DNA of 64,000 nucleotides, taken from IMG/VR virus record IMGVR_UViG_3300027788_001769, positions 1-64,000 of that record, one strand, 5' to 3'. The notes below the pieces were generated by a model, which worked only from the letters and a program-made list of their open reading frames with translations, was not told where the DNA came from and made no database searches. Shown piece by piece: positions 1 through 64,000 of the stretch; the first letter of the stretch is position 1, and each line of letters begins with the position of its first letter. The translations under genes and the position numbers were made by a program. This stretch comes from a virus.

Positions 1-2227
1 CATCTATTGTTTGTCTATTTTTTACATTAATTAATATTTTCCAAAATTGGTCCGCAAATTCTACAAATGGCATTTTAGAAGCATCTATCTGAATTTGTGT
101 CCAGTCTGGCCCCCCTATATTTGGGTATGGGGCACTTAAAGCATCTTTACCAAAAGGACATCCAAATTTATTAGATAAGTTCCACACATCCCAGGTTAGA
201 CCTTGTCCAACATTTAAAAATAAATCAACATTTTTTACATTAAGAACTAATCTTTCATCATCGGTAAAATAACGAGTCCCTCTATCTCTAAAACTATAAA
301 GTCTTTTACTTTTTTCATTTTCCTTATATACCCAAGATTTTTTATTGTCTTTTGTTCTAGTTATATCAAACCCTAAATTTGTATCAGGAAACTTCCTATA
401 TAGATTTAAATAAGGTTCACCGTATGTGAACTTATTTAATTTTGTTTTAACACTAGGGGTATTACCAGTAAAAACAGAACTTTCAATATCCACCATTTCT
501 TTTCCTCGGTGTTCAACAGTTTCTTCAAACCATCCAGCTCCTGCTTGGAAGAACCCGTCTTTATTAAATGTCGGAGCTAACGGATACCCTTCTGAGTTAA
601 CTGGGAATTGTGCTCTAGTAGCTGTAGTATCTACACTAACTAATTCTGTTCCAAAAGTATAACCTGTAACAATAACTGGTGGGAAGGTAGGTGTTGAGGC
701 TGAAAATAATTGGTCTTTAACAACTATTTCTTCGTAGTAAGTACCTCCAGATATAACTGCTATCCTTTGGTTAAACTTATTCATGTCTATTTTTTGTCCC
801 GCAACATACACGTGTTCATTAAACTCAATTAGTGCTTCAGGGGCACCCACAAACCTCATTAAAAATTCTATTGCTTTTCTAGTACCTTTAGATTTAAAAA
901 GGTAAGCAGTGTTAACTAATAACCTCCTATAAAGTTCACTATTTAATGCTGTAGGAGTTGGGGATTGTGCTTTACCAGAATATTCAGATTTACCTCTTTT
1001 TAAGACTGACTCTAAAAACCCTTCTGTTTCAATAGCTGAAGGTGTTTTCCAACCTAATGTATGTGCAAAGTTTTTTAATAGTTCATTAGGAACATTGTTA
1101 TTAGAATCATACGTTACATTGGTCATGTAAGCTAATCCTTCAATATATGTTTTAATACTATCAAAACTTCTACCATATATTTTCAATATTTGGTCCACCT
1201 TTTCATCTTCAGTGTCAAATTCTTTAAAAGCAGCAGTTGTTAAAAATCTAGAAACTAAGTTTGTTTTATACGCATCAAAATTATCAGCTATTTCCAATAA
1301 TTTACCTAAATAAACATTAAATGAAGCTCCTGTAATGACTAAATTCCAATTATTACTGGATGGCCAAGTAAGTGAAGTTGTATTTTGCACAAATTTCCCA
1401 CTGTCGGTCTGTGTTGGTATGTCAAAATTAGCTGTATATATCGGGGTTGTGTCTCTTTCTATAATAAACTTTTCAACATCTTCTAAGTTATCGAATATTT
1501 CTTCAGTTTCTTTTGTATTAGGTTTTATAAAGAAGTTTTCTGTTGTTGTGGTTTGACCAGTAAATGGATTTCCGTACACTTCAACTGATAACGTATCTGT
1601 TACAGTGTTACCAGTAGTTGGTGACATGAAGGTTATTGGGTACTCTTCTTCTCGTATAAAAAGTGAATATTTGTTATAAAATTGTGTAAAATTTCTAACA
1701 GGGTTTAATTCTTTATCTGTATATATTTTACCTACCTTTGTAAAATCAATTCCAAAAGGGTTATGAACATTTAATAACTCTAAATTAAGAGTAGTTTCAT
1801 TTTCTATAGCATCAAAAACTATATTTGTGGCAGTATTACCAGTTAAAAAATTTTTTCTTAGTTTGGTAAATACTAGTGCAGCTGGGAAGTTCTTAATTAC
1901 GTTTTGTACTGCTACCCTTAGTCTGTCTCGTAAAGACCCATATAAAACAAAATTACTAACCTTACTTCTATCGTAATTTATAAACACCTCCAAACTATTA
2001 GAGGATACTTTTCTAGCCTCTTCTGTTGAGGTAAAATTAAGTGTAGATAAGGTTATAGGTTCTGAAAAGTTACCTAAAGAAAATTCCCTACTGTCTTTAG
2101 CCCTAACTCCGGAATTTATGCCAAAATTACCTAGTGTAAATTGTGAGGAGCCATCAGTAAACTGTCTACCTACTAAGTTATCTCCAAAGGTATCACTACC
2201 TTTTCCTATGTTGTTACCGTTAGCCAT
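1..2227 (-). CDS. Large tail/baseplate structural protein, P2 gpI-like region (3' end outside window)
   Basis: An open frame of 742 codons runs without a stop from ATG at 2227 to the left edge, so the C-terminus is missing. Around residues 425-460 there is a stretch containing LLVNTAYLFKSKGTRKAIEF. It resembles the conserved 'KGT...AIE' region of the P2 gpI tail-protein family (baseplate wedge component); this is a family memory, not a search. The rest is beta-rich, Thr/Asn-rich and without a signal peptide or membrane segment. It is the last visible gene of the minus-strand run that begins with gp25 and gp6, and it starts 3 bases after the stop of the 301-residue gene. A role in the outer baseplate or in fibre attachment is inferred from position. 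Confidence 0.6.
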   Translation of the reverse strand, partial: MANGNNIGKGSDTFGDNLVGRQFTDGSSQFTLGNFGINSGVRAKDSREFSLGNFSEPITLSTLNFTSTEEARKVSSNSLEVFINYDRSKVSNFVLYGSLRDRLRVAVQNVIKNFPAALVFTKLRKNFLTGNTATNIVFDAIENETTLNLELLNVHNPFGIDFTKVGKIYTDKELNPVRNFTQFYNKYSLFIREEEYPITFMSPTTGNTVTDTLSVEVYGNPFTGQTTTTENFFIKPNTKETEEIFDNLEDVEKFIIERDTTPIYTANFDIPTQTDSGKFVQNTTSLTWPSSNNWNLVITGASFNVYLGKLLEIADNFDAYKTNLVSRFLTTAAFKEFDTEDEKVDQILKIYGRSFDSIKTYIEGLAYMTNVTYDSNNNVPNELLKNFAHTLGWKTPSAIETEGFLESVLKRGKSEYSGKAQSPTPTALNSELYRRLLVNTAYLFKSKGTRKAIEFLMRFVGAPEALIEFNEHVYVAGQKIDMNKFNQRIAVISGGTYYEEIVVKDQLFSASTPTFPPVIVTGYTFGTELVSVDTTATRAQFPVNSEGYPLAPTFNKDGFFQAGAGWFEETVEHRGKEMVDIESSVFTGNTPSVKTKLNKFTYGEPYLNLYRKFPDTNLGFDITRTKDNKKSWVYKENEKSKRLYSFRDRGTRYFTDDERLVLNVKNVDLFLNVGQGLTWDVWNLSNKFGCPFGKDALSAPYPNIGGPDWTQIQIDASKMPFVEFADQFWKILINVKNRQTID

Positions 2228-2230
2228 ATA

Positions 2231-3136
2231 TTAAGCAATATTATTGAAAGCTTTTGTAAAGTCTATATTATCTCCTCTGTCTTGTCTTACCTCATATAGT
2301 GGTTGTCCAAACTGGTCTCTTGTTTCAAATAGATTATATTGTTTATAAATATTATCATTACCATCGTAAACGGTATAAATCCCATCTGACAATGATTTAG
2401 TTTGATTACCGTACAACGCTATACCTAAACTATCAACATCATAGTCAACCATTTCTATTTCTACACTTAAAGGATTAAAAAAAGTATTACTTATTATTAC
2501 ATTTTGTGCTGGTTGACCAATATATGGTAAAGCAGTAGGTTTGTTACTTGGTGCTGATGTTGGTGTTAGGGTAACGAATAATAAATTACTTCCCCCATTG
2601 ATATACCTATATCTAATAGCTTTTTGGTTACTATTAGTTAAATTTTGTGTTATTGGTTCACAGAAAAATGATGAAGTGACAATTCTGTAAAAATTAGGGA
2701 TTTTAGACCCATCAGAATTTAAATACTCAACCCTAAACCCAACTAACCCATTATTCACAAATTTATTTCTCTGTGATGCAGGTACGTTATTTATATCAAA
2801 AACTAAACCTTTAACATTTGGTAGTGATGATAACACCCCACAATCAGTAATGGAAGTTCTAACCTCTAAAGGTTTTACATATAAAGTATATATTCCTTTC
2901 TCACTAAATTCATTTGCTGGTAACTTTAGATTGTATAACCCACCTAAAAGTTCTATACCATCACCACCATCAGTATTACTATTGTGGTAATAAGGTGTTA
3001 GTATGCTTGCCGCATCTAATTTTTTTACTGTAGCTCCCTCTACTGAGTCTCTAGCGGGAGTATAGACCATTACTACATCAACATCTTCTGGAGATACATC
3101 CGCGGGTCTTTTTATTCCATATGTTCCTAAAGCCAT
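2231..3136 (-). CDS. Unrecognised tail/baseplate-region protein, 301 aa
   Basis: I do not recognise this family. The protein is soluble-looking and rich in Asn, Ser, Val and Tyr, with no membrane segment, signal peptide or catalytic motif that I can see. It begins MALGTYGIKRPADVSPEDVD. It sits between the Cys-rich repeat protein and the large gpI-like gene in an uninterrupted minus-strand structural run, with a gap of only 10 bases upstream. Composition and location suggest a virion component of the baseplate periphery or a fibre adaptor. The frame is certainly coding because its neighbours abut it on both sides. Confidence 0.6.
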   Translation of the reverse strand: MALGTYGIKRPADVSPEDVDVVMVYTPARDSVEGATVKKLDAASILTPYYHNSNTDGGDGIELLGGLYNLKLPANEFSEKGIYTLYVKPLEVRTSITDCGVLSSLPNVKGLVFDINNVPASQRNKFVNNGLVGFRVEYLNSDGSKIPNFYRIVTSSFFCEPITQNLTNSNQKAIRYRYINGGSNLLFVTLTPTSAPSNKPTALPYIGQPAQNVIISNTFFNPLSVEIEMVDYDVDSLGIALYGNQTKSLSDGIYTVYDGNDNIYKQYNLFETRDQFGQPLYEVRQDRGDNIDFTKAFNNIA

Positions 3137-3146
3137 ATTTTATTTA

Positions 3147-5432
3147 TTATCCTTCTTTTTTTATGTTATAATAACCGTAACCGTAATTTTCTAAACCACC
3201 TATCGTTTTAACTTCACCTAATCTTTGGTTTGGTGAAAGGACGGATTGCTTACCTCTTTCAATAAATACATCCGATTGTATTTCTGTTGGTTGACAAACG
3301 TTGATTAATACCTCTTCTTTAGTTAATGGTTCCATACATAACTCAATTGGGCTACCATCTAAAAAATTTGTACCTATTAGTGGGTAGTCAGTTATATATT
3401 CACAAGACCCATCATCTATAATTGCGGTTGGGTCGTAGTTAATAGCGTTAGGGTCTGTACAACCATTAGTTGGGTATAGACAACTTCCATCATCAGAGGT
3501 AGCAAATGGGTTATAGTTTAAAGCCATTGGGTCTGTGCATCCTGGACCTGTACCTAGGATATCGTAATCACATACTATCGCACTTGGTACCACTGGGTCC
3601 CCTAAAATAAATGGTGCCCCAGAATCCGTAAATAAGTAGTTACTAGCTAATGGGTCAATACATCCAAAGTCATAAGTACACTGACTTTGGTCATGCACAG
3701 TAACTAAATTAGCTAAATTAAAATTATTTGCGGGGAATCCTGGGTACAATGGGGAAGGCCAAGTACCACCCGCTAATTGTCCACCATCATCCATACAACC
3801 ACTAGTAACATTTAAAGAACAACTTCCATCATCAACTAGTGTTATGTTTGCAACTGGAAAACCTCCAGTACAGTTACCACCATTAACCGAGTTACCCCCG
3901 TACCCACCTACATCATAAACATCATTAGGGTCAGTACTACACACAGCGTAATTGGTTGGGTCACAACAAAAATAATTGTTATTGCCATTTATAATGGCAG
4001 CTGGGTCTGTACATCCATATACCGTCCACTCACAACAAGTCGTATCACCGAAAGAACCAACTGATGGTTCTACACCTGCACAATCTTGAGTATTTATAGG
4101 ACTAAAATTATTTGCAAAAACATTAGCTATCTGACTTGAGTCCATACACCCAGCATTATTACACACACAAGGTGCGTTTGTAAGGTTCCCTGGTGAACCA
4201 AACACAGGACTAGTTTCGTCACCACCCTCATAAATTTTAGATATGCTACACATAGAACCCTGTAAATTGTTAGTATCAGTAAATGTACCATTTGTTAAAC
4301 CACACGCATTAAATATTGCCGTTGTACAACCAGGATTAGTAGAGGTTTGTGGACACGCTCCTGGACTGGAACAAGGTATGGGAGGAATGTTATTATCTAT
4401 AACCATATTTCCTGTAGTAGGGTCAAGCACATACGTATATTGATAACACCTCATACAATCAATATCTGGTTCCCAGTTTGCATTTGCTCCAATATCAAAT
4501 AAACCACCACTACTTACAGACCAAGTACCCTGATTTTGGTTGGGTGTTGGGTTAGTAACAGGGTTGTAGGCTAAATCATTTGGTAGTATATTATTGGTTG
4601 CTGGTTGGTTTAGATAGTTGTCAGACCCAATAAAGTTACCAGCACAATCTAGTGAGGCTCCGGCATTAAAACTTCCAAATTGGGGGTCTGGACATCCAAA
4701 ACTTAGGTAACTACAACAAGCATCATAACCATTTTGACCTCTTGCCGCTGTTAAAGGTCCTTTTCTTCTCCAATAAGGTAACTTAGAAGTAGGATGGGTC
4801 CTACTATCACTAGTTGTACTGTTTTGAGTATAAGGTATTCCATTCCAAGTACTGGTCCATCCATCAGCGTACACTAATTTAGGACCACTATTTTGTAATT
4901 GTCCACCACTATCTCCAGCTTGTGGTGGTTCACAATCAAAGTTTGCATTTCTATCAAAATTACTCATTTCTTGGTCACCCCCATACCCTAAAGGTAAACT
5001 AGTTAGATAATCACCGTTTGTTTGTATACAATTTACTAAACATGCACCATTAGGTGAACCACCTAAATAGGAATTAGGGTTAGTACATCCCACTTTCACT
5101 TCAAACGCACAATAATGCCATAAGTCTCCCCAACCTCCCCAAATAGAACTACATGCACGAGTATCAGAATAAAAATTACCAGAGGTGTGTTCTTGATTAC
5201 ACTGTAAGTCTATAGGACATCCTTTACAAGTACCTTTTAACCCAAATACTGTTTGGAAAGTTCGGTAGTACTCCGACTCTGCCCACGCACCAACATTTCC
5301 AACTCTACTCATCATGTCACAACACCACGCACCACCATTACTACATGAAGTAAAATCATCAGTCTTACTATTACTCATGCAATCACGGTTATTAAAACCA
5401 CAACAACTACCTGCTTCATTCCAATATGCCAT
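3147..5432 (-). CDS. Cys-rich repeat protein with GCTDP/DDGSC repeats, probable tail adhesin
   Basis: This 761-residue protein is very rich in Cys, Gly, Asn and Asp. Its C-terminal half carries degenerate repeats of the form GCTDPxAxNYxPxA...DDGSC; the two clearest are residues 631-653 and 657-679, and decayed copies lie at about 410-625. Such repeats are common in Bacteroidota surface proteins and resemble Ca-binding thrombospondin type 3 modules. The N-terminal half has many paired cysteines (for example NEAGSCCGFNNRDC near the start). There is no signal peptide, as expected for a phage virion protein. The last 80 residues are not Cys-rich and look like an attachment domain. A role in host-surface contact is inferred. 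Neighbours are other large tail-region proteins. Confidence 0.65.
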   Translation of the reverse strand: MAYWNEAGSCCGFNNRDCMSNSKTDDFTSCSNGGAWCCDMMSRVGNVGAWAESEYYRTFQTVFGLKGTCKGCPIDLQCNQEHTSGNFYSDTRACSSIWGGWGDLWHYCAFEVKVGCTNPNSYLGGSPNGACLVNCIQTNGDYLTSLPLGYGGDQEMSNFDRNANFDCEPPQAGDSGGQLQNSGPKLVYADGWTSTWNGIPYTQNSTTSDSRTHPTSKLPYWRRKGPLTAARGQNGYDACCSYLSFGCPDPQFGSFNAGASLDCAGNFIGSDNYLNQPATNNILPNDLAYNPVTNPTPNQNQGTWSVSSGGLFDIGANANWEPDIDCMRCYQYTYVLDPTTGNMVIDNNIPPIPCSSPGACPQTSTNPGCTTAIFNACGLTNGTFTDTNNLQGSMCSISKIYEGGDETSPVFGSPGNLTNAPCVCNNAGCMDSSQIANVFANNFSPINTQDCAGVEPSVGSFGDTTCCEWTVYGCTDPAAIINGNNNYFCCDPTNYAVCSTDPNDVYDVGGYGGNSVNGGNCTGGFPVANITLVDDGSCSLNVTSGCMDDGGQLAGGTWPSPLYPGFPANNFNLANLVTVHDQSQCTYDFGCIDPLASNYLFTDSGAPFILGDPVVPSAIVCDYDILGTGPGCTDPMALNYNPFATSDDGSCLYPTNGCTDPNAINYDPTAIIDDGSCEYITDYPLIGTNFLDGSPIELCMEPLTKEEVLINVCQPTEIQSDVFIERGKQSVLSPNQRLGEVKTIGGLENYGYGYYNIKKEG

Positions 5433-5456
5433 TTTGTTTTATTTTAAAGTATTTGT

Positions 5457-7097
5457 TTATAGTTCTTTCCATACCGTTACGTATCCGTTATACTCTGTTC
5501 CTGTTTTTATTTTCCAATCTTGTGGGTTAAATCCTGGTGGTGTCGCTAAACACAAACCATAAGGTTCATTTAAGTCATTTATATAGTTTAGTTGTATTTC
5601 TCCAGAATAGTACCTTAAATCTATATTATTTGAATTTTCATATGTTTTATTTAATGTACCGTAAGTACTTTTTCCATCATAACGATAAAGTGCGTTTTGG
5701 TACGAAACCACGTCCGTAGTTGAGTATCCCACTCTTGCTGAATACATAGAATAATTATAGTTTTTGTTATTTGTCTCACCTAACCTCAAGTACAACCCAC
5801 CACAATAAGCTTGACATTCTGCCTCAGTACAAAACGATGGACTACTCTGGTTACTGGTAACGTAAGTTTCTGGTTCTGTACCTACTGGAACCATATATGT
5901 TTGTAAATTTGTAAGATTTCCTGAATTAGCCGGGTAATTACCCTCACCACTATCCAAATAGTCTTGTATTGTCCTACAGTCTACCCCCTGATGACATATG
6001 TAGTACTCTAGTTGTGGGTTTTCGTCACTGTTACAACCACTCGGTGAATTATTGGATGGTACGTCAGTACAACATTCATAATCTACATTATCAGCATTTA
6101 AACCAAAACTCATTGATTCGAAATAAGTAGAACCTCCACCATAATCAATATAATTTATATAGTTAATCGTATATGCGGTATATTGGTCATTGACCTCAGT
6201 TACTGTCCCAATAGAATTATCTGGTAAAGATATCTGACTACCAATAGGTGGTAAGTAATTAACACCATATTGAGCAAATAACTGCAATTGACTTGATTCA
6301 CTATATCCTGTAACTGGGAATGGTGTGTCAACATACCTTAACGATAAGTGGTCATACACATCTGGGTTACTATCTCCACTAAAAATGTAGTCTTGTTGGA
6401 TATAGTCACAACCTATGGGGTCACCCATATTTGGGGGTGCGAATGTTATGGAACCAAATACGTTAGGTATTATTGGATTTTCATAATAAGGTGTTTTAAT
6501 TACCTTTTTCATCCTAGTAGTTCCCCAAGGATTTGTTTGACTTAAAGTTACGGTGTTACCTGTTATGTTTGTAGTTAAGTAATTATGGCACACATTTGTT
6601 TGTGATGAATTAAGGTAGTCTGGTGGTGAACCATCACCCCAATCAAGTTTGTAGTCTGAAAAAGTTAGGAATCTTTTTAATTCTATTTCTGAAGTATTAA
6701 AAACACATATGGTTTGATTGTACCCAGTATAAACAAAATTATTTATTACGTCTCTTTGCATAATTAAACCATCCCATGGTGTATAAACACCTATATCGTT
6801 AAAATCTTGTGTAAGTAAGATTGGTAACGTATACCCGGTTAAACATGGTGGTGGTGGTGGTAGCTCATTAAAAGGTGTTAAGGTACTACTCCATTTTTTA
6901 CACCAAAAATCTTCTTTAATTGGTGCTTTCCAATAGTTACAAAAACCAGCATTATTAAAATAACAATTAGTACAATTTTGTGTTAAAGGGGCACCTCCTT
7001 GGTTTTGGTGGACATACCCATTAGGTAATGTAGGAGGTATAATTTCTTTACCTCCAGGGTAGAATTTTCTTCTTATTTTAAAATTATATTTTTCCAT
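5457..7097 (-). CDS. Tail/baseplate-region protein with N-terminal four-Cys metal-binding motif, 546 aa
   Basis: The N-terminus carries NPGG-like and Pro-rich sequence, then four cysteines at residues 42, 45, 53 and 66 (CxxC-x7-C-x12-C, with Trp beside the last). This compact motif suggests a Zn or Fe-S site; I recall similar motifs in phage proteins resembling high-potential iron-sulfur proteins, but this is unverified. A run of prolines follows at about 86-90 (ELPPPPP). The remainder is Tyr/Asn/Ser-rich and beta-like, with scattered Cys pairs (ECCTDV, CTEAECQAYCGG). The ATG shares its A with the TAA of the upstream 328-residue gene, so the two are translationally coupled. Function is not known; a virion part is likely. 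Confidence 0.6.
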   Translation of the reverse strand: MEKYNFKIRRKFYPGGKEIIPPTLPNGYVHQNQGGAPLTQNCTNCYFNNAGFCNYWKAPIKEDFWCKKWSSTLTPFNELPPPPPCLTGYTLPILLTQDFNDIGVYTPWDGLIMQRDVINNFVYTGYNQTICVFNTSEIELKRFLTFSDYKLDWGDGSPPDYLNSSQTNVCHNYLTTNITGNTVTLSQTNPWGTTRMKKVIKTPYYENPIIPNVFGSITFAPPNMGDPIGCDYIQQDYIFSGDSNPDVYDHLSLRYVDTPFPVTGYSESSQLQLFAQYGVNYLPPIGSQISLPDNSIGTVTEVNDQYTAYTINYINYIDYGGGSTYFESMSFGLNADNVDYECCTDVPSNNSPSGCNSDENPQLEYYICHQGVDCRTIQDYLDSGEGNYPANSGNLTNLQTYMVPVGTEPETYVTSNQSSPSFCTEAECQAYCGGLYLRLGETNNKNYNYSMYSARVGYSTTDVVSYQNALYRYDGKSTYGTLNKTYENSNNIDLRYYSGEIQLNYINDLNEPYGLCLATPPGFNPQDWKIKTGTEYNGYVTVWKEL

Positions 7098-8083
7098 TAT
7101 ATATTATTATATTCATAGAACATTATTTCATTAGTCTCGTCCAATCCAACTCTAACACCTGAGTTATAATCATATACCTTATATGTGTAATTAATTTTTT
7201 CTAACTCTACTCTATAGTATAATCTTTTCTCTCTATCAAAATTATATTCGTTAGGTAGTGTGGGTGGTGGTGTATTAATCATTCTATGTACCTTACCCGT
7301 TCTACCATTGTAAAATTTACAAGACATAAAAAAAGTATTAATATTTAAAAATGTATTTTCTTTTAACCAATAAATGAAATAACCATCATTGTTGTCTAAC
7401 ATATCTAAATTAAATTTAGGTATTTGTATGAATTTTTCCCCATTTGGCCTACAATTATATATCCCATCCAATACCCCATCACAATTTAAATCAAACGTAG
7501 GTCTACTTATTTTAACCCCATTTATAGGGTTAAGAATTATAGACAAATATAGTTTTTGGGTGTCCCTATTAACGGTATCATAAAAATCTAATTTAAAAAA
7601 ACTTTTAACAAAATCTTTATTACTTTTATATAGTTCTGCTGGTGTATAATCCATAAAATCATAACCGTAATTAGTGTCGTCATATACTGGGGTTGTAATA
7701 GGCCAGTTTTCTGGTATACATGGTGCTACATCAGACATTCCACTTCCAGTTGGGGATGGCACTCCAATCCCTGTTGGGTAATTTAATATGTTGTTACTCC
7801 AAATTACATTGTTAGGGTCTGTTTTATCCGCAAATACAAAATTATAGAATATGTTTGGGCTTGGGTCGTCGCATCCAACAAGATTATCGTCACCCAAACA
7901 ATCACCATGACGATATTGTGTAGCCTCAAAATCTTTTGTTATATTAACTAGTTGAGCTACTTTTTCGTGCTCATATTCGTTAATTAGGTCTCCCCTTCCA
8001 GTCTCATCAAAACTAGTTTGGATAGGCACAATTATATTCCTATCTTTATCACTTATCTTTAGTCTTATCTTATTCACAGCCAT
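7097..8083 (-). CDS. Unrecognised baseplate-region protein, 328 aa
   Basis: No family is recognised. The protein begins MAVNKIRLKISDKDRNIIVP and has no membrane or signal segment. It contains a Pro/Gly stretch (about 95-120) and ends in a charged Tyr-rich region. It overlaps the upstream 559-residue gene by 14 bases and the downstream gene by 1 base, a coupling typical of a co-assembled structural operon. By order (after gp6, a 1146-residue and a 559-residue gene) it occupies the zone where T4 encodes gp8-gp10, but I see no sequence match to those. Likely a wedge or peripheral baseplate component by context only. Confidence 0.6.
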   Translation of the reverse strand: MAVNKIRLKISDKDRNIIVPIQTSFDETGRGDLINEYEHEKVAQLVNITKDFEATQYRHGDCLGDDNLVGCDDPSPNIFYNFVFADKTDPNNVIWSNNILNYPTGIGVPSPTGSGMSDVAPCIPENWPITTPVYDDTNYGYDFMDYTPAELYKSNKDFVKSFFKLDFYDTVNRDTQKLYLSIILNPINGVKISRPTFDLNCDGVLDGIYNCRPNGEKFIQIPKFNLDMLDNNDGYFIYWLKENTFLNINTFFMSCKFYNGRTGKVHRMINTPPPTLPNEYNFDREKRLYYRVELEKINYTYKVYDYNSGVRVGLDETNEIMFYEYNNI

Positions 8084-9749
8084 CTACCACCATATTTTCT
8101 ATTGTCGAGTCTGAACTCGTTATAGCACTTAAAGGAATTCCGTCAGCTAGTACTTGTCTTTGTAGGACAAAAGTAATGTCTTTTTTAGGGTAGTGTGCGT
8201 TATTTAAAAACGGATAGTCTACCCCAACACCACCCTCTATAAAACCAATTTCATATAAATCCCTCCATTTCCAAGTTTTTTCGTCTGTAAAATATGTAGA
8301 GTAATCCGGTACATCAACTACTTTATCTGGGTCTCCACTTTCTATGTAATTAGAAAATGACCTTATCTCCACTTCGTAATGTGGGGTGTACTGGAAACCT
8401 AAAGAATTTGAATTAAAAACCAGTGGGTTAAAATTCATGTGATGACGAATTTCACTAATCGTTCTTTCTTTTAATTCACTTTTATTGTACTCAGTAAAAT
8501 TACCTCTTAATTTGTCTCCTGGTTTTAGTGGTATTCCACTTGTTAAATTATTTCCGAATAGTTGACTTATAGGCCCTGAAGGTTGTGGGTCTGTAACAGT
8601 GTTTGTAGATAGTGAAGAATCAACAAAATCATATGGGAAATTCCAATCCCACCCATATTTTGGTGGGTAATCAAAATAACCTTTATTATTCCTTAAAAAT
8701 ACAGTTACATATAGTTTTGATAGAGGTCTTTGTAAGTAATCTTTGTATTGATTTACTTTAACATCTTTAGTGAAAGTGTAGACATATTGTGAGTACGCAT
8801 TTTTAGTTGAGGTTCTTTCAATGTAGTCTGGTGTGTTAGGTGCCTCTTCTAATTGTGAAACTTCATTAAAAACCCCTTCAGCAAACCCGCATTTGGTCAT
8901 AACGTTATCATCTATTCTTGTAATAATTTCATTTTGTACCACAAAGTAAGTAGATATTGCATCTATATTATTTAACGCAGTTTGTCTTCTCAACGTACCT
9001 AAACTTCCTTCTGTAATTGGGTTTAGTACCGTCGCTGGAACAACTATACTAACCACATTTTTATCTGACCCCCTTGTACCATCACCTAAACTATAAACTG
9101 GAAACACCACACTATTATTAGGAAAATTATATATTGGATTTTTGATGTTTACTTGGATATACTCTCCTTTACTTATTCCGTGGTCTACAGGACAATGAAG
9201 TTCTATTAAGTCTCTTCCGTTTACGTTTGTATTTTTAATAACAAAAGGGATTCCGTCGGAGGCCATAAAATTCATAGATATCCCACCATTTTCTGGTTGG
9301 AAGTACATCGGTTGGTTTTCTACACATTTTGATGGGTAACTTATATACACACCCCAATTAGTGGTGTGGGCAACACTTTCATCAACATCGTTTCTAATAA
9401 AATCAAATTCTTTTATCTGTGGGTACCCTACCCACCCTGTGACTGGACTAGCTGGTTCTCCGTTGGCACCTCTTAAATAAAATAAATCAAAAAATAATGT
9501 TGAAGCGTTTGGGGGAGCAGTTCCAAAATAAGGGTTGTCTAATAGGGGTTCTATTTTACCATACACCCGATAAACATCTGAATCTTGCCTTTCTTTATTA
9601 AACCTTACTGCAATATCTAAAGGTACTGACCTATCACCCTCAATCAATGGTACCTGTGTAGATTCTAAAGTAATTTGTAAGGTATTATCATTATCTGAAT
9701 TACCTTTAAATTGTTTACTACCTGGTATGATTTTTATGTTATTACTCAT
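8070..9749 (-). CDS. Unrecognised baseplate-region protein, 559 aa
   Basis: A beta-rich protein of 559 residues with many Pro, Asn and Tyr, no membrane segment and no recognised catalytic motif. It starts MSNNIKIIPGSKQFKGNSDN, and the start codon overlaps the end of the 1146-residue gene by 8 bases. It ends 14 bases inside the next gene. In T4 the genes after gp6 and gp7 encode baseplate wedge proteins gp8, gp9 and gp10, and this gene lies at the corresponding place; the relation is positional only. Expected to be a virion protein. Confidence 0.6.
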   Translation of the reverse strand: MSNNIKIIPGSKQFKGNSDNDNTLQITLESTQVPLIEGDRSVPLDIAVRFNKERQDSDVYRVYGKIEPLLDNPYFGTAPPNASTLFFDLFYLRGANGEPASPVTGWVGYPQIKEFDFIRNDVDESVAHTTNWGVYISYPSKCVENQPMYFQPENGGISMNFMASDGIPFVIKNTNVNGRDLIELHCPVDHGISKGEYIQVNIKNPIYNFPNNSVVFPVYSLGDGTRGSDKNVVSIVVPATVLNPITEGSLGTLRRQTALNNIDAISTYFVVQNEIITRIDDNVMTKCGFAEGVFNEVSQLEEAPNTPDYIERTSTKNAYSQYVYTFTKDVKVNQYKDYLQRPLSKLYVTVFLRNNKGYFDYPPKYGWDWNFPYDFVDSSLSTNTVTDPQPSGPISQLFGNNLTSGIPLKPGDKLRGNFTEYNKSELKERTISEIRHHMNFNPLVFNSNSLGFQYTPHYEVEIRSFSNYIESGDPDKVVDVPDYSTYFTDEKTWKWRDLYEIGFIEGGVGVDYPFLNNAHYPKKDITFVLQRQVLADGIPLSAITSSDSTIENMVVDGCE

Positions 9750-12700
9750 TACTTGCAGTTATATATTTGTTTAGGAAGATGTCATACGCTGTAGCCCCTT
9801 GTCTTAGACCAAAATAAAAGTACTGATGAGTACCTAATTTTATAATAGCAGTTGGATTTGGTGCTAAAACTGTTCCACTGTTATCTACAGTGTTAAGACC
9901 ATTAGAGAAAACGTAACTCCCACTTGGTGTTTGAGGTACGGCTGTACTCCAATATACTGGTGCGGAAAGTGGGGATTGTAAACCATTATTTAATGGTCCT
10001 TGTGTTATAGTCCCTTGTTGATTACCTGTGGTTAGAATAGTTGGGAAAGGTCCTCCAGCGGACCAATCACTACTCCATGCACCATAAGGTAATGCCCCTT
10101 GTTTAACCCAAGGGTAATAAGCTTTGATTTGGGTTTGGTCAATACCTAAGTTACCACCTTGTAGACAATTTATCAGTTCCCCATCATTAACCACCAAATT
10201 TAGTGGTGTAGATACTGGGGTTACTAAACCAGAAAAAGTGGGTAGGCTGCTGTTGTACCTAGGGCTAGTAGGTGAAGGGAGATAAGGTTCTACACCTAGT
10301 TGGTTGTTAGTTGCGATTACCACACTCATGTCACCATCTAATAACCTTGCTGGTCTTGCTCTAAAATACCCCATATTTGCTACATCAGGTGAACCCCACC
10401 TTCTGTTACCAGCATTAAATACCCAAGCTTTAGATGGGTCCCCATCCGCACCAAAAAACTTATTAATACCAGACCAAATAAAATTAGTGAAATTTTGTAT
10501 TACTATTTTTTGTTCTATTAACCCACCCAAAACATATTCAGCTTTTTGATAACTGGAAGGTCGTAATTTATTTACAAAATAACAATCCTCTAACTTTTCA
10601 TTACATAATTGGTTTGTACATTCATCTAGTGGGCCTAATTCAGTTATTGTTGTTGGGAAATTTATTCCTTGGTGGTCTCCAGATGATGCTCCATCACCTG
10701 GTACTGATGGATTAGTAAGTTGAAATCCGGTACCTTCGGCAAATGGAGTACTTCTATAATAGAAAAACACATTACCTGACGGTGTTCCATCTTCTTCCAG
10801 TTCCACATGTCTATGGGTAGTTAAATCACAATAATCATCATTAGCACCACTAGGGTCCTTAACTCTTTGAAATTTAAAATGGTACAGGTTTCCGTTTATC
10901 CAGGAATTACTAAATTTCATATTAAATACTCCCTGGCACATACCATTATATATATTTTTCAGTACTCTCCATTGATTTAGAGTTACAAACATTTTCCATA
11001 GGTTGTCTATTATCAAACCAAATTCTACCGTTGCTAGTACACCGGCGGCTATATTAAGAGCAATAGTACCACCCCAAGGTACCCATGTAAACACACCAAT
11101 AGCAGCTATAGAAACGTAAAAAATAATCCAAACACCGTTTCTAAATTGTAATTTATAACAACCACGTGGCATATCATTATTTTTACCCCGCCAATAATAT
11201 GCGTTATCATTAAAACCACCCATAGAACAAAGTGGTACAGTGTCCGGGGAATCACTAGTATCCTCAGTTATTTTATTATCATCACCAGTAAATAAAGTTA
11301 TTATGGGTATTTTAAATTCGAATTGGTCTTCTTCACAAGTACAAGGTTCACAATCTGGATACCTAATTAATTTTAACATTATTTTAAAGTTATTAATTAA
11401 CACATAAAATAATGGTGAATAAAAGAATATTATCATAATCGTTAAGGCAATAGCTGTAGCTAACCATGCTGCTAAGAATGATGCTCCCATGGCCGCAGCA
11501 ATAACAGCATCCCATAACACCGGAACAATTGCAAATGCAGAAACAGACCAGGTAGAAGCGTTTGCACCTTGTAGACCCATATTGTACGCGTTCATTAACA
11601 TAGATAACGCATTAAACGCAACCAAAATACATGTTAACATTAAACTAATTTGGGTTATGATTAATTGTGCCTGAGTTATTCCAAATAAAAATGACCCACC
11701 CCTAAAAACATCATTGGCTGGGTATTCTTTAGTAACGTCAGTACATCTATTTTCTGTAGGTGGATTAATCCCTTTAATTCCGATAAATCTCCATCTATTG
11801 TTTGCTCTTTTATTAGTCCCTGTAGAAGATACTGATGCGGTTTTTCTATAATTGTCAATAAAAGACGAAACTGTATATACTCTGTTTGGCCTAAACTCAT
11901 AAAAATAGTCCTCGGCATTAAATGCTGGTGTACTGTAATGGGGATTTGGTCCTGCCATTGGGTAGTCTTTGTAACTTGTACTAAAGGAATATGAGTTATT
12001 AAAATCAGGAGCTGTTGTGTACTCTCTTAAGTTTGGGACTAGGAAACTACCGTTTCTAATAGTAGAACCTTTATTGTCAAAACCAATTCTAAATCTATAT
12101 TTTGCTCTTGTAGGTATCCCAAAGTTTGGGTTATCTGAAATAACTTGTACTCCGTATTCATTTGTAACTAAAAAGTCTAGGTTCATTGGTAGTTGTGTTA
12201 CCCAAGCACCATTACCGTCTATAACTTTTCCACCGTTTTTTAGAGAAAATTTTTCTAGTTTCGGTGAGCAACCATCATCTTCAATTTCTATAGTTTCTCT
12301 AATTGTCTCGATTAAACCTGTACCTGTGGTTAAATTACATAGATTACCCATGTATTTACCAGGTAAACACTGACCATCGATATAGTTAGAGTCATCATCT
12401 GTTATTATAGAACCCATAAATGTAGAGGATGGAACAATCTCTACCGCAGAGTCACGTAAATCAAAATCTACACGTGTGATTCCAACATTACATAAATCAT
12501 CATCACCCCAAAATGGTACCACCTCTAACGTTTTATTTTGTAAAATAATTTGTGGTAATGAATCTAAATTTTCTGAAGATTTAAATTCTAAAGCACTAAC
12601 AAATTCTTCTATTGGTTTTCCTTGATTGATAAAATCGTAAGGATGCATAGAGTAACAACCGATATCACTAACGTCCACTGAAGAGTGAATTGTTTGATTC

Positions 12701-13182
12701 CCTAATGGTACCCCCCAAATCATAAAATCACCACTTTCATTAGTTTTAGTGGTATATTTATAATACTTTTTATATACTTCTAGTAGGGTTGGGTTGTTTA
12801 ATACTTCGTGAGGTAGTGGAAAGGTTCCCGTTGGTGTGTGGTTACAACTTTGTTTATCCTTAGGTAAAAGATTATATTTGTAACCTTCATCATCTTTATC
12901 TGTAACTTCTTTATAAGGGTAAAAGTCTCTAATGACTTCATCTTGTTCATCTTCTTCCGTTAAGGGTATAAAGATAGATACTTTTGCATTTGGCACACCA
13001 AAACCTCCGTTTGCAAGTACTCTACCCACAACAACACCGTAGTCACCACACATTCGTGAGTACACGTCATCTTGTGTCATTTTTAAACTCAATACCTCTA
13101 ATAAGTCAAAATCTTGCTCTAACTTTAAGTGGATATTTTGTTCTTTTCCCGGCTGTGTTCTTATTCTTATAGATTTTGGCAT
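9742..13182 (-). CDS. Giant baseplate-region protein with predicted membrane helices, 1146 aa
   Basis: The gene follows gp6 directly and is about the size of T4 gp7, which occupies that place in T4. Residues about 50-180 contain VVGRVLANGGFGVPNAKVSI and ESGDFMIWGVPLG, resembling a carboxypeptidase-regulatory-like (Ig-type) domain. The middle is unusual: long hydrophobic stretches at about 496-535, 544-597 and 682-731 look like roughly six transmembrane helices. A Cys cluster (DCEPCTCEED) lies near 607-617, between the second and third stretch. The C-terminal third is Gly/Pro/Ser-rich and beta-like. The start is supported by AGGAGAG close to ATG and a TATTTATAA element at 13198-13206. Membrane helices in a tail-region protein suggest insertion into a host membrane during infection, but this is inference. 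Confidence 0.7.
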   Translation of the reverse strand: MPKSIRIRTQPGKEQNIHLKLEQDFDLLEVLSLKMTQDDVYSRMCGDYGVVVGRVLANGGFGVPNAKVSIFIPLTEEDEQDEVIRDFYPYKEVTDKDDEGYKYNLLPKDKQSCNHTPTGTFPLPHEVLNNPTLLEVYKKYYKYTTKTNESGDFMIWGVPLGNQTIHSSVDVSDIGCYSMHPYDFINQGKPIEEFVSALEFKSSENLDSLPQIILQNKTLEVVPFWGDDDLCNVGITRVDFDLRDSAVEIVPSSTFMGSIITDDDSNYIDGQCLPGKYMGNLCNLTTGTGLIETIRETIEIEDDGCSPKLEKFSLKNGGKVIDGNGAWVTQLPMNLDFLVTNEYGVQVISDNPNFGIPTRAKYRFRIGFDNKGSTIRNGSFLVPNLREYTTAPDFNNSYSFSTSYKDYPMAGPNPHYSTPAFNAEDYFYEFRPNRVYTVSSFIDNYRKTASVSSTGTNKRANNRWRFIGIKGINPPTENRCTDVTKEYPANDVFRGGSFLFGITQAQLIITQISLMLTCILVAFNALSMLMNAYNMGLQGANASTWSVSAFAIVPVLWDAVIAAAMGASFLAAWLATAIALTIMIIFFYSPLFYVLINNFKIMLKLIRYPDCEPCTCEEDQFEFKIPIITLFTGDDNKITEDTSDSPDTVPLCSMGGFNDNAYYWRGKNNDMPRGCYKLQFRNGVWIIFYVSIAAIGVFTWVPWGGTIALNIAAGVLATVEFGLIIDNLWKMFVTLNQWRVLKNIYNGMCQGVFNMKFSNSWINGNLYHFKFQRVKDPSGANDDYCDLTTHRHVELEEDGTPSGNVFFYYRSTPFAEGTGFQLTNPSVPGDGASSGDHQGINFPTTITELGPLDECTNQLCNEKLEDCYFVNKLRPSSYQKAEYVLGGLIEQKIVIQNFTNFIWSGINKFFGADGDPSKAWVFNAGNRRWGSPDVANMGYFRARPARLLDGDMSVVIATNNQLGVEPYLPSPTSPRYNSSLPTFSGLVTPVSTPLNLVVNDGELINCLQGGNLGIDQTQIKAYYPWVKQGALPYGAWSSDWSAGGPFPTILTTGNQQGTITQGPLNNGLQSPLSAPVYWSTAVPQTPSGSYVFSNGLNTVDNSGTVLAPNPTAIIKLGTHQYFYFGLRQGATAYDIFLNKYITASNE

Positions 13183-13197
13183 TTCTCTCCTTTTAAA

Positions 13198-13206
13198 TTA
13201 TAAATA
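13198..13206 (-). promoter_or_regulatory. TATTTATAA element upstream of the 1146-aa gene
   Basis: On the minus strand the sequence TATTTATAA lies 15 bases before the ATG at 13182, followed by a purine-rich AAAAGGAGAG. It is one of a set of same-orientation copies in this window (see findings) and is a candidate phage promoter -10 element. Confidence 0.4.
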
Positions 13207-13258
13207 TTTAGGGTATTAAAACCAAAAATATCCAAAAAGTAATTTATGTAAATAAAAA

Positions 13259-15097
13259 TTAGGATATAGAAGTATGAGCATTACTCTTTATTCTTATACT
13301 AACATCTTTTTCAGGGAACTGCACTTGAAAACTTTGGTTTGGTTGTGCAAATATTACCCCGTCAATTAGTTCTACCTGTCTAGTATCTGGATTACTATAC
13401 CTTTGTGATACTTGATTGTCTGAATATTGTCCACCTACTTTATTAACCACCCTTAAGTCTATAAGGTTTATTACCCCTTGTTGTGTAGAAATAAGTTTAG
13501 ACAATTGACCTACATAACAGTTTTGACCCATTTCTTTTTTATTAGGTGAGAAAAATTCATCTACTTGTGATACTATATTTGTAACTATCTCTCCTTGATT
13601 GAAACTGGGGTCAGCCAATATGTCAACCTCTAAAGCTAAATCAACTACTTCTGCAGATTTTATAGTTATGTAATCATTCATCATCCTATAATCGGAGATA
13701 TACTCAGCGATATTTGACATAAGAGAAGTGCTGACCTTAGAACTTAACTTACCAGAATCGGAATATGACAATAAATTAATTAATATTTTATTTTCTTCTT
13801 CTACAATACCAACTTTAGCTGGTGCACCAAAAACACCAGGCATAGTATCTATGATAGCTTTATAATCTGAAACTGTAACAGCTCTTTGTTGTGACGCAAA
13901 ATTAAAACTAACATAGTTTCTTATTTCTTCGACTGTTGGTTGGTTTGCACCACCTACGGCAGCAGTAATATTATTAACTTTTAAAGAATTTTTAACTTGT
14001 TGGTTTATCCCATCAACTGGACCAGTAACAATAAATTCAAGTTGGCCTAATGAGGTTATCGAGTTAGGCCCTACGTTTGTTGCTGTACCACCACCTATCC
14101 TATATTGGATAAATAAAGTACTATTAGATTTTGCTGTCCTACCCAATGATAAATTATTTAAATATTTATTTAAATCCATAGCTAGACCTTGACTGGCAAA
14201 ATCATCTAAGGAGTCTTGTCCAGATGAGGTTCCACCACCTAATGTTAAATGAAAGAAACCTTCTGGTGTGTATTCTGTGGTAAATCTATTATCAACTTGT
14301 TTCCACTTACCCACTTTTAAACCTGGTGAATCACTATTTTTAGTTGGGTCTAGAGTAAACACTTTATCTTGTGCTAATGCATCTACTTCATACCATTGAC
14401 TTGGTGAATTTATAAATTCTGTAGATTTGGGTAGTGCTTGAATGTTGGTTCCGTCTTTCTCTATTACAGCTGTAACACCCAATATGTTTTTTTCAGGTAA
14501 GAACACTTTTAAAAAAGGTCTTACATCAGTATCTGTTAATACCCTTTTAAAAACTTTAGTTATACCATTTATAACAACTTCTCTCTTTGTCATAGTATAA
14601 CTAACTATATTATTATTAGAATCGAAATTTGGTACCTTAGTACGGTTTGGGAAACCTGTTGCGTCAAATGGTGATGAAAAATCAACATCGTATCTGGTTT
14701 CAAAAACTTGTCCAGCCCCTTTAACTTGGGAGTTTCTTCTTAATAAACCAAGATAATTAAAGTTTTCTTTATCACCTAAAACTGGAACTACAATAGAAAA
14801 ATCCGCAACAGACACTGATGGTCTATTTCCTGGTATTTTTAAACCATAAGTTCTTGCTATGTTATAAAGAGACGACCTTTGGTTTGCAAATTGTAGTACG
14901 GTTTCTTGTAAACTCCTATCAATGTGATAGTGTAGGTTATCTGCTACCGCAGCGTTTAAATCTAAAAAAACTGAGAATATAGAAGCGTCGTTTGTATTTT
15001 TTATTAAGTCTGGATACTGTTGTTGGGTGTACCTTAATAATTCATTTCTAATACCAACAAAGTCTCTTTCTGTGTAGGATATTTTATTGTTAGCCAT
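13259..15097 (-). CDS. gp6: Baseplate wedge protein, T4 gp6-like (baseplate J family)
   Basis: At 612 residues this is close to T4 gp6 (660). The N-terminus (YTERDFVGIRNELLRYTQQQ...DASIFSVFLDLNAAVADNLHYHIDR) is the typical start of gp6/baseplate J proteins. It is followed by ETVLQFANQRSSLYNIARTYGLKIPG, also characteristic. The C-terminal half has the conserved 'VSDYKAIIDTMPGVFGAPAK' type region (about 410-435) that ends in the wedge core. gp6 dimers form the inner ring that joins wedges around the hub. It lies one base after the stop of gp25, the T4-type partner in the wedge. Confidence 0.9.
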   Translation of the reverse strand: MANNKISYTERDFVGIRNELLRYTQQQYPDLIKNTNDASIFSVFLDLNAAVADNLHYHIDRSLQETVLQFANQRSSLYNIARTYGLKIPGNRPSVSVADFSIVVPVLGDKENFNYLGLLRRNSQVKGAGQVFETRYDVDFSSPFDATGFPNRTKVPNFDSNNNIVSYTMTKREVVINGITKVFKRVLTDTDVRPFLKVFLPEKNILGVTAVIEKDGTNIQALPKSTEFINSPSQWYEVDALAQDKVFTLDPTKNSDSPGLKVGKWKQVDNRFTTEYTPEGFFHLTLGGGTSSGQDSLDDFASQGLAMDLNKYLNNLSLGRTAKSNSTLFIQYRIGGGTATNVGPNSITSLGQLEFIVTGPVDGINQQVKNSLKVNNITAAVGGANQPTVEEIRNYVSFNFASQQRAVTVSDYKAIIDTMPGVFGAPAKVGIVEEENKILINLLSYSDSGKLSSKVSTSLMSNIAEYISDYRMMNDYITIKSAEVVDLALEVDILADPSFNQGEIVTNIVSQVDEFFSPNKKEMGQNCYVGQLSKLISTQQGVINLIDLRVVNKVGGQYSDNQVSQRYSNPDTRQVELIDGVIFAQPNQSFQVQFPEKDVSIRIKSNAHTSIS

Positions 15098-15098
15098 A

Positions 15099-15557
15099 TT
15101 ATATGTTTATTATTACGAAATCTCTAGTTTCGAAAGCTGAGTTAGTTATAGTATAATCTAATTTTACTACCGCAGTATGTTCTTTAGTTCCTTGACCTGC
15201 TATCCTATAAACTCTAGGGTCGTTATCAGCAACTAACGTACCTGGAGTTTCTTCTGTTTCCATAGCACCAGAAATATCTATATTGGTTATCTTTAAGTTT
15301 GGTATGTATTTAGCTACTTGTTCCCTTATTTCTGAATCTATAGCGTTAAATGTTGGTGAGTCTAGTGGTTCAAAAATAAATTCATATAACCTTGTACCAA
15401 AATCAGGTAAAAAATATCTACTACCTTTTCTAGTTAACAATAAATGTATTAAATCTGATTTAATTTCATCTTCTGGGGTTTCAGTTAATTCTAAAAAATA
15501 CCCTAGTCTACTCTTTCTAAAAGGAAAATCAATTCCATATGTTCCGTTTTCTGGCAT
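15099..15557 (-). CDS. gp25: Baseplate wedge protein, T4 gp25-like
   Basis: A 152-residue protein (T4 gp25 has 132) of the GPW/gp25 family. The diagnostic region is LLLTRKGSRYFLPDFGTRLY at about residues 37-56, followed by FEPLD and a helix ending in YIPNLKI. gp25 nucleates sheath polymerisation at the baseplate and binds gp6 and gp53. It is immediately upstream of gp6 in the same operon, as in many contractile injection systems. A TATTTATA element lies 13 bases before the start. Confidence 0.9.
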   Translation of the reverse strand: MPENGTYGIDFPFRKSRLGYFLELTETPEDEIKSDLIHLLLTRKGSRYFLPDFGTRLYEFIFEPLDSPTFNAIDSEIREQVAKYIPNLKITNIDISGAMETEETPGTLVADNDPRVYRIAGQGTKEHTAVVKLDYTITNSAFETRDFVIINI

Positions 15558-15570
15558 AACAAGTTTTATA

Positions 15571-15578
15571 TATAAATA
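15571..15578 (-). promoter_or_regulatory. TATTTATA element upstream of gp25
   Basis: Minus-strand TATTTATA lies 13 bases before the gp25 ATG at 15557. It would start the gp25-gp6-1146 aa-559 aa structural transcript. It is the same orientation-specific motif seen before many other genes here. Confidence 0.4.
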
Positions 15579-15613
15579 TTAGATACTTCGAATCTAGTAT
15601 ACATATAAGTATT

Positions 15614-15835
15614 TTAAATGGAAATTTTAAGTAGGGAAGGGTTATATGAACATTCTTTGTAGTTTAAACCATAATTTATAATGATTTGAGTTATTATTTC
15701 TTTTACTTCACTTTTTTGGGTTCTAGTTATTATTTCTAATTCTTTTCTTTGTAGTTTAATGTTTTCATATAGAAATTCATCCACAATATTGTGGATATCA
15801 TCTATTTTATAACCATATAAATCTAGTTTAGTCAT
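15614..15835 (-). CDS. Short Smr-like domain protein, 73 aa
   Basis: The protein begins KLDLYGYKIDDIHNIVDEF and continues with KELEIITR, then helical sequence. This matches the pattern of short Smr (small MutS-related) domains: LDLHG at the start, a helix, then a strand ending in IITG. The usual His of LDLHG is Tyr here and the usual Gly after IIT is Arg, so nuclease activity may be lost. It overlaps the upstream 68-residue gene by four bases (ATGA) and ends the replication-block transcript. Smr domains act on nucleic acids; the role here is unknown. Confidence 0.5.
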   Translation of the reverse strand: MTKLDLYGYKIDDIHNIVDEFLYENIKLQRKELEIITRTQKSEVKEIITQIIINYGLNYKECSYNPSLLKISI

Positions 15836-16038
15836 TTTAAAAATTTATTACCTTTTGTGTGTTGTGGGTGGTATGGACAGTGTTTACATCCGTTACCACA
15901 ACAATAACTTCTTTTTTTGTGGTAATGCTCTGTCATAACCATTTTTCCATTTTCCCAATAGAAGTCTTTCCCATCTAGTTTTGGTTTTATAAATTCTTTA
16001 TAATGTAATTCACTAATCCAATCATCTCTTCTAATCAT
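15832..16038 (-). CDS. Small Cys/His-rich protein, DUF5522-like, 68 aa
   Basis: The core is MTEHYHKKRSYCCGNGCKHC followed by PYHP. It matches my memory of DUF5522, a short bacterial family with an 'E.YH..R.YCCG.GC.HCPY' core that is frequent in Bacteroidota. Four Cys plus His imply a bound metal. It overlaps both neighbours (8 bases with the zinc ribbon gene upstream, 4 bases with the Smr-like gene downstream). Its function is unknown; its position behind ribonucleotide reductase suggests expression with nucleotide metabolism. Confidence 0.6.
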   Translation of the reverse strand: MIRRDDWISELHYKEFIKPKLDGKDFYWENGKMVMTEHYHKKRSYCCGNGCKHCPYHPQHTKGNKFLK

Positions 16039-16219
16039 TTTTTACTTCCTTTACTTCTTCTTTTTGCCCACAATGAGGACACATTATTGAGTTGGGTATT
16101 ATTTGTTCTTTTTCTATGGCATCATTAGAAAATAAATGGTAGTCAGCAATTGACCACCATTTATTACATTTACCACAATTAAAGTGGTATAAAACTTCTT
16201 TACTAATCCTGTGTTTCAC
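16031..16219 (-). CDS. Small zinc-ribbon protein, 62 aa
   Basis: A 62-residue protein with two CxxC knuckles: CGKC near residues 15-18 and CPHC near 47-50. This spacing is typical of a zinc ribbon. The tail is acidic and lysine-rich. It overlaps the 3' end of the ribonucleotide reductase gene by 17 bases and the next gene by 8, so it is co-translated. Specific function cannot be assigned; zinc ribbons of this size often bind nucleic acid or act as adaptors. Confidence 0.6.
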   Translation of the reverse strand: MKHRISKEVLYHFNCGKCNKWWSIADYHLFSNDAIEKEQIIPNSIMCPHCGQKEEVKEVKND

Positions 16220-18134
16220 CTATTTCTACTTTTTTACTTTCACCATTATCATCTGACTTTATTTGTGTTAGGTCCACATCTATCTCACAACTACCACCCG
16301 CACAAGCTAATTCACCTGATAGGTTAGTGTTGTCGTCAAGTTCCACAACTCTAGTTAAATCTACATCCTTAAGTGATTCCAACATAACATTATATTTTTC
16401 TTCATCTATGTCTTCAAATGGTGCTTGAATGTATGTCCCTCCATTGTATGGTAGTACGGATAACCCATTATAATGTTTTCTATTTTCCCACATCCATTCT
16501 CCAGCTGGGTCCCATTCGTGGTCCCTTAATGAAATTGTCGCTGAAACATTATGTGAGTTTGAACCTTTTCTATGCCCTGCTTTTACCCATTCTATAGCTA
16601 TTTTTTTAACTCTTTCTAGTAGTTGGAATGGTGATTCTGTTCTTAGAATAGAACCTGAAGGTGCTTTTTGTGGAATACTAATAACTGCTGTATCGTGAGG
16701 TCTAAAATATTCATCTTCAACTAGTTCTGGGTGATTAATCTTTAAGTAAGTGTAAATTGCCTCATTTTTACCAACTCTAAGTCTTCTAACATAATAATCA
16801 TTATGCCATGCATGAATACCTGAAGAAGTCCCTAACGTTAATGAAGTTGTTCCTGCAGGTTTAACCGTGGTACATCTAGCTGACTGATTTATATCAATTA
16901 TTTTAGATACCCTTGTATTTTCTCTTTTGACTAGACTTGCCGCTTTTGATGTGTCGTAGTTTAATACTTTACCAGAACCTATTCCTGTCATCGAAACCCC
17001 TATTAAAGCATCTTTTTCTGTTGTTTCTTGCCAAATTTCCCTTAAATAATGAAATGAGGTGTACCCCGCTTGTAGAGTACCTATAAACGCCGCTACTTTA
17101 ACTCTTTCATTTAAATCCTCTTGTGATTCAATATTAGAAACGTTTACTTCACATAAGTTACAAAATTGGTTAGGTCTTAATGCAATTTCACAACATGGAT
17201 TAGTTCCCCAATCTTTATCATTGTTTAAATATATACCAGGTTCACCTGCTCCTGATAGCTCAACACGTTTCCATAAATCTAAAAAGAATTCTTTAGTTAT
17301 TTTGTGTCTCATTAAACATGCAGAATTATTTGCTCTACCTCTTTGTGGGTTCAATTCCCACCAGTTTCCTGATTTACACGAAATCATTTGGTCGTCATCA
17401 GCTGAAAATAAACTAATAAGAGCTGCTCTACGAATACCACCGGCCAAAACGGCATCTGCGATATAACAAACAATATCGTGAACTTCTAGAGTACTTAACT
17501 GTTCACCATTTTCTTTTGCTTCTAATATACCTTCAATCTTAACTAAACATTCTTTTAATGGTTGTGGTCCTGGAGCTTTACCACCTGATGTTACAAGTCT
17601 TGCACCTTTAGCTCTAATGTCTGAATAGTCAAACACGATTCTACTTCCACCACCGTTCATATAAGACTTCATTAAAACCTTAATTGCATCTGCCCATCCT
17701 TCAATAGAATCTCCTATTAGAAATCTCTTTTTTCTTTTTTGGTATGGTTTTTGAATTACAGGTAGTTTTTCTACATGGTGTTTTTGTACCGAATACCCAA
17801 CCCCTGTACCACCTAGTAATAAGAACATTGTTTCTGAAAATGAATCTACGTGTTCAATTGGTAGGTATGCACAGTTATAAATTCTATTTGGTGATATCTC
17901 AATCGGTTTACCACCGAATTGCATTGACCTCATAGACGGTAAAACTTTTTTATCATACACCAAAGAATATTTTTCTTCTATTTCGTCTTTTAACATTGGG
18001 TACTTTTTGATATGCATATTTTTGTTTCTAGTGACCAATTCCTCCCAGGTCTCTCTTCTATTTAATTCTGGTATATACTTAGCGTACTTCATATACACTG
18101 TTATGTCCGATAATATTTTATTTGATACTTCCAT
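16203..18134 (-). CDS. nrdJ: Ribonucleotide reductase, adenosylcobalamin-dependent (class II, monomeric type)
   Basis: This 643-residue enzyme reduces ribonucleotides to deoxyribonucleotides for phage DNA synthesis. Visible signatures are a first active-site Cys in NCAYLPIEHVDSF (about 83-97), the glycyl-rich LLLGGTGVGYSV, NPCCEIAL and FCNLCEVN (about 310-330, thiyl radical Cys region), and TTVKPAGTTSL (about 421-431). The C-terminal redox pair is CAGGSC (about 608-613). The pattern fits the Lactobacillus-type B12-dependent reductase rather than the NrdA/NrdB pair of T4, and no NrdB-like subunit is visible. It is shorter than the about 740 residues of the classic enzyme. The gene heads a tight run with a zinc ribbon, a DUF5522-like and an Smr-like gene. 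Confidence 0.88.
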   Translation of the reverse strand: MEVSNKILSDITVYMKYAKYIPELNRRETWEELVTRNKNMHIKKYPMLKDEIEEKYSLVYDKKVLPSMRSMQFGGKPIEISPNRIYNCAYLPIEHVDSFSETMFLLLGGTGVGYSVQKHHVEKLPVIQKPYQKRKKRFLIGDSIEGWADAIKVLMKSYMNGGGSRIVFDYSDIRAKGARLVTSGGKAPGPQPLKECLVKIEGILEAKENGEQLSTLEVHDIVCYIADAVLAGGIRRAALISLFSADDDQMISCKSGNWWELNPQRGRANNSACLMRHKITKEFFLDLWKRVELSGAGEPGIYLNNDKDWGTNPCCEIALRPNQFCNLCEVNVSNIESQEDLNERVKVAAFIGTLQAGYTSFHYLREIWQETTEKDALIGVSMTGIGSGKVLNYDTSKAASLVKRENTRVSKIIDINQSARCTTVKPAGTTSLTLGTSSGIHAWHNDYYVRRLRVGKNEAIYTYLKINHPELVEDEYFRPHDTAVISIPQKAPSGSILRTESPFQLLERVKKIAIEWVKAGHRKGSNSHNVSATISLRDHEWDPAGEWMWENRKHYNGLSVLPYNGGTYIQAPFEDIDEEKYNVMLESLKDVDLTRVVELDDNTNLSGELACAGGSCEIDVDLTQIKSDDNGESKKVEIGETQD

Positions 18135-18149
18135 ATTTAGCTTTTTATT

Positions 18150-19520
18150 TTATTGGTTTATGTTTTGACTTCTTCTTTCTAGAGCTTGCCTTACTCTATC
18201 TCTATTTCTTTCTTCTCTACTATGTTCTAAATCTAGTAATGTCTGTGATTGTTCAGTATCAATTACTAATGTCTCATTATCGAATTTACAATTTTCGAAA
18301 ACAACACCGTCTTTACCTACTCTAGATTTAACCATAGCTATTGTTGCCAAACCTAAATCTTTTTGTTGTAATGTTTTGGCTATAGACACTATTACGTGAC
18401 CAACTTGGGCTTTCTTAATAGACCCTCCCATCATGTCTGTAGTTACAACTTCTGAACTTATAGAACTTCTATTACCTTGTGCTGCAGTCCAACCAACTAA
18501 ATCAAACTCATTACACATTGTTTCAAATTGTCTCATTACAAGACCTTCACCTTTCCATTCGTCGGAAAACCCCCTATCTGGTACTACACAATCAATATAA
18601 TCTAATAAAATCATATCAAACTTGTTTCCTTCAGCTTGTAATTTTCTAATCTTATTTTTTATAACGTTGATGGTTATCCGGTCAGATGGTAGTTTTTCTA
18701 ATATTAGTTTACCTCTATCTCTATAAGGTATTATTTTTTCTAACACTTCATCTCTTCTTTCTACTTGTTCTCTTTGGGGTATTCCAGTCCAACAAGTAAT
18801 ATGTTTTCTTTGTATAACCTTTGGGTTGTCTTCAAAGAAAATTTGTAACACATTAAACCCTAGATTATATGCTGTGTTAGCCAACTTAGTTAGGATTGTA
18901 GTCTTACCTACACCTGTAGGTGCTAAGAACACACCAATTTCACCTTTAGCTAATCCACCATCTAGTAAATTATCAATCCCGTTAATCCCTGTTGGTATTG
19001 GGTTCCTGTAGTCTTCTTCTAAGGCTTCCGCTATATCATCGAAAACGTCCAAACAACTATCAGTGTTTTCACCAACTCGTATAGCTTCCCTAATATACTC
19101 TTCACACTTATCATAAGACTCAAAATCACCCTGTTCTAAAATCTTATTAACTTTACCTATAGCTTTTTTTAATTCTTGTTGCTTACAAAATTTTAATCCT
19201 TTTTCTTGTACCCATAAATAATCTTCTAAACTCGCGTTTTGAACCTCAGTAATCATATCAAAAATGGTCTTTTTTGCCATTTCACTATCCACCTCTATTT
19301 TAGTTAATTGTGTTAGTGTTTCGAATGTTGGGGTTGTCTGATATTTTTCATGGTACTCTTTTGTCATTTGAGCAATTAATTTAAAATACTGGTTATCAAA
19401 GTACTTTGCATCAATCACATCAATGATGTTTTGACAATATTTTTTGTCTGTTATAATTTGGTTAAGGAGTTTAATTTGGAAATTATACCCCAGATAACCG
19501 AAGTTACTACTACTATTCAT
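18150..19520 (-). CDS. gp41: Replicative DNA helicase, T4 gp41-like (DnaB family)
   Basis: At 456 residues it is close to T4 gp41 (475). The RecA-like core shows a Walker A APTGVGKTT at about 198-206, FFEDNPKVIQRKHI, a Walker B-type MILLDYIDCV (about 305-315), and a C-terminal QVGHVIVSIAKT...KSRVGKDG segment typical of DnaB-family helicases. It unwinds DNA ahead of the fork and would pair with a primase encoded elsewhere. A TATTTATAA element lies 20 bases before the ATG. Downstream is ribonucleotide reductase, 15 bases away. Confidence 0.85.
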   Translation of the reverse strand: MNSSSNFGYLGYNFQIKLLNQIITDKKYCQNIIDVIDAKYFDNQYFKLIAQMTKEYHEKYQTTPTFETLTQLTKIEVDSEMAKKTIFDMITEVQNASLEDYLWVQEKGLKFCKQQELKKAIGKVNKILEQGDFESYDKCEEYIREAIRVGENTDSCLDVFDDIAEALEEDYRNPIPTGINGIDNLLDGGLAKGEIGVFLAPTGVGKTTILTKLANTAYNLGFNVLQIFFEDNPKVIQRKHITCWTGIPQREQVERRDEVLEKIIPYRDRGKLILEKLPSDRITINVIKNKIRKLQAEGNKFDMILLDYIDCVVPDRGFSDEWKGEGLVMRQFETMCNEFDLVGWTAAQGNRSSISSEVVTTDMMGGSIKKAQVGHVIVSIAKTLQQKDLGLATIAMVKSRVGKDGVVFENCKFDNETLVIDTEQSQTLLDLEHSREERNRDRVRQALERRSQNINQ

Positions 19521-19540
19521 TTTTATAATTTTTTAGGCTA

Positions 19541-19549
19541 TTATAAATA
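19541..19549 (-). promoter_or_regulatory. TATTTATAA element upstream of gp41
   Basis: Minus-strand TATTTATAA lies 20 bases before the helicase ATG in a 33-base intergenic gap. Candidate phage promoter element, one of a set in the window. Confidence 0.4.
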
Positions 19550-19553
19550 TCTT

Positions 19554-20030
19554 TTAGAGTTCTAAATTCAGATATTCTTTAACTAGTTTTTTTCTTGACA
19601 ACGTGTCAGTTAGCTCACTTAAAAAATGTGGAACTAGCGGTCTTATGTCTACTGTGTATCTTATCCTTCCAGGATAAACATTAGAAGGAATAATTTTATG
19701 TATCAAAGTATCTGTGTTTTGTTTAACATACAAATGAAACACTTCATCATCACTCTTTTCTAGGTCTTGGTCTGACAAATTTACTTTACCAGAGTACTGA
19801 TTATATTTGTCGTACATGTAATTAATAGCTTTGTTTTTTAAATTTTCTTCTAATTCTGTGGCAATATCTGAAATAGTATAGTATAGGTCTAGAGACTTTG
19901 ATGCTTTAGGATTAAAGTTCCTCACATTAAAGTATCTTTGACACACTATATTATTATCTAACATCAGTAAAAATTCACATTTAACTACTGATTTCTTGTC
20001 TTCAAATTTCCAATTAGCTTTTTCTTTCAT
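19554..20030 (-). CDS. Unrecognised protein between RNase H and helicase, 158 aa
   Basis: No family is recognised. The protein is charged, with a helical middle (about 55-75) and no membrane segment or clear catalytic motif. Its start overlaps the end of the RNase H gene by 17 bases and its stop lies 33 bases before the gp41 start. Setting inside the replication block suggests a replication accessory role (T4 places small helicase loaders and primosome factors near such genes), but no sequence evidence supports a specific one. Confidence 0.55.
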   Translation of the reverse strand: MKEKANWKFEDKKSVVKCEFLLMLDNNIVCQRYFNVRNFNPKASKSLDLYYTISDIATELEENLKNKAINYMYDKYNQYSGKVNLSDQDLEKSDDEVFHLYVKQNTDTLIHKIIPSNVYPGRIRYTVDIRPLVPHFLSELTDTLSRKKLVKEYLNLEL

Positions 20031-21021
20031 AATTTTTTATTTCTTTTTTTGTTAGTCTTATAAATGGTTTGTAAAATTCTGTCCACCCATCATCTTTCTT
20101 AGGAAGTACGTTAAATATACCATCTTCTGACATCATTGTCACTATATTTTCGTAATTTCTTCCTTCTGGGTCAAGATTTTCATCAATTAATGATAAAATA
20201 TCTTCTTTTGCTTCTTTATTCAAAAAAACTTCAGTTAAGTCTACTAGTTTTTCGTTGATTTCAAAAAAGGTATCTCCTTTTCTACCGTCAGCACAAATAC
20301 CTTCAACTAAGTTACTCAAACCTTTATTTTTTATTTTTTCTTCTTTAACTAGAACGTTAGCTTTATTTATAACATCCGTTAAAGTAATTGTTTTTTCTTC
20401 TATTTCTGGAAAATAAGTTTTTATTGTTTTTTCACCTAAAAACTTAACCCCTTTAATGTTATCACTTTTGTCCCCAAGTAAAACCTTTAATAATGTAACG
20501 TTTGTAGTTGGTATTGTCAATTTTGCAATAGTTACTTTATCATCTAACTCTATTTTAGAACCATCATTAATAAAAAGTACTTGTGTGTGACTTGAAACTA
20601 ACTGACTCAAATCTTTGTCATTAGTTAAAATTAATTTGTTTTCTTTGGGGGTGTTTTTACAATAGTACGCTATACAATCGTCTGCTTCACAATTATCAAA
20701 TTCAGCTTGTCTTACAAATACTTCTTCTAGATATTGTGTGATTCTATTTTTTTGTCTAAATAGGTCTGTTCTTTGGTCGTCTGTTAACCTTTTTCTTCTA
20801 TTGATTTTATAGTTTTCGTATATTTCTTGTCTATAAGAGGCATTGTTTTTACCATCCCAGAAAACCACTACTTTATCGTAATCTTTTTCTATTAGGTACT
20901 TTCTTATTGTATTTAAAAAGTGATATATAGCTCCAAAATGTTTACCATTATGGAAATAATCCTTTACGCCGTGAAAGCCTGTTTGAAGTAAGCTATTACC
21001 ATCAATCAATAAAGTGTTCAA
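20014..21021 (-). CDS. rnh: 5'-3' exonuclease / RNase H, T4 Rnh-like (FEN family)
   Basis: A 335-residue protein (T4 RNase H has 305) of the flap-endonuclease family, which removes RNA primers from Okazaki fragments. Metal-binding acidic motifs are in order: LLIDGNSLL at the N-terminus, VVFWDGK (about 50), NCEADDCIAYY (about 110-120), LTNDKDLSQL (about 135-145) and LGDKSDNIKGVKFLG (about 185-200), the last being the H3TH-type loop. It lies directly downstream of uvsX, as part of the replication operon. Confidence 0.88.
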   Translation of the reverse strand: MNTLLIDGNSLLQTGFHGVKDYFHNGKHFGAIYHFLNTIRKYLIEKDYDKVVVFWDGKNNASYRQEIYENYKINRRKRLTDDQRTDLFRQKNRITQYLEEVFVRQAEFDNCEADDCIAYYCKNTPKENKLILTNDKDLSQLVSSHTQVLFINDGSKIELDDKVTIAKLTIPTTNVTLLKVLLGDKSDNIKGVKFLGEKTIKTYFPEIEEKTITLTDVINKANVLVKEEKIKNKGLSNLVEGICADGRKGDTFFEINEKLVDLTEVFLNKEAKEDILSLIDENLDPEGRNYENIVTMMSEDGIFNVLPKKDDGWTEFYKPFIRLTKKEIKNYERKS

Positions 21022-21046
21022 TTTTTTTGTGTTTAAAGGTTAATAA

Positions 21047-22042
21047 CTAAAACAATTCTCCTGCGTCTTCTACTGATAAATTATAATCACCTTCTGACCC
21101 AATAATATTTTTCCAATATTCCGAGTTTTCAGACTTATATTTTTCAATAGATTTTTTTTCTTCTGCACTATCTTTTCCTTTTAAAAATCCGTGTGGTGTT
21201 ACTAAGATTTTTCCGTCTTCGTAACCTAAACCATTCACATGATTTTTCATAATAGATATTTTGGTTCTACTAGCAAATTTAACTTTTCTTTTATCTTTGG
21301 TTGCCGTTATTTTGGATATCCCAGCATTTTTTTGGTTACCGTATAAAAACACAATAGTAGAATTTAACCATAATGACTCACCTCCTTTAGCTTTGATTTT
21401 TGGTTGACTAAATGGATTGTCTGGTAACTCTACCCATGGTTGATTTACCGTAACTAGAGTATTTAAGAATTTACAACTTTGTTTTCTTGACCCAGTTATT
21501 CTTTGGTTGATACCCATACCTATTTTATCTGCCAAAGTACTAGCATTGTGTTGTTTACCACCTTTACCATCAAAAGTCATTTTACAAGGAACAGACCCTA
21601 CAGAATCCCATAAAAACAATAAATCGTAATCTAATTCTCCTTTTTCTTGAGCGTCAAGTAATTCATTAATATAGTCTGTAATTTGTTCTATATAATTAAA
21701 GTCGTTATTAAATAAGAAAAATCCATCCCATTCTCCTTCTTCATTTAATTCACATTCAAAACCCATTAGTTTTGCGTGGTCAAAATCCCATTTTTGTTCA
21801 GTTATTAAAAAAACTGGTAATATTTCTTTTCTTTGGGCGTCCACAGCTGTCTTAACTAAAGCTGTTGTTTTACCAGTATCACTATGTCCTAAAAACATAT
21901 TAATATGTCCCATAGCTGGGCCTGGTAAACCTGTAGCGTCTAAGAAAGCTTCACCTAAATCTAGAAACCTATCTTTTTTAAATGCTGCTTTCTTAGAAAA
22001 CTTTGACTTTATATCTTTAAAATTTTTCTTTTTTATAGCCAT
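21047..22042 (-). CDS. uvsX: UvsX-like RecA recombinase
   Basis: A 331-residue RecA/UvsX protein (T4 UvsX has 391). It catalyses strand exchange in recombination-dependent replication. Walker A is GHSDTGKT at residues 52-59, Walker B is DLLFLWDSVGS (about 145), and VNQPWVELPDNPF is the conserved region after the DNA-binding loop. The C-terminus is acidic (SVEDAGELF), as in RecA. It is 13 bases downstream of the gp32-like gene, its functional partner in T4. Confidence 0.9.
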   Translation of the reverse strand: MAIKKKNFKDIKSKFSKKAAFKKDRFLDLGEAFLDATGLPGPAMGHINMFLGHSDTGKTTALVKTAVDAQRKEILPVFLITEQKWDFDHAKLMGFECELNEEGEWDGFFLFNNDFNYIEQITDYINELLDAQEKGELDYDLLFLWDSVGSVPCKMTFDGKGGKQHNASTLADKIGMGINQRITGSRKQSCKFLNTLVTVNQPWVELPDNPFSQPKIKAKGGESLWLNSTIVFLYGNQKNAGISKITATKDKRKVKFASRTKISIMKNHVNGLGYEDGKILVTPHGFLKGKDSAEEKKSIEKYKSENSEYWKNIIGSEGDYNLSVEDAGELF

Positions 22043-22055
22043 TGGTTATTTTATA

Positions 22056-22922
22056 TTAAAATGGTAAATCTTCGTCTGTTGGTGTGTTAGCTTGTGGGTC
22101 AACAGTTGTTGAAGTTGTTGTTTGTGTCATTTGTATTGTTTCAACTGTACTATCACCAAACTGATACTTTTTAAGGTCGTTGTTCCATCTTGGTGTCTCA
22201 CCTTTTGATACAGCATCAAGATATTCTACCGGTTTTTGTGAATAAACGTCAGTCCAACCTTCTGCATTGTCTGTCCATTCTTTTAACTTTTCTGTCTCTG
22301 TAGATAATGCACTTTGGTCATCTGCCATCACCATAGAAATTACTGTGTAGTTTCCTTTTCCGTTTGGTAGTGGTACTGATTTTAACATAAGGGTTAAATC
22401 TCTTCCTTCAGTAACATTAGTTATGTCACCTCTTTTTTGAAAGATAGGGATTATTTTATCTAAAGTTCCGTCACCTTTCCAGTTATGTTTAAATCTCCAA
22501 AACTTAACACCATCCTCTTCTTTATCCCTATCAATTAGTTTAACGATATAAAACTTTTTCGAACGGTATTGTCTAGCTAGTTCTTTGTCTTTATCGTTAC
22601 CAGTTAACCTTAGAGCATCTTCAACTTCATTAAGTGGGCTTCTTTCTCCTGTTGGAGAACCATCACCATTTTTACCTGGGTCCATTAACTTTACCCATTT
22701 ACCGTCTACTTGTACTTCGTGGAAAAACACTTCTTTAAATGGAGAACTACCATCACTTGTAGGTAGAATCCTTATTGTTCTTTCACCCTCTTTTTCACCT
22801 TTAGGTAAGAAAGTAGCAAAATATTTTTTTAATCTTTCCTCATTACTGATAAAAGGTTTGTCTGACGTACCATTTGATGTTTGTGTTTTTTCGTACTGTT
22901 TTAAGATTGCTTCTAAACTCAT
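22056..22922 (-). CDS. gp32: Single-stranded DNA-binding protein, T4 gp32-like, with bacterial SSB-like tip
   Basis: The 288-residue protein begins MSLEAILKQYEK and has the gp32-type core with RTIRILPTSD, SKKFYIVKLIDRDKEEDGVK and FWRFKHNW. It coats ssDNA at the fork and organises UvsX, helicase and polymerase. T4 gp32 (301 aa) has a zinc site made of Cys and His; this protein has no cysteine at all, so that site is absent. The C-terminus is a Thr/Gln-rich linker ending in DEDLPF, very like the acidic tip of bacterial SSB (DDDIPF) that recruits partners. It heads the replication transcript, separated from the upstream gene by a terminator. Confidence 0.85.
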   Translation of the reverse strand: MSLEAILKQYEKTQTSNGTSDKPFISNEERLKKYFATFLPKGEKEGERTIRILPTSDGSSPFKEVFFHEVQVDGKWVKLMDPGKNGDGSPTGERSPLNEVEDALRLTGNDKDKELARQYRSKKFYIVKLIDRDKEEDGVKFWRFKHNWKGDGTLDKIIPIFQKRGDITNVTEGRDLTLMLKSVPLPNGKGNYTVISMVMADDQSALSTETEKLKEWTDNAEGWTDVYSQKPVEYLDAVSKGETPRWNNDLKKYQFGDSTVETIQMTQTTTSTTVDPQANTPTDEDLPF

Positions 22923-22970
22923 AATATTTTTTTTTTATTTTATAATTAATTTACATTAAAATATAAAACG

Positions 22971-23002
22971 AAAAAACGGGTAAGTCAATTGATTACCCGT
23001 TT
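22971..23002 (-). terminator. Intrinsic terminator after the 275-aa acidic protein gene
   Basis: AAACGGGTAA at 22974-22983 pairs with TTACCCGTTT at 22993-23002 across a 9-base loop. On the minus strand the hairpin is followed by a T run (complement of the A run at 22971-22976). It ends the transcript of the upstream minus-strand genes and isolates the replication block. Confidence 0.8.
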
Positions 23003-23025
23003 AATTTATATTATTTATATTTTAA

Positions 23026-23853
23026 TTAAGATTTGTTCCCTAGTACACTGAATTTTTCGTCTTCAAGTTCCTCTTCATCGTCATCATCATCAGCTAACCA
23101 ACTATTCTTTATGTCGGCATCATTGTAATCACTAACATCGTCACTAGTTAAAACATATTCGTGTTTTTCTGGTTGTTTTTCTAACTCTTCACCTTTCTCA
23201 TCCCAGAATTGTGATGGTGTTTGAGTAAATGGTCCACTATCTAAATACCTTAATTCTAATTTTTCTTGTGGGGTTTCTGGTTTTAACTCTTCAAATTTAT
23301 TTTCTAAACTATTCATCTGAGTAACTATTTTATCCATCCCACCTAGTTGAGTTTCTAGTGCGTCTAACTTACCAATTAAATCTTCAATTCTTTTACTCTG
23401 AGAAGTTATCTCTTTTGATACCGTGTCAGCTTTTTCACCTGTTTCTTTAGTCATTGTAACAATATCAGTAACATCCAATTTCTCAACATCCGATTCTTCA
23501 GTGTCCACATCTAAATCTAACTCATCATCACCTAAATCTAACTCATCATCACTACTTTCTAATTCATCATCACCACTTTCTAATTCATCATCACCTAAAT
23601 CTAACTCATCATCAGTACCTTCATCATCCAACTCTAGTTCAGCGTCGTCTGTTGTCTCCTCTTCTTGTTCTTCCATGTCTCTCTGAAACCTATTAAATTT
23701 TTCTAATCTGTCTGATTTTCCTTGTGTTTGAACAAATCCTGAAGAAGTAGCACCAAGTCCACCAACCGCATGTTGTTCTTCTAATGAATCTACATATCCA
23801 TTAATATTAGCATAACGCTCTAACTCTTCTTGTATTAATTTGTTAACTCCCAT
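23026..23853 (-). CDS. Acidic repeat and coiled-coil protein, possible internal/scaffold-type protein, 275 aa
   Basis: No family is recognised. The N-terminus MGVNKLIQEELERYANINGY is basic-amphipathic with Glu pairs and recalls the leaders of the accessory cassette near 42 kb. Residues about 80-115 are five to six heptapeptide repeats of the DELDLGD/DELESGD type. A coiled coil follows (about 125-190: ETGEKADTVSKE...LDALETQLGGMDK). The C-terminus is highly acidic (ADDDDDEEELEDE). T4 prohead core proteins are also acidic and helical, so a scaffold or internal-protein role is possible but unproven. It ends at a strong terminator. Confidence 0.6.
   Translation of the reverse strand: MGVNKLIQEELERYANINGYVDSLEEQHAVGGLGATSSGFVQTQGKSDRLEKFNRFQRDMEEQEEETTDDAELELDDEGTDDELDLGDDELESGDDELESSDDELDLGDDELDLDVDTEESDVEKLDVTDIVTMTKETGEKADTVSKEITSQSKRIEDLIGKLDALETQLGGMDKIVTQMNSLENKFEELKPETPQEKLELRYLDSGPFTQTPSQFWDEKGEELEKQPEKHEYVLTSDDVSDYNDADIKNSWLADDDDDEEELEDEKFSVLGNKS
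23506..23614. repeat. 21-bp tandem repeat encoding DELxxxD heptads
   Basis: About five imperfect 21-base units, plus-strand sense 'tctaaytcatcatcacc', encode heptads DELDLGD, DELESGD, DELESSD and DELDLGD within the 275-residue acidic protein. The copies differ by few bases, so expansion looks recent and copy number may vary between relatives. Confidence 0.75.
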
Positions 23854-23854
23854 C

Positions 23855-24061
23855 TTAATCCATTAATAGTGTTCTACCATCTTCAGTAATCATTTTTTTA
23901 TTAACTCTTTCTATTAACCCGTCTTTTGTTTTAATAGTATAACATTCACCTGTTTTTAAATCACAAACTTCTTCATACCCTTCAGCTGACTCAGTTTTTG
24001 TTATTTTAGTTTTTGTTTGATTACCTAGGTACTTGTCTAATTTACCGTTTAAATTTTCCAT
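23855..24061 (-). CDS. Conserved-looking small protein, 68 aa
   Basis: Unrecognised. It contains CDLKTGECYTIKTKDGLIER followed by a K-rich turn and ITEDGRTLL. The last part resembles a short motif (DGLIER...EDGR.LL) that I recall from small proteins of T4-like marine phages; this is unverified. It begins a transcript: a TATTTATAA element lies 11 bases before its ATG, and its stop is next to the start of the 275-residue acidic protein. No membrane segment is seen. Confidence 0.6.
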   Translation of the reverse strand: MENLNGKLDKYLGNQTKTKITKTESAEGYEEVCDLKTGECYTIKTKDGLIERVNKKMITEDGRTLLMD

Positions 24062-24072
24062 AGTCTTTTTTA

Positions 24073-24081
24073 TTATAAATA
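24073..24081 (-). promoter_or_regulatory. TATTTATAA element upstream of the 68-aa gene
   Basis: Minus-strand TATTTATAA, 11 bases before the ATG at 24061, in the short gap after the 2193-residue hub gene. Candidate promoter of the two-gene unit that ends at the terminator near 22971. Confidence 0.4.
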
Positions 24082-24111
24082 TCTTATAGTATAAGAAAGT
24101 TAACTATATTT

Positions 24112-27100
24112 CTAGTTACTATCAACATATTCCCCAACACCATCAAAATTATCCGTCCCACCATATGGACTAGGAACACTTGCTGGTTTTATTGCAGATA
24201 GAAACAAAGATGGTCTTAAGCTAACAAAACCGTCTCCTGGTTGAAAATCATCAAAGTTATTAGGGTCATACACAAGTGGAGCCACTAAAGGTTTTATTCT
24301 ATCGTTTAATTTTTCATTTAGATTTTTACCAAGAGTACCAGTTAAAGCATTTTTCATTTTAAAACAAGGACATCTTTTGTTGGCAAATTCATTATGACCA
24401 TAAAAAATCATTCCCCAGTCTTGTGATGTTGGCCTTATTGGTACGTTGGTGTGGAACTTACCTATCATTTTAGGTCCAGCCGACCCATTTACATATAAAT
24501 CTACCTCTTGGGTCCCCATACTCTTTCTGACTTCCAATAAACCAAATTTAAATGCTAAGTACAAAATTAAATCCTCTAAAGAATCTTTTTGCATTAAGGT
24601 AGAGTACCCTCCGTTTGAATCTGAGTTGTAGGTTCCCATTTTTGAACAGTTGGCAACTATGGACACACCGACACTATAAGCATTTGCCCCTCTAGTGTGT
24701 GCTCCTTTATACTTTGTTGGTCTGGCTTCTAATATTGTCCCATCTGATGGGCTACCACCAGTCCCCCTAGAAATTAGATAATGGTACCCTATACCAGAAA
24801 AATCTCTAGTTTTATGTTGTCTATTTATCTCACCCACTGGGTTATTACCATAATCAAGTCCAGCCGTAACGTGTATTATAATTGCTTTTACTTCTGATGG
24901 ACCACTAAACTGAGGAGCTTTAGAAAACCCTTTTGTGTTTTGTTCATTACCTTCTGGATTAAACCCACCCTGGTTTAAGTTTTTTTCTTGGTTTTTTTGT
25001 TTTTCTCTTACTTTTTTAACAAATGACTTAGCTAATTTAGCTACAAAATTTTCTACATTAGGTAATCTGTGAAATGGTACTCTAACACCAGTAAAAGTTG
25101 TTGTCATTGTGTTAGGTTGTATTGTGTGTTCCACACCCTGTATAAGATATGGTCCGGTAAACATAGGGACGTTTCTTAATGAAAAATACATAGTTGGTTG
25201 GATACAAACATTACCCATACAGGTAACTTTACAACTATAAGACCTGGTTCTGTATACATTAAATAAACTTAGACCTTGTGTGGAAATACTTCTATCATTT
25301 GCACTTTGTGCTAGTTGTTCTTCTATAATAAAACTTTCAGCTGTTGGTTTTGTATCTGAGGTATCTAAGTTAATTCCTTTGAATATGTTTTGATTCTCAA
25401 TACCAAAGTCCACAGCAAAAGACATTACTTTATTACATTTTTTAGGGTCATTACAATTAGAAAATAGTGGGTTATCCGCTGTTCTTCCCATTAAAAAAGA
25501 ATCACTATTATATCTATTAATTGGATTCTTTACGTCTGGTAGTGATGAAGTTTCACCAATATACTGACATAAGAATTTCGGTGATGAGTCTATGTAGTCC
25601 ACTTCCAAATGGGTACCAAAAAGAGAATTAGCCTCTTCTGTTGTACTGTATTTAGAGTATTCTTGACCATCATTGGTCGAACCATAAAAATTAATGTAAG
25701 ATGGTAATGGTAGAAAATTAAAGTTTTGATTATCTAGTATTGAACCTATTAAACCTAACAAATTTAAACTACCGTTTGCTGGGTTGGTTAGGGATTTAAA
25801 CGCATCTAAACCTATAATTGCAGTATCACCAATGTCCCTATTAGCTATATCTAAAAATAAAAAATCTTCAAACAATAACTTTCTTTCTATTTCTTCACCA
25901 GAAATCCATTTATCGTTTATTACCCTAAAAGTATTATATAAATCTAATTTTAACTCATCACTTTGTATCGCTGAATCTTTTTTAAAGTCATCTACTTGTC
26001 CCGCGTCTGGTATTGTAGGTAGGTCTTGTTTTAAATCATAAAAAAGTTGATTTAAATGTTTAAATTGTCCATCATCTAACTTTTCTACAATTTCAGTTTT
26101 TATTTTTTGTATAAAGTCGGCATTAAAATTACCAGTGGATGGTACTGGGGTAAAAGCGTTGGCAACATTTGTATAGTTTAAACTATTGGCTGTCGAACCA
26201 TTTTTTACTCTTTCTGTAACATATATCTTAATTATTTTTCTAAGTAATTTTATATTATCAACAGTAAAGTCTATATTCATTTCTCGGAAAAAATCAGTTA
26301 TCTCAGAACCTTGGTCACTATATATTAAACTTAAGTGTTCTGGGTCACCTAATTGACCAACCTCTAGTTGTAGTGCTTTCCAAGCTGCCCCATTGTTTAA
26401 TTGTGATGTGGCTAGTGGTATTTCTGGGGGTAAATTACTACTATATTCCCCAAAAGTGTAATAGTTTTGGTCACCAACAAATGTTCTTAATGCTTTAACA
26501 TTAATATCTTTAGGGTTGTAGAAGTTAAAAGCTACAGACTCAGAAAGAAATAAAGCTAGTGTTCGGTTGGTTTTATTTAATTGTGCTTTGGCTAGATTAT
26601 AACCAAATTGTGTGTCAGTATCCGCATCTTCAACATTACTTTGATTTACAGTCATAATGTTTCTCATAACCGATTGGAATGTTTTTAAATTAGTTTGACC
26701 TATTTTACTACCAGTTACATCCTCTGTTACCGTACCAGCACTAAAAGCATTTACTGTGGGGTTAAACTCTTCTTCTTTTTGTGAAAAGTTTAAAAAGTAT
26801 TCTTCGAAACTATCTAGAATTTCAGGGGAAAAAACATCAAAAATTTCTTCAATTGTACTGTAGTCACCACCTGTTGATATGTGGAATGCTCTTTGTTCTT
26901 TTTCTAGGTTATTTACTTTTTTAAGATATTGTCCTGGTGTTGGTTTACTTAATGGTGTATGTTCAAAATACCCGTAGTTTGACATACCCCAACAAAATCT
27001 TGCGTTACCATTATGTGTAACAGGGTTATTTGTTAAATTAAAAGGGTCCACCTCAAAACTTAACTGTTCTTTTTTAATTGCAGCACTAGGGTATAAAATA

Positions 27101-30100
27101 TATTGTGATTCTGTGTACCCAGTAGTAAAAGCTTCTTTGCTAGTGTCGTAGTATGTATACCAGAATTGGCAATTAACATCTCCATTGGTTGGTGACTGTG
27201 GTGGTGAAATGTCTAAGTCGTCTGAGTGTTTAACATTTAAAGCGTCTATATTTATAAAATTATTTATTTCTGTACTTGTTAATGGTACACCGGTTACTGG
27301 TACAGAATTATATAGTAATTCACTAGTAACAAAATAATGCATTAAATTATTTAGTTCTGGGTAGAACCCAACATTTATTTTTCTAAAATTACCCCCTATA
27401 TTCCAATCTCCAGAAAAAATTATTTGACTGTAGTTCTCACCTATGTTAAGGTTGTATTGGTTGATTAGTCCACTGGTATCGTTAAAGTTTTTGTTAGCGT
27501 CAAAGTCAGTCCACACAGAATCTAAAATATCCACCCCAGTCTCAATAAAATTCTTATAACGATGCCAAATACTACCATATTTTAAAATCCAAGCGTACGG
27601 TAATGGGTGGACTGCTGATAACTGGTTAAGTGTACTAAATACATAATCACCGAATTCAGGCATCTTAGCGTCGGGTTTTAATTGTTTAATTGTTAATTCC
27701 CTTAAACTCGCTAAAGGCAATGAATTTAAAAATAAGTATGAAGCTTTAGTATATGGGTTTGGTACTTTATTTATTTCGTTTAACACACCTTCCGACATAG
27801 CATTAGTAAAGTATGGTGTGTTTAACATAGAAGTTAATTGTCTATCAAATGTTTCACCATTTACATATGTTTCGGTATAATCTACAGTACCTTCAGTTAA
27901 AAATAGTCCGTTGTTTATGGACTTATGTTCTGCATTATTAGACTGATTGTATATTGTTTTTTCTCTTGTATTTATTTCTTCAAAAAAGTTTTTCCAACTG
28001 TTAGCGGTGTTTAATATATTTATAGTTCTTTTTTCTAAATAATCCCTATATGTCTCAATCATTGTACTAGTTGTCCACCAAGCGTCACAGAAAAAATGTG
28101 GTGGTGTAATACAGATTGTATCTTCAACACCTTCTGCTGTGGACAATAATGAAGTAAATGATTTTATTGAGTCACCATAAACTAAAGAATTAGTTAAACT
28201 TATTAATTCTTGTCTAGAACTAATATATTTACCGTTAGCTAAGTTTATTTTTGTCCATGGACCGTATAGAATCTCACTTGTTGAACTGTCAATTTCTTCA
28301 CCTTGTGTTAGATTAAAATCAGCTAGAGGGTAGGTGTCTAATATGTTATCTGTTTCTGGTTGTGTTAATAAAGCCTCCTTCATTCTAACCACTTGGTCTT
28401 GTATGTCTAATTCTGTGGATTGGTATTGTGCGCTAACCAATAAAGAATAAGGGTATATTTTAAATCTACTATTATTTATTTTTTCTCTAACGTATGGGGT
28501 AACGTATTCGTCCCTCACTAATAGTTGGTAGTCCGTTAATGGTGCTATAGTTCTTAAATACAATAAGAAAGTATTGTAGTCCCATGTTTGGTTTTTTAGT
28601 AGTTCTTGTAAATCAAAAAATCCATTTGATTTTTCTAATATCGTTGCAGTTTCAAATTTAGCAATATTTTTTAATAGCAAGTCAGATGTGTTCTGTTTGT
28701 ATCTAAATTGTATTCCAGAAAAGAATCCGTGGATTGTAGACCTATCCCATATTTCATATGTAAAGTCCACTTCATTAGAATTTTGATAACTGTTAGTCCC
28801 GAACACGTCAAATGATGTTGTTGGTACCCAATTCTCCCCTATCATAGACCCACCAAAATTAAAAGTATTTTGTCCAGTATCTTTAATTGTTGAAGCTTTT
28901 AAGAATTCCTCCACAAATTCTACTTCAGGCCAAGATTCATTTTTATAGGCTTTAGTTTGTGATACAACTTTAACAGCTCCTGGATATGTTGTAACAAAAG
29001 ATGTACCACCATCATCATTTTCTTCTCTAACATAATAATGAGGCCAAGGATAAATAAAATTATCTTCTGGTAACTCAGAACTAGTAGCTCCTTTTCCACT
29101 TCCTTTTACAGCGTTTAATCTATCTGGATTATTTCTTTGACCCATAGAATTTAAATGAACATCATTAAGTAATCTAAGGAATGTGTCTGCATTAGCTATA
29201 ACCATCCCCAGTAAATTTCTAACTGTTGGTCTAAACCCTAAACCTTGTTCACTTTCGATTACTTGGTTAACTAAATCTGTTAGGTTTTTTTCAACTGCTT
29301 GTCTTTTTTCGTTAAATTTAGTAAATATGTTACTTATCTTAGTTTCAAAAGAAGATGGTGTACCTTCAAATATAAACCACTCTAACCCATTATTTTCCCT
29401 ACCTTCTGGAGCAAGTGTGGTAAAGTCTTGATATCTTATATCTATGGGTATAGCTTTTGGTCCTGCTTTACCAAATGTAGGGTTTTCTGTTAATTGTTCA
29501 TTATGTTCAGCTATTACCTTTTTTAGTTTATCTCTTCCTGCTTCACGTTTAGGTAGGTCGTCTTGGTAACTTTTTTTCCAACTATATACGGTAATGTCTC
29601 TTACGTCGTCATGGTATTCGTTTAAACCCCCAACATCCATAAATGTCCTTCTCCAACCACCACTATCCATAACCTTAGCAGTGTAAGATTCCAATATTCT
29701 TTCATATTTGTCTATATCGTCTAAAGATTTTAAATTTTGTTTTTTTAATTCTTTTTCTATAGTTTCTTCTAGTGTTTTAGCTTTACCAGCTAACTCTCTA
29801 AGTGTTAAGTGTGGTACTGAATCACCTAATAAATCATTTCTTTTATAGTTTTCGTAAACTTCGTTTAGGGTTTGCATCCCTTTTGTGGTTGTAAAACTAT
29901 CTACATCATCATTTTCTACGTTTGTAACAGAGTAACTCCTAGCATACATGTATGGTGCATTAAGTAATTGTGAAACATTTATATCAGCTAATAGTGCTGC
30001 CACCCTACCAATAAAATCACAAGTAACGGTATAGTTACCAGTTTCAGGGTCAAAATTAGCGTTAAATTTTCTAAGCATTAGGTGGTATTGTACCGCTTTA

Positions 30101-30693
30101 CCATAATACCCTTTTAAAGTTAGTAAGAAAAGTGGGTATGGTAGATTAAAAAACACAGCATAAGCAGAATTGTTACCCTGTTCAAATAGTGTTTTACCTC
30201 TAACGTCAATAAATGTCATATTTACTTGTGGTATGTATGACCTATCATAAGTAACACTTATATTAGATATACCAAAAGACTCACTATCTAATCTGTTTTT
30301 AATACTTTCTGACGTATAGTCTAGTCCAGAAAATGGGTCTTTTTTTGTTGTAAACATCTTTTGGTTTACTGGACCTCCTTGGTTGGCACCACCCGTTTCA
30401 GTGTCTGTCCAATCAGATGTCATATAGTCCTTACCCCCTGGTTTTAAAAAATTAATCTTACCTTCGAACACATCAACTAAAGATTCTGTTTCCATACCAG
30501 AACCAGTAATAACTTTACTTCTAGGTACTACCCTAGCTTGTAAATTTGCGTATATTGTTAACTCCTCCTGATTAACTAGTCTATCTTGTGGGTTACCGTT
30601 ATTATCCACTACCTTATTAGGGTCAACTAAAACTATATTGTTTTCAGCAAATTCGACAAGTATGTTGTCGCTATTATAAATTTCATTAGCCAT
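24112..30693 (-). CDS. Giant baseplate hub protein with C-terminal amidase (gp5/gp27-like role), 2193 aa
   Basis: The longest gene in the window. Residues about 115-240 (FGISNISVTYDRSYIPQVNM, then FDPETGNYTVTCDFIG) look like a tube-fold domain of the hub/tube-cap kind. Near 1836-1858, YFSLRNVPMFTGPYLIQGVEH with TTTFTGVRVP is the pattern of gp27-like hub proteins. A type-2 amidase (PGRP fold) occupies about 1930-2115. Its Zn ligands are recognisable as His in IIIHVTAG, His in GHNEF and Cys in KRCPCF; GAHTRGANAYSVGVS is the core strand. It would cut the peptidoglycan stem peptide during tail penetration, as the gp5 lysozyme does in T4. It is adjacent to gp53-like, consistent with the T4 order gp53-gp5. 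Confidence 0.8.
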   Translation of the reverse strand: MANEIYNSDNILVEFAENNIVLVDPNKVVDNNGNPQDRLVNQEELTIYANLQARVVPRSKVITGSGMETESLVDVFEGKINFLKPGGKDYMTSDWTDTETGGANQGGPVNQKMFTTKKDPFSGLDYTSESIKNRLDSESFGISNISVTYDRSYIPQVNMTFIDVRGKTLFEQGNNSAYAVFFNLPYPLFLLTLKGYYGKAVQYHLMLRKFNANFDPETGNYTVTCDFIGRVAALLADINVSQLLNAPYMYARSYSVTNVENDDVDSFTTTKGMQTLNEVYENYKRNDLLGDSVPHLTLRELAGKAKTLEETIEKELKKQNLKSLDDIDKYERILESYTAKVMDSGGWRRTFMDVGGLNEYHDDVRDITVYSWKKSYQDDLPKREAGRDKLKKVIAEHNEQLTENPTFGKAGPKAIPIDIRYQDFTTLAPEGRENNGLEWFIFEGTPSSFETKISNIFTKFNEKRQAVEKNLTDLVNQVIESEQGLGFRPTVRNLLGMVIANADTFLRLLNDVHLNSMGQRNNPDRLNAVKGSGKGATSSELPEDNFIYPWPHYYVREENDDGGTSFVTTYPGAVKVVSQTKAYKNESWPEVEFVEEFLKASTIKDTGQNTFNFGGSMIGENWVPTTSFDVFGTNSYQNSNEVDFTYEIWDRSTIHGFFSGIQFRYKQNTSDLLLKNIAKFETATILEKSNGFFDLQELLKNQTWDYNTFLLYLRTIAPLTDYQLLVRDEYVTPYVREKINNSRFKIYPYSLLVSAQYQSTELDIQDQVVRMKEALLTQPETDNILDTYPLADFNLTQGEEIDSSTSEILYGPWTKINLANGKYISSRQELISLTNSLVYGDSIKSFTSLLSTAEGVEDTICITPPHFFCDAWWTTSTMIETYRDYLEKRTINILNTANSWKNFFEEINTREKTIYNQSNNAEHKSINNGLFLTEGTVDYTETYVNGETFDRQLTSMLNTPYFTNAMSEGVLNEINKVPNPYTKASYLFLNSLPLASLRELTIKQLKPDAKMPEFGDYVFSTLNQLSAVHPLPYAWILKYGSIWHRYKNFIETGVDILDSVWTDFDANKNFNDTSGLINQYNLNIGENYSQIIFSGDWNIGGNFRKINVGFYPELNNLMHYFVTSELLYNSVPVTGVPLTSTEINNFINIDALNVKHSDDLDISPPQSPTNGDVNCQFWYTYYDTSKEAFTTGYTESQYILYPSAAIKKEQLSFEVDPFNLTNNPVTHNGNARFCWGMSNYGYFEHTPLSKPTPGQYLKKVNNLEKEQRAFHISTGGDYSTIEEIFDVFSPEILDSFEEYFLNFSQKEEEFNPTVNAFSAGTVTEDVTGSKIGQTNLKTFQSVMRNIMTVNQSNVEDADTDTQFGYNLAKAQLNKTNRTLALFLSESVAFNFYNPKDINVKALRTFVGDQNYYTFGEYSSNLPPEIPLATSQLNNGAAWKALQLEVGQLGDPEHLSLIYSDQGSEITDFFREMNIDFTVDNIKLLRKIIKIYVTERVKNGSTANSLNYTNVANAFTPVPSTGNFNADFIQKIKTEIVEKLDDGQFKHLNQLFYDLKQDLPTIPDAGQVDDFKKDSAIQSDELKLDLYNTFRVINDKWISGEEIERKLLFEDFLFLDIANRDIGDTAIIGLDAFKSLTNPANGSLNLLGLIGSILDNQNFNFLPLPSYINFYGSTNDGQEYSKYSTTEEANSLFGTHLEVDYIDSSPKFLCQYIGETSSLPDVKNPINRYNSDSFLMGRTADNPLFSNCNDPKKCNKVMSFAVDFGIENQNIFKGINLDTSDTKPTAESFIIEEQLAQSANDRSISTQGLSLFNVYRTRSYSCKVTCMGNVCIQPTMYFSLRNVPMFTGPYLIQGVEHTIQPNTMTTTFTGVRVPFHRLPNVENFVAKLAKSFVKKVREKQKNQEKNLNQGGFNPEGNEQNTKGFSKAPQFSGPSEVKAIIIHVTAGLDYGNNPVGEINRQHKTRDFSGIGYHYLISRGTGGSPSDGTILEARPTKYKGAHTRGANAYSVGVSIVANCSKMGTYNSDSNGGYSTLMQKDSLEDLILYLAFKFGLLEVRKSMGTQEVDLYVNGSAGPKMIGKFHTNVPIRPTSQDWGMIFYGHNEFANKRCPCFKMKNALTGTLGKNLNEKLNDRIKPLVAPLVYDPNNFDDFQPGDGFVSLRPSLFLSAIKPASVPSPYGGTDNFDGVGEYVDSN

Positions 30694-30702
30694 ATAGTTT
30701 TA

Positions 30703-31065
30703 CTAGTAGGTGTTTGTTGTGTTAGGGTTATTTAAGTCCTCATCGGATTTACCATAATAAAAATAATAATCATCAACAGATTGTTTATACTGTTGTAACG
30801 AAGCTACTAAAGGATAAGGAACAGTCAATACTCTACCGTCTTTTATATTCCACTCTAACCCACCAGCGTCTGGGTTACCCTGTAGGATTAGCCAACCAAA
30901 ATATGGAGAACCATAATACTCTTGGCTTATTTTATCCAATCTAGATTTGCCCACCTTATAAATAACTTTTTTATCTGATGGTTTTGGGGTTATCCTTATA
31001 AACGGTACGCTTTTTGGTTTACCGTTTATAGTGAATTGTTGGTACCTATTATAGTAATCTGACAT
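30703..31065 (-). CDS. gp53: Baseplate wedge protein, gp53/LysM-like, 120 aa
   Basis: Residues about 25-85 contain KVGKSRLDKISQEYYGSPYF, GWLILQGNPDAGG and VLTVPYP. This is a LysM-like fold pattern used by gp53-type baseplate proteins, which link gp6 and gp25 to the hub. T4 gp53 has 196 residues, so this is a short version. It lies between the 1695-residue baseplate protein and the hub-amidase gene, 1 and 9 bases from its neighbours. Confidence 0.75.
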   Translation of the reverse strand: MSDYYNRYQQFTINGKPKSVPFIRITPKPSDKKVIYKVGKSRLDKISQEYYGSPYFGWLILQGNPDAGGLEWNIKDGRVLTVPYPLVASLQQYKQSVDDYYFYYGKSDEDLNNPNTTNTY

Positions 31066-31066
31066 T

Positions 31067-34000
31067 TTATTTAAATTTTAAATTAAAGGTTGTGTTAGTT
31101 TCATTTTCTAATGTGTTAACTCTTCTTATTATTTCTTCATAACTAGCATCTTCTACTTTTACATACGATAATTTTCTTTCTTTATCTGTTTTTACGTCAC
31201 ATATAGTAGTAGCATCACCATTAACTGGTAACCCTTCAACTATATTACTTTGTCCCTCAGGTGCAAATCTTTGTGATACTTGTTGTTTAGCTGTTACCAT
31301 ATTACCTAAGAAATAATCTTCGTTTATAGATATACAATCACCAAATGACTTTATAGTTTCCTCCAACCATGTTGGGTCAGACGAACCAATTTCTAAAGCT
31401 TCCCGGATTCCATCCCATAAAGAACCATTATTATTAATATATGGTTTGTAATTTTGTTTAAAGTATTGTAGGTTGGTTGTCATAACACTATCTGTAATTG
31501 ATTTATCAATAGCGACATGTGAAAAAGCAAACACTGAGGATGCGTCAGCACTTAATCTATTACTTTGTGTTGGGGCTATTTCTATTTGACTTACGAACGG
31601 TAGTACCGTCCCACTAGAAAATGCTACCATCCTACCTGGTTTGGTTAATGTAAATGGTGTCGACAATGACGAGGTGGATGAAGTACACAGACCACCTTGT
31701 TCATAACAAGACACACTTATATCACCATTAAACACAGCGGAATAATACGTCATAACATTAGTTAAATATTCATAATCTAAACCTAACTCAATTAATGTGT
31801 TTGCAGCTTGTGTTGGTTGGTTTGGTGGGGAGGATGATGAATGTACGTCACCACTACTCCCAGATAAACTAAACACCGTAGTTTTACCATCAGTAATATA
31901 ACCATCACACCCTCTACCAATGGCATTCATCCTATTCACGTTATGTATATAATCTAAAGCTTTATTTCTCATACCACTTTCAGTAGATACTAAAACATCA
32001 GCCATTTCTCCTTGTACTTCTTCTGCTTTTTCTTTTAAGAAATTTCTAAGTCTTCTTTTTTGTTTATTACTAGGCCCAGTAGTTTGTTGTTGTTGTTGGA
32101 TGTATGTTAGGTCGTTATCGATATCTTTTATGAATGAATCGAAGAACGTATTTAATTTAGCTTGTGGGTCTAGTGGTATTCCAACAAAATTTGCTGGTAT
32201 TGTGGTATATGTGCCCACACCAGTTGTTTTATAATATTCCCCATTTGCCCAGTCTTTTTCAGTGTATAGTAATTGGACCCACCCATTACCATAATTAGAC
32301 ATTATTTTTTCTACTTGGTTTGTGGTAAATGTCATATACTCATAAGCTGAAGAATTAAAATCATTAAATGTTGTTTTGTATATTATGTTTCCAGACTCTC
32401 CACTTGCTGACACTGTTGGGTTGTCTCTGTCTCCAATTGTTAACCCGTCATTTTCTGACGTATCTAATTCCTCTATTATAGCAGCGTCATCTTCAGGGTT
32501 ACCAGCCCCACTACCTTGTGTTTGACCAATTAAATCTTGGTTTGCGGCTAACCAAGCTTGTTCATCAATATCGTCATCTGTAACAGTTAGGAATGCTCTA
32601 TCATCAAACATCTCTGTATTTGCATAATAATTAAACGAAAGAGCATTTTGTAACCTATTAACCGGTTCTTTCAACCCTTGTCCCCCAATATAGTTAAATG
32701 TAATGTTAACAGATGCTATCATGGGTTGTACACCAATACCTTCTGGATTTAAATCAAATAAATTATCGTCATAAGTAATAGATAGTTGTTGTATAGCTAT
32801 TTTTGTGTGGTAAAAATCACCCACCCTTAATACACAGATTGGTGGTGCTCCAAAAGCTGTGTTTCTTGCGGCGTCTTCAGTAGATAAAATCCCATCCCCT
32901 GTTTTTGTAGGAATGGTAGCACCTGGTCTAACACACTGATTTAGGAATGTTAATCTACTATTTAAACCTTCTGGAGTCATTGAATGAAAAGCTGGGTGAA
33001 AAAACTTGAATTTTTCTTTAAGTGTATCAAATATAAATTCATTTTCTTCTTGTAGTAAATCAAAGTAGTCACACTCGGTAACCATTTTCATTAAAACTTT
33101 ATTAGCTATTTCTCTTCTTGTGTTTTTTTGTCTCTGTTGTTTTATTTTTTCTTCTGGTGGTGTAGGTCTTTCTACCCTACGTGGTGGTTTAGGTGGTTTA
33201 GGTGGTTCAGGGTCTTTAAGTATTTCAACACCAGTAATTCTAACCGCTCTACAGTCTGCAGCACCTGCAGTATACACTGAATTTGGACCTGTCTCTGCGG
33301 TATTACAAAAACTCTCACCTAAAGCTTGTGGACCGGGAAACTGTAATCTTCCATTATCCATATAACTTTTAAAAGCTAATCCCCCATCTAACAGATACGC
33401 TTTAAACATTTTTTCTACCGAATTTAATCTTCTTTTTGATAGGTTATTATTGTAACTAGCTGAAGCTATTGAACTGGCAGACCCTTCCATATTTAATATT
33501 ACAGTGTAAAGTCCGGTGTCTAAAACTTCTTTAAGAGCTTTAGCAAAAGCTGGCCATCTAGTTAGCCACTGATTTTTCGCACCGTCTGAGTCATCAAAGA
33601 AGTTTTGTAAAGCTGATTTAGATTCTTCATTTGGTGCTCTATTAACGTGTTCTGTAACTGAGTTGTCTGTAGCTAAATAACCACCAAATTTAGATTCACT
33701 TCCTGCGGCACACTCAACGTAACTTACCGAAGACGTAGTTTGTGTTGTATTAGGGTCGGGATAGTCATTATCAAAGAAAAAAGACAGTGGTGGTTGTATA
33801 AAAGATTGTAAATCTGGAATATCTGTGGTTGGTACTATCGTTCCCGGTTCACCATCATTAGTCTCAACTAATAGTTCCTGTATGGAATCGTTATCCATAC
33901 CTGGTGTATTAAGCATTTCTTGTATTTGAGTTAGTTCGTTTACTGAGAATTGTTGCCATTTTCTAGCTAAATCATATATATCGTATTTTTTACACCCAGC

Positions 34001-36154
34001 GAAAAAAGAATCAAGAATTTCATCCGTTTCTTTAGGTCCTAATTTTTGTAATTCTTTTCTAACAAGTAAGTTTAAAATACTGGGATGGTCAACTACTATC
34101 TTAAATTTTAAATTACCACTTCTATCTGTGTGGTTATATGTGTATATTGGTTCTGGTCTACCAACAAACTGATTGGATGTCCAATTAGGTTGACTTGCTT
34201 CATCTACAGATAGGTCATAAGGGGGAAACCACATAATCCTACCACCATTTGGTCCTCTTTCACAAGCTGGTAAATCGTTATACGTTAACCCTTTTTGTGT
34301 GCTTGTTCTCCAAGCTAAATTTTCTAAAGAGAACATATATTTTTTAACTTTAGAATCGACTATATTAGTGGACCCTTTTCCACTTTCGTCTGTTCTCCAA
34401 GGAGCAATATTTAAATTATAAGGACTATCTAACACAGAATAAGTTTCAAATCTATGATTCATAGATTTTTTCTGTAGTTTACTATAATTGTAGTAAGGGA
34501 CATCTTTAGTCCATATTCTACAATATTCTCTAGGTTGTTCAATACCTTTAGAATCTACTGGGTCAGAATTAACAAATCTTCTAATTCTAGAACCTTTAGT
34601 TAATTCTTTATACCCATCATTAAACACCTTGCTTACTTGATTCATAGCATGGGAAACCGACTTAAGTCTAGCTCCACCTTTTGGGATGGAATCTATAATT
34701 TGTTGGGTAACGTCCATTATGGAATCCTCTCTAAAGTCATAATTTGTAGACCTTGTATTATCGTAACCACTTGGTGTATCATAAGTAGGGGTGTCATCTG
34801 TTGACCCTTCAAACCCTTGTGTTGTACCAGGTACTTGTGGCCCTGGTGGTTTATCCCCAAACCCTAAGAAATTACCTACTTGTTGTAAGAAACCACCTTT
34901 AGGGGTATCTTCAGTGTACCAAGTAAATCCTCCAGGTACATTTCCTTGGTTGGCATAGGCTAATCCTTTCATACCAAAATTATAATCGTTAGAATCAAAT
35001 TCTTTGGCTACAACATCTGGTCCATATATAGGTACGTAATTTTTACCAGCGTATGTGTTATTTGGTGGACTAACCATGTCAGCTATTCTATTCCTTGGGC
35101 CACCAACATATTCCGGCATGTTTGGTGGTTGATTCCCAAACCCAAGTATTCCACCACCAATAAAATCAATCGCTTCACCTATTGCTGCTCCCACCGCTGT
35201 TTGTGCTTGTGCTCCTTCACCATAATTTGGACCATATTTGTTGTATCTAATATGTTTAAACAATGATGATTTTGTTCCACCAGCAGTGTATTCTAAAAAT
35301 CTTTGTGACGCGGATTGTCTTCTACGTGGTATACCAACTAAACTACCTAATATTCCTGTTATATCAGAAACTATTTTACCCGCGGTAGACAATCCACGAG
35401 CTGGTTCTAATTCAAAATAATCACCAGGAATATAAGAAAATGGTATATAAACACCAGTTAGTCTAGATACAAAATCTAGTCCTTTACCAATTAATCCTTT
35501 TGGTACTGTTATTGTGTTGTCTCTTTCTATTAGAGATTCTCTACCAGTAACAATATCTAAAGCCATAAATGGGTCTTTCATAGCATCAACAAAATTAAGT
35601 CTTCCTACTGTCTCTTGGTATAGTTCAAAAGCAATCCTAGTTTCAAACTCTTTTCTAAGTTGTTGTGCACCATATTGTTGTAGTAAACTATCATCTAAAA
35701 CCTTACCAGACAGTAAACCGGATGAATCTACACTACTTAATATTTGTAATGGAGAATAATATTGGGCAACAGTCATAAATGGATTAGCTCCAAATAGACC
35801 AGCTCCAGTTTCAGGTGGTGAAAATGATGGGTAATACCCTTCGTTTACTCTTGCTATATTTTGAGAGGCTGTATATATTTGTACCCAATTTTGGTATCCA
35901 CCTGGGGGACCGTAAATATTTGCTAGATAGGATTTGTCAATAAAAAATTCACCAGCTAAGTCTACGGATGGTTGGTCAACAACCGACATATCTCTAGTAC
36001 CTTCCAAGAAATAAGTACCAGGTGTTACAGAAGATATTATACCAGCAGAACCCGCTGGGTCTTCTAGATTTTTAACCATCATTTGTTGTCTTAGGTATTC
36101 TGTTCCGTTAAAACTAAGTAAATTTAGTGGTGTATTTTGTGGTATTATTGCCAT
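31067..36154 (-). CDS. Giant baseplate/tube-cap protein with OmpA-like domain, 1695 aa
   Basis: A 1695-residue structural protein between the tape measure and gp53-like genes, where T4 has gp48 and gp54 (tube cap). Residues about 1110-1165 contain ILRVGDFYHTKIAIQQLSIT followed by YDDNLFDLNPEGIGVQP, a tube-fold pattern of tail tube initiators. Residues about 785-920 resemble an OmpA C-terminal (peptidoglycan-binding) domain: FFFDNDYPDP, then VILNMEGSAS and YNNNLSKRRLNSVEKMF. Pro-rich PEPPKPPKPPRR follows at about 985. A Gly/Phe-rich loop is at 275-480. Positionally it is the baseplate centrepiece that starts tube assembly; the OmpA-like part could contact the cell wall. Confidence 0.75.
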   Translation of the reverse strand: MAIIPQNTPLNLLSFNGTEYLRQQMMVKNLEDPAGSAGIISSVTPGTYFLEGTRDMSVVDQPSVDLAGEFFIDKSYLANIYGPPGGYQNWVQIYTASQNIARVNEGYYPSFSPPETGAGLFGANPFMTVAQYYSPLQILSSVDSSGLLSGKVLDDSLLQQYGAQQLRKEFETRIAFELYQETVGRLNFVDAMKDPFMALDIVTGRESLIERDNTITVPKGLIGKGLDFVSRLTGVYIPFSYIPGDYFELEPARGLSTAGKIVSDITGILGSLVGIPRRRQSASQRFLEYTAGGTKSSLFKHIRYNKYGPNYGEGAQAQTAVGAAIGEAIDFIGGGILGFGNQPPNMPEYVGGPRNRIADMVSPPNNTYAGKNYVPIYGPDVVAKEFDSNDYNFGMKGLAYANQGNVPGGFTWYTEDTPKGGFLQQVGNFLGFGDKPPGPQVPGTTQGFEGSTDDTPTYDTPSGYDNTRSTNYDFREDSIMDVTQQIIDSIPKGGARLKSVSHAMNQVSKVFNDGYKELTKGSRIRRFVNSDPVDSKGIEQPREYCRIWTKDVPYYNYSKLQKKSMNHRFETYSVLDSPYNLNIAPWRTDESGKGSTNIVDSKVKKYMFSLENLAWRTSTQKGLTYNDLPACERGPNGGRIMWFPPYDLSVDEASQPNWTSNQFVGRPEPIYTYNHTDRSGNLKFKIVVDHPSILNLLVRKELQKLGPKETDEILDSFFAGCKKYDIYDLARKWQQFSVNELTQIQEMLNTPGMDNDSIQELLVETNDGEPGTIVPTTDIPDLQSFIQPPLSFFFDNDYPDPNTTQTTSSVSYVECAAGSESKFGGYLATDNSVTEHVNRAPNEESKSALQNFFDDSDGAKNQWLTRWPAFAKALKEVLDTGLYTVILNMEGSASSIASASYNNNLSKRRLNSVEKMFKAYLLDGGLAFKSYMDNGRLQFPGPQALGESFCNTAETGPNSVYTAGAADCRAVRITGVEILKDPEPPKPPKPPRRVERPTPPEEKIKQQRQKNTRREIANKVLMKMVTECDYFDLLQEENEFIFDTLKEKFKFFHPAFHSMTPEGLNSRLTFLNQCVRPGATIPTKTGDGILSTEDAARNTAFGAPPICVLRVGDFYHTKIAIQQLSITYDDNLFDLNPEGIGVQPMIASVNITFNYIGGQGLKEPVNRLQNALSFNYYANTEMFDDRAFLTVTDDDIDEQAWLAANQDLIGQTQGSGAGNPEDDAAIIEELDTSENDGLTIGDRDNPTVSASGESGNIIYKTTFNDFNSSAYEYMTFTTNQVEKIMSNYGNGWVQLLYTEKDWANGEYYKTTGVGTYTTIPANFVGIPLDPQAKLNTFFDSFIKDIDNDLTYIQQQQQTTGPSNKQKRRLRNFLKEKAEEVQGEMADVLVSTESGMRNKALDYIHNVNRMNAIGRGCDGYITDGKTTVFSLSGSSGDVHSSSSPPNQPTQAANTLIELGLDYEYLTNVMTYYSAVFNGDISVSCYEQGGLCTSSTSSLSTPFTLTKPGRMVAFSSGTVLPFVSQIEIAPTQSNRLSADASSVFAFSHVAIDKSITDSVMTTNLQYFKQNYKPYINNNGSLWDGIREALEIGSSDPTWLEETIKSFGDCISINEDYFLGNMVTAKQQVSQRFAPEGQSNIVEGLPVNGDATTICDVKTDKERKLSYVKVEDASYEEIIRRVNTLENETNTTFNLKFK

Positions 36155-36166
36155 TTATCTTCTTTT

Positions 36167-38212
36167 TTAATTTAAAACATATCCCTTGCCCAACTCAACA
36201 AAGTCAGGTTTACCTGTCATCGAAACTTGTTGGAATCTTGATTTTAGGATTTGTATGTATTGGTCATTGTTTAATATTTTCATAGGGTCTAAATTACCTA
36301 AGTTTTTACCATCTAAAACAATTTTTATTGTACCACTAGTTTCTTGTTTAACATTAATGTTATCCATACCACTAACCACATTACCTCCATTTACATTAGT
36401 TTGTTCAAAAGAAGTGCTGTAGTCACCACCAGCGATTGTACTAGCTAAATCTCCAGCCCCCAAATTAGTTTGACCAACTTTACCCATATCCACAGCAAAA
36501 ACTGTGTCATCATTAGATACCGTAGCTACACCTTGATTGGATAGTATAGAGGCGGGTCCTTCGGTAGCATAATCATTAACCGAAAAATGTCCAGCAAATT
36601 TTTCTATTCCAGTATTAAAATATAATAACCCTCTGTTAGCCATTTCATCAAAAGTACTTTGTTTTCCAAAATAAGGTTCTAGGTTTTCTTGTTCACCAGG
36701 ACTACCCATAACAACGTTACTTAGACCACTTACAATTCCTTGGGATAATTTATCAGTTAAAAGTTGTACTGTTTCTGTATCTATAGTTACGGCCGCTCCA
36801 GCCATACTTTCATTTAGGTCAGCAAACGGGAAATTTTTAATTAAGGAGGCCTCCAACGCTTTTCCTGGTGTTTCCATTGTTCCCGCTATAACCTCAAGAG
36901 CGTTTAGTTGTTGAATCATCAGTTCTCTTTCGTCCATACCAGCAAACTTATCATCTTGCATTTTCTGGTCTTCCATTTGTTTTCTTAAAGCTTCAACTTG
37001 TTCTACCCCTAAGTCTTGTAACTTAACCATTTTATCATCAACAGCAATTTCGAACTGTCCACCTTCACCCATAGTAGCCATACCTTCTACAAAACTTTGT
37101 AATTCAGCAGCATCATCAGACTGTAAAAAGTCTAAACTAAACTGATTCTGCATCATATCAAACTTATGTTGTTGTTCCATCATTCTAACAAACTCCTCTC
37201 TAGTCATATCTAACTCAGACGCTAAAGCTCCTATTTGTCTTATTGATGTTGGTGGTATTTCTAATCTGTTGGTTTCTTCATTAAACACAGCTAAATCTCT
37301 ACCTGCTCCAACTAAACTTTTTTGTAGACCTTCTAAGTCATTAGTGGCCATATACATTAACTTAAATGGGTCAGCTAGGTCACCAGCAGCACCACCTAAA
37401 ACTTGTAGGTTAGCAGCTAATTCTATAGCACCTTCTGGACTCATAACTTTTTCAGCTAGATTTACGACTTTACCCATGTCCAACCCTAATTTCTGAGCTT
37501 GTGCTGCCATTCTAGCAAACCCTTTAACACCATCCGCAAAGTTATAACTGTTAAGGGTATCCATTCTACCAGCGATATCACCCATGAATTTGTCAACATT
37601 AATACCTTGCATTCTGGCTACTTCAGCCATTTCCATGGTCTTATCTACGGCATCACCCATGGATAGTCCCATTTGTTCAAACCCTTTAACTACTTCAGCA
37701 GACTCTTGTGCTGTCATATTTAAAGAAACTGACATAAGTGTTAATCTTTCTAGGTCTTCACTACTAATAGATAGATTTTTACCTACTTCATCACTTATTT
37801 CCGCTAGGGTTTCGAATGTTCTTGTGGTGTCAATTCCAAATTTATGAAGTTGTACAGCTGCGTCTAATACACTAGCTGATGTTTGTTGTTGTAAACTACC
37901 TACCTGACCAAGTTGTGTAACTACTTGTTTTCTTAGTGTTAATTCTTGGTCTATTAAGCTATTAATTTGTTCTCTAGCGACCACCCCAGCTTCGTCTGTT
38001 TTACCTATTTGGGTCATCAAACCTAAGTTCTCAACCTGTTTACTGACTGTCTGTGATATTAGCCCTAAATAATCTTTAGCTCCTGTTGTGTCTGGTTTGG
38101 GTGTGTTAACGTTACTGGATTTGTTTTGACTTGTAATTTTAGCTCGACTATTAGCGTCAATATTCATCCACTCACTTTTACTTAAACCGTAATTATCCCA
38201 TATCTGTGCCAT
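36167..38212 (-). CDS. Tail tape measure protein, 681 aa (gp29-like role)
   Basis: A largely helical Met/Gln/Ala/Leu-rich protein with repeated DxAxxL-type helices (for example SAEVVKGFEQMGLSMGDAVD, GFARMAAQAQKLGLDMGKVV). This is the pattern of TP901/Mu-like tape measure proteins. It is directly downstream of the tail chaperone genes and upstream of the tube-cap gene, the standard place. T4 gp29 has 590 residues; at roughly 1.5 angstrom per residue, 681 residues suggest a tube near 100 nm (rule-of-thumb inference). A TATTTATAA element lies 15 bases before the start. Confidence 0.8.
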   Translation of the reverse strand: MAQIWDNYGLSKSEWMNIDANSRAKITSQNKSSNVNTPKPDTTGAKDYLGLISQTVSKQVENLGLMTQIGKTDEAGVVAREQINSLIDQELTLRKQVVTQLGQVGSLQQQTSASVLDAAVQLHKFGIDTTRTFETLAEISDEVGKNLSISSEDLERLTLMSVSLNMTAQESAEVVKGFEQMGLSMGDAVDKTMEMAEVARMQGINVDKFMGDIAGRMDTLNSYNFADGVKGFARMAAQAQKLGLDMGKVVNLAEKVMSPEGAIELAANLQVLGGAAGDLADPFKLMYMATNDLEGLQKSLVGAGRDLAVFNEETNRLEIPPTSIRQIGALASELDMTREEFVRMMEQQHKFDMMQNQFSLDFLQSDDAAELQSFVEGMATMGEGGQFEIAVDDKMVKLQDLGVEQVEALRKQMEDQKMQDDKFAGMDERELMIQQLNALEVIAGTMETPGKALEASLIKNFPFADLNESMAGAAVTIDTETVQLLTDKLSQGIVSGLSNVVMGSPGEQENLEPYFGKQSTFDEMANRGLLYFNTGIEKFAGHFSVNDYATEGPASILSNQGVATVSNDDTVFAVDMGKVGQTNLGAGDLASTIAGGDYSTSFEQTNVNGGNVVSGMDNINVKQETSGTIKIVLDGKNLGNLDPMKILNNDQYIQILKSRFQQVSMTGKPDFVELGKGYVLN

Positions 38213-38227
38213 AGCATTGTTTTATAG

Positions 38228-38236
38228 TTATAAATA
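38228..38236 (-). promoter_or_regulatory. TATTTATAA element upstream of the tape measure gene
   Basis: Minus-strand TATTTATAA lies 15 bases before the ATG at 38212, between the tail chaperone frame and the tape measure gene. Same motif and orientation as at other unit starts. Confidence 0.4.
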
Positions 38237-38251
38237 GTGGGGTTTAAATTT

Positions 38252-38479
38252 CTAACGCGATTTGTTTTGGGCTTTGTTTTTTGCCTGTTCCCTAGCTTCG
38301 TTCCTTTTTTCAAACTCACCGATTAACTTTCCTAAATAATAACGTCTTTCAAAAATTGGCATGTTATATACCGATTCATGCGAAAAATTACCGTATTTTA
38401 CGAGGTAATAGACCTCATCAAGCACAGCTTGCCTATACTCCGAAGAAAGGACGAAAAAACTCCGCCCCAAATGCCACAC
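38252..38479 (-). CDS. Downstream frame of tail assembly chaperone (probable frameshift extension)
   Basis: This 75-codon frame overlaps the 3' end of the gp26-like gene by 47 bases and ends 39 bases before the tape measure ATG. Its only upstream start is GTG at 38479, with no good ribosome site; the first internal Met is at residue 39. From residue 10 it reads VLSSEYRQAVLDEVYYLVKY and then NFSHESVYNMPIFERR, ending in a Lys/Arg-rich helix. It resembles the C-terminal halves of tail chaperones encoded by frameshift. An A6 run on the plus strand at 38454-38459 (U6C on the mRNA) lies in the overlap and allows a +1 (or -2) slip, giving a fusion of about 314 residues. Confidence 0.6.
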   Translation of the reverse strand: MWHLGRSFFVLSSEYRQAVLDEVYYLVKYGNFSHESVYNMPIFERRYYLGKLIGEFEKRNEAREQAKNKAQNKSR

Positions 38480-39197
38480 GGGATGTGACCTTTTCTCCTG
38501 ACGGGGCTGTTGTTGAAATTGTTAAATCGAGACCTGGTTTATTACCAGTTATGAATTTTCTAAGTGATTGTGAATCTTTAATTGGCATGGCTTGAATCCA
38601 TATGGATAGTTGTTCTGGACTTCGTTCACCGTCAATCTCTTTTATTAACAGTTCTAATCTCTTAGTTACTGCGGGTACCACTTGTGACCCTTTGTATTGG
38701 TCTTGTAGTGTTTCTAAAACTTTTTCTTCATCGGCACTTAAGAATTTAAATTTAGCTCTTTTTTGGGATACTGGGAATATGTACTCAAATTCCCCCTTCT
38801 CATCAGGTTTTAAATCAAATTCTTTAAAAGATACAGCTCCTAAGTCAACAACATAATCAAAAGATTCTTGTGTTTTAGGGTCAACTAACTTTAGATTGTA
38901 ATCACTACCATAAGCCGTATTTCTTAAAAATATTAAAATAGCTTCTTTGTCACAATCTAATAAGTCTTCTACTTTAATGTCAGACGCTACTAATTTTCTA
39001 CGTAGTAATTCGTTTATTAAATTTCCTTCTTTAACTAAATTTTGTGAAGTTAGTACATTTTCATCAGATGCTGTTAAATAGGTTACCTTTACTGAACTAA
39101 TCTTGTTTTTGTAAAATATACCTTTAGAAGGTAAGGTAACCACATCATAAGGAACATTGATTTCGTGTTGTGGTTGATATGTTTGTGTTGGGTCCAT
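38433..39197 (-). CDS. gp26/T4_baseplate-like tail assembly chaperone, 254 aa
   Basis: The sequence VVTLPSKGIFYKNKISSVKV, then YLTASDENVL, NELLRRKLV, DLLDCDKEAILIFLR and AYGSDY is the typical pattern of T4 gp26/gp51-type proteins (Pfam T4_baseplate; T4 gp26 has 208 residues). These act in hub assembly, and in many phages the equivalent pair upstream of the tape measure is a chaperone made with a frameshift. Here the C-terminus ends FFRPFFGV just after a U6 run at which the downstream 75-codon frame can be joined. It is preceded by the terminator after gp19, so it begins its own transcript. Confidence 0.75.
   Translation of the reverse strand: MDPTQTYQPQHEINVPYDVVTLPSKGIFYKNKISSVKVTYLTASDENVLTSQNLVKEGNLINELLRRKLVASDIKVEDLLDCDKEAILIFLRNTAYGSDYNLKLVDPKTQESFDYVVDLGAVSFKEFDLKPDEKGEFEYIFPVSQKRAKFKFLSADEEKVLETLQDQYKGSQVVPAVTKRLELLIKEIDGERSPEQLSIWIQAMPIKDSQSLRKFITGNKPGLDLTISTTAPSGEKVTSRVAFGAEFFRPFFGV
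38454..38459 (-). promoter_or_regulatory. Candidate +1 frameshift slip site (U6C) in tail chaperone mRNA
   Basis: On the minus strand the codons run GAG TTT TTT CGT in the gp26-like frame. A +1 shift at the T run gives GAG TTT TTC GTC and enters the frame that ends at 38252. The gp26-like stop lies 19 bases further on. The shift direction (+1 or -2) cannot be fixed by reading. Confidence 0.5.
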
Positions 39198-39269
39198 AAT
39201 ATTTTTTCTTGTGAAAAACTTAAAGTTATTTTAATTAAAGTAAACTACTTCTTTATATTAAATATGAAT

Positions 39270-39301
39270 AAAAAAAAATCCATACCTATAAGATATGGAT
39301 T
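39270..39301 (-). terminator. Intrinsic terminator after gp19
   Basis: AATCCATA at 39277-39284 pairs with TATGGATT at 39294-39301 with a 9-base loop. On the minus strand it is followed by a T run (complement of the A run at 39270-39278). It separates the tail tube gene from the downstream chaperone gene, which fits the need for many tube copies and few chaperone copies. Confidence 0.75.
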
Positions 39302-39323
39302 AATTAATTTTTTGTAAACTATA

Positions 39324-39812
39324 TTAGTAAACCAATATACATCTGTCTGGTCTTAAAGTAGCTGATATATTAGCTAACCCCTCATCACTATATGATAGGT
39401 CGTTGAAGTTTACGTCGGTTAAGAATGTCCCTTGTAAAATCCACTTTTCCACTACAACCCCAGTAGGGTCTAGCATTTCCAAGTCAATGTCTTTTTTATA
39501 TCCAGCAGCGTACCCCATTCTACCTGTTACTGATTCTGCGTGTAGTCTAGTCCACTCCATTAACGCTTGTGCAGCTGAAGGCCCTATCGGGTCCCTGAAG
39601 GTTACGTTTATTGTGTTCCAAACAAATCTACCAGCAACGTACGTTGAGGTGTTTAAAAAAGGAATCTCTACGGACCCTATTGATATGTTCGGTCTTGATG
39701 TACTTTCCACATACCACTCATTAATACCCAAAGAAGAAGGGAATCTTAAAATAAACCGATTTTTCTTTTTCGGTTCATAGGGTATGGGCATTTTCATTAA
39801 TAAATCAGCCAT
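39324..39812 (-). CDS. gp19: Tail tube protein, T4 gp19-like
   Basis: At 162 residues it is almost the same length as T4 gp19 (163). It begins MADLLMKMPIPYEPKKKNRF and has NRFILRFPSSLGI, then PFLNTSTYVAGRFVWNTINV, TFRDPI, and MEWTRLHAESVTGRMGYAAGYKKDIDLEMLDP, all typical of the gp19 family. It polymerises into the inner tube. It is flanked by a terminator downstream and a 137-base upstream gap with a TATTTATT element at 39846-39854, so it is transcribed as a single gene, as expected for an abundant virion protein. Confidence 0.92.
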   Translation of the reverse strand: MADLLMKMPIPYEPKKKNRFILRFPSSLGINEWYVESTSRPNISIGSVEIPFLNTSTYVAGRFVWNTINVTFRDPIGPSAAQALMEWTRLHAESVTGRMGYAAGYKKDIDLEMLDPTGVVVEKWILQGTFLTDVNFNDLSYSDEGLANISATLRPDRCILVY

Positions 39813-39949
39813 GTCTTATTTTTTTGTTTTAAAGTCTTTATTTACTAATAAATATACAGTTTGTTAAAAATAGTTAGGTTTTAAACCTTTACTTGCAAAA
39901 TATATATTATAGTGTTATATGCATAAATAAATATATGCTTTTTAATTAT

Positions 39950-40600
39950 TTAATATAAAGCATGCTTTATAAAAAGCTTGCTATTTAATTCTTTAGGCAA
40001 TCTAGCTTTAAGCTTCCTCATTTCTTTAATGTTCTTTATATCGTCATCTATAAACAATATTTCATTATAGACGTGTAACAAGGATTCCATCACCTCCGCT
40101 TTTTTCTCGTAGTCAGTAACCCCTTTTAACCCCTTTACTCTTTTAGAGTCATTTATAGCGTATACGTTTTCTCTAGTCAATTTATCACCAATAGGTATTA
40201 ACTCACCTTCTTTATTTTTATACATCAACCAATCTTTTAACCCTTTAAATACTACATCCTCTGAAGACCTTGCTGTTAATATTCCTAACTGGTAACCCCT
40301 AGATAACAAGTCATCCATAATCTCTAGATTAGATACTATAGGTTCTGCTTGGGATATTGACCTTTTTATTTTTATCGGGTCTAAAAAGTCTCTATAGTCG
40401 TAATAGTTCTTATTTTCCTCTGTAACATCTTCATGAGCATAGTCTGATGGTGTTAATTTAACTTCACTACTATCTGTAGGTAAATTTCTATATATGTAAA
40501 TTTGTGAGGGTTTTAAAATAGTATCGTCAACATCTAATAATATTAATCTATTTTGATTAACACTTTCACTAATAATATTTTTTTTAACTATGTAAGGCAT
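39950..40600 (-). CDS. HAD-superfamily hydrolase with N-terminal leader, 216 aa
   Basis: HAD motif I is LILLDVDDTIL (about residues 20-30), motif II is the LGILTARSSEDV region (about 106-117), and motif IV is EILFIDDDIKNI near the C-terminus. The enzyme is probably a phosphatase; substrate unknown. The first residues MPYIVKKNIISES, before the catalytic domain, end in an ISE that resembles a T4 capsid-targeting peptide cleavage site. It is four bases downstream of a deoxyribosyltransferase-like gene and DeoC, suggesting a nucleoside or sugar-phosphate role. It ends the minus-strand arm of the accessory cassette. Confidence 0.75.
   Translation of the reverse strand: MPYIVKKNIISESVNQNRLILLDVDDTILKPSQIYIYRNLPTDSSEVKLTPSDYAHEDVTEENKNYYDYRDFLDPIKIKRSISQAEPIVSNLEIMDDLLSRGYQLGILTARSSEDVVFKGLKDWLMYKNKEGELIPIGDKLTRENVYAINDSKRVKGLKGVTDYEKKAEVMESLLHVYNEILFIDDDIKNIKEMRKLKARLPKELNSKLFIKHALY
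39954..39971. repeat. 18-bp perfect palindrome at the end of the HAD gene
   Basis: TATAAAGCATGCTTTATA is its own reverse complement and spans the last codons of the HAD hydrolase gene, starting two bases before its stop. No T run follows on either strand. It may be a transcript-end hairpin or a protein-binding site; the gap below it also has two ATATGC copies (about 39918 and 39933). Confidence 0.5.
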
Positions 40601-40603
40601 GTT

Positions 40604-41488
40604 TTATTTAAAATTAGATAGAAATGGGTATAACTCATCTTCTTGTAGTATCTTAGTTATAGAAGGCATCATCCACGGAGATATGTTAGATATTTTCATT
40701 CCATTAGTTAACCAGATAAAAACTTGTGAGTTTTTTAATGCACTTACTTGAGCCTCTCCGAAAGTACCAGCACCAGCAGTACCATCAAAATTAATTAGAT
40801 TTGTATCACACACTTTTAACATATACAAATCTTGAACCACTATTTGGTCTCTAATTTTTTCTCTAAATACAGCAAATTCTTCATCGTTTAGTTGGTTAGA
40901 TTTCCAGGCTTTAAATAACTTTTGGAACTCTTCGTCCTCATCTCTTACTGTTTCAGCTCTAAGAGGGTTTAATATAGCTGGTGTTTCTATCCCTTTAAAA
41001 TCCATAGTACCGTTAGTTACCAAATCAAGTAACCTATCACCCTTAACCACATGTCCTTCTCCGAAAAAATCCTCTATTTGTGTTCTCCAAGACATAGCGT
41101 CTGTAGCAAAATCTATTCCACCACCTAAATACATTGCTCTGGGAGTAAAAATTCCATTCATGTCCTTAGGGTCAAGAACCTTTAACATTTTTATAGTATC
41201 TTCCATTTCTTTAGCACTAGCGTTAATTAAGTAATCGGATGCTTTATCGGTTAAGTATCTTTTAAACCACTTACTTATTTGGTTAAATACATTTCCAGAA
41301 GATTTTAATTCTGGTATACCACCATATTCTATTTCTTCTAATTCCATAGATTGGTCTGAAGAAACTAACATTTCTAATTGATTTTGTAATTGACTTCTTA
41401 AATTGTATGGTAGTGAATAAATCTCATCGTATGTTGTAGTTTTATCTTCTTCATATTCCCTTAAAAGATTTTTAATTCTATTTCTCAT
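40604..41488 (-). CDS. Nucleoside 2-deoxyribosyltransferase-like protein with leader, 294 aa
   Basis: From about residue 115, YLGGGIDFATDAMSWRTQIE resembles the N-terminal motif of nucleoside 2-deoxyribosyltransferases (YLAGGI...WR). Later VQDLYMLKVCDTNLINF and GTFGEAQVSALKNSQVFIWL match the second half (DL..I..SD....GT..E...A). The first 110 residues are extra to that fold. The N-terminus MRNRIKNLLREYEED is the same kind of leader seen in the superoxide dismutase and kinase genes (M-R-x-x-I-K-x-x-L-[KR]-E). Its start touches the stop of deoC. Likely acts in deoxynucleoside recycling; specificity unknown. Confidence 0.6.
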   Translation of the reverse strand: MRNRIKNLLREYEEDKTTTYDEIYSLPYNLRSQLQNQLEMLVSSDQSMELEEIEYGGIPELKSSGNVFNQISKWFKRYLTDKASDYLINASAKEMEDTIKMLKVLDPKDMNGIFTPRAMYLGGGIDFATDAMSWRTQIEDFFGEGHVVKGDRLLDLVTNGTMDFKGIETPAILNPLRAETVRDEDEEFQKLFKAWKSNQLNDEEFAVFREKIRDQIVVQDLYMLKVCDTNLINFDGTAGAGTFGEAQVSALKNSQVFIWLTNGMKISNISPWMMPSITKILQEDELYPFLSNFK

Positions 41489-42294
41489 TAGTATTCCGTA
41501 TTATCTATTTTATTACCGACCATTATGTCTTTAGCTGCTGAAGTACCTAATCTAGTAGCTCCAGCATCAATCATTGCCCTGGCGTCATCTTTACTATAAA
41601 TACCACCAGATGCTTTAACTTGTAGTGGTCCTGAATTTGATTTCATAATACTTACGGCTTCTGGTGTCGCTCCTACTGGTCTACCATCATCAGTTTTATA
41701 AAACCCGGTTGAGGTCTTAACAAAAACATTCTTGGCATTTTGTACACCCACAGTCTCTATTACTATTTTACTAATTAACCTTGTAAGTTCAGATATTTCC
41801 TCATTGTTTAAAGCTGCAGACTCTATAATCCATTTAACCACTTTTCCGTCTTCTACACCAATAGCTGTGCCTTCACTAACCTCTTTCATTACTGTATCTA
41901 GGTCACCACCCTTAAAAGCTTTATAATCCACAACAAAATCTAATTCATCCACACCATCCTCTATAGCTTTTATAGCTTCATCCATTTTTGCACCCTGTCC
42001 AGTATCACCATTAGGAAACCCTATAACGGTACCAACTAACACATTAGCCCCCTTACTATCTATGAACTCACGAGCTGATTTAACGTACTCTGGTCTTAAC
42101 ATAACTAACTTCATGTTATGGTCTATCTCATCTTTAATTGTATTAAAAACTATATCGTCGGTTTCTTCCTCCCCTATACCTGCCTGTTCTGGGGTTTTTA
42201 AATAAGTAGAATCTAAGTAAGACGATAAATTATCCTCTTCTTGTTCCTTTATTACCATTAAAGACTTAATTCTTTTTATTTCTTCATTTAACAT
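41488..42294 (-). CDS. deoC: Deoxyribose-phosphate aldolase, with N-terminal leader
   Basis: DeoC cleaves 2-deoxyribose-5-phosphate to glyceraldehyde-3-phosphate and acetaldehyde. Visible marks are GTVIGFPNGDTG, ELDFVVDYKAF (catalytic Asp region), the Schiff-base lysine in FVKTSTGF (about 190) and the second lysine in VKASGGI (about 226), then RLGTSAA. The length of 268 residues is near the 259 of E. coli DeoC. The first about 20 residues (MLNEEIKRIKSLMVIKEQ) precede the enzyme fold and look like an added leader ending IKE. It is the first minus-strand gene from the divergent region at 42295-42350. Confidence 0.88.
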   Translation of the reverse strand: MLNEEIKRIKSLMVIKEQEEDNLSSYLDSTYLKTPEQAGIGEEETDDIVFNTIKDEIDHNMKLVMLRPEYVKSAREFIDSKGANVLVGTVIGFPNGDTGQGAKMDEAIKAIEDGVDELDFVVDYKAFKGGDLDTVMKEVSEGTAIGVEDGKVVKWIIESAALNNEEISELTRLISKIVIETVGVQNAKNVFVKTSTGFYKTDDGRPVGATPEAVSIMKSNSGPLQVKASGGIYSKDDARAMIDAGATRLGTSAAKDIMVGNKIDNTEY

Positions 42295-42310
42295 GTGGTT
42301 CTTGTTTGTA

Positions 42311-42327
42311 TATAAATATATTTATAA
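42311..42327. promoter_or_regulatory. Abutting divergent TATTTATA elements between deoC and sod
   Basis: Minus-strand TATTTATA at 42311-42318 lies 16 bases before the deoC ATG, and plus-strand TATTTATAA at 42319-42327 lies 23 bases before the superoxide dismutase ATG. The two copies are back to back in a 56-base gap and probably drive the two arms of the cassette. Confidence 0.5.
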
Positions 42328-42350
42328 TATATAAAATGTCATAGGAAACA

Positions 42351-43004
42351 ATGAGAGAGTTAATTAAAAAAATATTAAAGGAGGGGTTTTTGTCTGAGGC
42401 AAAAAAAACATTCTTCAAACGGGTCACTTTACCATATGATTATAATTCAGTTAAGGGTTTTGTTGGGTATGAGACAATGTGGGAACACTACAATAAACAC
42501 TATAAAGGTTACACCACCAAGTTAAACGAAGCTTTATCTAAAAGAAAAAACCCAAATACTGACATAGAAAAGATAATTAGGGGAATTAAAAACTACGATA
42601 CATTTACAAGAAATAACGCTGGTGGGTATTATAACCATAGTTTATTTTTTAGAGATTACATAACACCTAAAAAAACAGAACTATCAAAAGAACTAAAAAC
42701 TAAAATAAATAAGGACTTTGGTTCATTGGATAATTTTAAAAGACAGTTTGACGAAGAGTCAACAAAAGTATTTGGTTCTGGTTGGTGCTGGTTGGTGATT
42801 AAAAATGGGAGACTAAAAATTGTTAGTACCCCAAACCAAGATAACCCACTAATGGATAATATGGGTGAGCCTTTATTAGGTTTAGATGTTTGGGAACATG
42901 CATACTACTTAAACTACATGTCCGATAGAAAAAAATATATAAAGAACTTTTGGGGTGTGGTTAATTGGGCTAAGGTATCTAAAAAATATGTAGAACTAAA
43001 ATAA
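42351..43004 (+). CDS. sod: Superoxide dismutase, Mn/Fe family (Mn-type features), with N-terminal leader
   Basis: This 217-residue enzyme would convert superoxide to hydrogen peroxide and oxygen. All four metal ligands are seen: His50 in NKHYKGY, His96 in GGYYNHSLFF, Asp179 and His183 in GLDVWEHAYYL. Gln163 in STPNQDNP is in the position used by Mn-type enzymes. GSGWCWLVI and NFWGVVNW are further family marks. The first 16 residues (MRELIKKILKEGFLSE) precede the fold and are nearly the same as those of the P-loop kinase gene at 43737. No secretion signal is seen. It heads the plus-strand arm after a TATTTATAA element. Confidence 0.9.
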   Translation: MRELIKKILKEGFLSEAKKTFFKRVTLPYDYNSVKGFVGYETMWEHYNKHYKGYTTKLNEALSKRKNPNTDIEKIIRGIKNYDTFTRNNAGGYYNHSLFFRDYITPKKTELSKELKTKINKDFGSLDNFKRQFDEESTKVFGSGWCWLVIKNGRLKIVSTPNQDNPLMDNMGEPLLGLDVWEHAYYLNYMSDRKKYIKNFWGVVNWAKVSKKYVELK

Positions 43005-43035
43005 AATAAATAAACTAAAATCTATATTTATTAGT

Positions 43036-43737
43036 ATGAAGATAAGACTCACGGAATCACAAGTAAAAAAATTGATGATGTTCCAACCAGGTAATGAAAT
43101 TAACTTGGACGAAAAGAAAAAGGATGATAGGTGTACTAGAATAGCTAAACAAAAATACGATGTTTGGCCATCAGCTTATGCTTCTGGGGCAGTGGTTAGA
43201 TGTAGAGCTGGTAAGATTTGGAAAAAGTTAAAAGAGGAAGATGTTTTAGAAAAAACCGATTTCACAAAAGAAAAGGATAAAGGGTTACACGGTTGGTTTG
43301 AACGACAAGGAGCACCTGGAAAGACTGGTGGGTGGGTTGACTGTAATACTTGTAATAACGGTAAGTGTAAACCTTGTGGTAGGGGTGAAGGTGAAAAAAG
43401 AAAGAAACCTAGGTGTAGACCCACTCCAGCTGCTTGTAAGGGGTTTAAAAATGAAAGTATTATAGAAGAAGCTGAATATAGGGGTAGAAAAGTAAAATTA
43501 AATAAACCCACAAGAGGAGATGTTAAAAAGTTCAAGGTGTATGTTAAGAACGAAAAAGGAAATGTGGTTAAAGTTAATTTTGGTCACGGAGGAACTTCAG
43601 CTAAAAAGAAGGGTGAAAAAACCATGAGAATTAAAAAATCTAACCCAGCTAGAAGAAAATCGTTCAGAGCTAGACATAAATGTGATACCCCAGGTCCTAA
43701 ATGGAAAGCAAGGTATTGGTCTTGTAGAGCTTGGTAG
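43036..43737 (+). CDS. Basic Cys-containing protein with leader, possible DNA-associated internal protein, 233 aa
   Basis: The protein is strongly basic. It has KYDVWPSAYASGAVVRC (about 40-56), HGWFERQGAPGK, then WVDCNTCNNGKCKPCGRGEG and CRPTPAAC, and a C-terminal block FGHGGTSAKKKGEKTMR...SFRARHKC...RYWSCRAW. I recall these blocks from proteins of marine T4-like phages and some large algal viruses (annotated DUF5872-like); not searched. Cys pairs suggest Zn. The N-terminus MKIRLTESQVKKLMMF leads to NLDE, again a possible leader. High Lys/Arg content fits DNA binding inside a capsid, but this is inference. Its TAG overlaps the GTG start of the kinase gene. Confidence 0.6.
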   Translation: MKIRLTESQVKKLMMFQPGNEINLDEKKKDDRCTRIAKQKYDVWPSAYASGAVVRCRAGKIWKKLKEEDVLEKTDFTKEKDKGLHGWFERQGAPGKTGGWVDCNTCNNGKCKPCGRGEGEKRKKPRCRPTPAACKGFKNESIIEEAEYRGRKVKLNKPTRGDVKKFKVYVKNEKGNVVKVNFGHGGTSAKKKGEKTMRIKKSNPARRKSFRARHKCDTPGPKWKARYWSCRAW

Positions 43738-44390
43738 TGAGGGAATTAATTAAAAAAATACTAAGGGAAGAATTTCTGTCGGAGGAAAAGGTAATTGGGT
43801 TTGGACAACCAAATAATAACTTTGTTGTTATTGCTGGTGGACCAGGAGCTGGTAAAAGTTTTATAAGTGGTAACCTAATCAACCTAAATAATGTTAAGAA
43901 TTTTAATGTTGACCAAGTAAGGGTTATGACAGCAAAAAAATTATGGGGTGACGAGTGGGAAGAAAAAATATCCACACCAGAAGGGTATCAACAAATACTA
44001 GATATGACGTACACCACCTCAAACCCAAAAAACCTAACAGTAAAATTTTTAAAACAATTTTTACAACATGAAAGAAACCAACAAGTTAATGTGGTATATG
44101 ATGCTGGTGGTGGTCAAGAACAAGTAATGAAAGACATACATAACCTAGCTAAAGAAAATGGTTTTAATACTACACTAGTGTATGTAAGAACACCTTTAGA
44201 GTTAGCTCAACTTAGAAATGACGATAGACCTAGAAGTTTACCACCGGAAATGGTGGCACAATACCATGAACAAGTTAAAGATAATATGAGGAATATGATT
44301 CCTGTATTTGACAATGTGTGGACAGTAGATAATAAAGAATTGATTAACTTATCAGATAGACCATCTGATAATATAGAAAAAATTAAATAA
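43737..44390 (+). CDS. P-loop kinase (zeta-toxin/AAA_33-like) with leader, 217 aa
   Basis: I choose GTG at 43737, inside TAGTG with the upstream stop, because it gives MRELIKKILREEFLSEEK, closely matching the SOD leader. After the leader comes FVVIAGGPGAGKSF, a Walker A at residues 34-41, then NVDQVR, a lid-type RNDDRPRSLP (about 160) and VWTVDN at the end. This is the pattern of zeta-toxin-like or polynucleotide-kinase-like P-loop kinases. The substrate could be a nucleoside, a nucleic-acid end or a sugar; not resolved. It ends 8 bases inside the convergent HAD gene. Confidence 0.75.
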   Translation: MRELIKKILREEFLSEEKVIGFGQPNNNFVVIAGGPGAGKSFISGNLINLNNVKNFNVDQVRVMTAKKLWGDEWEEKISTPEGYQQILDMTYTTSNPKNLTVKFLKQFLQHERNQQVNVVYDAGGGQEQVMKDIHNLAKENGFNTTLVYVRTPLELAQLRNDDRPRSLPPEMVAQYHEQVKDNMRNMIPVFDNVWTVDNKELINLSDRPSDNIEKIK

Positions 44391-44820
44391 CTTTATTTAT
44401 TTTTAATTTAATTTTTGGGTATTTCATACAATAACTAATCACATCATCAATATGTTTATCCTTATCCTCCCAGTACTCTATTTCAGTAGTTTCAGGGTAT
44501 TTTTTTATTAAACTCTCTACTCTTTTCCCTTTAGACCTATTACCATCTTTACCTACTATAAATAATTTTTCATTAAAATTAATGTTTTTAGTTTTTAATA
44601 TGGACATAACCTCATCCTCAACACTACCTATTCTATTTGTTAAAAGAACAGTAATTACTTTTTTTTCATTAGACTCACTAAAGTATTTTTTTAGTGTTTC
44701 TTTATTAAATGTAAAGTCCCATTTTTTTGGGTCTAGGCTGTCTTTAGTGTCAAGATAAGTGCTGTCTTCATAAGGGGTTTCGACTAAGGTATTGTCAAAA
44801 TCGAACATAGATAATTTCAT
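44383..44820 (-). CDS. HAD-family phosphatase, SAK RNA-repair-like, 145 aa
   Basis: Motif I is SMFDFDNTLVETP at the N-terminus, motif II is TVLLTNR (about 57-63), and EYWEDKDKHIDDV (about 115-127) supplies the acidic motif. The order and spacing recall the small HAD domain described as 'Swiss Army Knife RNA repair-like'. It is convergent with the P-loop kinase and is transcribed from a Bacteroidota-type promoter at 44843-44873, so it is probably expressed by the host RNA polymerase early in infection. It has no leader before motif I, unlike the cassette genes. Confidence 0.7.
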   Translation of the reverse strand: MKLSMFDFDNTLVETPYEDSTYLDTKDSLDPKKWDFTFNKETLKKYFSESNEKKVITVLLTNRIGSVEDEVMSILKTKNINFNEKLFIVGKDGNRSKGKRVESLIKKYPETTEIEYWEDKDKHIDDVISYCMKYPKIKLKINKVI

Positions 44821-44842
44821 ATAGTTGTTTTTAAATTCTAAA

Positions 44843-44873
44843 CAAAGATACGAAAAATACTTTAAGATACAAA
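44843..44873 (-). promoter_or_regulatory. Bacteroidota-type promoter (minus) for the small HAD gene
   Basis: Reading the minus strand, TTTG (44870-44873) is followed after 19 bases by TATCTTTG (44843-44850). This matches the Bacteroidota TTTG / TAnnTTTG consensus. The ATG at 44820 lies 22 bases beyond, giving a short leader. Confidence 0.7.
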
Positions 44874-44892
44874 GAAAAACTATGTAAATTTG

Positions 44893-44924
44893 TTTGGTGC
44901 TTACGTAACTTTTTATTATCTTTG
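44893..44924 (+). promoter_or_regulatory. Bacteroidota-type promoter (plus) for the small membrane protein gene
   Basis: TTTG at 44893-44896 and TATCTTTG at 44917-44924 are 20 bases apart, matching the TTTG / TAnnTTTG consensus. The ATG at 44972 is 47 bases downstream. It diverges from the equally good promoter on the minus strand 20 bases to the left. Confidence 0.7.
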
Positions 44925-44971
44925 TCGTATAATATAACAGGAATTAATACTAATTATAAAATAAAAAGAAT

Positions 44972-45208
44972 ATGATAGAATACATTTTAGGGTACTTAAC
45001 AGTTTCAATGGTAGTGATGATTGGGTTCATCTTAATTAACCAAAAACAACTACAAGAAAACTATTTAAAAATAGAGGAGGAAAGGAATGGCATACCAACT
45101 AACGGGTGGTACAACTTTTATATATTAACTCACTTTTTAAAAGCACCATTATTGTGTCCTATGATTCTTATAGTAATCTTATTTAACGGAGGTAAGTTAA
45201 TAAAATAA
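44972..45208 (+). CDS. Small membrane protein, 78 aa, probable early gene
   Basis: A hydrophobic helix at residues about 3-24 (ILGYLTVSMVVMIGFILI) and a second near the C-terminus (about 53-72, LKAPLLCPMILIVILFNG) predict a two-pass inner-membrane protein. A short charged segment with KIEEERNGIP lies between. It stands alone between a Bacteroidota-type promoter and a strong terminator, as expected for an early host-directed gene, such as one for superinfection exclusion or membrane takeover; the function itself is not visible. Confidence 0.65.
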   Translation: MIEYILGYLTVSMVVMIGFILINQKQLQENYLKIEEERNGIPTNGWYNFYILTHFLKAPLLCPMILIVILFNGGKLIK

Positions 45209-45216
45209 TTACCAAA

Positions 45217-45247
45217 TAAAAAAACCACCTATTAAGTGGTTTTTTTT
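45217..45247. terminator. Bidirectional intrinsic terminator
   Basis: AAAACCAC at 45221-45228 pairs with GTGGTTTT at 45236-45243 across a 7-base loop, with A runs before and T runs after. It can end both the plus-strand membrane-protein transcript and the minus-strand transcript of the acidic 270-residue gene. Confidence 0.85.
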
Positions 45248-45271
45248 GTAAATATATGTTCTATTTTATTA

Positions 45272-46084
45272 TTAGTTCATGTTTAAGTCATCATCTAAAT
45301 CCTCTAACTCCTCTGGTTCATCTAAATCTGGATAAGGTATTGGTTTAGCTATAGAATCGTAACTTCTTGGTCTTTTTTGTGATTGTCCAGACCCCATAAG
45401 TTCAGCAGTATAAGTCATAAAGTTACTTAATTTAACCAAAGTATTCTCTATTTGTTTTCTAGTCTTAGGGTCTTTAACAAACTCGTAACCTTTTTTAATG
45501 CTATTAATAATGTTTTCTAGGCCTGATGCAGCAGACTCACCTGGGTGATTTCTATTACTACCACTACCGTAGAACGATTCAGCTATTATTTTAGAATTGT
45601 AATTTGATAATTTTAAACCACTTCCTTTTCTGGCTTTTATTGATTCTCTTATTACTTTGTAAGATTTATTTAATGATTTAACTAAATTGTTTTTTTCTTC
45701 TAGGTACTTATCAACAACTTTTTCACCAGCTGTAGCTCCCATAGCTCCCGCAGCAATCTTTGCTAAATTAGCCCACATTTCATCTAAATCTTCTTCAGGT
45801 TCATCAACTTCATCTAATTCACTAGGTGATTCACTATCCATGTAATAATCGTCACCAGACTGAGTTACCATACCTTGAGCGTCTGAATCCCCAATCGACA
45901 GGTCCCCATCACCAAAGTTCTCACCCATCTCGAACTCTTCGTAATCCATATAGTTTTCTAATAAATTATCAAACTGAGCTGGTGTTAATTTTATGTCACT
46001 AGGTTTTTTACCTGAATGTTCTCTTAATGATAGTCTTAACCCTAACCTATCTACTATTTCTGATTTTTTAATATTCCGTTCCAT
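45272..46084 (-). CDS. Acidic helical protein downstream of tail sheath, 270 aa
   Basis: Not recognised. The protein has an acidic N-terminal third (SELDEVDEPEEDLDEMWAN), a small hydrophobic Ala/Gly helix (LAKIAAGAMGATAGEKVVD), a basic helical middle and an acidic tail (LDEPEELEDLDDDLNMN). No enzymatic motif is visible. It starts 11 bases after the sheath stop and ends at a bidirectional terminator, so it is cotranscribed with sheath. Possible scaffold or internal protein by composition. Confidence 0.55.
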   Translation of the reverse strand: MERNIKKSEIVDRLGLRLSLREHSGKKPSDIKLTPAQFDNLLENYMDYEEFEMGENFGDGDLSIGDSDAQGMVTQSGDDYYMDSESPSELDEVDEPEEDLDEMWANLAKIAAGAMGATAGEKVVDKYLEEKNNLVKSLNKSYKVIRESIKARKGSGLKLSNYNSKIIAESFYGSGSNRNHPGESAASGLENIINSIKKGYEFVKDPKTRKQIENTLVKLSNFMTYTAELMGSGQSQKRPRSYDSIAKPIPYPDLDEPEELEDLDDDLNMN

Positions 46085-46095
46085 TTTTAATTATT

Positions 46096-49000
46096 TTATA
46101 TGTTCTCAAATGATGCTCCTGTTGGTGTAATCAAGAACTCCACACTAATAAACTCAAGAGAACGAGTTGGTTTTATGTAAATTTTACCTTCTAACGTATT
46201 TTGGTCAATCAATTGAGGGTCATCAGAAACTACAACTCTAAAGTCAGTTAAACCCCTTTCTCTTCTAATAGAGTCCAATATTGGGTTAACTAAGTCTAAA
46301 AATTCATTTCTAACTTGTTCATCATTTTGTTCAAATACTAATTTTACAGACACTGAAGAAATAAGTTTTCTAGCTTGTAATAGTAATCTTCTTACGTTAA
46401 TTCTATCTAAAGCTGATTCTCTAGCTTGAAGTGTTTTGTTACCCCAAATAATCGTACCTACATCCGAGAACGTAGCGATTGGGTTAATCCTACCAGCGTA
46501 AAGAGTGTCTCTTTCATCTAAAGTAAGTTTCTTTCTAGCTTTTACAGCGTTTACAATACCACGAGTATAACCTGCTGAAGCGAACCAAGGGAATGAAATG
46601 TTATCCGTTAGTGCGATATTTCTCATAACATCGTACGTTGGTGGTAACCAAATTCTAGTATTATTTTCAGTGTCGTTATGTAATACCCAAGGGTAGTAAG
46701 TTGCTGTGTAGTTAGAGTCAATCCCTGTGTTATCTAAATTATCCACAGCCTCTGTAGGTTGTATGATGTTAGAAGGGTCACTAGGTGATGAAACAAACAC
46801 ATTAAAGTCAGGTGTTGTACACACATATAATGAATCGGCTCTTTCACCAACAACCATCTCAATACTTTCCTCAACTAAGTTACTATTATTTACATAATCA
46901 ATACCTGGTGTTGAGAATACGTTAATATTAACAGCTTCTGGATTTCTAAATGTTCTTATACCAAATAGGTAAGCGTAATAGTCAGTAGTTGCAAAATAAC
47001 CAGCTTCACCCCAAGGTGTTTTTGTAAGGAACTTAAACGAACCATCACCAGTTGCTCCTGGGAATTGTGTTGTACTACAAGCCCCATTTAAGAACCCTGA
47101 TTTTCCTCTAATGTAACTGTCACCATTAGTTCTAAACTTTCTATAAATGTCCCAACCATCAAAACCACCATAAGGCATGAATGTGAACTTTCTAGATTGT
47201 AGTTTATAATACGGACTACCAATATTTGTAGGTTCTTGTGTGAAAGGTGCGTCACCTACAGCGAACTGGTCTGTCGTTGCTGAAGAAGCCGTTGACCCGT
47301 ATGGACAACCACATAGGATGTGTGCACATAATTCACTGTGTTGTGAACAAGTTGCTCCACTATCTAAGTGGAATCCTTGTGTTAAACAAGCCCAATCATC
47401 TCCACTTGAGTCGTTACAAGCGTTAGTTGGTGCTTGTTTTCCTTTGTATTGGAAAAAGTCATCGTCATACGCTCCAGGTGCTACATCTGAAATACCTAAA
47501 TAAGTTGTTCTTATTTTATCACCAGAACTTAAACTTCTATTAGTTAAACCAGCAGTAGTTCCAAATGGTGGGTCATAAATGACATCACCAGGTGCGTCGT
47601 ATTTGGTTTTATAGTATAGTGTAGGACTTCTCATAGAATCATAAGACCTACTAATATACCCTTCAAAACCACAAGGAACCGCATCCCATAGGTTATTATC
47701 CATTTCTAACTCTGGGTCCATATCTAACATGATGTACCTACTCTTCAATTCGTAATCACCATTAACAGTACCAATCTTTTGACCTACGTAACTGTTAAGT
47801 GATGGGTTCATACTACATCTAGTGTATTTTTCTAACACTGTAGGTGAAGAATCTGTATCGTAGTAACTTCTAACTATTAAATCAAATTCAGCTCTTTCTA
47901 GACTTATATTAATAATTGAAATTTTAATAGCTGTATTTGCTGCGTTTCCATCAGCTACCGAAACAGCTCTAAATAATTTATAAACTTTACTACCTCTTAA
48001 TTCCGAAACAACATAAGGTGTTACCGGTGTTTGCCATTGTTCTTGGTAAAAACCAATAGTGTTTGTGTTGTTAGCGTTTCTAAATTCAGGTAAATTTAAT
48101 AATGTACATTGTAATCCTCTTACATAACCTTTTTTGTATGCGTGAGTCAACATATTTGGGTATGATTCCTCAACAAAAATAGGTACCTCTAACATGTCTT
48201 TATCAAAAGGTTGAACACCAAATACTTTCTTAAGGAATTTTTTGTCAGTTGGTGCCATATTAGTATCAAACCTAAACCCTCTATTTTCTCTATCTGTTAC
48301 ATCTATTGCAAATGTTGAGAATGGGTTAGTTAATACGTCGTCATAAGTACTTCCAGTACAAACAAAAGTAACATTTGTAGTTCCAGTAACTCTATATTCT
48401 GGACCACCAGAACCTAATGTACTAACACCCCTAGACCTAAACGTCGCTACTACTTGATTATCAAAATCACAATAAGTAGCTGCACTCCAGTAGGTGAATG
48501 TCATTGAAGTACTTCCAGTGTAAAGGTTGGTTGCACTTACTGTACTAGCATCTTGTACCGCTCCATTAGCTAAATCCACACCAATGGTCATTGATACACC
48601 AGTATATGCCCCATCTACATAATCAAAGAACGTATATTCCCAACTATCATTTTGGTTTGTATTACTACCAGCGTCACAGAAAGGTGAGTCAGCGTAACCA
48701 TTTGGATTGTATTGTGAATTTAATCTATTAGATGTAACACCAGAAAACGCTGCCCAAAAAGTATCATCTATAAAACCACCAGATGAATTTATTACAGGTG
48801 CAGGCCAAGTATTACCCGAAGACGGATTACCAACATCAAAGTTACTCACACCATATTGATAAGCTAGTGAGGTACCAGTTAAATTAGTAAGACATGGTGT
48901 TGTTCCAGTAGCACATGTTGCACTTGGGTGTGAAAAGTTATTATATAGTGCGTAAAAGAAAGAATTTAAATCTTGACGTAGTGTAGTTGTTGAACCATCG

Positions 49001-49728
49001 TATTTTGTTATTAATTCATCTATTGTTGGTACAATTACTGATGGTAAGTGAGTAGAGTACCAATCGTTACCCAGTGGTTGCATTGACCCATTAGCGAAAG
49101 TAGTTAATGGACCGGAAGTTATTGATGTTCCAGACCAATAAGTTGGTACATTAGTTACCAAATAAGAAACTGGAGTTTTACCACTTGCTCCATAACAAGA
49201 AGTTTGTCCAGAACCTTTGTAGTAATAACCTTGTTGGTCTACAATATCATATTGTGTATCACCTGTTTGGTAATATCCTTGACCTGGGAAAACCCTTGTC
49301 TCTCCAGATAGTGTTGAGAAACCTGGTACGTACGCATTATTCCATGAGGTACATTGTGATTGTATTGTATCACAATTTACATTACCCCTAGTCAATATAG
49401 ACCACGAAGGCCCAGCATCAAAACCAGAATAACCAAGTACCCTAGTAACAAATAGTTGATTTGATTGTTGTAAATATGCTTTCGCAATATATGATAGTTC
49501 ATATTTTGGTATTTGTGTTTCAACGTACTTTTCAGTACTAGTAGTACCGAAGTAAGTTTGAAACTCACCATATGAACTTATTAAAATAGGTTCAAACGCT
49601 GGACCTTGTAAAGTCTCACCCGCTAAACCTAATGTTGTAACACCTACACTTTGTGCTACGAAACTTAAATCTTTCTCCGACGTGTAAACACCCGGAGAAA
49701 CAAATACTTTGTTAGAATTACTCGCCAT
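46096..49728 (-). CDS. gp18: Tail sheath protein, T4 gp18-like, unusually large (1210 aa)
   Basis: The N-terminus (VFVSPGVYTSEKDLSFVAQS, GLAGETLQGPAFEPILI and SYIAKAYLQQSNQLFVTRVL) and the C-terminus (ARESALDRINVRRLLLQARK and NPILDSIRRERGLTDFRVVV) are typical of contractile sheath proteins. T4 gp18 has 659 residues; the extra about 550 lie between about residue 115 and 1050. They include Gly/Ser/Thr-rich beta stretches and a Cys-rich segment (CSQHSELCAHILCGC near 790-805). Such insertions would be displayed on the outside of the sheath. A TATTTATT element lies about 41 bases before the start. Confidence 0.9.
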   Translation of the reverse strand: MASNSNKVFVSPGVYTSEKDLSFVAQSVGVTTLGLAGETLQGPAFEPILISSYGEFQTYFGTTSTEKYVETQIPKYELSYIAKAYLQQSNQLFVTRVLGYSGFDAGPSWSILTRGNVNCDTIQSQCTSWNNAYVPGFSTLSGETRVFPGQGYYQTGDTQYDIVDQQGYYYKGSGQTSCYGASGKTPVSYLVTNVPTYWSGTSITSGPLTTFANGSMQPLGNDWYSTHLPSVIVPTIDELITKYDGSTTTLRQDLNSFFYALYNNFSHPSATCATGTTPCLTNLTGTSLAYQYGVSNFDVGNPSSGNTWPAPVINSSGGFIDDTFWAAFSGVTSNRLNSQYNPNGYADSPFCDAGSNTNQNDSWEYTFFDYVDGAYTGVSMTIGVDLANGAVQDASTVSATNLYTGSTSMTFTYWSAATYCDFDNQVVATFRSRGVSTLGSGGPEYRVTGTTNVTFVCTGSTYDDVLTNPFSTFAIDVTDRENRGFRFDTNMAPTDKKFLKKVFGVQPFDKDMLEVPIFVEESYPNMLTHAYKKGYVRGLQCTLLNLPEFRNANNTNTIGFYQEQWQTPVTPYVVSELRGSKVYKLFRAVSVADGNAANTAIKISIINISLERAEFDLIVRSYYDTDSSPTVLEKYTRCSMNPSLNSYVGQKIGTVNGDYELKSRYIMLDMDPELEMDNNLWDAVPCGFEGYISRSYDSMRSPTLYYKTKYDAPGDVIYDPPFGTTAGLTNRSLSSGDKIRTTYLGISDVAPGAYDDDFFQYKGKQAPTNACNDSSGDDWACLTQGFHLDSGATCSQHSELCAHILCGCPYGSTASSATTDQFAVGDAPFTQEPTNIGSPYYKLQSRKFTFMPYGGFDGWDIYRKFRTNGDSYIRGKSGFLNGACSTTQFPGATGDGSFKFLTKTPWGEAGYFATTDYYAYLFGIRTFRNPEAVNINVFSTPGIDYVNNSNLVEESIEMVVGERADSLYVCTTPDFNVFVSSPSDPSNIIQPTEAVDNLDNTGIDSNYTATYYPWVLHNDTENNTRIWLPPTYDVMRNIALTDNISFPWFASAGYTRGIVNAVKARKKLTLDERDTLYAGRINPIATFSDVGTIIWGNKTLQARESALDRINVRRLLLQARKLISSVSVKLVFEQNDEQVRNEFLDLVNPILDSIRRERGLTDFRVVVSDDPQLIDQNTLEGKIYIKPTRSLEFISVEFLITPTGASFENI

Positions 49729-49837
49729 TTCTCTTATTATTTTTAGTTATTATTATTATTCGATTTTTAAATAAATATTATGACCAGACTCAAAAGCATT
49801 AACTAAAATAACTAAATAATTAATGTGTGGGAAAAAA

Positions 49838-49857
49838 GTCATACTTTTGTCATACTT
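49838..49857 (+). promoter_or_regulatory. Tandem operator-like repeat with promoter element upstream of RHH gene
   Basis: GTCATACTT occurs at 49838-49846 and again at 49849-49857, 11 bases apart. TACTTTTG at 49842-49849 matches the TAnnTTTG element and overlaps both repeats. A clear TTTG -33 box is not seen. The small RHH gene starts at 49864. Confidence 0.5.
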
Positions 49858-49863
49858 ATTGGT

Positions 49864-50025
49864 ATGGAACACCCCAAAAGAGTAAAAAATATCAAGATAA
49901 CGCCAAAAACCCATAATATTTTAAAATCGTATTGTGATAAAAATGCTTTAAAGATGTTTGCTTTTGTTGAGAAGTTAATAATGGATAAGTGTAAACCTAA
50001 ACCAGACATATACGGTGATAGTTAA
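49864..50025 (+). CDS. Small ribbon-helix-helix regulator, 53 aa
   Basis: I start the gene at ATG 49864 rather than a GTG at 49825, because a promoter element and tandem repeats occupy 49838-49857. The protein (KRVKNIKITPKTHNILKSYC, then a second helix AFVEKLIMDK) has the strand-helix-helix pattern of RHH repressors. The paired GTCATACTT sites right upstream fit autoregulation. Its end overlaps the convergent gp15-like gene by four bases. Small size and divergent orientation from the surrounding structural genes suggest an early regulator. Confidence 0.6.
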   Translation: MEHPKRVKNIKITPKTHNILKSYCDKNALKMFAFVEKLIMDKCKPKPDIYGDS

Positions 50026-51350
50026 TTAAAGTCAACCGAGAAGGTCAAGCACGACTCTTTATATGGGTCTATCTTAACAATGTTAAACGCAAGTGTTTGT
50101 CCTTTTAAAACATAATATACTGTAAATTTAGCGGCCGGTGTGTTAACACCGTCTATAGTTATAGAACAAGAAGTTATGTTAGTCATCTCTATAATTTGTA
50201 AATTACCATTATACATAAACACTTTACTACCATCTGTTTCTTGTGGTGGACCAATCTCTACAGTAGGTGTACTAGTATAACCTGAGCCCATAAATGTAAC
50301 ATCTATAGAAGTAACTGACTTATTAGTAACCACAGCTGTAGCTGTTGCTGCTGATATAGCTGGAATACCACCACCCAATAAAGTAACAGACGGTACACTT
50401 GAATACCCTGAACCAGTAATGTCTACAGTTATACCAGTAACCGAACCTCCGGAAATTATCGCTGTAGCACTCGCGGTAGTTCCAGAAGCAAAACAAACTA
50501 CCTCTGTAAAAGGACCTTCTGGATTTTCTTCTGTTGGTGGGGACTTTCTTTTTTTTGTTCTGGTGTCTACTTCTGTTAAAACTATAGACCTAGAGATTGC
50601 CGGTGTAACTTCAAACTCTTCACCGTCTATTAAAAATCCCTGTAATTGTAAATTGTAATTTTGGTTATAGAATCTTCTTTTTTCAAGATTACTTAATTGG
50701 CTTTCATCACTTATAGTCTGCATTATTATAGGAATGTAGTGTCCCTTAACAAAAGTATATGCCTGTCTAGAGGTGAAAGTTTGCAACATTACCTTATTAA
50801 AGTGATTTAACTCCCTCATTCGGTTACAAACAATTTTTATATCATAACTAATATCGATAGGTACCGGTTGTGGTATTTTATATAAATCCATTCCTTTTCT
50901 TTGCCCGTCCCAAGTTGGTACTTTGGCATAATGGAAAGCCCTCCTATCTGGTATAGTGTAATTTAAAGCTGGGTTTGTACCATACTGTGGGTCCGGTTGT
51001 CTAACTACCACTAAAAACGGAAGGTCTACCTGCCTGTCATCATCAACAAAACTCCAAGTATTTGAAAACTCTGCCCACCTCTGAACTGTAAGTATTTGGT
51101 CTATAAAATTTATACTTTTACCATCAATTTGTATTCTTAGTCGTTCCTTAACAAAATCTAACATACCTAAATCCAAATCTTCATGTAATACACTTTTAGG
51201 TAAAAAGGTACCATCTTTACTAATAAATTCTTCTAATTGTTTTCTTCTTTTAGGTGTGGACATGCCATCATATCCAGAGGGGTAATGAGGTTGATTCCTA
51301 ACTACCGGATACATGTTTAGTGTTTTTTTAACTTTTTTAGGTAGAGCCAT
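50022..51350 (-). CDS. Tail completion/sheath stabiliser-like protein (gp15 role) with beta-repeat insert, 442 aa
   Basis: The central part (ILTVQRWAEFSNTWSFVDDD, VVVRQPDPQYGTNPAL, VPTWDGQRKGMDLYKIPQPV and MRELNHFNKV) is a conserved block I recall from T4-like marine phage tail completion proteins; gp15 is the T4 counterpart (272 residues). Residues about 290-365 form an insert of two GSGYxSxPxVxL/I repeats (TGSGYSSVPSVTLLGG and MGSGYTSTPTVEIG), a beta module common in phage surface proteins. Position between sheath and the gp14-like gene supports the call. gp15 caps the tail and joins it to the neck. Confidence 0.6.
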   Translation of the reverse strand: MALPKKVKKTLNMYPVVRNQPHYPSGYDGMSTPKRRKQLEEFISKDGTFLPKSVLHEDLDLGMLDFVKERLRIQIDGKSINFIDQILTVQRWAEFSNTWSFVDDDRQVDLPFLVVVRQPDPQYGTNPALNYTIPDRRAFHYAKVPTWDGQRKGMDLYKIPQPVPIDISYDIKIVCNRMRELNHFNKVMLQTFTSRQAYTFVKGHYIPIIMQTISDESQLSNLEKRRFYNQNYNLQLQGFLIDGEEFEVTPAISRSIVLTEVDTRTKKRKSPPTEENPEGPFTEVVCFASGTTASATAIISGGSVTGITVDITGSGYSSVPSVTLLGGGIPAISAATATAVVTNKSVTSIDVTFMGSGYTSTPTVEIGPPQETDGSKVFMYNGNLQIIEMTNITSCSITIDGVNTPAAKFTVYYVLKGQTLAFNIVKIDPYKESCLTFSVDFN

Positions 51351-51351
51351 A

Positions 51352-51867
51352 TTAGATTCCTTTAAATTCGTTTTCTGAAGTTGGGGTACACACTACAGTT
51401 CTATAAAATGGTTTATATCCACCAATGGTATGTGAATTATCATTTGCTATTTTACCATCATTAGCAACAACAAAGTATCTTGTTTTGTCTTCTGTTTCTG
51501 GGTAACCAATATAATCACCATAACTTATATCTACCCCTAGTTCTTTTAAATGTTTAATATAGACACTTAAGGTTAAGTTGCCACTCTCTATATATCTCAT
51601 AATTCCACCAGCATAACTATCATTCACTGGTTGTTCTATTTTTACTAATGCCTTAATCTCTACAGGTGGATAATAACGTATTTCCTCTGGTAAAGCTTCA
51701 CCGTAGACCCTATCACCTACAGTCTTTTCTCTATCTACCCTAAATAAAACTAAAGTAAAATTAAGGTTACCATGTAAGTATTCCATGCCTATTCGTTCAT
51801 GAAGATTCATATCCTCACTTCCGAAAAACTTATTTATTCTTGTTATTGGTACCCTATTTTTTGCCAT
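51352..51867 (-). CDS. Neck/head-tail joining protein (gp14-like role), 171 aa
   Basis: The sequence ITRINKFFGSEDMNLHERIG, then FTLVLFRVDREKTVGDRVYG and GDYIGYPETEDKTRYFVV, is beta-rich and fits the head-closure or adaptor type of phage protein. It lies one base before the tail completion gene and near the gp13-like neck gene, as gp14 does in T4 (256 residues); no strict signature is visible. A TATTTATAA element lies 16 bases before the start at 51867. Confidence 0.5.
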   Translation of the reverse strand: MAKNRVPITRINKFFGSEDMNLHERIGMEYLHGNLNFTLVLFRVDREKTVGDRVYGEALPEEIRYYPPVEIKALVKIEQPVNDSYAGGIMRYIESGNLTLSVYIKHLKELGVDISYGDYIGYPETEDKTRYFVVANDGKIANDNSHTIGGYKPFYRTVVCTPTSENEFKGI

Positions 51868-51883
51868 AAAACGTCTTTATACT

Positions 51884-51892
51884 TTATAAATA
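51884..51892 (-). promoter_or_regulatory. TATTTATAA element upstream of the gp14-like gene
   Basis: Minus-strand TATTTATAA, 16 bases before the ATG at 51867, in the divergent gap with the SNF2 helicase gene. Confidence 0.4.
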
Positions 51893-51931
51893 CTTAGATA
51901 ATGGTTATAATTATTTGTTAAATTATTTAGT

Positions 51932-53665
51932 TTGGATATACAGATACCAGAAAAGAAAGCTATGAATATTTTGGCCTCATATAATGGAGCCAACAATTAT
52001 ATATTGGATATAAGGGAAAAAAGTAATAGTAAATACTATAAATTAGGTCGCTCTCAATCAGAGTACATAATAAAGTATTTTAATGATGTGCCCAAAATAG
52101 CCAGAAAATGGGTGGATATCGACACATATTACGGAGACCAACTACAAGAACAAAAAATATTACCAAAAAAACCTAATAAGATTTGGGTGGAAAAGATATT
52201 GGTACAAAAAGACAAGTCTTTCCATATCTGGGGAAGGGTGATTGAATCTGAAAAACTTTATGCCTTCTGGGTACCAAAATCCCAACTTATACCAGACAAT
52301 AAAGAAAAAATAGAAGTTAACTATCAAGAATTTTCTCATCGTCCACCACTAGAACACCAAAAAGAAGCCATAGAAAAGTTAATAAGTAACAAAAAATTTA
52401 TATTGGCTGACGATATGGGGTTAGGCAAAACTACCGCTGCTGTTATAGCGGCCATAGTTACTAAATCAAAAAAAATACTAGTTATTTGTCCAGCTTCATT
52501 AAAACTTAACTGGAAAAGAGAGATTGAGAACTATAGTAAAGAAAAAATAAGTATTATAGAGGGTAAAAAATGGGAGGATGGAAAATATGTGATAATAAAC
52601 TATGACATATTAAAAAACTTTCACTCACCTAAAGATAAAAATAACACAATAATAAATTCGGGGTTTGATTTGATAATTGTGGATGAAGCACACTACATAT
52701 CAAACAGTAAAGCACAAAGAACAAAAATAGCTAATGGAATAATCGATGTCTCAGAAAGAGCGTGGTTACTGTCTGGAACACCAATGACATCAAGACCAAT
52801 TAATTATTATAACTTACTTAAGTTAGTTGAGAGTAGGGTTTCGGTAAATTGGATTGGTTACGTTACCAGGTATTGTGATGGAAAACAATTTAGGGGTCCT
52901 GGTGGTAGAAAAATATGGAATGTAAGTGGTTCTTCTAACTTAGAAGAATTAAGAGACAGAACAAAAAATAAAGTACTTAGGAGGTTAAAAGAAGATGTAA
53001 TTGATTTACCGGATAAAATAATCACACCAATATACCTAGAACTTAGTTCTTATGAGTATAAAAAAGAAATGGGGGATTATTTAAGTTGGTCTGATGATAG
53101 TCAAGAACAAAACCTGGCGATTCATTTAGCTAAACTAATGAAAGTTAGACAAATTATTGCTAATGAAAAAATAAAAATAACTTGTGACCTAATAGAACAG
53201 TCTCTAGACCAAGAAAAAAAAGTAATTGTATTTACAAATTTTACTAAACCTTTAATGGATATGTACGAAAAATTTAAAGATGTTTCAGTTGTATTACATG
53301 GGTCAATGAAAAAAGAAGATAGACAAGAAAGTGTGGATAAGTTCCAAACAGACCCAAACACCAAAGTGTTTATATCAAATTTAAAATCTGGTGGTGTGGG
53401 GATTACCTTGACTGAGGCTGAAGTGGTAATTATGAACGATTTAAGTTTTGTACCTTCCGACCACTCACAGGCTGAAGACAGGGCTTTTAGAATAGGTCAA
53501 AAGAAAAATGTTTCTTGTATCTACCCTATTTATGAAAACACTATAGAACAAACCATATATACTATTTTACAAAATAAAAAGAATATTATCGATACGGTAA
53601 TGGGAGACAACATAAATGACGAGGATATTCTTTCTGCTATACTTAACGAGTTAAACATTAATTAA
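51932..53665 (+). CDS. SNF2-family helicase (UvsW/SMARCAL1-like role), 577 aa
   Basis: Motif I is ADDMGLGKTTA (about residue 157-168), motif II DEAH (about 250), motif III LSGTPM (about 280), motif IV-V LKSGGVGITLTEA, and motif VI AEDRAFRIGQKK (about 514) with the arginine fingers. The pattern is that of SNF2 DNA translocases, which remodel replication forks. T4 UvsW is a related fork-reversal helicase. The start is uncertain: TTG at 51932 or ATG at 51962, with no strong ribosome site. It lies in a small plus-strand island with the gp13-like neck gene and a fibre gene. Confidence 0.85.
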   Translation: MDIQIPEKKAMNILASYNGANNYILDIREKSNSKYYKLGRSQSEYIIKYFNDVPKIARKWVDIDTYYGDQLQEQKILPKKPNKIWVEKILVQKDKSFHIWGRVIESEKLYAFWVPKSQLIPDNKEKIEVNYQEFSHRPPLEHQKEAIEKLISNKKFILADDMGLGKTTAAVIAAIVTKSKKILVICPASLKLNWKREIENYSKEKISIIEGKKWEDGKYVIINYDILKNFHSPKDKNNTIINSGFDLIIVDEAHYISNSKAQRTKIANGIIDVSERAWLLSGTPMTSRPINYYNLLKLVESRVSVNWIGYVTRYCDGKQFRGPGGRKIWNVSGSSNLEELRDRTKNKVLRRLKEDVIDLPDKIITPIYLELSSYEYKKEMGDYLSWSDDSQEQNLAIHLAKLMKVRQIIANEKIKITCDLIEQSLDQEKKVIVFTNFTKPLMDMYEKFKDVSVVLHGSMKKEDRQESVDKFQTDPNTKVFISNLKSGGVGITLTEAEVVIMNDLSFVPSDHSQAEDRAFRIGQKKNVSCIYPIYENTIEQTIYTILQNKKNIIDTVMGDNINDEDILSAILNELNIN

Positions 53666-53695
53666 AATATTTATGGGTATATAGTTATTAAAATA

Positions 53696-53704
53696 TATTT
53701 ATAA
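53696..53704 (+). promoter_or_regulatory. TATTTATAA element upstream of the neck gene
   Basis: Plus-strand TATTTATAA lies 10 bases before the ATG at 53715, in the 49-base gap after the SNF2 gene. Same motif as for other structural units, here on the opposite strand. Confidence 0.45.
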
Positions 53705-53714
53705 ATAAAAACGT

Positions 53715-54827
53715 ATGTCATCAGGAATAGACCCAACAGAAAGAAATAAATTATTTACCCAACTAAGACACCAGTTAGGGGCACCTATTATTGGTGTGGA
53801 ATTAGAAGATGAGATGTTAGACTCTCTTTTAGAGCTTGCAATTCAAGATTACGCTATGTATGTCCAAGATTGGTTAATTGAGAACCAGTGGTCTTCTTTA
53901 TATGGGATAAATGTAGATGAGGCTGATTTAGCTAGAGCATTTACAACTAGGAGTTTAGATTGGGAAACTTCATTCACTTACGCATATTCTAAAATTGTTG
54001 GTTTACAAGCTGGAGGTCCTTGGCAATTAAAAAAGGATTTTATTACTCTGGTAAAAGACCAACAGATATACCAAATACCAGCCGGTAGAGAAATAAACGA
54101 AGTTTTATGGTACACCAGACCTGAATTAGACCAATCATTTATCGACCCATTTATGGGTGGTGCTGGTGGAATGGGTGGAATGGGAGGTGGAATGGGAATG
54201 GCTCAAATGGGTATTGTTGGGTCTTACTATATGATGCCTGCTTATGATATACTACTTAGAATGGGTGATAGGAACCTTAAAAATAGATTGATTGGTGGTG
54301 AATTAACCTATAGAATTACTGCTGGACCTGAAGGGTCAAAGTTTCTTCACTTATATAATGTACCTGGTGGTAATTTTGATTTTAGTAATAAATTAATGAA
54401 AAGTGATAGAGTTTGGTATTGGTATTACGATATAGATGGTGATGTTGACGATTGTTATAGACAAAACCCTGACATTATTAGGTTACCTTCTGATGTTCCT
54501 TTACAAGATATAGAATGGTACGAATTAAATTCAGCTGCGAAAGCGTGGGCTAGAAGATATTTTACCGCATTAGCCAAAGAAACCTTGGGTAGGGTTAGGG
54601 GTAAATTTAGTGGTGCATTAAAAATACCAGATAGTGAGTTAACAATGGATTACTCAAGTCTGTCTTCGGAGGCTATAGACGAAAAATCTAGATTAATAGA
54701 AGAATTAACCGGTAGATTAGAAAGGTTACGTCAAGATAAGATGATGGAAAGGAAAGCTAACGAAGCTGAAAACCTAAATAAATCATTACAGTATCGTCCA
54801 TTTCAGGACCCTTATAACGTAATTTAA
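53715..54827 (+). CDS. gp13: Neck protein, T4 gp13-like, 370 aa
   Basis: The sequence DEMLDSLLELAIQDYAMYVQ, then WQLKKDFITLVKDQQIYQIP and AGREINEVLWYTRP, is typical of T4 gp13-like neck proteins (309 residues). Gp13 forms the ring that seals the head after DNA packaging. A low-complexity Gly/Met stretch (about 146-166) is inserted, as in some marine phage relatives. The C-terminus is helical and charged (SSEAIDEKSRLIEELTGRLE). It is followed after one base by the S74 fibre gene. Confidence 0.75.
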   Translation: MSSGIDPTERNKLFTQLRHQLGAPIIGVELEDEMLDSLLELAIQDYAMYVQDWLIENQWSSLYGINVDEADLARAFTTRSLDWETSFTYAYSKIVGLQAGGPWQLKKDFITLVKDQQIYQIPAGREINEVLWYTRPELDQSFIDPFMGGAGGMGGMGGGMGMAQMGIVGSYYMMPAYDILLRMGDRNLKNRLIGGELTYRITAGPEGSKFLHLYNVPGGNFDFSNKLMKSDRVWYWYYDIDGDVDDCYRQNPDIIRLPSDVPLQDIEWYELNSAAKAWARRYFTALAKETLGRVRGKFSGALKIPDSELTMDYSSLSSEAIDEKSRLIEELTGRLERLRQDKMMERKANEAENLNKSLQYRPFQDPYNVI

Positions 54828-54828
54828 A

Positions 54829-55704
54829 ATGGGATATGATTATTTAGGACAAAGTGGTCTAAGAACAAGAACTGACTTTTCTAGGCAAATTTACCAAAAC
54901 AGGTGTACTACAGCTACAATGTCTGGGTCAACTAACATAGGTGATAATTTAAGAGCTAACTGGTATAGTGCTGACACATATAACTTTACTGTAAGTGCAA
55001 CTACTGGTTCAACAGTGGTATTCGCGTTAAATCAACAACCTAATTTAAATACCTGGGCATCTTCTGTACAGATAAACCCAAACCAAATACCCACAGCAGA
55101 CAATTTAGATTTACAAATTGACCCCGCAACTGGTGAGGTAACAAAACACTCCTCATCATTAAGGTACAAATATGATGTGGAAGTTTTGCCTTTTTCATCG
55201 TACTCTAAATTACTACAATTAGAACCTAAGAAATTTAAATGGACACATAACGGCCAAGAAAGTATTGGTTTGATTGCTGAGGAAGTAGATTCTTTGGGGT
55301 TAAAAGATTTTGTTCATTACGATTCTGAAGGTAAACCAGATGGTGTTAAATACAAACTTTTAGCTGTTGGGTTAATGGGTGTGTTAAAAAATGGGTTACT
55401 TGACGGACTAATAAACTCTGATGAGTCAGATAAAAAATCAATTAAAATTATCAATGAAGACTATACGACCAATAAAGAAGATTATCTAATAGTTAAAGGT
55501 GAGAATAGTAAAATAACTTTAATAGGTGAAGAAGGGTATAAAGTTTATATAAAATCTATGGTAGAATGTTTAGTTAAAACTTCAGTAGGTTTAATAGATG
55601 ACAATTGGGGGTCATTACAACTAGGTTCAGAAAGTTGTATAGAACTTATTTTCACAGAAGGTTCTTGGTACATATTATCATCAGACGGTATTAAGAATTC
55701 CTAA
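54829..55704 (+). CDS. Fibre-type protein with S74 intramolecular chaperone domain, 291 aa
   Basis: Residues about 105-190 (HSSSLRYKYDVE, KLLQLEPKKFKW, ESIGLIAEEVD, VKYKLLAVGLMGVLKN) match the peptidase S74 domain. That domain trimerises tail fibres and cleaves itself off. The usual dyad is S-D-x-x-x-K; here it is S109-S110-L-R-Y-K114, so Ser and Lys remain but Asp is Ser. About 100 residues follow the domain, which is unusual, since S74 is generally terminal. The N-terminal 100 residues are a short structural part. It ends 24 bases inside the convergent DNA polymerase gene. Confidence 0.7.
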   Translation: MGYDYLGQSGLRTRTDFSRQIYQNRCTTATMSGSTNIGDNLRANWYSADTYNFTVSATTGSTVVFALNQQPNLNTWASSVQINPNQIPTADNLDLQIDPATGEVTKHSSSLRYKYDVEVLPFSSYSKLLQLEPKKFKWTHNGQESIGLIAEEVDSLGLKDFVHYDSEGKPDGVKYKLLAVGLMGVLKNGLLDGLINSDESDKKSIKIINEDYTTNKEDYLIVKGENSKITLIGEEGYKVYIKSMVECLVKTSVGLIDDNWGSLQLGSESCIELIFTEGSWYILSSDGIKNS

Positions 55705-58401
55705 CTCTTCTAGGAATTTATCTTTGTCCTCACCCATCTTATTCCAAAAAACCATTTCTTCAGGTGAAGCTGTTAATACCTCTTCTAACGTATCTTGGTC
55801 CCCAGGCTTTCTAGACAACCCATTTATTAGGTTACATTGTTTGGTGGTAAAAAATTCTCTGTCCTTTGGGTGTTTCACTATTATAGAATCTCTAACTTCG
55901 TGACCAAAAACAACCAGTAAAGGTTCTACTCTTTTATTAAAAACATTAATATATCTAGCTACATTATAATCACCTAACATACCTGGGTTGTTTTTCATGT
56001 CAGATTCTTTCACCATATAACACCTTAAAATAGTTTGTTTTGTACCATCTTTATTTCTTTTGGACTGTACGTCACCATGGGATAAAGCTGTACCATTATT
56101 GACATAGTATATTGTATCCCCTAAATTAACACTTAAATTATCTTTAATGACTAATTCCATGTGAGCCATTCTAGACATAGGGTTACCAGCTTTATTTACT
56201 TTTTTTGCCCTTTTATGGTACTCATCTAAAGTTAATTTAACTCTAGATTTGTTAGCAATTTTAGCCAAAGGTATTTCTCTATTAAATATTTTAGTATGGT
56301 ACTCGTAATAGTATTCAACAAACTCCTTACCTTTTCCATTTAACAATAAAGTTAGTGCGGTATCCATAAAGTCTACCAGGTATTCCTGTAATGTTTTAGA
56401 TTTAATGGTGTTACCAGTTAATTTTATTTTTCCTTTGTCTGTTAAAAGAGCGTAATTTTTACGAGAAACGTTAATACAGGATGGCCATTGTCCATCAGTA
56501 TCTAAACCCATTTCGTTTATCATAAACAAATCATTATATTCTGCAACATGTGCTTCAGAACCCACATACTCCTTATCCTTAACAACCAACTCGTTATTAC
56601 CTAGACCAACATATGTATGTTCGTTTAACCCCTTTGGACATGAAAAGTTAACACCATCCGTATCTAACACCAAAGGTGAATAATCTCTAACTATAAACCA
56701 AGAAATCATGTGTCTTAGATATTGCCTTCCTGTACAAGTAACTTTTTCTCCCATATCCATATCTCCCCAAGGGAAAACATGTGGTGCTGACAAAGAACCA
56801 AACATAGAATTAATAAAAATCTTAATAGGTAATTGTTTTCTACCGAAGGACTCTGATTTTTTATCATCTACCCCGTAATATTCAGAGGCTAATTTTTTAT
56901 ACTTTATTCTAGTATCTCTAAAATACTTTAACATGCTCTCCATTGCTCCTGACACATCACATTCAGGAAAAACGTTATGTACCAATTGTATAGATGGGTA
57001 TAGTGAACTAAAATCTAACTTTAACACATCTTCTGAATATCCAGTTTTAATTAACCTAGACAACCCACCAACAAAAGGACGCTTTTCCTCCTTTTCTGGT
57101 ATTGCTAACCCTTGGTGGTAAGACCAAGCCAACATTAACATTTTCCATAAAGTAGCTGTACCCATTGTTGATACTCTTTCATATGTTGTTGGTACCATTG
57201 TCGACAATAGAAATGAAGCTTGGTTGAACTGTTCATCAACCCTTAGAGTTTCATCTATATCGTCCTCTAAGTATTTTTTAACCACTCCTTGTCCATTTAA
57301 AATCTCATACGTATTAGGATGTTTATGTATTAAATCCTCTAACCCTGGTGTGTCTACTGACTTATACTTACCTGTTCTCGGGTTAAAAAAGAAATCCTTG
57401 TTTTCTGAGTAGGTTGAAGCAATTTTATCACCGTCAACATATACCCTACTTTCTCTATTAGCACTAATAAATTCTGTTATATACTTAAGACCCCAAGATT
57501 TAATGTCTGAATTAATTGTTTGAGCTCGTCTAACAGAGTGTGCAACATCTATAACATTGTAACCCCACATTTGTGTGCTTTTATATTCCTCTACTTCAGC
57601 ACCTAATTTTAATAATGAATCTTTTCTTTTAAATGGACTATTCGGGTTTAGAGTTGTAACCACATCTCGTATGTTCATCCCTAATATTTCAGCTCTTTTT
57701 TCTAACCAGTCCCAGTCAAAAGACGAAGAGTTGTACCCACCTATGATTGTTGGTTTTATTTGGTGTATGGCATCAAAAAAGTCTCTAATTAACTGTCTTT
57801 CTGATTCATCATCATGAGCATAAAATATTTTACTGTTGCCTCTATTATCTAACATACCCAACAAAAACATCATACCGTCTTGAGGTCTTAAAGACGTTGT
57901 CTCAATATCAAACATTAACCTATGAACTTCTTCATATTCTGTAAATCCCTTGAATAGTCTTTTTTGTGTTTGTGTTAAATATTGTTCTACTGGACTTAAA
58001 ATGGTTATTAGGTGTCTAGTTTCCATAGCCCATGGATTTAATCCACCTTCCCTAAAAAAACTAACTAAATTTCTGTATGTTTTGGTTGTTTTAACTAAAT
58101 AAGTTAGACCATTTTCTAGCCTTTCATTATCTTCAGTTTTTAACTTCTCAATAAGAATACCATGTTTACTCATAGCTTCTTGTTGTCTAATTCTACTATT
58201 TGAATAAAAATTAGTTTGTTTTAAGTTTCCCACCCAAGCAAAAGGGATAAACTTATCCTTCTGAATTGATTTTCCGTTTATTGGGTCTTCTTTTATTTTA
58301 AAAATGGAGTTACTTCTGTAGTCATATTCTACCGCTACAATGTATTTTTCTGGGTCAGTCCCTTCTAGGAACTTTTGGATTACTTCTTGATTGATTTTCA
58401 T
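55681..58401 (-). CDS. gp43: Family B DNA polymerase, T4 gp43-like
   Basis: At 906 residues it is close to T4 gp43 (898). The 3'-5' exonuclease shows MFDIETTSL (about 160) and GGYNSSSFDWDW (about 220). Polymerase motif A is KLDFSSLYPSIQ (about 458), motif B FINSMFGS (about 530), and motif C VLDTDGVNF (about 575), where the usual DTDS is DTDG. It replicates the phage genome with UvsX, gp32 and gp41. A small inverted repeat lies 31-46 bases before the start. The 3' end overlaps the convergent fibre gene by 24 bases. Confidence 0.92.
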   Translation of the reverse strand: MKINQEVIQKFLEGTDPEKYIVAVEYDYRSNSIFKIKEDPINGKSIQKDKFIPFAWVGNLKQTNFYSNSRIRQQEAMSKHGILIEKLKTEDNERLENGLTYLVKTTKTYRNLVSFFREGGLNPWAMETRHLITILSPVEQYLTQTQKRLFKGFTEYEEVHRLMFDIETTSLRPQDGMMFLLGMLDNRGNSKIFYAHDDESERQLIRDFFDAIHQIKPTIIGGYNSSSFDWDWLEKRAEILGMNIRDVVTTLNPNSPFKRKDSLLKLGAEVEEYKSTQMWGYNVIDVAHSVRRAQTINSDIKSWGLKYITEFISANRESRVYVDGDKIASTYSENKDFFFNPRTGKYKSVDTPGLEDLIHKHPNTYEILNGQGVVKKYLEDDIDETLRVDEQFNQASFLLSTMVPTTYERVSTMGTATLWKMLMLAWSYHQGLAIPEKEEKRPFVGGLSRLIKTGYSEDVLKLDFSSLYPSIQLVHNVFPECDVSGAMESMLKYFRDTRIKYKKLASEYYGVDDKKSESFGRKQLPIKIFINSMFGSLSAPHVFPWGDMDMGEKVTCTGRQYLRHMISWFIVRDYSPLVLDTDGVNFSCPKGLNEHTYVGLGNNELVVKDKEYVGSEAHVAEYNDLFMINEMGLDTDGQWPSCINVSRKNYALLTDKGKIKLTGNTIKSKTLQEYLVDFMDTALTLLLNGKGKEFVEYYYEYHTKIFNREIPLAKIANKSRVKLTLDEYHKRAKKVNKAGNPMSRMAHMELVIKDNLSVNLGDTIYYVNNGTALSHGDVQSKRNKDGTKQTILRCYMVKESDMKNNPGMLGDYNVARYINVFNKRVEPLLVVFGHEVRDSIIVKHPKDREFFTTKQCNLINGLSRKPGDQDTLEEVLTASPEEMVFWNKMGEDKDKFLEELGILNTV

Positions 58402-58431
58402 ATGTTTAATTTTAACGTTTGTAATATTGGC

Positions 58432-58447
58432 TTCGTGAGTTCACGAA
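58432..58447 (-). promoter_or_regulatory. Inverted repeat in the leader of the DNA polymerase gene
   Basis: TTCGTG and CACGAA flank a 4-base AACT loop on the minus strand, 31-46 bases before the polymerase ATG. It has no T run, so it is not a terminator. T4 gp43 represses its own translation by binding a leader hairpin; the same role is possible but inferred. Confidence 0.35.
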
Positions 58448-58499
58448 TTCTACTTAACACTAAATTAAATATATGAATTAAATTAAATTAAATCAAATA

Positions 58500-58889
58500 T
58501 TAAAATGATTTACATTGACTTCTAACAAAACTATCATTTATATTAATAAATAAATCGTCTCTAACTGGAACAATTAACTCAGAACCATCATCAATAAAAG
58601 TTATATCGAACTGTGCTTGGTACCTACCGACTTCCGAAGTGTCCGAGGACTGCCAACGATAATATATGTAGTATTCGACCGGTGCATTAGGTTCAATACT
58701 AGTCTTAGATACTATACCTGCTGACTTATTAAGGATGACAAATTCACCAGTATCTTCTCTTCTCATAGAAAACCCTATAGAAGAATTTGCTAACTTATCA
58801 TGGAAACTCATATAGTCATTTCTCCCATCTTGGATGAGTTGCATTTTAAGTATTGGTTCGGTAGCATCTTTTCTAATAAAAAATTCCAT
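58500..58889 (-). CDS. Phage structural protein, BppU N-domain-like, 129 aa
   Basis: FFIRKDATEPILKMQLIQDG at the start, then GIVSKTSI, YYIYYRWQSSDTSEVGRYQA and FDITFIDDGSELIVPVRDDL near the end, follow the pattern of BppU-type N-terminal domains of baseplate upper proteins and marine phage relatives. These small beta proteins typically attach fibres. It is the last gene of the minus-strand run that begins at 63166, 7 bases after the 411-residue gene. A role in fibre attachment is inferred. Confidence 0.55.
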   Translation of the reverse strand: MEFFIRKDATEPILKMQLIQDGRNDYMSFHDKLANSSIGFSMRREDTGEFVILNKSAGIVSKTSIEPNAPVEYYIYYRWQSSDTSEVGRYQAQFDITFIDDGSELIVPVRDDLFININDSFVRSQCKSF

Positions 58890-58896
58890 ATCTTAT

Positions 58897-60132
58897 TTAG
58901 AATTGGGTTTTTCTATAAACAACATTTATAGCAAAATTATCGTAGTTTGCAACTGGAGACCCCTGTCCGTCTGGTTTCCCTTGAGTGGCAATCATGATTG
59001 GTTGTCCTAACCCCATATTAGTTAAATTGGTGGCCTTATCTGTACTGATAGATTGGAAAGAAGTTAATGGTGGTTGTATAAATTTACTATATACGGTACC
59101 ATTACCAGTTTGACCACTTAAAAATGTTGGGGAATAAAACATAGCTCCTTCATGCATGTACGTTGTAGCTGTCGTACCAGAAGACACTAAGTAAACATTA
59201 GTGTTAGCTGAATATGGTTGGTCACCAGTTAAATTACCTAAATAATTAAATTTACCAGTTACTGTTATAACGTCTAATAATTCGTTAGCTCCTGGAGCTT
59301 CAATTAACGTTATTCTATTGTGGTATGAATCTAACACAGCTGTTTGTGCTGAGGTTACCTGTACTGTTTGAGTTAAAATTTCACTAGATGGTCCGGTAAA
59401 TCCACCTGTAGTTCCAGATGGTGATGATATACTTTGTAAAGTAATCCCACTAGAACTAACGCTACCAAAAGACCCGGTTGAGGAAGTACCTATTAAACCT
59501 TCAGTAGAAGATAGTTGTAGGACTGATGTTCCAGAAACCTCAATAGTCATTCCTGTTGGTGTAATTATTATTTGGTGTGAGTTACTAGGGTCGTGCATTC
59601 TAAACTGATATTCGTTACTATCTGGTAACGAACCAATACTAGCTGTATCTCCAGACCCGTTAGATAGGTTAAAGTATGTATTTGCATAACACGATGTAGG
59701 TAAACTACCAGTGGTAAAACAAACACCCGTAGTACTAATTACAACATTATCTTCTAAAAGATTATTGTAAGCTGCAAATGATAAAGCGTCTGTTGCTTGT
59801 GTAGTTGTTGTATTGTAGTTAGCGGTTTGTGTCGTACCAGTAGACGCTAAATATATCCTACCCATTACTGACGCAGTCATAGATGTAAGGGTTAGTAATG
59901 CATTCATATCTACATCAGCTTTAAAGGCTAATCCCCTATCGTTGGTTAATTCCTCGTCTAAATAAGGTATGACCAATTGGTTACCCGACGAATCTATTGC
60001 TGTTAAGTGGTTTAAATTTCCAGACCCGTCTGGAATTAAGGCATCTGACCCAGCAAAAAACGTCACATATGGACTTGCTGGTGTTGTTATACCTGATTTA
60101 GCTTCTTTATAAAATCTAATTTTTGCTGGCAT
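58897..60132 (-). CDS. Tail fibre-type structural protein, 411 aa
   Basis: Unrecognised as a family, but Gly/Ser/Thr/Asn-rich and beta-like, with a long Thr/Ser middle (TSTGSFGSVSSSGITLQSIS). The N-terminus KIRFYKEAKSGITTPASPYV and the C-terminus (NVVYRKTQF) look like ordinary virion termini. The C-terminal third (VQVTSAQTAVLDSYHNRITL, IEAPG, LDVITVTGKFNY) resembles conserved tail structural proteins of marine phages. No membrane or signal segment. The gene ends 7 bases before the BppU-like gene. Confidence 0.6.
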   Translation of the reverse strand: MPAKIRFYKEAKSGITTPASPYVTFFAGSDALIPDGSGNLNHLTAIDSSGNQLVIPYLDEELTNDRGLAFKADVDMNALLTLTSMTASVMGRIYLASTGTTQTANYNTTTTQATDALSFAAYNNLLEDNVVISTTGVCFTTGSLPTSCYANTYFNLSNGSGDTASIGSLPDSNEYQFRMHDPSNSHQIIITPTGMTIEVSGTSVLQLSSTEGLIGTSSTGSFGSVSSSGITLQSISSPSGTTGGFTGPSSEILTQTVQVTSAQTAVLDSYHNRITLIEAPGANELLDVITVTGKFNYLGNLTGDQPYSANTNVYLVSSGTTATTYMHEGAMFYSPTFLSGQTGNGTVYSKFIQPPLTSFQSISTDKATNLTNMGLGQPIMIATQGKPDGQGSPVANYDNFAINVVYRKTQF

Positions 60133-60175
60133 CTTTTATTTATTTATTTCTTTTTTATTCAACTACGTTATATTC

Positions 60176-60496
60176 TTAAGGGTTTAACATCAATTCACCA
60201 TCTAATTCCATTGTGCCCTGTATTACATAAGTATCTGCATGGTTAACTTGGGAATTAACTAAAATCCTAAATTTATCTCCAAAAGGAAGAGGACTAGGGT
60301 GTGACCCCAAAGTCATTAAAGTAAGTGCATCATTTATTTGAGTCACACCATTAAATCTTTGTGGTGAATGATTTAAATAAATAATGTCGTTAAATCTACT
60401 ATCTGCACTAAATTGTGCTACGTCTAGAAAGGTGGTAGTTAACGGTATGTCCCCACCCTGGAAGTTCTCAACAATATTTTTACACTTACACGACAT
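60176..60496 (-). CDS. Unrecognised small structural-region protein, 106 aa
   Basis: A short protein of unknown family that begins MSCKCKNIVENFQGGDIPLT. CxC at residues 3-5 may be a metal or disulfide site. The rest is beta-like, with no membrane segment. It lies between two large fibre/adhesion genes on the same strand, 43 and 27 bases away, so it is probably a virion accessory or assembly factor. Confidence 0.5.
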   Translation of the reverse strand: MSCKCKNIVENFQGGDIPLTTTFLDVAQFSADSRFNDIIYLNHSPQRFNGVTQINDALTLMTLGSHPSPLPFGDKFRILVNSQVNHADTYVIQGTMELDGELMLNP

Positions 60497-60523
60497 ATAT
60501 TCTCTTTATTATTAAATATCTTT

Positions 60524-63166
60524 TTATTTATACAAATTTCCCATTAAAGTAACTTTTGCTGGATTTGTACAGACAATTCTTTGAGTTATGTACACATTTA
60601 CCACATCAGTAGCTAATAATGTGAATGGGAATGTAACTAATTCAGCTGCGTACGCAGTAGATTTACTATGTCTATAAATAACATAACTTTGTACATTATC
60701 CAATACAGCATTCTTTATTTTTACACCACTATAACCTGGGTCCACATATAGGTTTAGTCTATCTACCGCCACATTATTCATATGGTTTATACACACAGGT
60801 GGTATGTCTGTGGTGTAAGTCACATCTGTGTTATTGTATTCTATTATTATATCTAAAGAATCCCCATCTCTAATGTATATAGCCCTTCCTGGTATACAAG
60901 TAGTACTTAAACAACTACAATCTATAAGGTTATATCTGTCTTTATTAACCAAATAATTGTGTATTATTTCGTCTGCTCCTAAAGGTTCTAAATAATACCT
61001 CATTTGTGATATCCCACCATCCCAAGTCCCAGCAAAGTACTCTTCTATTAATAAATTTAAATCAGTCGGGTCTTGTGTGTAAGGTTCACAAGTTCTGGCA
61101 GGTGGTCCCGCTGAATTTCCAGTACAACCAGACATAAAGGTTAAGTTATCTATAAGTCCTTGAGACCCTCCACCCCAACTCATATTATATGGTACTCCAA
61201 CTTGTTTTTGTGGTTCAGTATTTAACCTTCTTGGGATTATTTCTTCAAAATCGTCGTCAACAAAAACTGGTCTACCATTAACAAAAATTGTTAGTACCCC
61301 TGTCCTTAACCATCTATTGTCTGTCCACTTTTTAGAAAAATGTATTTCTTTTTTTATCGGTGTGGGGAATAAAACCCCATAGTCTGGTGTTGATGTGTCA
61401 GCGTAGGTTATGTTGTTTGGTGTTACGGGTTCTAATAAATCATTAACCCCTCCTTCATTCGACAAATCACATTTATTATCATAACAATAATTTCTTCTAA
61501 ATCTTGCCGTAATTAACACCCAGGGTTCCGACTGGGTCGTACCAGTTAATTGGCATATTACATTATCGGAATACTTTTCAACTACGGTAAAACCACTACT
61601 GTAGGTTAGCCCTGTTATGCAAGTACCACTAGTCATACATGTACCAGTATAGTATATGGCTCGATAACCAACCCTATAATCGTCTGTTAGTCTTAAACCT
61701 AAAGAATTACTCCAAACATCAATCCCGGAATCGTATGTGGTACCTGTGATGTAACTTCTTCTAGTTTGACAATGGTCGTCAACTATAGTGCTTGCCGACG
61801 AAGTTAGGTATACTGATGTACCAGTACAACTATAGTCTAATTGAGCACAAGTGGTTAAACCACATTCCCCAGAATAAACATTATGAAATTTATTTTCTGC
61901 CCTAGTGCCTATATACCAAAAGAACCCCTTATTGTTCGGGTATTTTTCGTTTAATGTGTTATTATATGATGTGCAAATTGTGGAACCCGTTCTTATCTTT
62001 AATAAACATTCCGTAGTCCACCCACATTCCGGCCTTTGGGGTAAAACTTCATACGGGTGACCGTCTAGTTTCCAAAACCCTTGATAAAAACCCCCATATA
62101 GTTCATTATAATAACCAGATGTTCCACTAACACTGACAATATTGTAATTATACTCGTTATTAGTGTATCCCGTTACCGCATGCATTTTAAACCTTCTATC
62201 GTAATGTAATGGGTCGTATTTGTATTTGTCAGGCATACTTTTCCATAACTTTATAGTCTCTAATTTACACGGTGCGGTAATAACACCTATCTTAACATCG
62301 GTCTTAGCTACAAAAGTTGATGAGCTCGAACTTAGGTATTCAGCCTTACTTAAAGTAACTTTGTAGACCCATCCTTCTGTGTAGGGTTGGGAAGTGGGTG
62401 TCATAAACACACAACAAGAATCCAGGTGAAAATCACTACAGTCATCGTAATCCTCAAAATTATCGTTTACACTAATAGATGTACTATTTAATGTCCCACC
62501 ACTATTTGGAAAGGTGAGTCCATTGGTTATGGTGTTAACTATTCCCGGTGTCCCAACCGACCAAGAACCAACAGTAAATTTCGTAGTACTACCAACGGTA
62601 GTTCCAGTAATAAACCCACCAAACGAAGTACTTGCAGAAAAACCTGATAAACACAAATCACATGGTCCACCCTCAGACAACTCACCTATAGTCATACTAG
62701 ATGGGTCGGTGGTATTGCCACTCATAAATCTAGTCAACCCATTATCTATACCAGTTAAACCAATATCACAAATAGATTCCACAAACGAACCTTTAGAACC
62801 AAAACCTTTAGTTTCACATTTAAGGCACCTACAGTCCACATCGTGTTGGTTGGGTCTTGCCTCGTCCCAGTAAGATAAACTTAGAAGGGTATTGGTCGGA
62901 ATATAGTCGTTACAGAATATTGTAGGTTGGTATGTCGTCCCTGTACTGTTAAGGTCCATATAGACCCCCAATTTATTTGACGGGAAATTCCCACCGGTAG
63001 ATGTAAATATTGCATTTCCGTTAACACCAATAATGTCATTAGAATATACAACTTCCCTATTATAGCCTCTTTCATCCGCGACTAAATAGAAGTCATGGTA
63101 AGAGCTAAAACTCAATTTTGCGTCTAATCTGTTGAAATAATAATTATTTAAATTCTGTGGTCCCAT
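60524..63166 (-). CDS. Large structural protein with LamG-like C-terminal part, 880 aa
   Basis: Residues about 600-750 (FSKKWTDNRWLRTGVLTIFV, NGRPVFVDDDFEEIIPRRLN, VGVPYNMSWGGGSQGL, EEYFAGTWDGGISQMRYYLE) resemble a concanavalin/LamG-type fold with 'FaGtfdGGIsqfRfY'. I recall this pattern from tail proteins of marine phages and some giant viruses; not searched. The N-terminal part is Gly/Thr/Cys-rich, with VDCRCLKCETKG near 108-119. No signal peptide. A carbohydrate-binding or surface role is plausible. A TATTTATAA element lies 3 bases before the start, at 63170-63178. Confidence 0.6.
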   Translation of the reverse strand: MGPQNLNNYYFNRLDAKLSFSSYHDFYLVADERGYNREVVYSNDIIGVNGNAIFTSTGGNFPSNKLGVYMDLNSTGTTYQPTIFCNDYIPTNTLLSLSYWDEARPNQHDVDCRCLKCETKGFGSKGSFVESICDIGLTGIDNGLTRFMSGNTTDPSSMTIGELSEGGPCDLCLSGFSASTSFGGFITGTTVGSTTKFTVGSWSVGTPGIVNTITNGLTFPNSGGTLNSTSISVNDNFEDYDDCSDFHLDSCCVFMTPTSQPYTEGWVYKVTLSKAEYLSSSSSTFVAKTDVKIGVITAPCKLETIKLWKSMPDKYKYDPLHYDRRFKMHAVTGYTNNEYNYNIVSVSGTSGYYNELYGGFYQGFWKLDGHPYEVLPQRPECGWTTECLLKIRTGSTICTSYNNTLNEKYPNNKGFFWYIGTRAENKFHNVYSGECGLTTCAQLDYSCTGTSVYLTSSASTIVDDHCQTRRSYITGTTYDSGIDVWSNSLGLRLTDDYRVGYRAIYYTGTCMTSGTCITGLTYSSGFTVVEKYSDNVICQLTGTTQSEPWVLITARFRRNYCYDNKCDLSNEGGVNDLLEPVTPNNITYADTSTPDYGVLFPTPIKKEIHFSKKWTDNRWLRTGVLTIFVNGRPVFVDDDFEEIIPRRLNTEPQKQVGVPYNMSWGGGSQGLIDNLTFMSGCTGNSAGPPARTCEPYTQDPTDLNLLIEEYFAGTWDGGISQMRYYLEPLGADEIIHNYLVNKDRYNLIDCSCLSTTCIPGRAIYIRDGDSLDIIIEYNNTDVTYTTDIPPVCINHMNNVAVDRLNLYVDPGYSGVKIKNAVLDNVQSYVIYRHSKSTAYAAELVTFPFTLLATDVVNVYITQRIVCTNPAKVTLMGNLYK

Positions 63167-63169
63167 AGT

Positions 63170-63204
63170 TTATAAATATTTATGTATGTGAATAATATTT
63201 ATAA
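63170..63204. promoter_or_regulatory. Divergent TATTTATAA elements between the 880-aa and 211-aa genes
   Basis: Minus-strand TATTTATAA at 63170-63178 is 3 bases before the ATG at 63166. Plus-strand TATTTATAA at 63196-63204 is 12 bases before the ATG at 63217. The pair sits in a 50-base divergent gap, like the pair at 42311-42327. Confidence 0.45.
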
Positions 63205-63216
63205 TAAAAAGAAAAG

Positions 63217-63852
63217 ATGAAAAAGTTAAAACATAAAGGCTCGTGTGATGATGTTCATGAAGATATCACCCACGAAGAATGGGAGGAAGTACAACGCAAC
63301 CAAGAAGAGGAAGATTTAGATGAATTAGTTGACTTTGATGGTTCGCTTTTAAGTTCTAAAATACCATTAGGCATTAATAAAATGAACAAGGTTAGTAGAA
63401 GTACAACTGATGATGTTGTTAAGACTAGTAAACAGAAAGGTAATGGTTTTGGTTATTACTATAAAAGGTACTGGGGTGAAGCATATGTTGGTCCTGCCGT
63501 TGGTGAGGTGGAAGATTTTGATTTAATGACCGCTGACGAAGTTGTGGACGATTTAAAAGATAGGGGGTATTCTGACGATAAAGCTAAACACAAAGCTTCC
63601 GTAGATTACGGTAAAGATTTGGAGAATCCGGACAACGAAGAATTTTTAATTAAAGACAGTTCAAAACAAAAAATGAAAGACGTTTTAGAGGTCATAGTAA
63701 ATAAAAAAAATAAAGACAATGGTCTACAACCAGACAGTGAAGTAGACCTATATAGTGATAACCCAATCTTGCAAAAAATGGGTAAAAAATTTAAAGAAGC
63801 TTGTCAAGCTGACGGTATAAACCCAATAGATTACTTTAAAAACATTAGTTAA
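63217..63852 (+). CDS. Unrecognised charged protein, 211 aa
   Basis: No family is recognised. The sequence is acidic and lysine-rich (GSCDDVHEDITHEEWEEVQR near the N-terminus), with an aromatic patch NGFGYYYKRYWGEAYVGPAV (about 76-95) and a helical C-terminus. No membrane segment, no catalytic motif. A TATTTATAA element and a purine-rich AAAAGAAAAG lie before the ATG. Its TAA overlaps the ATG of the next gene (TAATG), so the two are coupled. Confidence 0.6.
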   Translation: MKKLKHKGSCDDVHEDITHEEWEEVQRNQEEEDLDELVDFDGSLLSSKIPLGINKMNKVSRSTTDDVVKTSKQKGNGFGYYYKRYWGEAYVGPAVGEVEDFDLMTADEVVDDLKDRGYSDDKAKHKASVDYGKDLENPDNEEFLIKDSSKQKMKDVLEVIVNKKNKDNGLQPDSEVDLYSDNPILQKMGKKFKEACQADGINPIDYFKNIS

Positions 63853-64000
63853 TGCCAGATATAAATTTAAAAGGTAAGGAGTTTAGAGTCCCAACAAAGT
63901 GTGTTGAGAAGATAAAGTTAGCGTTAAATAAGTTTACAGGTCCAAAAACAACTGAAGGTTACGAACGGGCAATTAATATCGTTAAAGAACCAAATATAAG
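63852..64000 (+). CDS. Start of an unrecognised gene (cut by window end)
   Basis: ATG at 63852 shares its A with the TAA of the upstream gene. The first 49 codons read MPDINLKGKEFRVPTKCVEK and continue as a Lys-rich helix, without a stop to the window edge. Too short to assign. Confidence 0.5.
   Translation, partial: MPDINLKGKEFRVPTKCVEKIKLALNKFTGPKTTEGYERAINIVKEPNI

Follow-up and report, generated by a model that had tools for sequence, protein, structure and literature searches.

Exchangeable N-terminal leaders, probably of the capsid-targeting kind, on a set of enzymes encoded by a T4-related environmental phage

To our knowledge, few examples of packaged proteins tagged with a capsid-targeting sequence (CTS) have been described. 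In phage T4, targeting is possible without cutting, and the cleavage step is thus separable from it. The T4 prohead protease gp21 cuts after L/I-x-E, ten residues are enough for targeting, and reviews of T4 consider that the CTS may allow T4-like phages to package various proteins (PMC9026906). The internal proteins of T4 are injected (PMC9026906, PMC3012670).

The window analysed here is a stretch of 64,000 nucleotides (positions 1 to 64,000 of the IMG/VR record IMGVR_UViG_3300027788_001769) and its source is a T4-related phage from environmental DNA. A first-pass annotation had singled out six clustered genes whose products appeared to carry extra N-termini, and had proposed that these form a modular tag that loads the enzymes into the capsid. 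All six open reading frames were found at the positions and with the N-termini claimed for them; in every case a short leader closes with [LIV]xE (Table 1).

Table 1. Features of the six-gene locus, in window coordinates; a slash marks the junction between leader and domain
Feature	Coordinates	Strand	Leader	Leader codons	Remarks
HAD-superfamily phosphatase-like protein	39950..40600	-	MPYIVKKNIISE/SVNQ	40565-40600	
Conserved phage protein, possibly nucleoside deoxyribosyltransferase (NDT)-like	40604..41488	-	MRNRIKNLLRE/YEED	41456-41488	type A leader
DeoC-like deoxyribose-phosphate aldolase	41488..42294	-	MLNEEIKRIKSLMVIKE/QEED	42244-42294	
Palindrome TATAAATATATTTATA	42311..42326	.			two divergent T4-late-promoter-like boxes (TATAAATA)
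Fe/Mn superoxide dismutase (SOD)	42351..43004	+	MRELIKKILKEGFLSE/AKKT	42351-42398	type A leader
Basic Cys-rich protein	43036..43737	+	MKIRLTESQVKKLMMFQPGNEINLDE/KKKD	43036-43113	type B leader
P-loop kinase (AAA_33/zeta-like)	43737..44390	+	MRELIKKILREEFLSE/EKVI	43737-43784	type A leader; GTG start 43737

The SOD was assigned by Pfam matches to PF02777 (E 9e-41) and PF00081 (E 3e-14), and the kinase by a match to PF13671 (E 2e-10). The DeoC-like protein matches PF01791 (E 3e-7) and deoxyribose-phosphate aldolase in the PDB (E 2e-23), and both catalytic motifs, KTSTGF and KASGG, are there. The HAD protein shows weak HAD-type Pfam matches and a match to PHROG 415, polynucleotide kinase (E 5e-8), while the basic Cys-rich protein has no Pfam match and falls in PHROG 7595, an uncharacterised family. 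A PDB sequence search gave no significant match for the HAD and NDT-like proteins. The latter had earlier been called deoxyribosyltransferase-like, a name that finds weak support: its low-confidence AlphaFold model (pLDDT 62.5) retrieved several nucleoside deoxyribosyltransferase/CMP-glycosidase matches in Foldseek, all with E values of at least 0.3 and the best to that family at 0.3, so that the product is possibly NDT-like. The promoter-like boxes of the palindrome lie 25 nt before the DeoC start and 33 nt before the SOD start. Their match to the consensus is weak evidence for putative late promoters; such octamers number 43 on both strands of the whole record against about 38 expected from base composition, which is not a clear enrichment and leaves the promoter argument weak.

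The leader had been described as common to the set. This holds for the SOD, the kinase and the NDT-like protein, which share one sequence type (type A, M[KR]xLI[KR]xIL[KR]E), whereas the basic Cys-rich protein bears a second recurrent type (type B, MKI[KR]LTESQ) and the DeoC and HAD proteins each have a leader sequence of their own. The junction motifs between leader and domain in the six proteins are FLSE, FLSE, LLRE, VIKE, IISE and NLDE. That the folds begin past the leaders, as was also proposed, is borne out for three of the proteins, with Pfam or PDB matches starting from residue 20-26 in the SOD and from about residue 22 at the earliest in DeoC, and with the P-loop of the kinase at 34. 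In the AlphaFold model of the SOD the leader is a short helix (residues 2-11), with a low-confidence stretch (4-23) before the fold. The leader helix is amphipathic in five of the six proteins, the HAD leader being the exception (42nd percentile). In many type A proteins the ILKE/ILRE inside the leader is not followed by a further [LI]xE, and the exact cut site in them is thus uncertain.

The prohead protease, which the first-pass annotation had placed outside the window, was found elsewhere in the record. A gp21-family protease (PF03420, E 2.2e-27; PHROG 207, E 7e-46; genome 106005-106484, in a gene at 105873-106661) adjoins a gp23-type major capsid protein (MCP; PF07068, E 4e-63) with a conserved [LI]NE site. 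An alignment of the MCP cleavage site places HLINE/ATS of the record against T4 FLTE/AEI, and the [LI]NE site aligns with T4 LTE/A in the 20 MCPs whose sequences reach the N-terminus. Of 46 records, 22 carry gp23 and 21 of those also carry gp21; in the remaining one gp23 sits right at the edge of its contig. The 25 records without gp21 gave no match to the T4 portal. The peptide MRELIKKILKEGFLSEAKKT and the capsid-protein peptide HLINEATSAD are candidate gp21 substrate sequences.

The leaders are best read as cleavable capsid-targeting sequences, of the same kind as those on T4 internal proteins, that would bring the enzymes into the head to be delivered with the DNA, a reading to which we give a probability of about 0.86. 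The short, usually amphipathic N-terminal helix would bind the scaffolding core of the prohead, and the core-bound enzyme would be enclosed when the shell forms. The gp21-family protease would then cut after the Glu of [LIV]xE, which would release the mature enzyme amid the DNA inside the head. The SOD, DeoC, kinase, HAD phosphatase, NDT-like and basic Cys-rich proteins would be delivered together with the DNA and would be active during the first minutes of infection, ahead of phage gene expression, presumably with a biochemical benefit. The same sequence evidence would be expected if the leaders load the head and the enzymes serve the particle or the assembly core, with delivery to the host incidental. 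The SOD could protect packaged DNA and the basic Cys-rich protein could neutralise its charge, but DeoC, the kinase and the HAD protein need small-molecule or nucleic-acid substrates of the cell, and injection is known for the internal proteins of T4 (PMC9026906, PMC3012670); a role confined to the particle is therefore improbable.

The capsid-targeting reading draws support from the behaviour of the leaders among homologues. In six families, homologues of one enzyme carry different leaders and keep [LIV]xE at the junction. E16 is invariant in 10 SOD homologues and E11 in seven homologues of the NDT-like protein, with differing leaders in both; relatives of the HAD protein have junctions IISE, TLSE, LLSE, VLNE and ILKE at a constant distance of 6, and relatives of DeoC conserve IKE/IRE/LTE. 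Relatives of the basic Cys-rich protein carry type A-like leaders (MKNIIKKILREETRYLNE/AKKK and MKHIIKEILLQE/AKKK), and one in Flavobacterium phage immuto reads IIKEILSE/KKADRC. The SOD of Vibrio phage 2.275.O has no leader at all, which counts against the capsid-targeting reading. The relative of the kinase in Klebsiella phage KP27 starts with a T4-type CTS, MKSFKQFTESTLTE/ALIT, and that in phage CC2 with MKMKFSEFVQLE/EKLM. A DNA pattern for the T4 CTS matched IPI, IPII, IPIII, gp61.1 and one 20-codon frame in T4, and in KP27 only the kinase gene; the type A DNA pattern matched nothing in immuto, T4, KP27 or PA5oct. The SOD homologue of Pseudomonas phage PA5oct (SIAE/A), from a genome with gp21, is annotated ESI-MS/MS (detected by mass spectrometry), an annotation otherwise found mostly on the portal, protease, MCP, sheath and other structural proteins of that phage; a literature search gave no virion study naming this SOD. 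GenBank SOD matches in records labelled as phages (of Listeria, Staphylococcus, Salmonella and others) were set aside as apparent bacterial contamination.

The leaders could instead be docking helices, never cut, that gather the enzymes in a single complex or attach them to some other structure of the phage, as the clustering of the genes and the amphipathic helix in five of six proteins would allow. Against such docking, the helix varies freely while [LIV]xE stays, relatives in KP27 and CC2 have CTSs of T4 type, and the tag occurs on unrelated proteins rather than on one pathway, which makes it highly improbable. The breadth of the tag was seen when a degenerate DNA pattern for the type A leader was run on IMG/VR contigs: at least 120 stretches matched, with about 50 unrelated downstream protein clusters among the matches listed, and a codon-permuted version of the pattern gave no match in IMG/VR. 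The type B leader was found on 18 protein clusters. A looser pattern with a free gap before LxE/A was noisy and added few new true cargo proteins. The leaders are thus exchangeable modules, one enzyme having different leaders and one leader many unrelated proteins, and together with gp21 and the gp23 [LI]NE site in the record this supports the proposal of a modular capsid-targeting tag.

In 84,980 cellular genomes the type A pattern matched one contig, itself viral, so that cellular homologues with the same N-termini, which would have spoken against the tag, were not encountered. Cargo enzymes of bacterial microcompartments (BMC) also bear short N-terminal amphipathic helices, and the leaders might be encapsulation peptides for such a protein-shelled organelle; this was rejected as scarcely credible, since the leader pattern is essentially absent from cellular genomes and the shell protein PF00936 is absent from the record and six large relatives, the same search being positive in E. 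coli and S. elongatus. A leader profile run over the whole 136.8-kb record, as the first reading had suggested, picks out the SOD (29.3), the kinase (28.5) and the NDT-like protein (14.6) against a best score of 9.6 in reversed sequence. [LIVM]xE stands at the junction in 58 of 58 leader-bearing homologues, a set of related and in part near-identical rows, at a nearly fixed distance in most families; a comparison of LxE frequency within proteins is uninformative because its 15 sequences are all homologous to one another. Chance, against which the first reading had cautioned, would have AT-rich, Lys/Ile/Leu/Glu-rich N-termini yield look-alike leaders and [LI]xE in an AT-rich record where [LIVM]xE occupies 1.8% of positions inside the enzyme bodies, but it is refuted by the permuted and reversed-genome controls and removed by a junction Glu that stays invariant under swapped leaders.

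It seems reasonably probable that an uncultured T4-superfamily lineage uses a general delivery tag, with two interchangeable leader classes (types A and B, both accompanied by [LIV]xE), by which large sets of effectors and enzymes, most of them uncharacterised, enter the head. The tag by itself would then tell which proteins such phages inject into environmental bacteria during the first minutes of infection, one of them a possible anti-CBASS (Acb1/2H-phosphoesterase-like) protein. Nearly all of the type A clusters among the matches listed and of the type B clusters are of unknown function, and a sequence-searchable tag would give a direct listing of what such phages may inject, with predictable mature N-termini. 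It also suggests that antioxidant and nucleotide enzymes are delivered from the head, an unusual kind of cargo if so. Relatives in three cultured phages (KP27, PA5oct and immuto) make the reading testable without cultivating the environmental virus; their predicted mature N-termini are ALITFGGRAYP (KP27_252), AASSVKKIP (PA5oct gp223) and KKADRCLRIAR (immuto gp084).

Among known systems, the Dar proteins of phage P1 are alike in that an N-terminal signal (DarB) packages cargo in the head for delivery and suffices for a reporter (PMC9024508), but they have no consensus among them and are, as far as known, not dependent on gp21 or LxE. In phiKZ and SPN3US a prohead protease related to gp21 removes the propeptides of ejection proteins. 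These make up a large mass of internal protein, unlike a group of small enzymes with tags, and the phiKZ motif is S/A-x-E (PMC9026906), to which the leader junctions do not conform, P3 there being mostly L/I/V. PA5oct gp223 shares the SOD fold, a leader ending in SIAE/A and a gp21 gene, but has 26% identity, belongs to the Arenbergviridae and its leader is not type A. KP27_252 (Slopekvirus) and CC2 gp019 (Ceceduovirus) have a homologous kinase domain (tblastn E about 1e-6 to 5e-3) and leaders ending in LTE/A or QLE/E, but these are of T4 type (MKSFKQF, MKMKFSEF), whereas the kinase of the window has type A. Closest are the gp21-cut, CTS-bearing IPI, IPII, IPIII and Alt of T4, with which the locus shares a short N-terminal leader ending in [LI]xE on unrelated proteins, a gp21-family protease and gp23 capsid protein in the same genome, and diverse cargo with only the leader conserved (PMC3012670). 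The leader here (MRELIKKIL..LSE) and that of T4 (MKTYQEFIAE) are not recognisably homologous, the T4 pattern MK[ST][FY]xEF being found only in the KP27 kinase homologue and in none of the window leaders; metabolic enzymes (SOD, DeoC) can be recognised among the cargo, and the leader class is spread over some 50 clusters, among the matches listed, of uncultured phages. The window leaders form a different sequence class, and the system is therefore filed as a variant that would work like the T4 internal proteins and not as one of them: the kind is already known from T4, and the leader class and the cargo set are new.

Six genes diverge from a 56-bp intergenic region of a 136,768-bp virus record, of which the window forms bases 1-64000: those for DeoC, the NDT-like protein and the HAD protein lie leftward and those for SOD, a basic Cys-rich protein and a P-loop kinase rightward. 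The N-termini read by the first-pass annotation, which had proposed capsid-targeting tags, all match the sequence. Its view that the folds begin only after these leaders is borne out by Pfam and PDB matches downstream of the leader in SOD, DeoC and the kinase. The GTG at which the kinase starts shares bases with the stop codon that ends the Cys gene; the closest kinase relatives have their start at this same position, usually an ATG. A neighbouring HAD-type gene opens with its catalytic motif (MKLSMFDFDNT), so the enzymes of this region do not all carry the tag.

The exchange of leaders between homologues is the strongest evidence for a modular tag (a slash marks the proposed junction). SOD junctions in related phages read FLSE/AKK, IIAE/AKK, LLTE/AKK, LVTE/AKK, LLVE/AKK and LLTE/VKK, and others VVLE/AKK or, with a different leader, MKIRITESQYNLILE/GKE. 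The kinase shows FLSE/EKV, LLLE/EKV, LLYE/EKV and MVTESQIEKILMTE/AKV; the Cys protein INLDE/KKK in the window and RYLNE/AKKK or ILLQE/AKKK elsewhere; the HAD protein IISE, TLSE, LLSE, VLNE and ILKE; and DeoC IKE, IRE and LTE. Leader-bearing SODs (E16) and NDT-like proteins (E11) each keep the junction Glu throughout their alignment, and Glu occupies residue 11 in 15/15 leaders of a set not selected for that position.

A chance origin of the leaders is opposed by the controls; the annotation had cautioned that Glu-rich helices can yield [LI]xE by chance. With a leader profile applied to every possible start in the record, SOD (29.3), the kinase (28.5) and the NDT-like protein (14.6) ranked as the top three, against a best score of 9.6 in the reversed record. 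A degenerate DNA pattern encoding M[KR]xLI[KR]xIL[KR]EE (type A) matched at least 120 stretches in IMG/VR, and the same codons reordered matched none there. The tags lie at genuine N-termini: in most cases a stop codon closely precedes them and no ATG occurs before the start. Among the matches listed, 158 tagged proteins with enough sequence fell into 50 clusters when compared beyond residue 14, known domains being rare (glucosaminidase, LysM, LRR, AAA_33 kinase, Acb1-like). The type B leader of the Cys protein class, MKI[KR]LTE[ST]Q, is carried by 18 more clusters. A type B protein of 73 residues and a type A protein of 69 are visibly one and the same. The 20 nt upstream of the gene contain TATTTAT in 61/163 tagged genes vs 169/941 other ORFs (leader-bearing stretches L021-L140), which may reflect a promoter nearly abutting the start codon or co-transferred DNA.

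The annotation had named cellular homologues with the same N-termini as counter-evidence. In 84,980 cellular genomes the type A pattern matched one contig, the 63,985-bp L154 (QCKH01000009.1) of a Prochlorococcus single-cell genome. It appears to be the same contig as IMGVR_UViG_2716884754_000003, an IMG/VR record of equal length, which encodes gp21 and gp23. Its source raises a possible host link or a co-sorted virus.

The prohead protease, which lay out of the annotation's view, is encoded in the same record, adjoining a scaffold-like gene and gp23.

Coordinates and characteristics of the features discussed ("genome", whole record)
Feature	Location	Strand	Characteristics
Prohead protease	genome 105873-106661	-	PF03420 E 2.2e-27; PHROG head maturation protease E 7e-46
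gp23	genome 102527-104389		
Candidate leader	genome 64633-65001	+	MKLNDTLKTLLLE/V
dUTPase, candidate leader	genome 69004-69633	+	75-residue N-terminal extension
Candidate leader	genome 112131-113489	-	MKKDILITKEQLDKLSYSMNE/A
HAD-type gene	44383-44820	-	
Acidic protein	45272-46084	-	leader-like start SLRE/HSG
Acidic protein	genome 115153-116571	-	
508-residue SOD	L103:1928-3451	-	leader MSIETKTDVLKNQIILAEQKDPLLTE, SOD, RILTE/QDS, second domain; also L112, L135
2H-phosphoesterase-like	L060:2527-3069	+	type A leader
T4 gene 61.1	NC_000866 18966-19130		annotated hypothetical; CTS-like start MKTFKEFIKE/DMVAG

The gp23 N-terminus, HLINE/ATSADASG, aligns with T4 FLTE/AEIGG, and [LI]NE is conserved in 20/20 major capsid proteins of the group that cover this region. 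Among records of the tagged family, 22/46 encode gp23 and 21/46 gp21; in the sole record with gp23 but without gp21, gp23 lies at the very end of the contig. No match to the T4 portal came from the 25 records without gp21, in a search without its own positive control; these records are consistent with fragments missing the head module. PF03420 is encoded by 9/9 cultured phages examined.

Elsewhere in the record, the two acidic proteins, encoded far apart, share EMWANLAKIAAGA. By eye, a long gene run (genome 65815-92949) is glycosyltransferase-like and sugar-nucleotide enzyme-like, and DnaK-like and Clp ATPase-like genes lie near 118-122 kb.

A head-delivered SOD could lessen oxidative stress during entry, and nucleotides or the ends of nucleic acids could be the substrates of DeoC, the NDT-like enzyme, the kinase and the HAD phosphatase. 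The 508-residue SOD of some relatives may be a polyprotein from which the prohead protease releases two mature proteins; its second domain has no Pfam match and appears nuclease-like by eye (DFYGIDGYIDF...QIKP). The 2H-phosphoesterase-like protein matches Acb1 (anti-CBASS) weakly, with an E of 4.5e-4 that falls short of the Pfam cut-off, and is a candidate head-delivered counter-defence protein. Two TATAAATA boxes form a palindrome in the divergent region and, going by a consensus match only, would have the genes on both sides expressed late, as is needed for packaging.

The available part of the open-access literature mentioning 'capsid targeting sequence' gave no description of these leader classes, of this enzyme cargo or of such breadth in uncultured phages; the principle of such a sequence plus gp21 is already known from T4. 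There, gp21 cleaves after L/I-x-E, ten residues are enough for targeting, and different residues serve targeting and cutting (PMC9026906). The leader layout fits this split, in that a variable amphipathic helix would precede a fixed [LIV]xE; the hydrophobic moment reaches the 97th to 99.9th percentile in 5/6 leaders, and the AlphaFold SOD model has a short helix (2-11) and an unstructured low-confidence stretch before the fold. In Klebsiella phage KP27, the homologue of the window's kinase opens with MKSFKQFTESTLTE/ALITF, which resembles MKTFKEFTSTTTPVSTITE/A of T4 IPI, a protein of 95 residues whose mature form has 76 (PMC3012670), so that the cut falls after ITE. In T4, the DNA pattern for M-K-x-[FY]-x-[EQ]-F picks out IPI, IPII, IPIII, gp61.1 and a single 20-codon frame; in KP27, this kinase gene is its sole match. 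Aeromonas phage CC2 shows MKMKFSEFVQLE/EKLM. The PA5oct SOD homologue (MNDSIKKYISIAE/AASS) carries an ESI-MS/MS annotation note, given in the stretch inspected to portal, protease, major capsid, sheath and other structural proteins and to a few enzymes. T4 gp24, itself a gp21 substrate, begins MAKINELLRE, much like the NDT-like leader MRNRIKNLLRE of the window.
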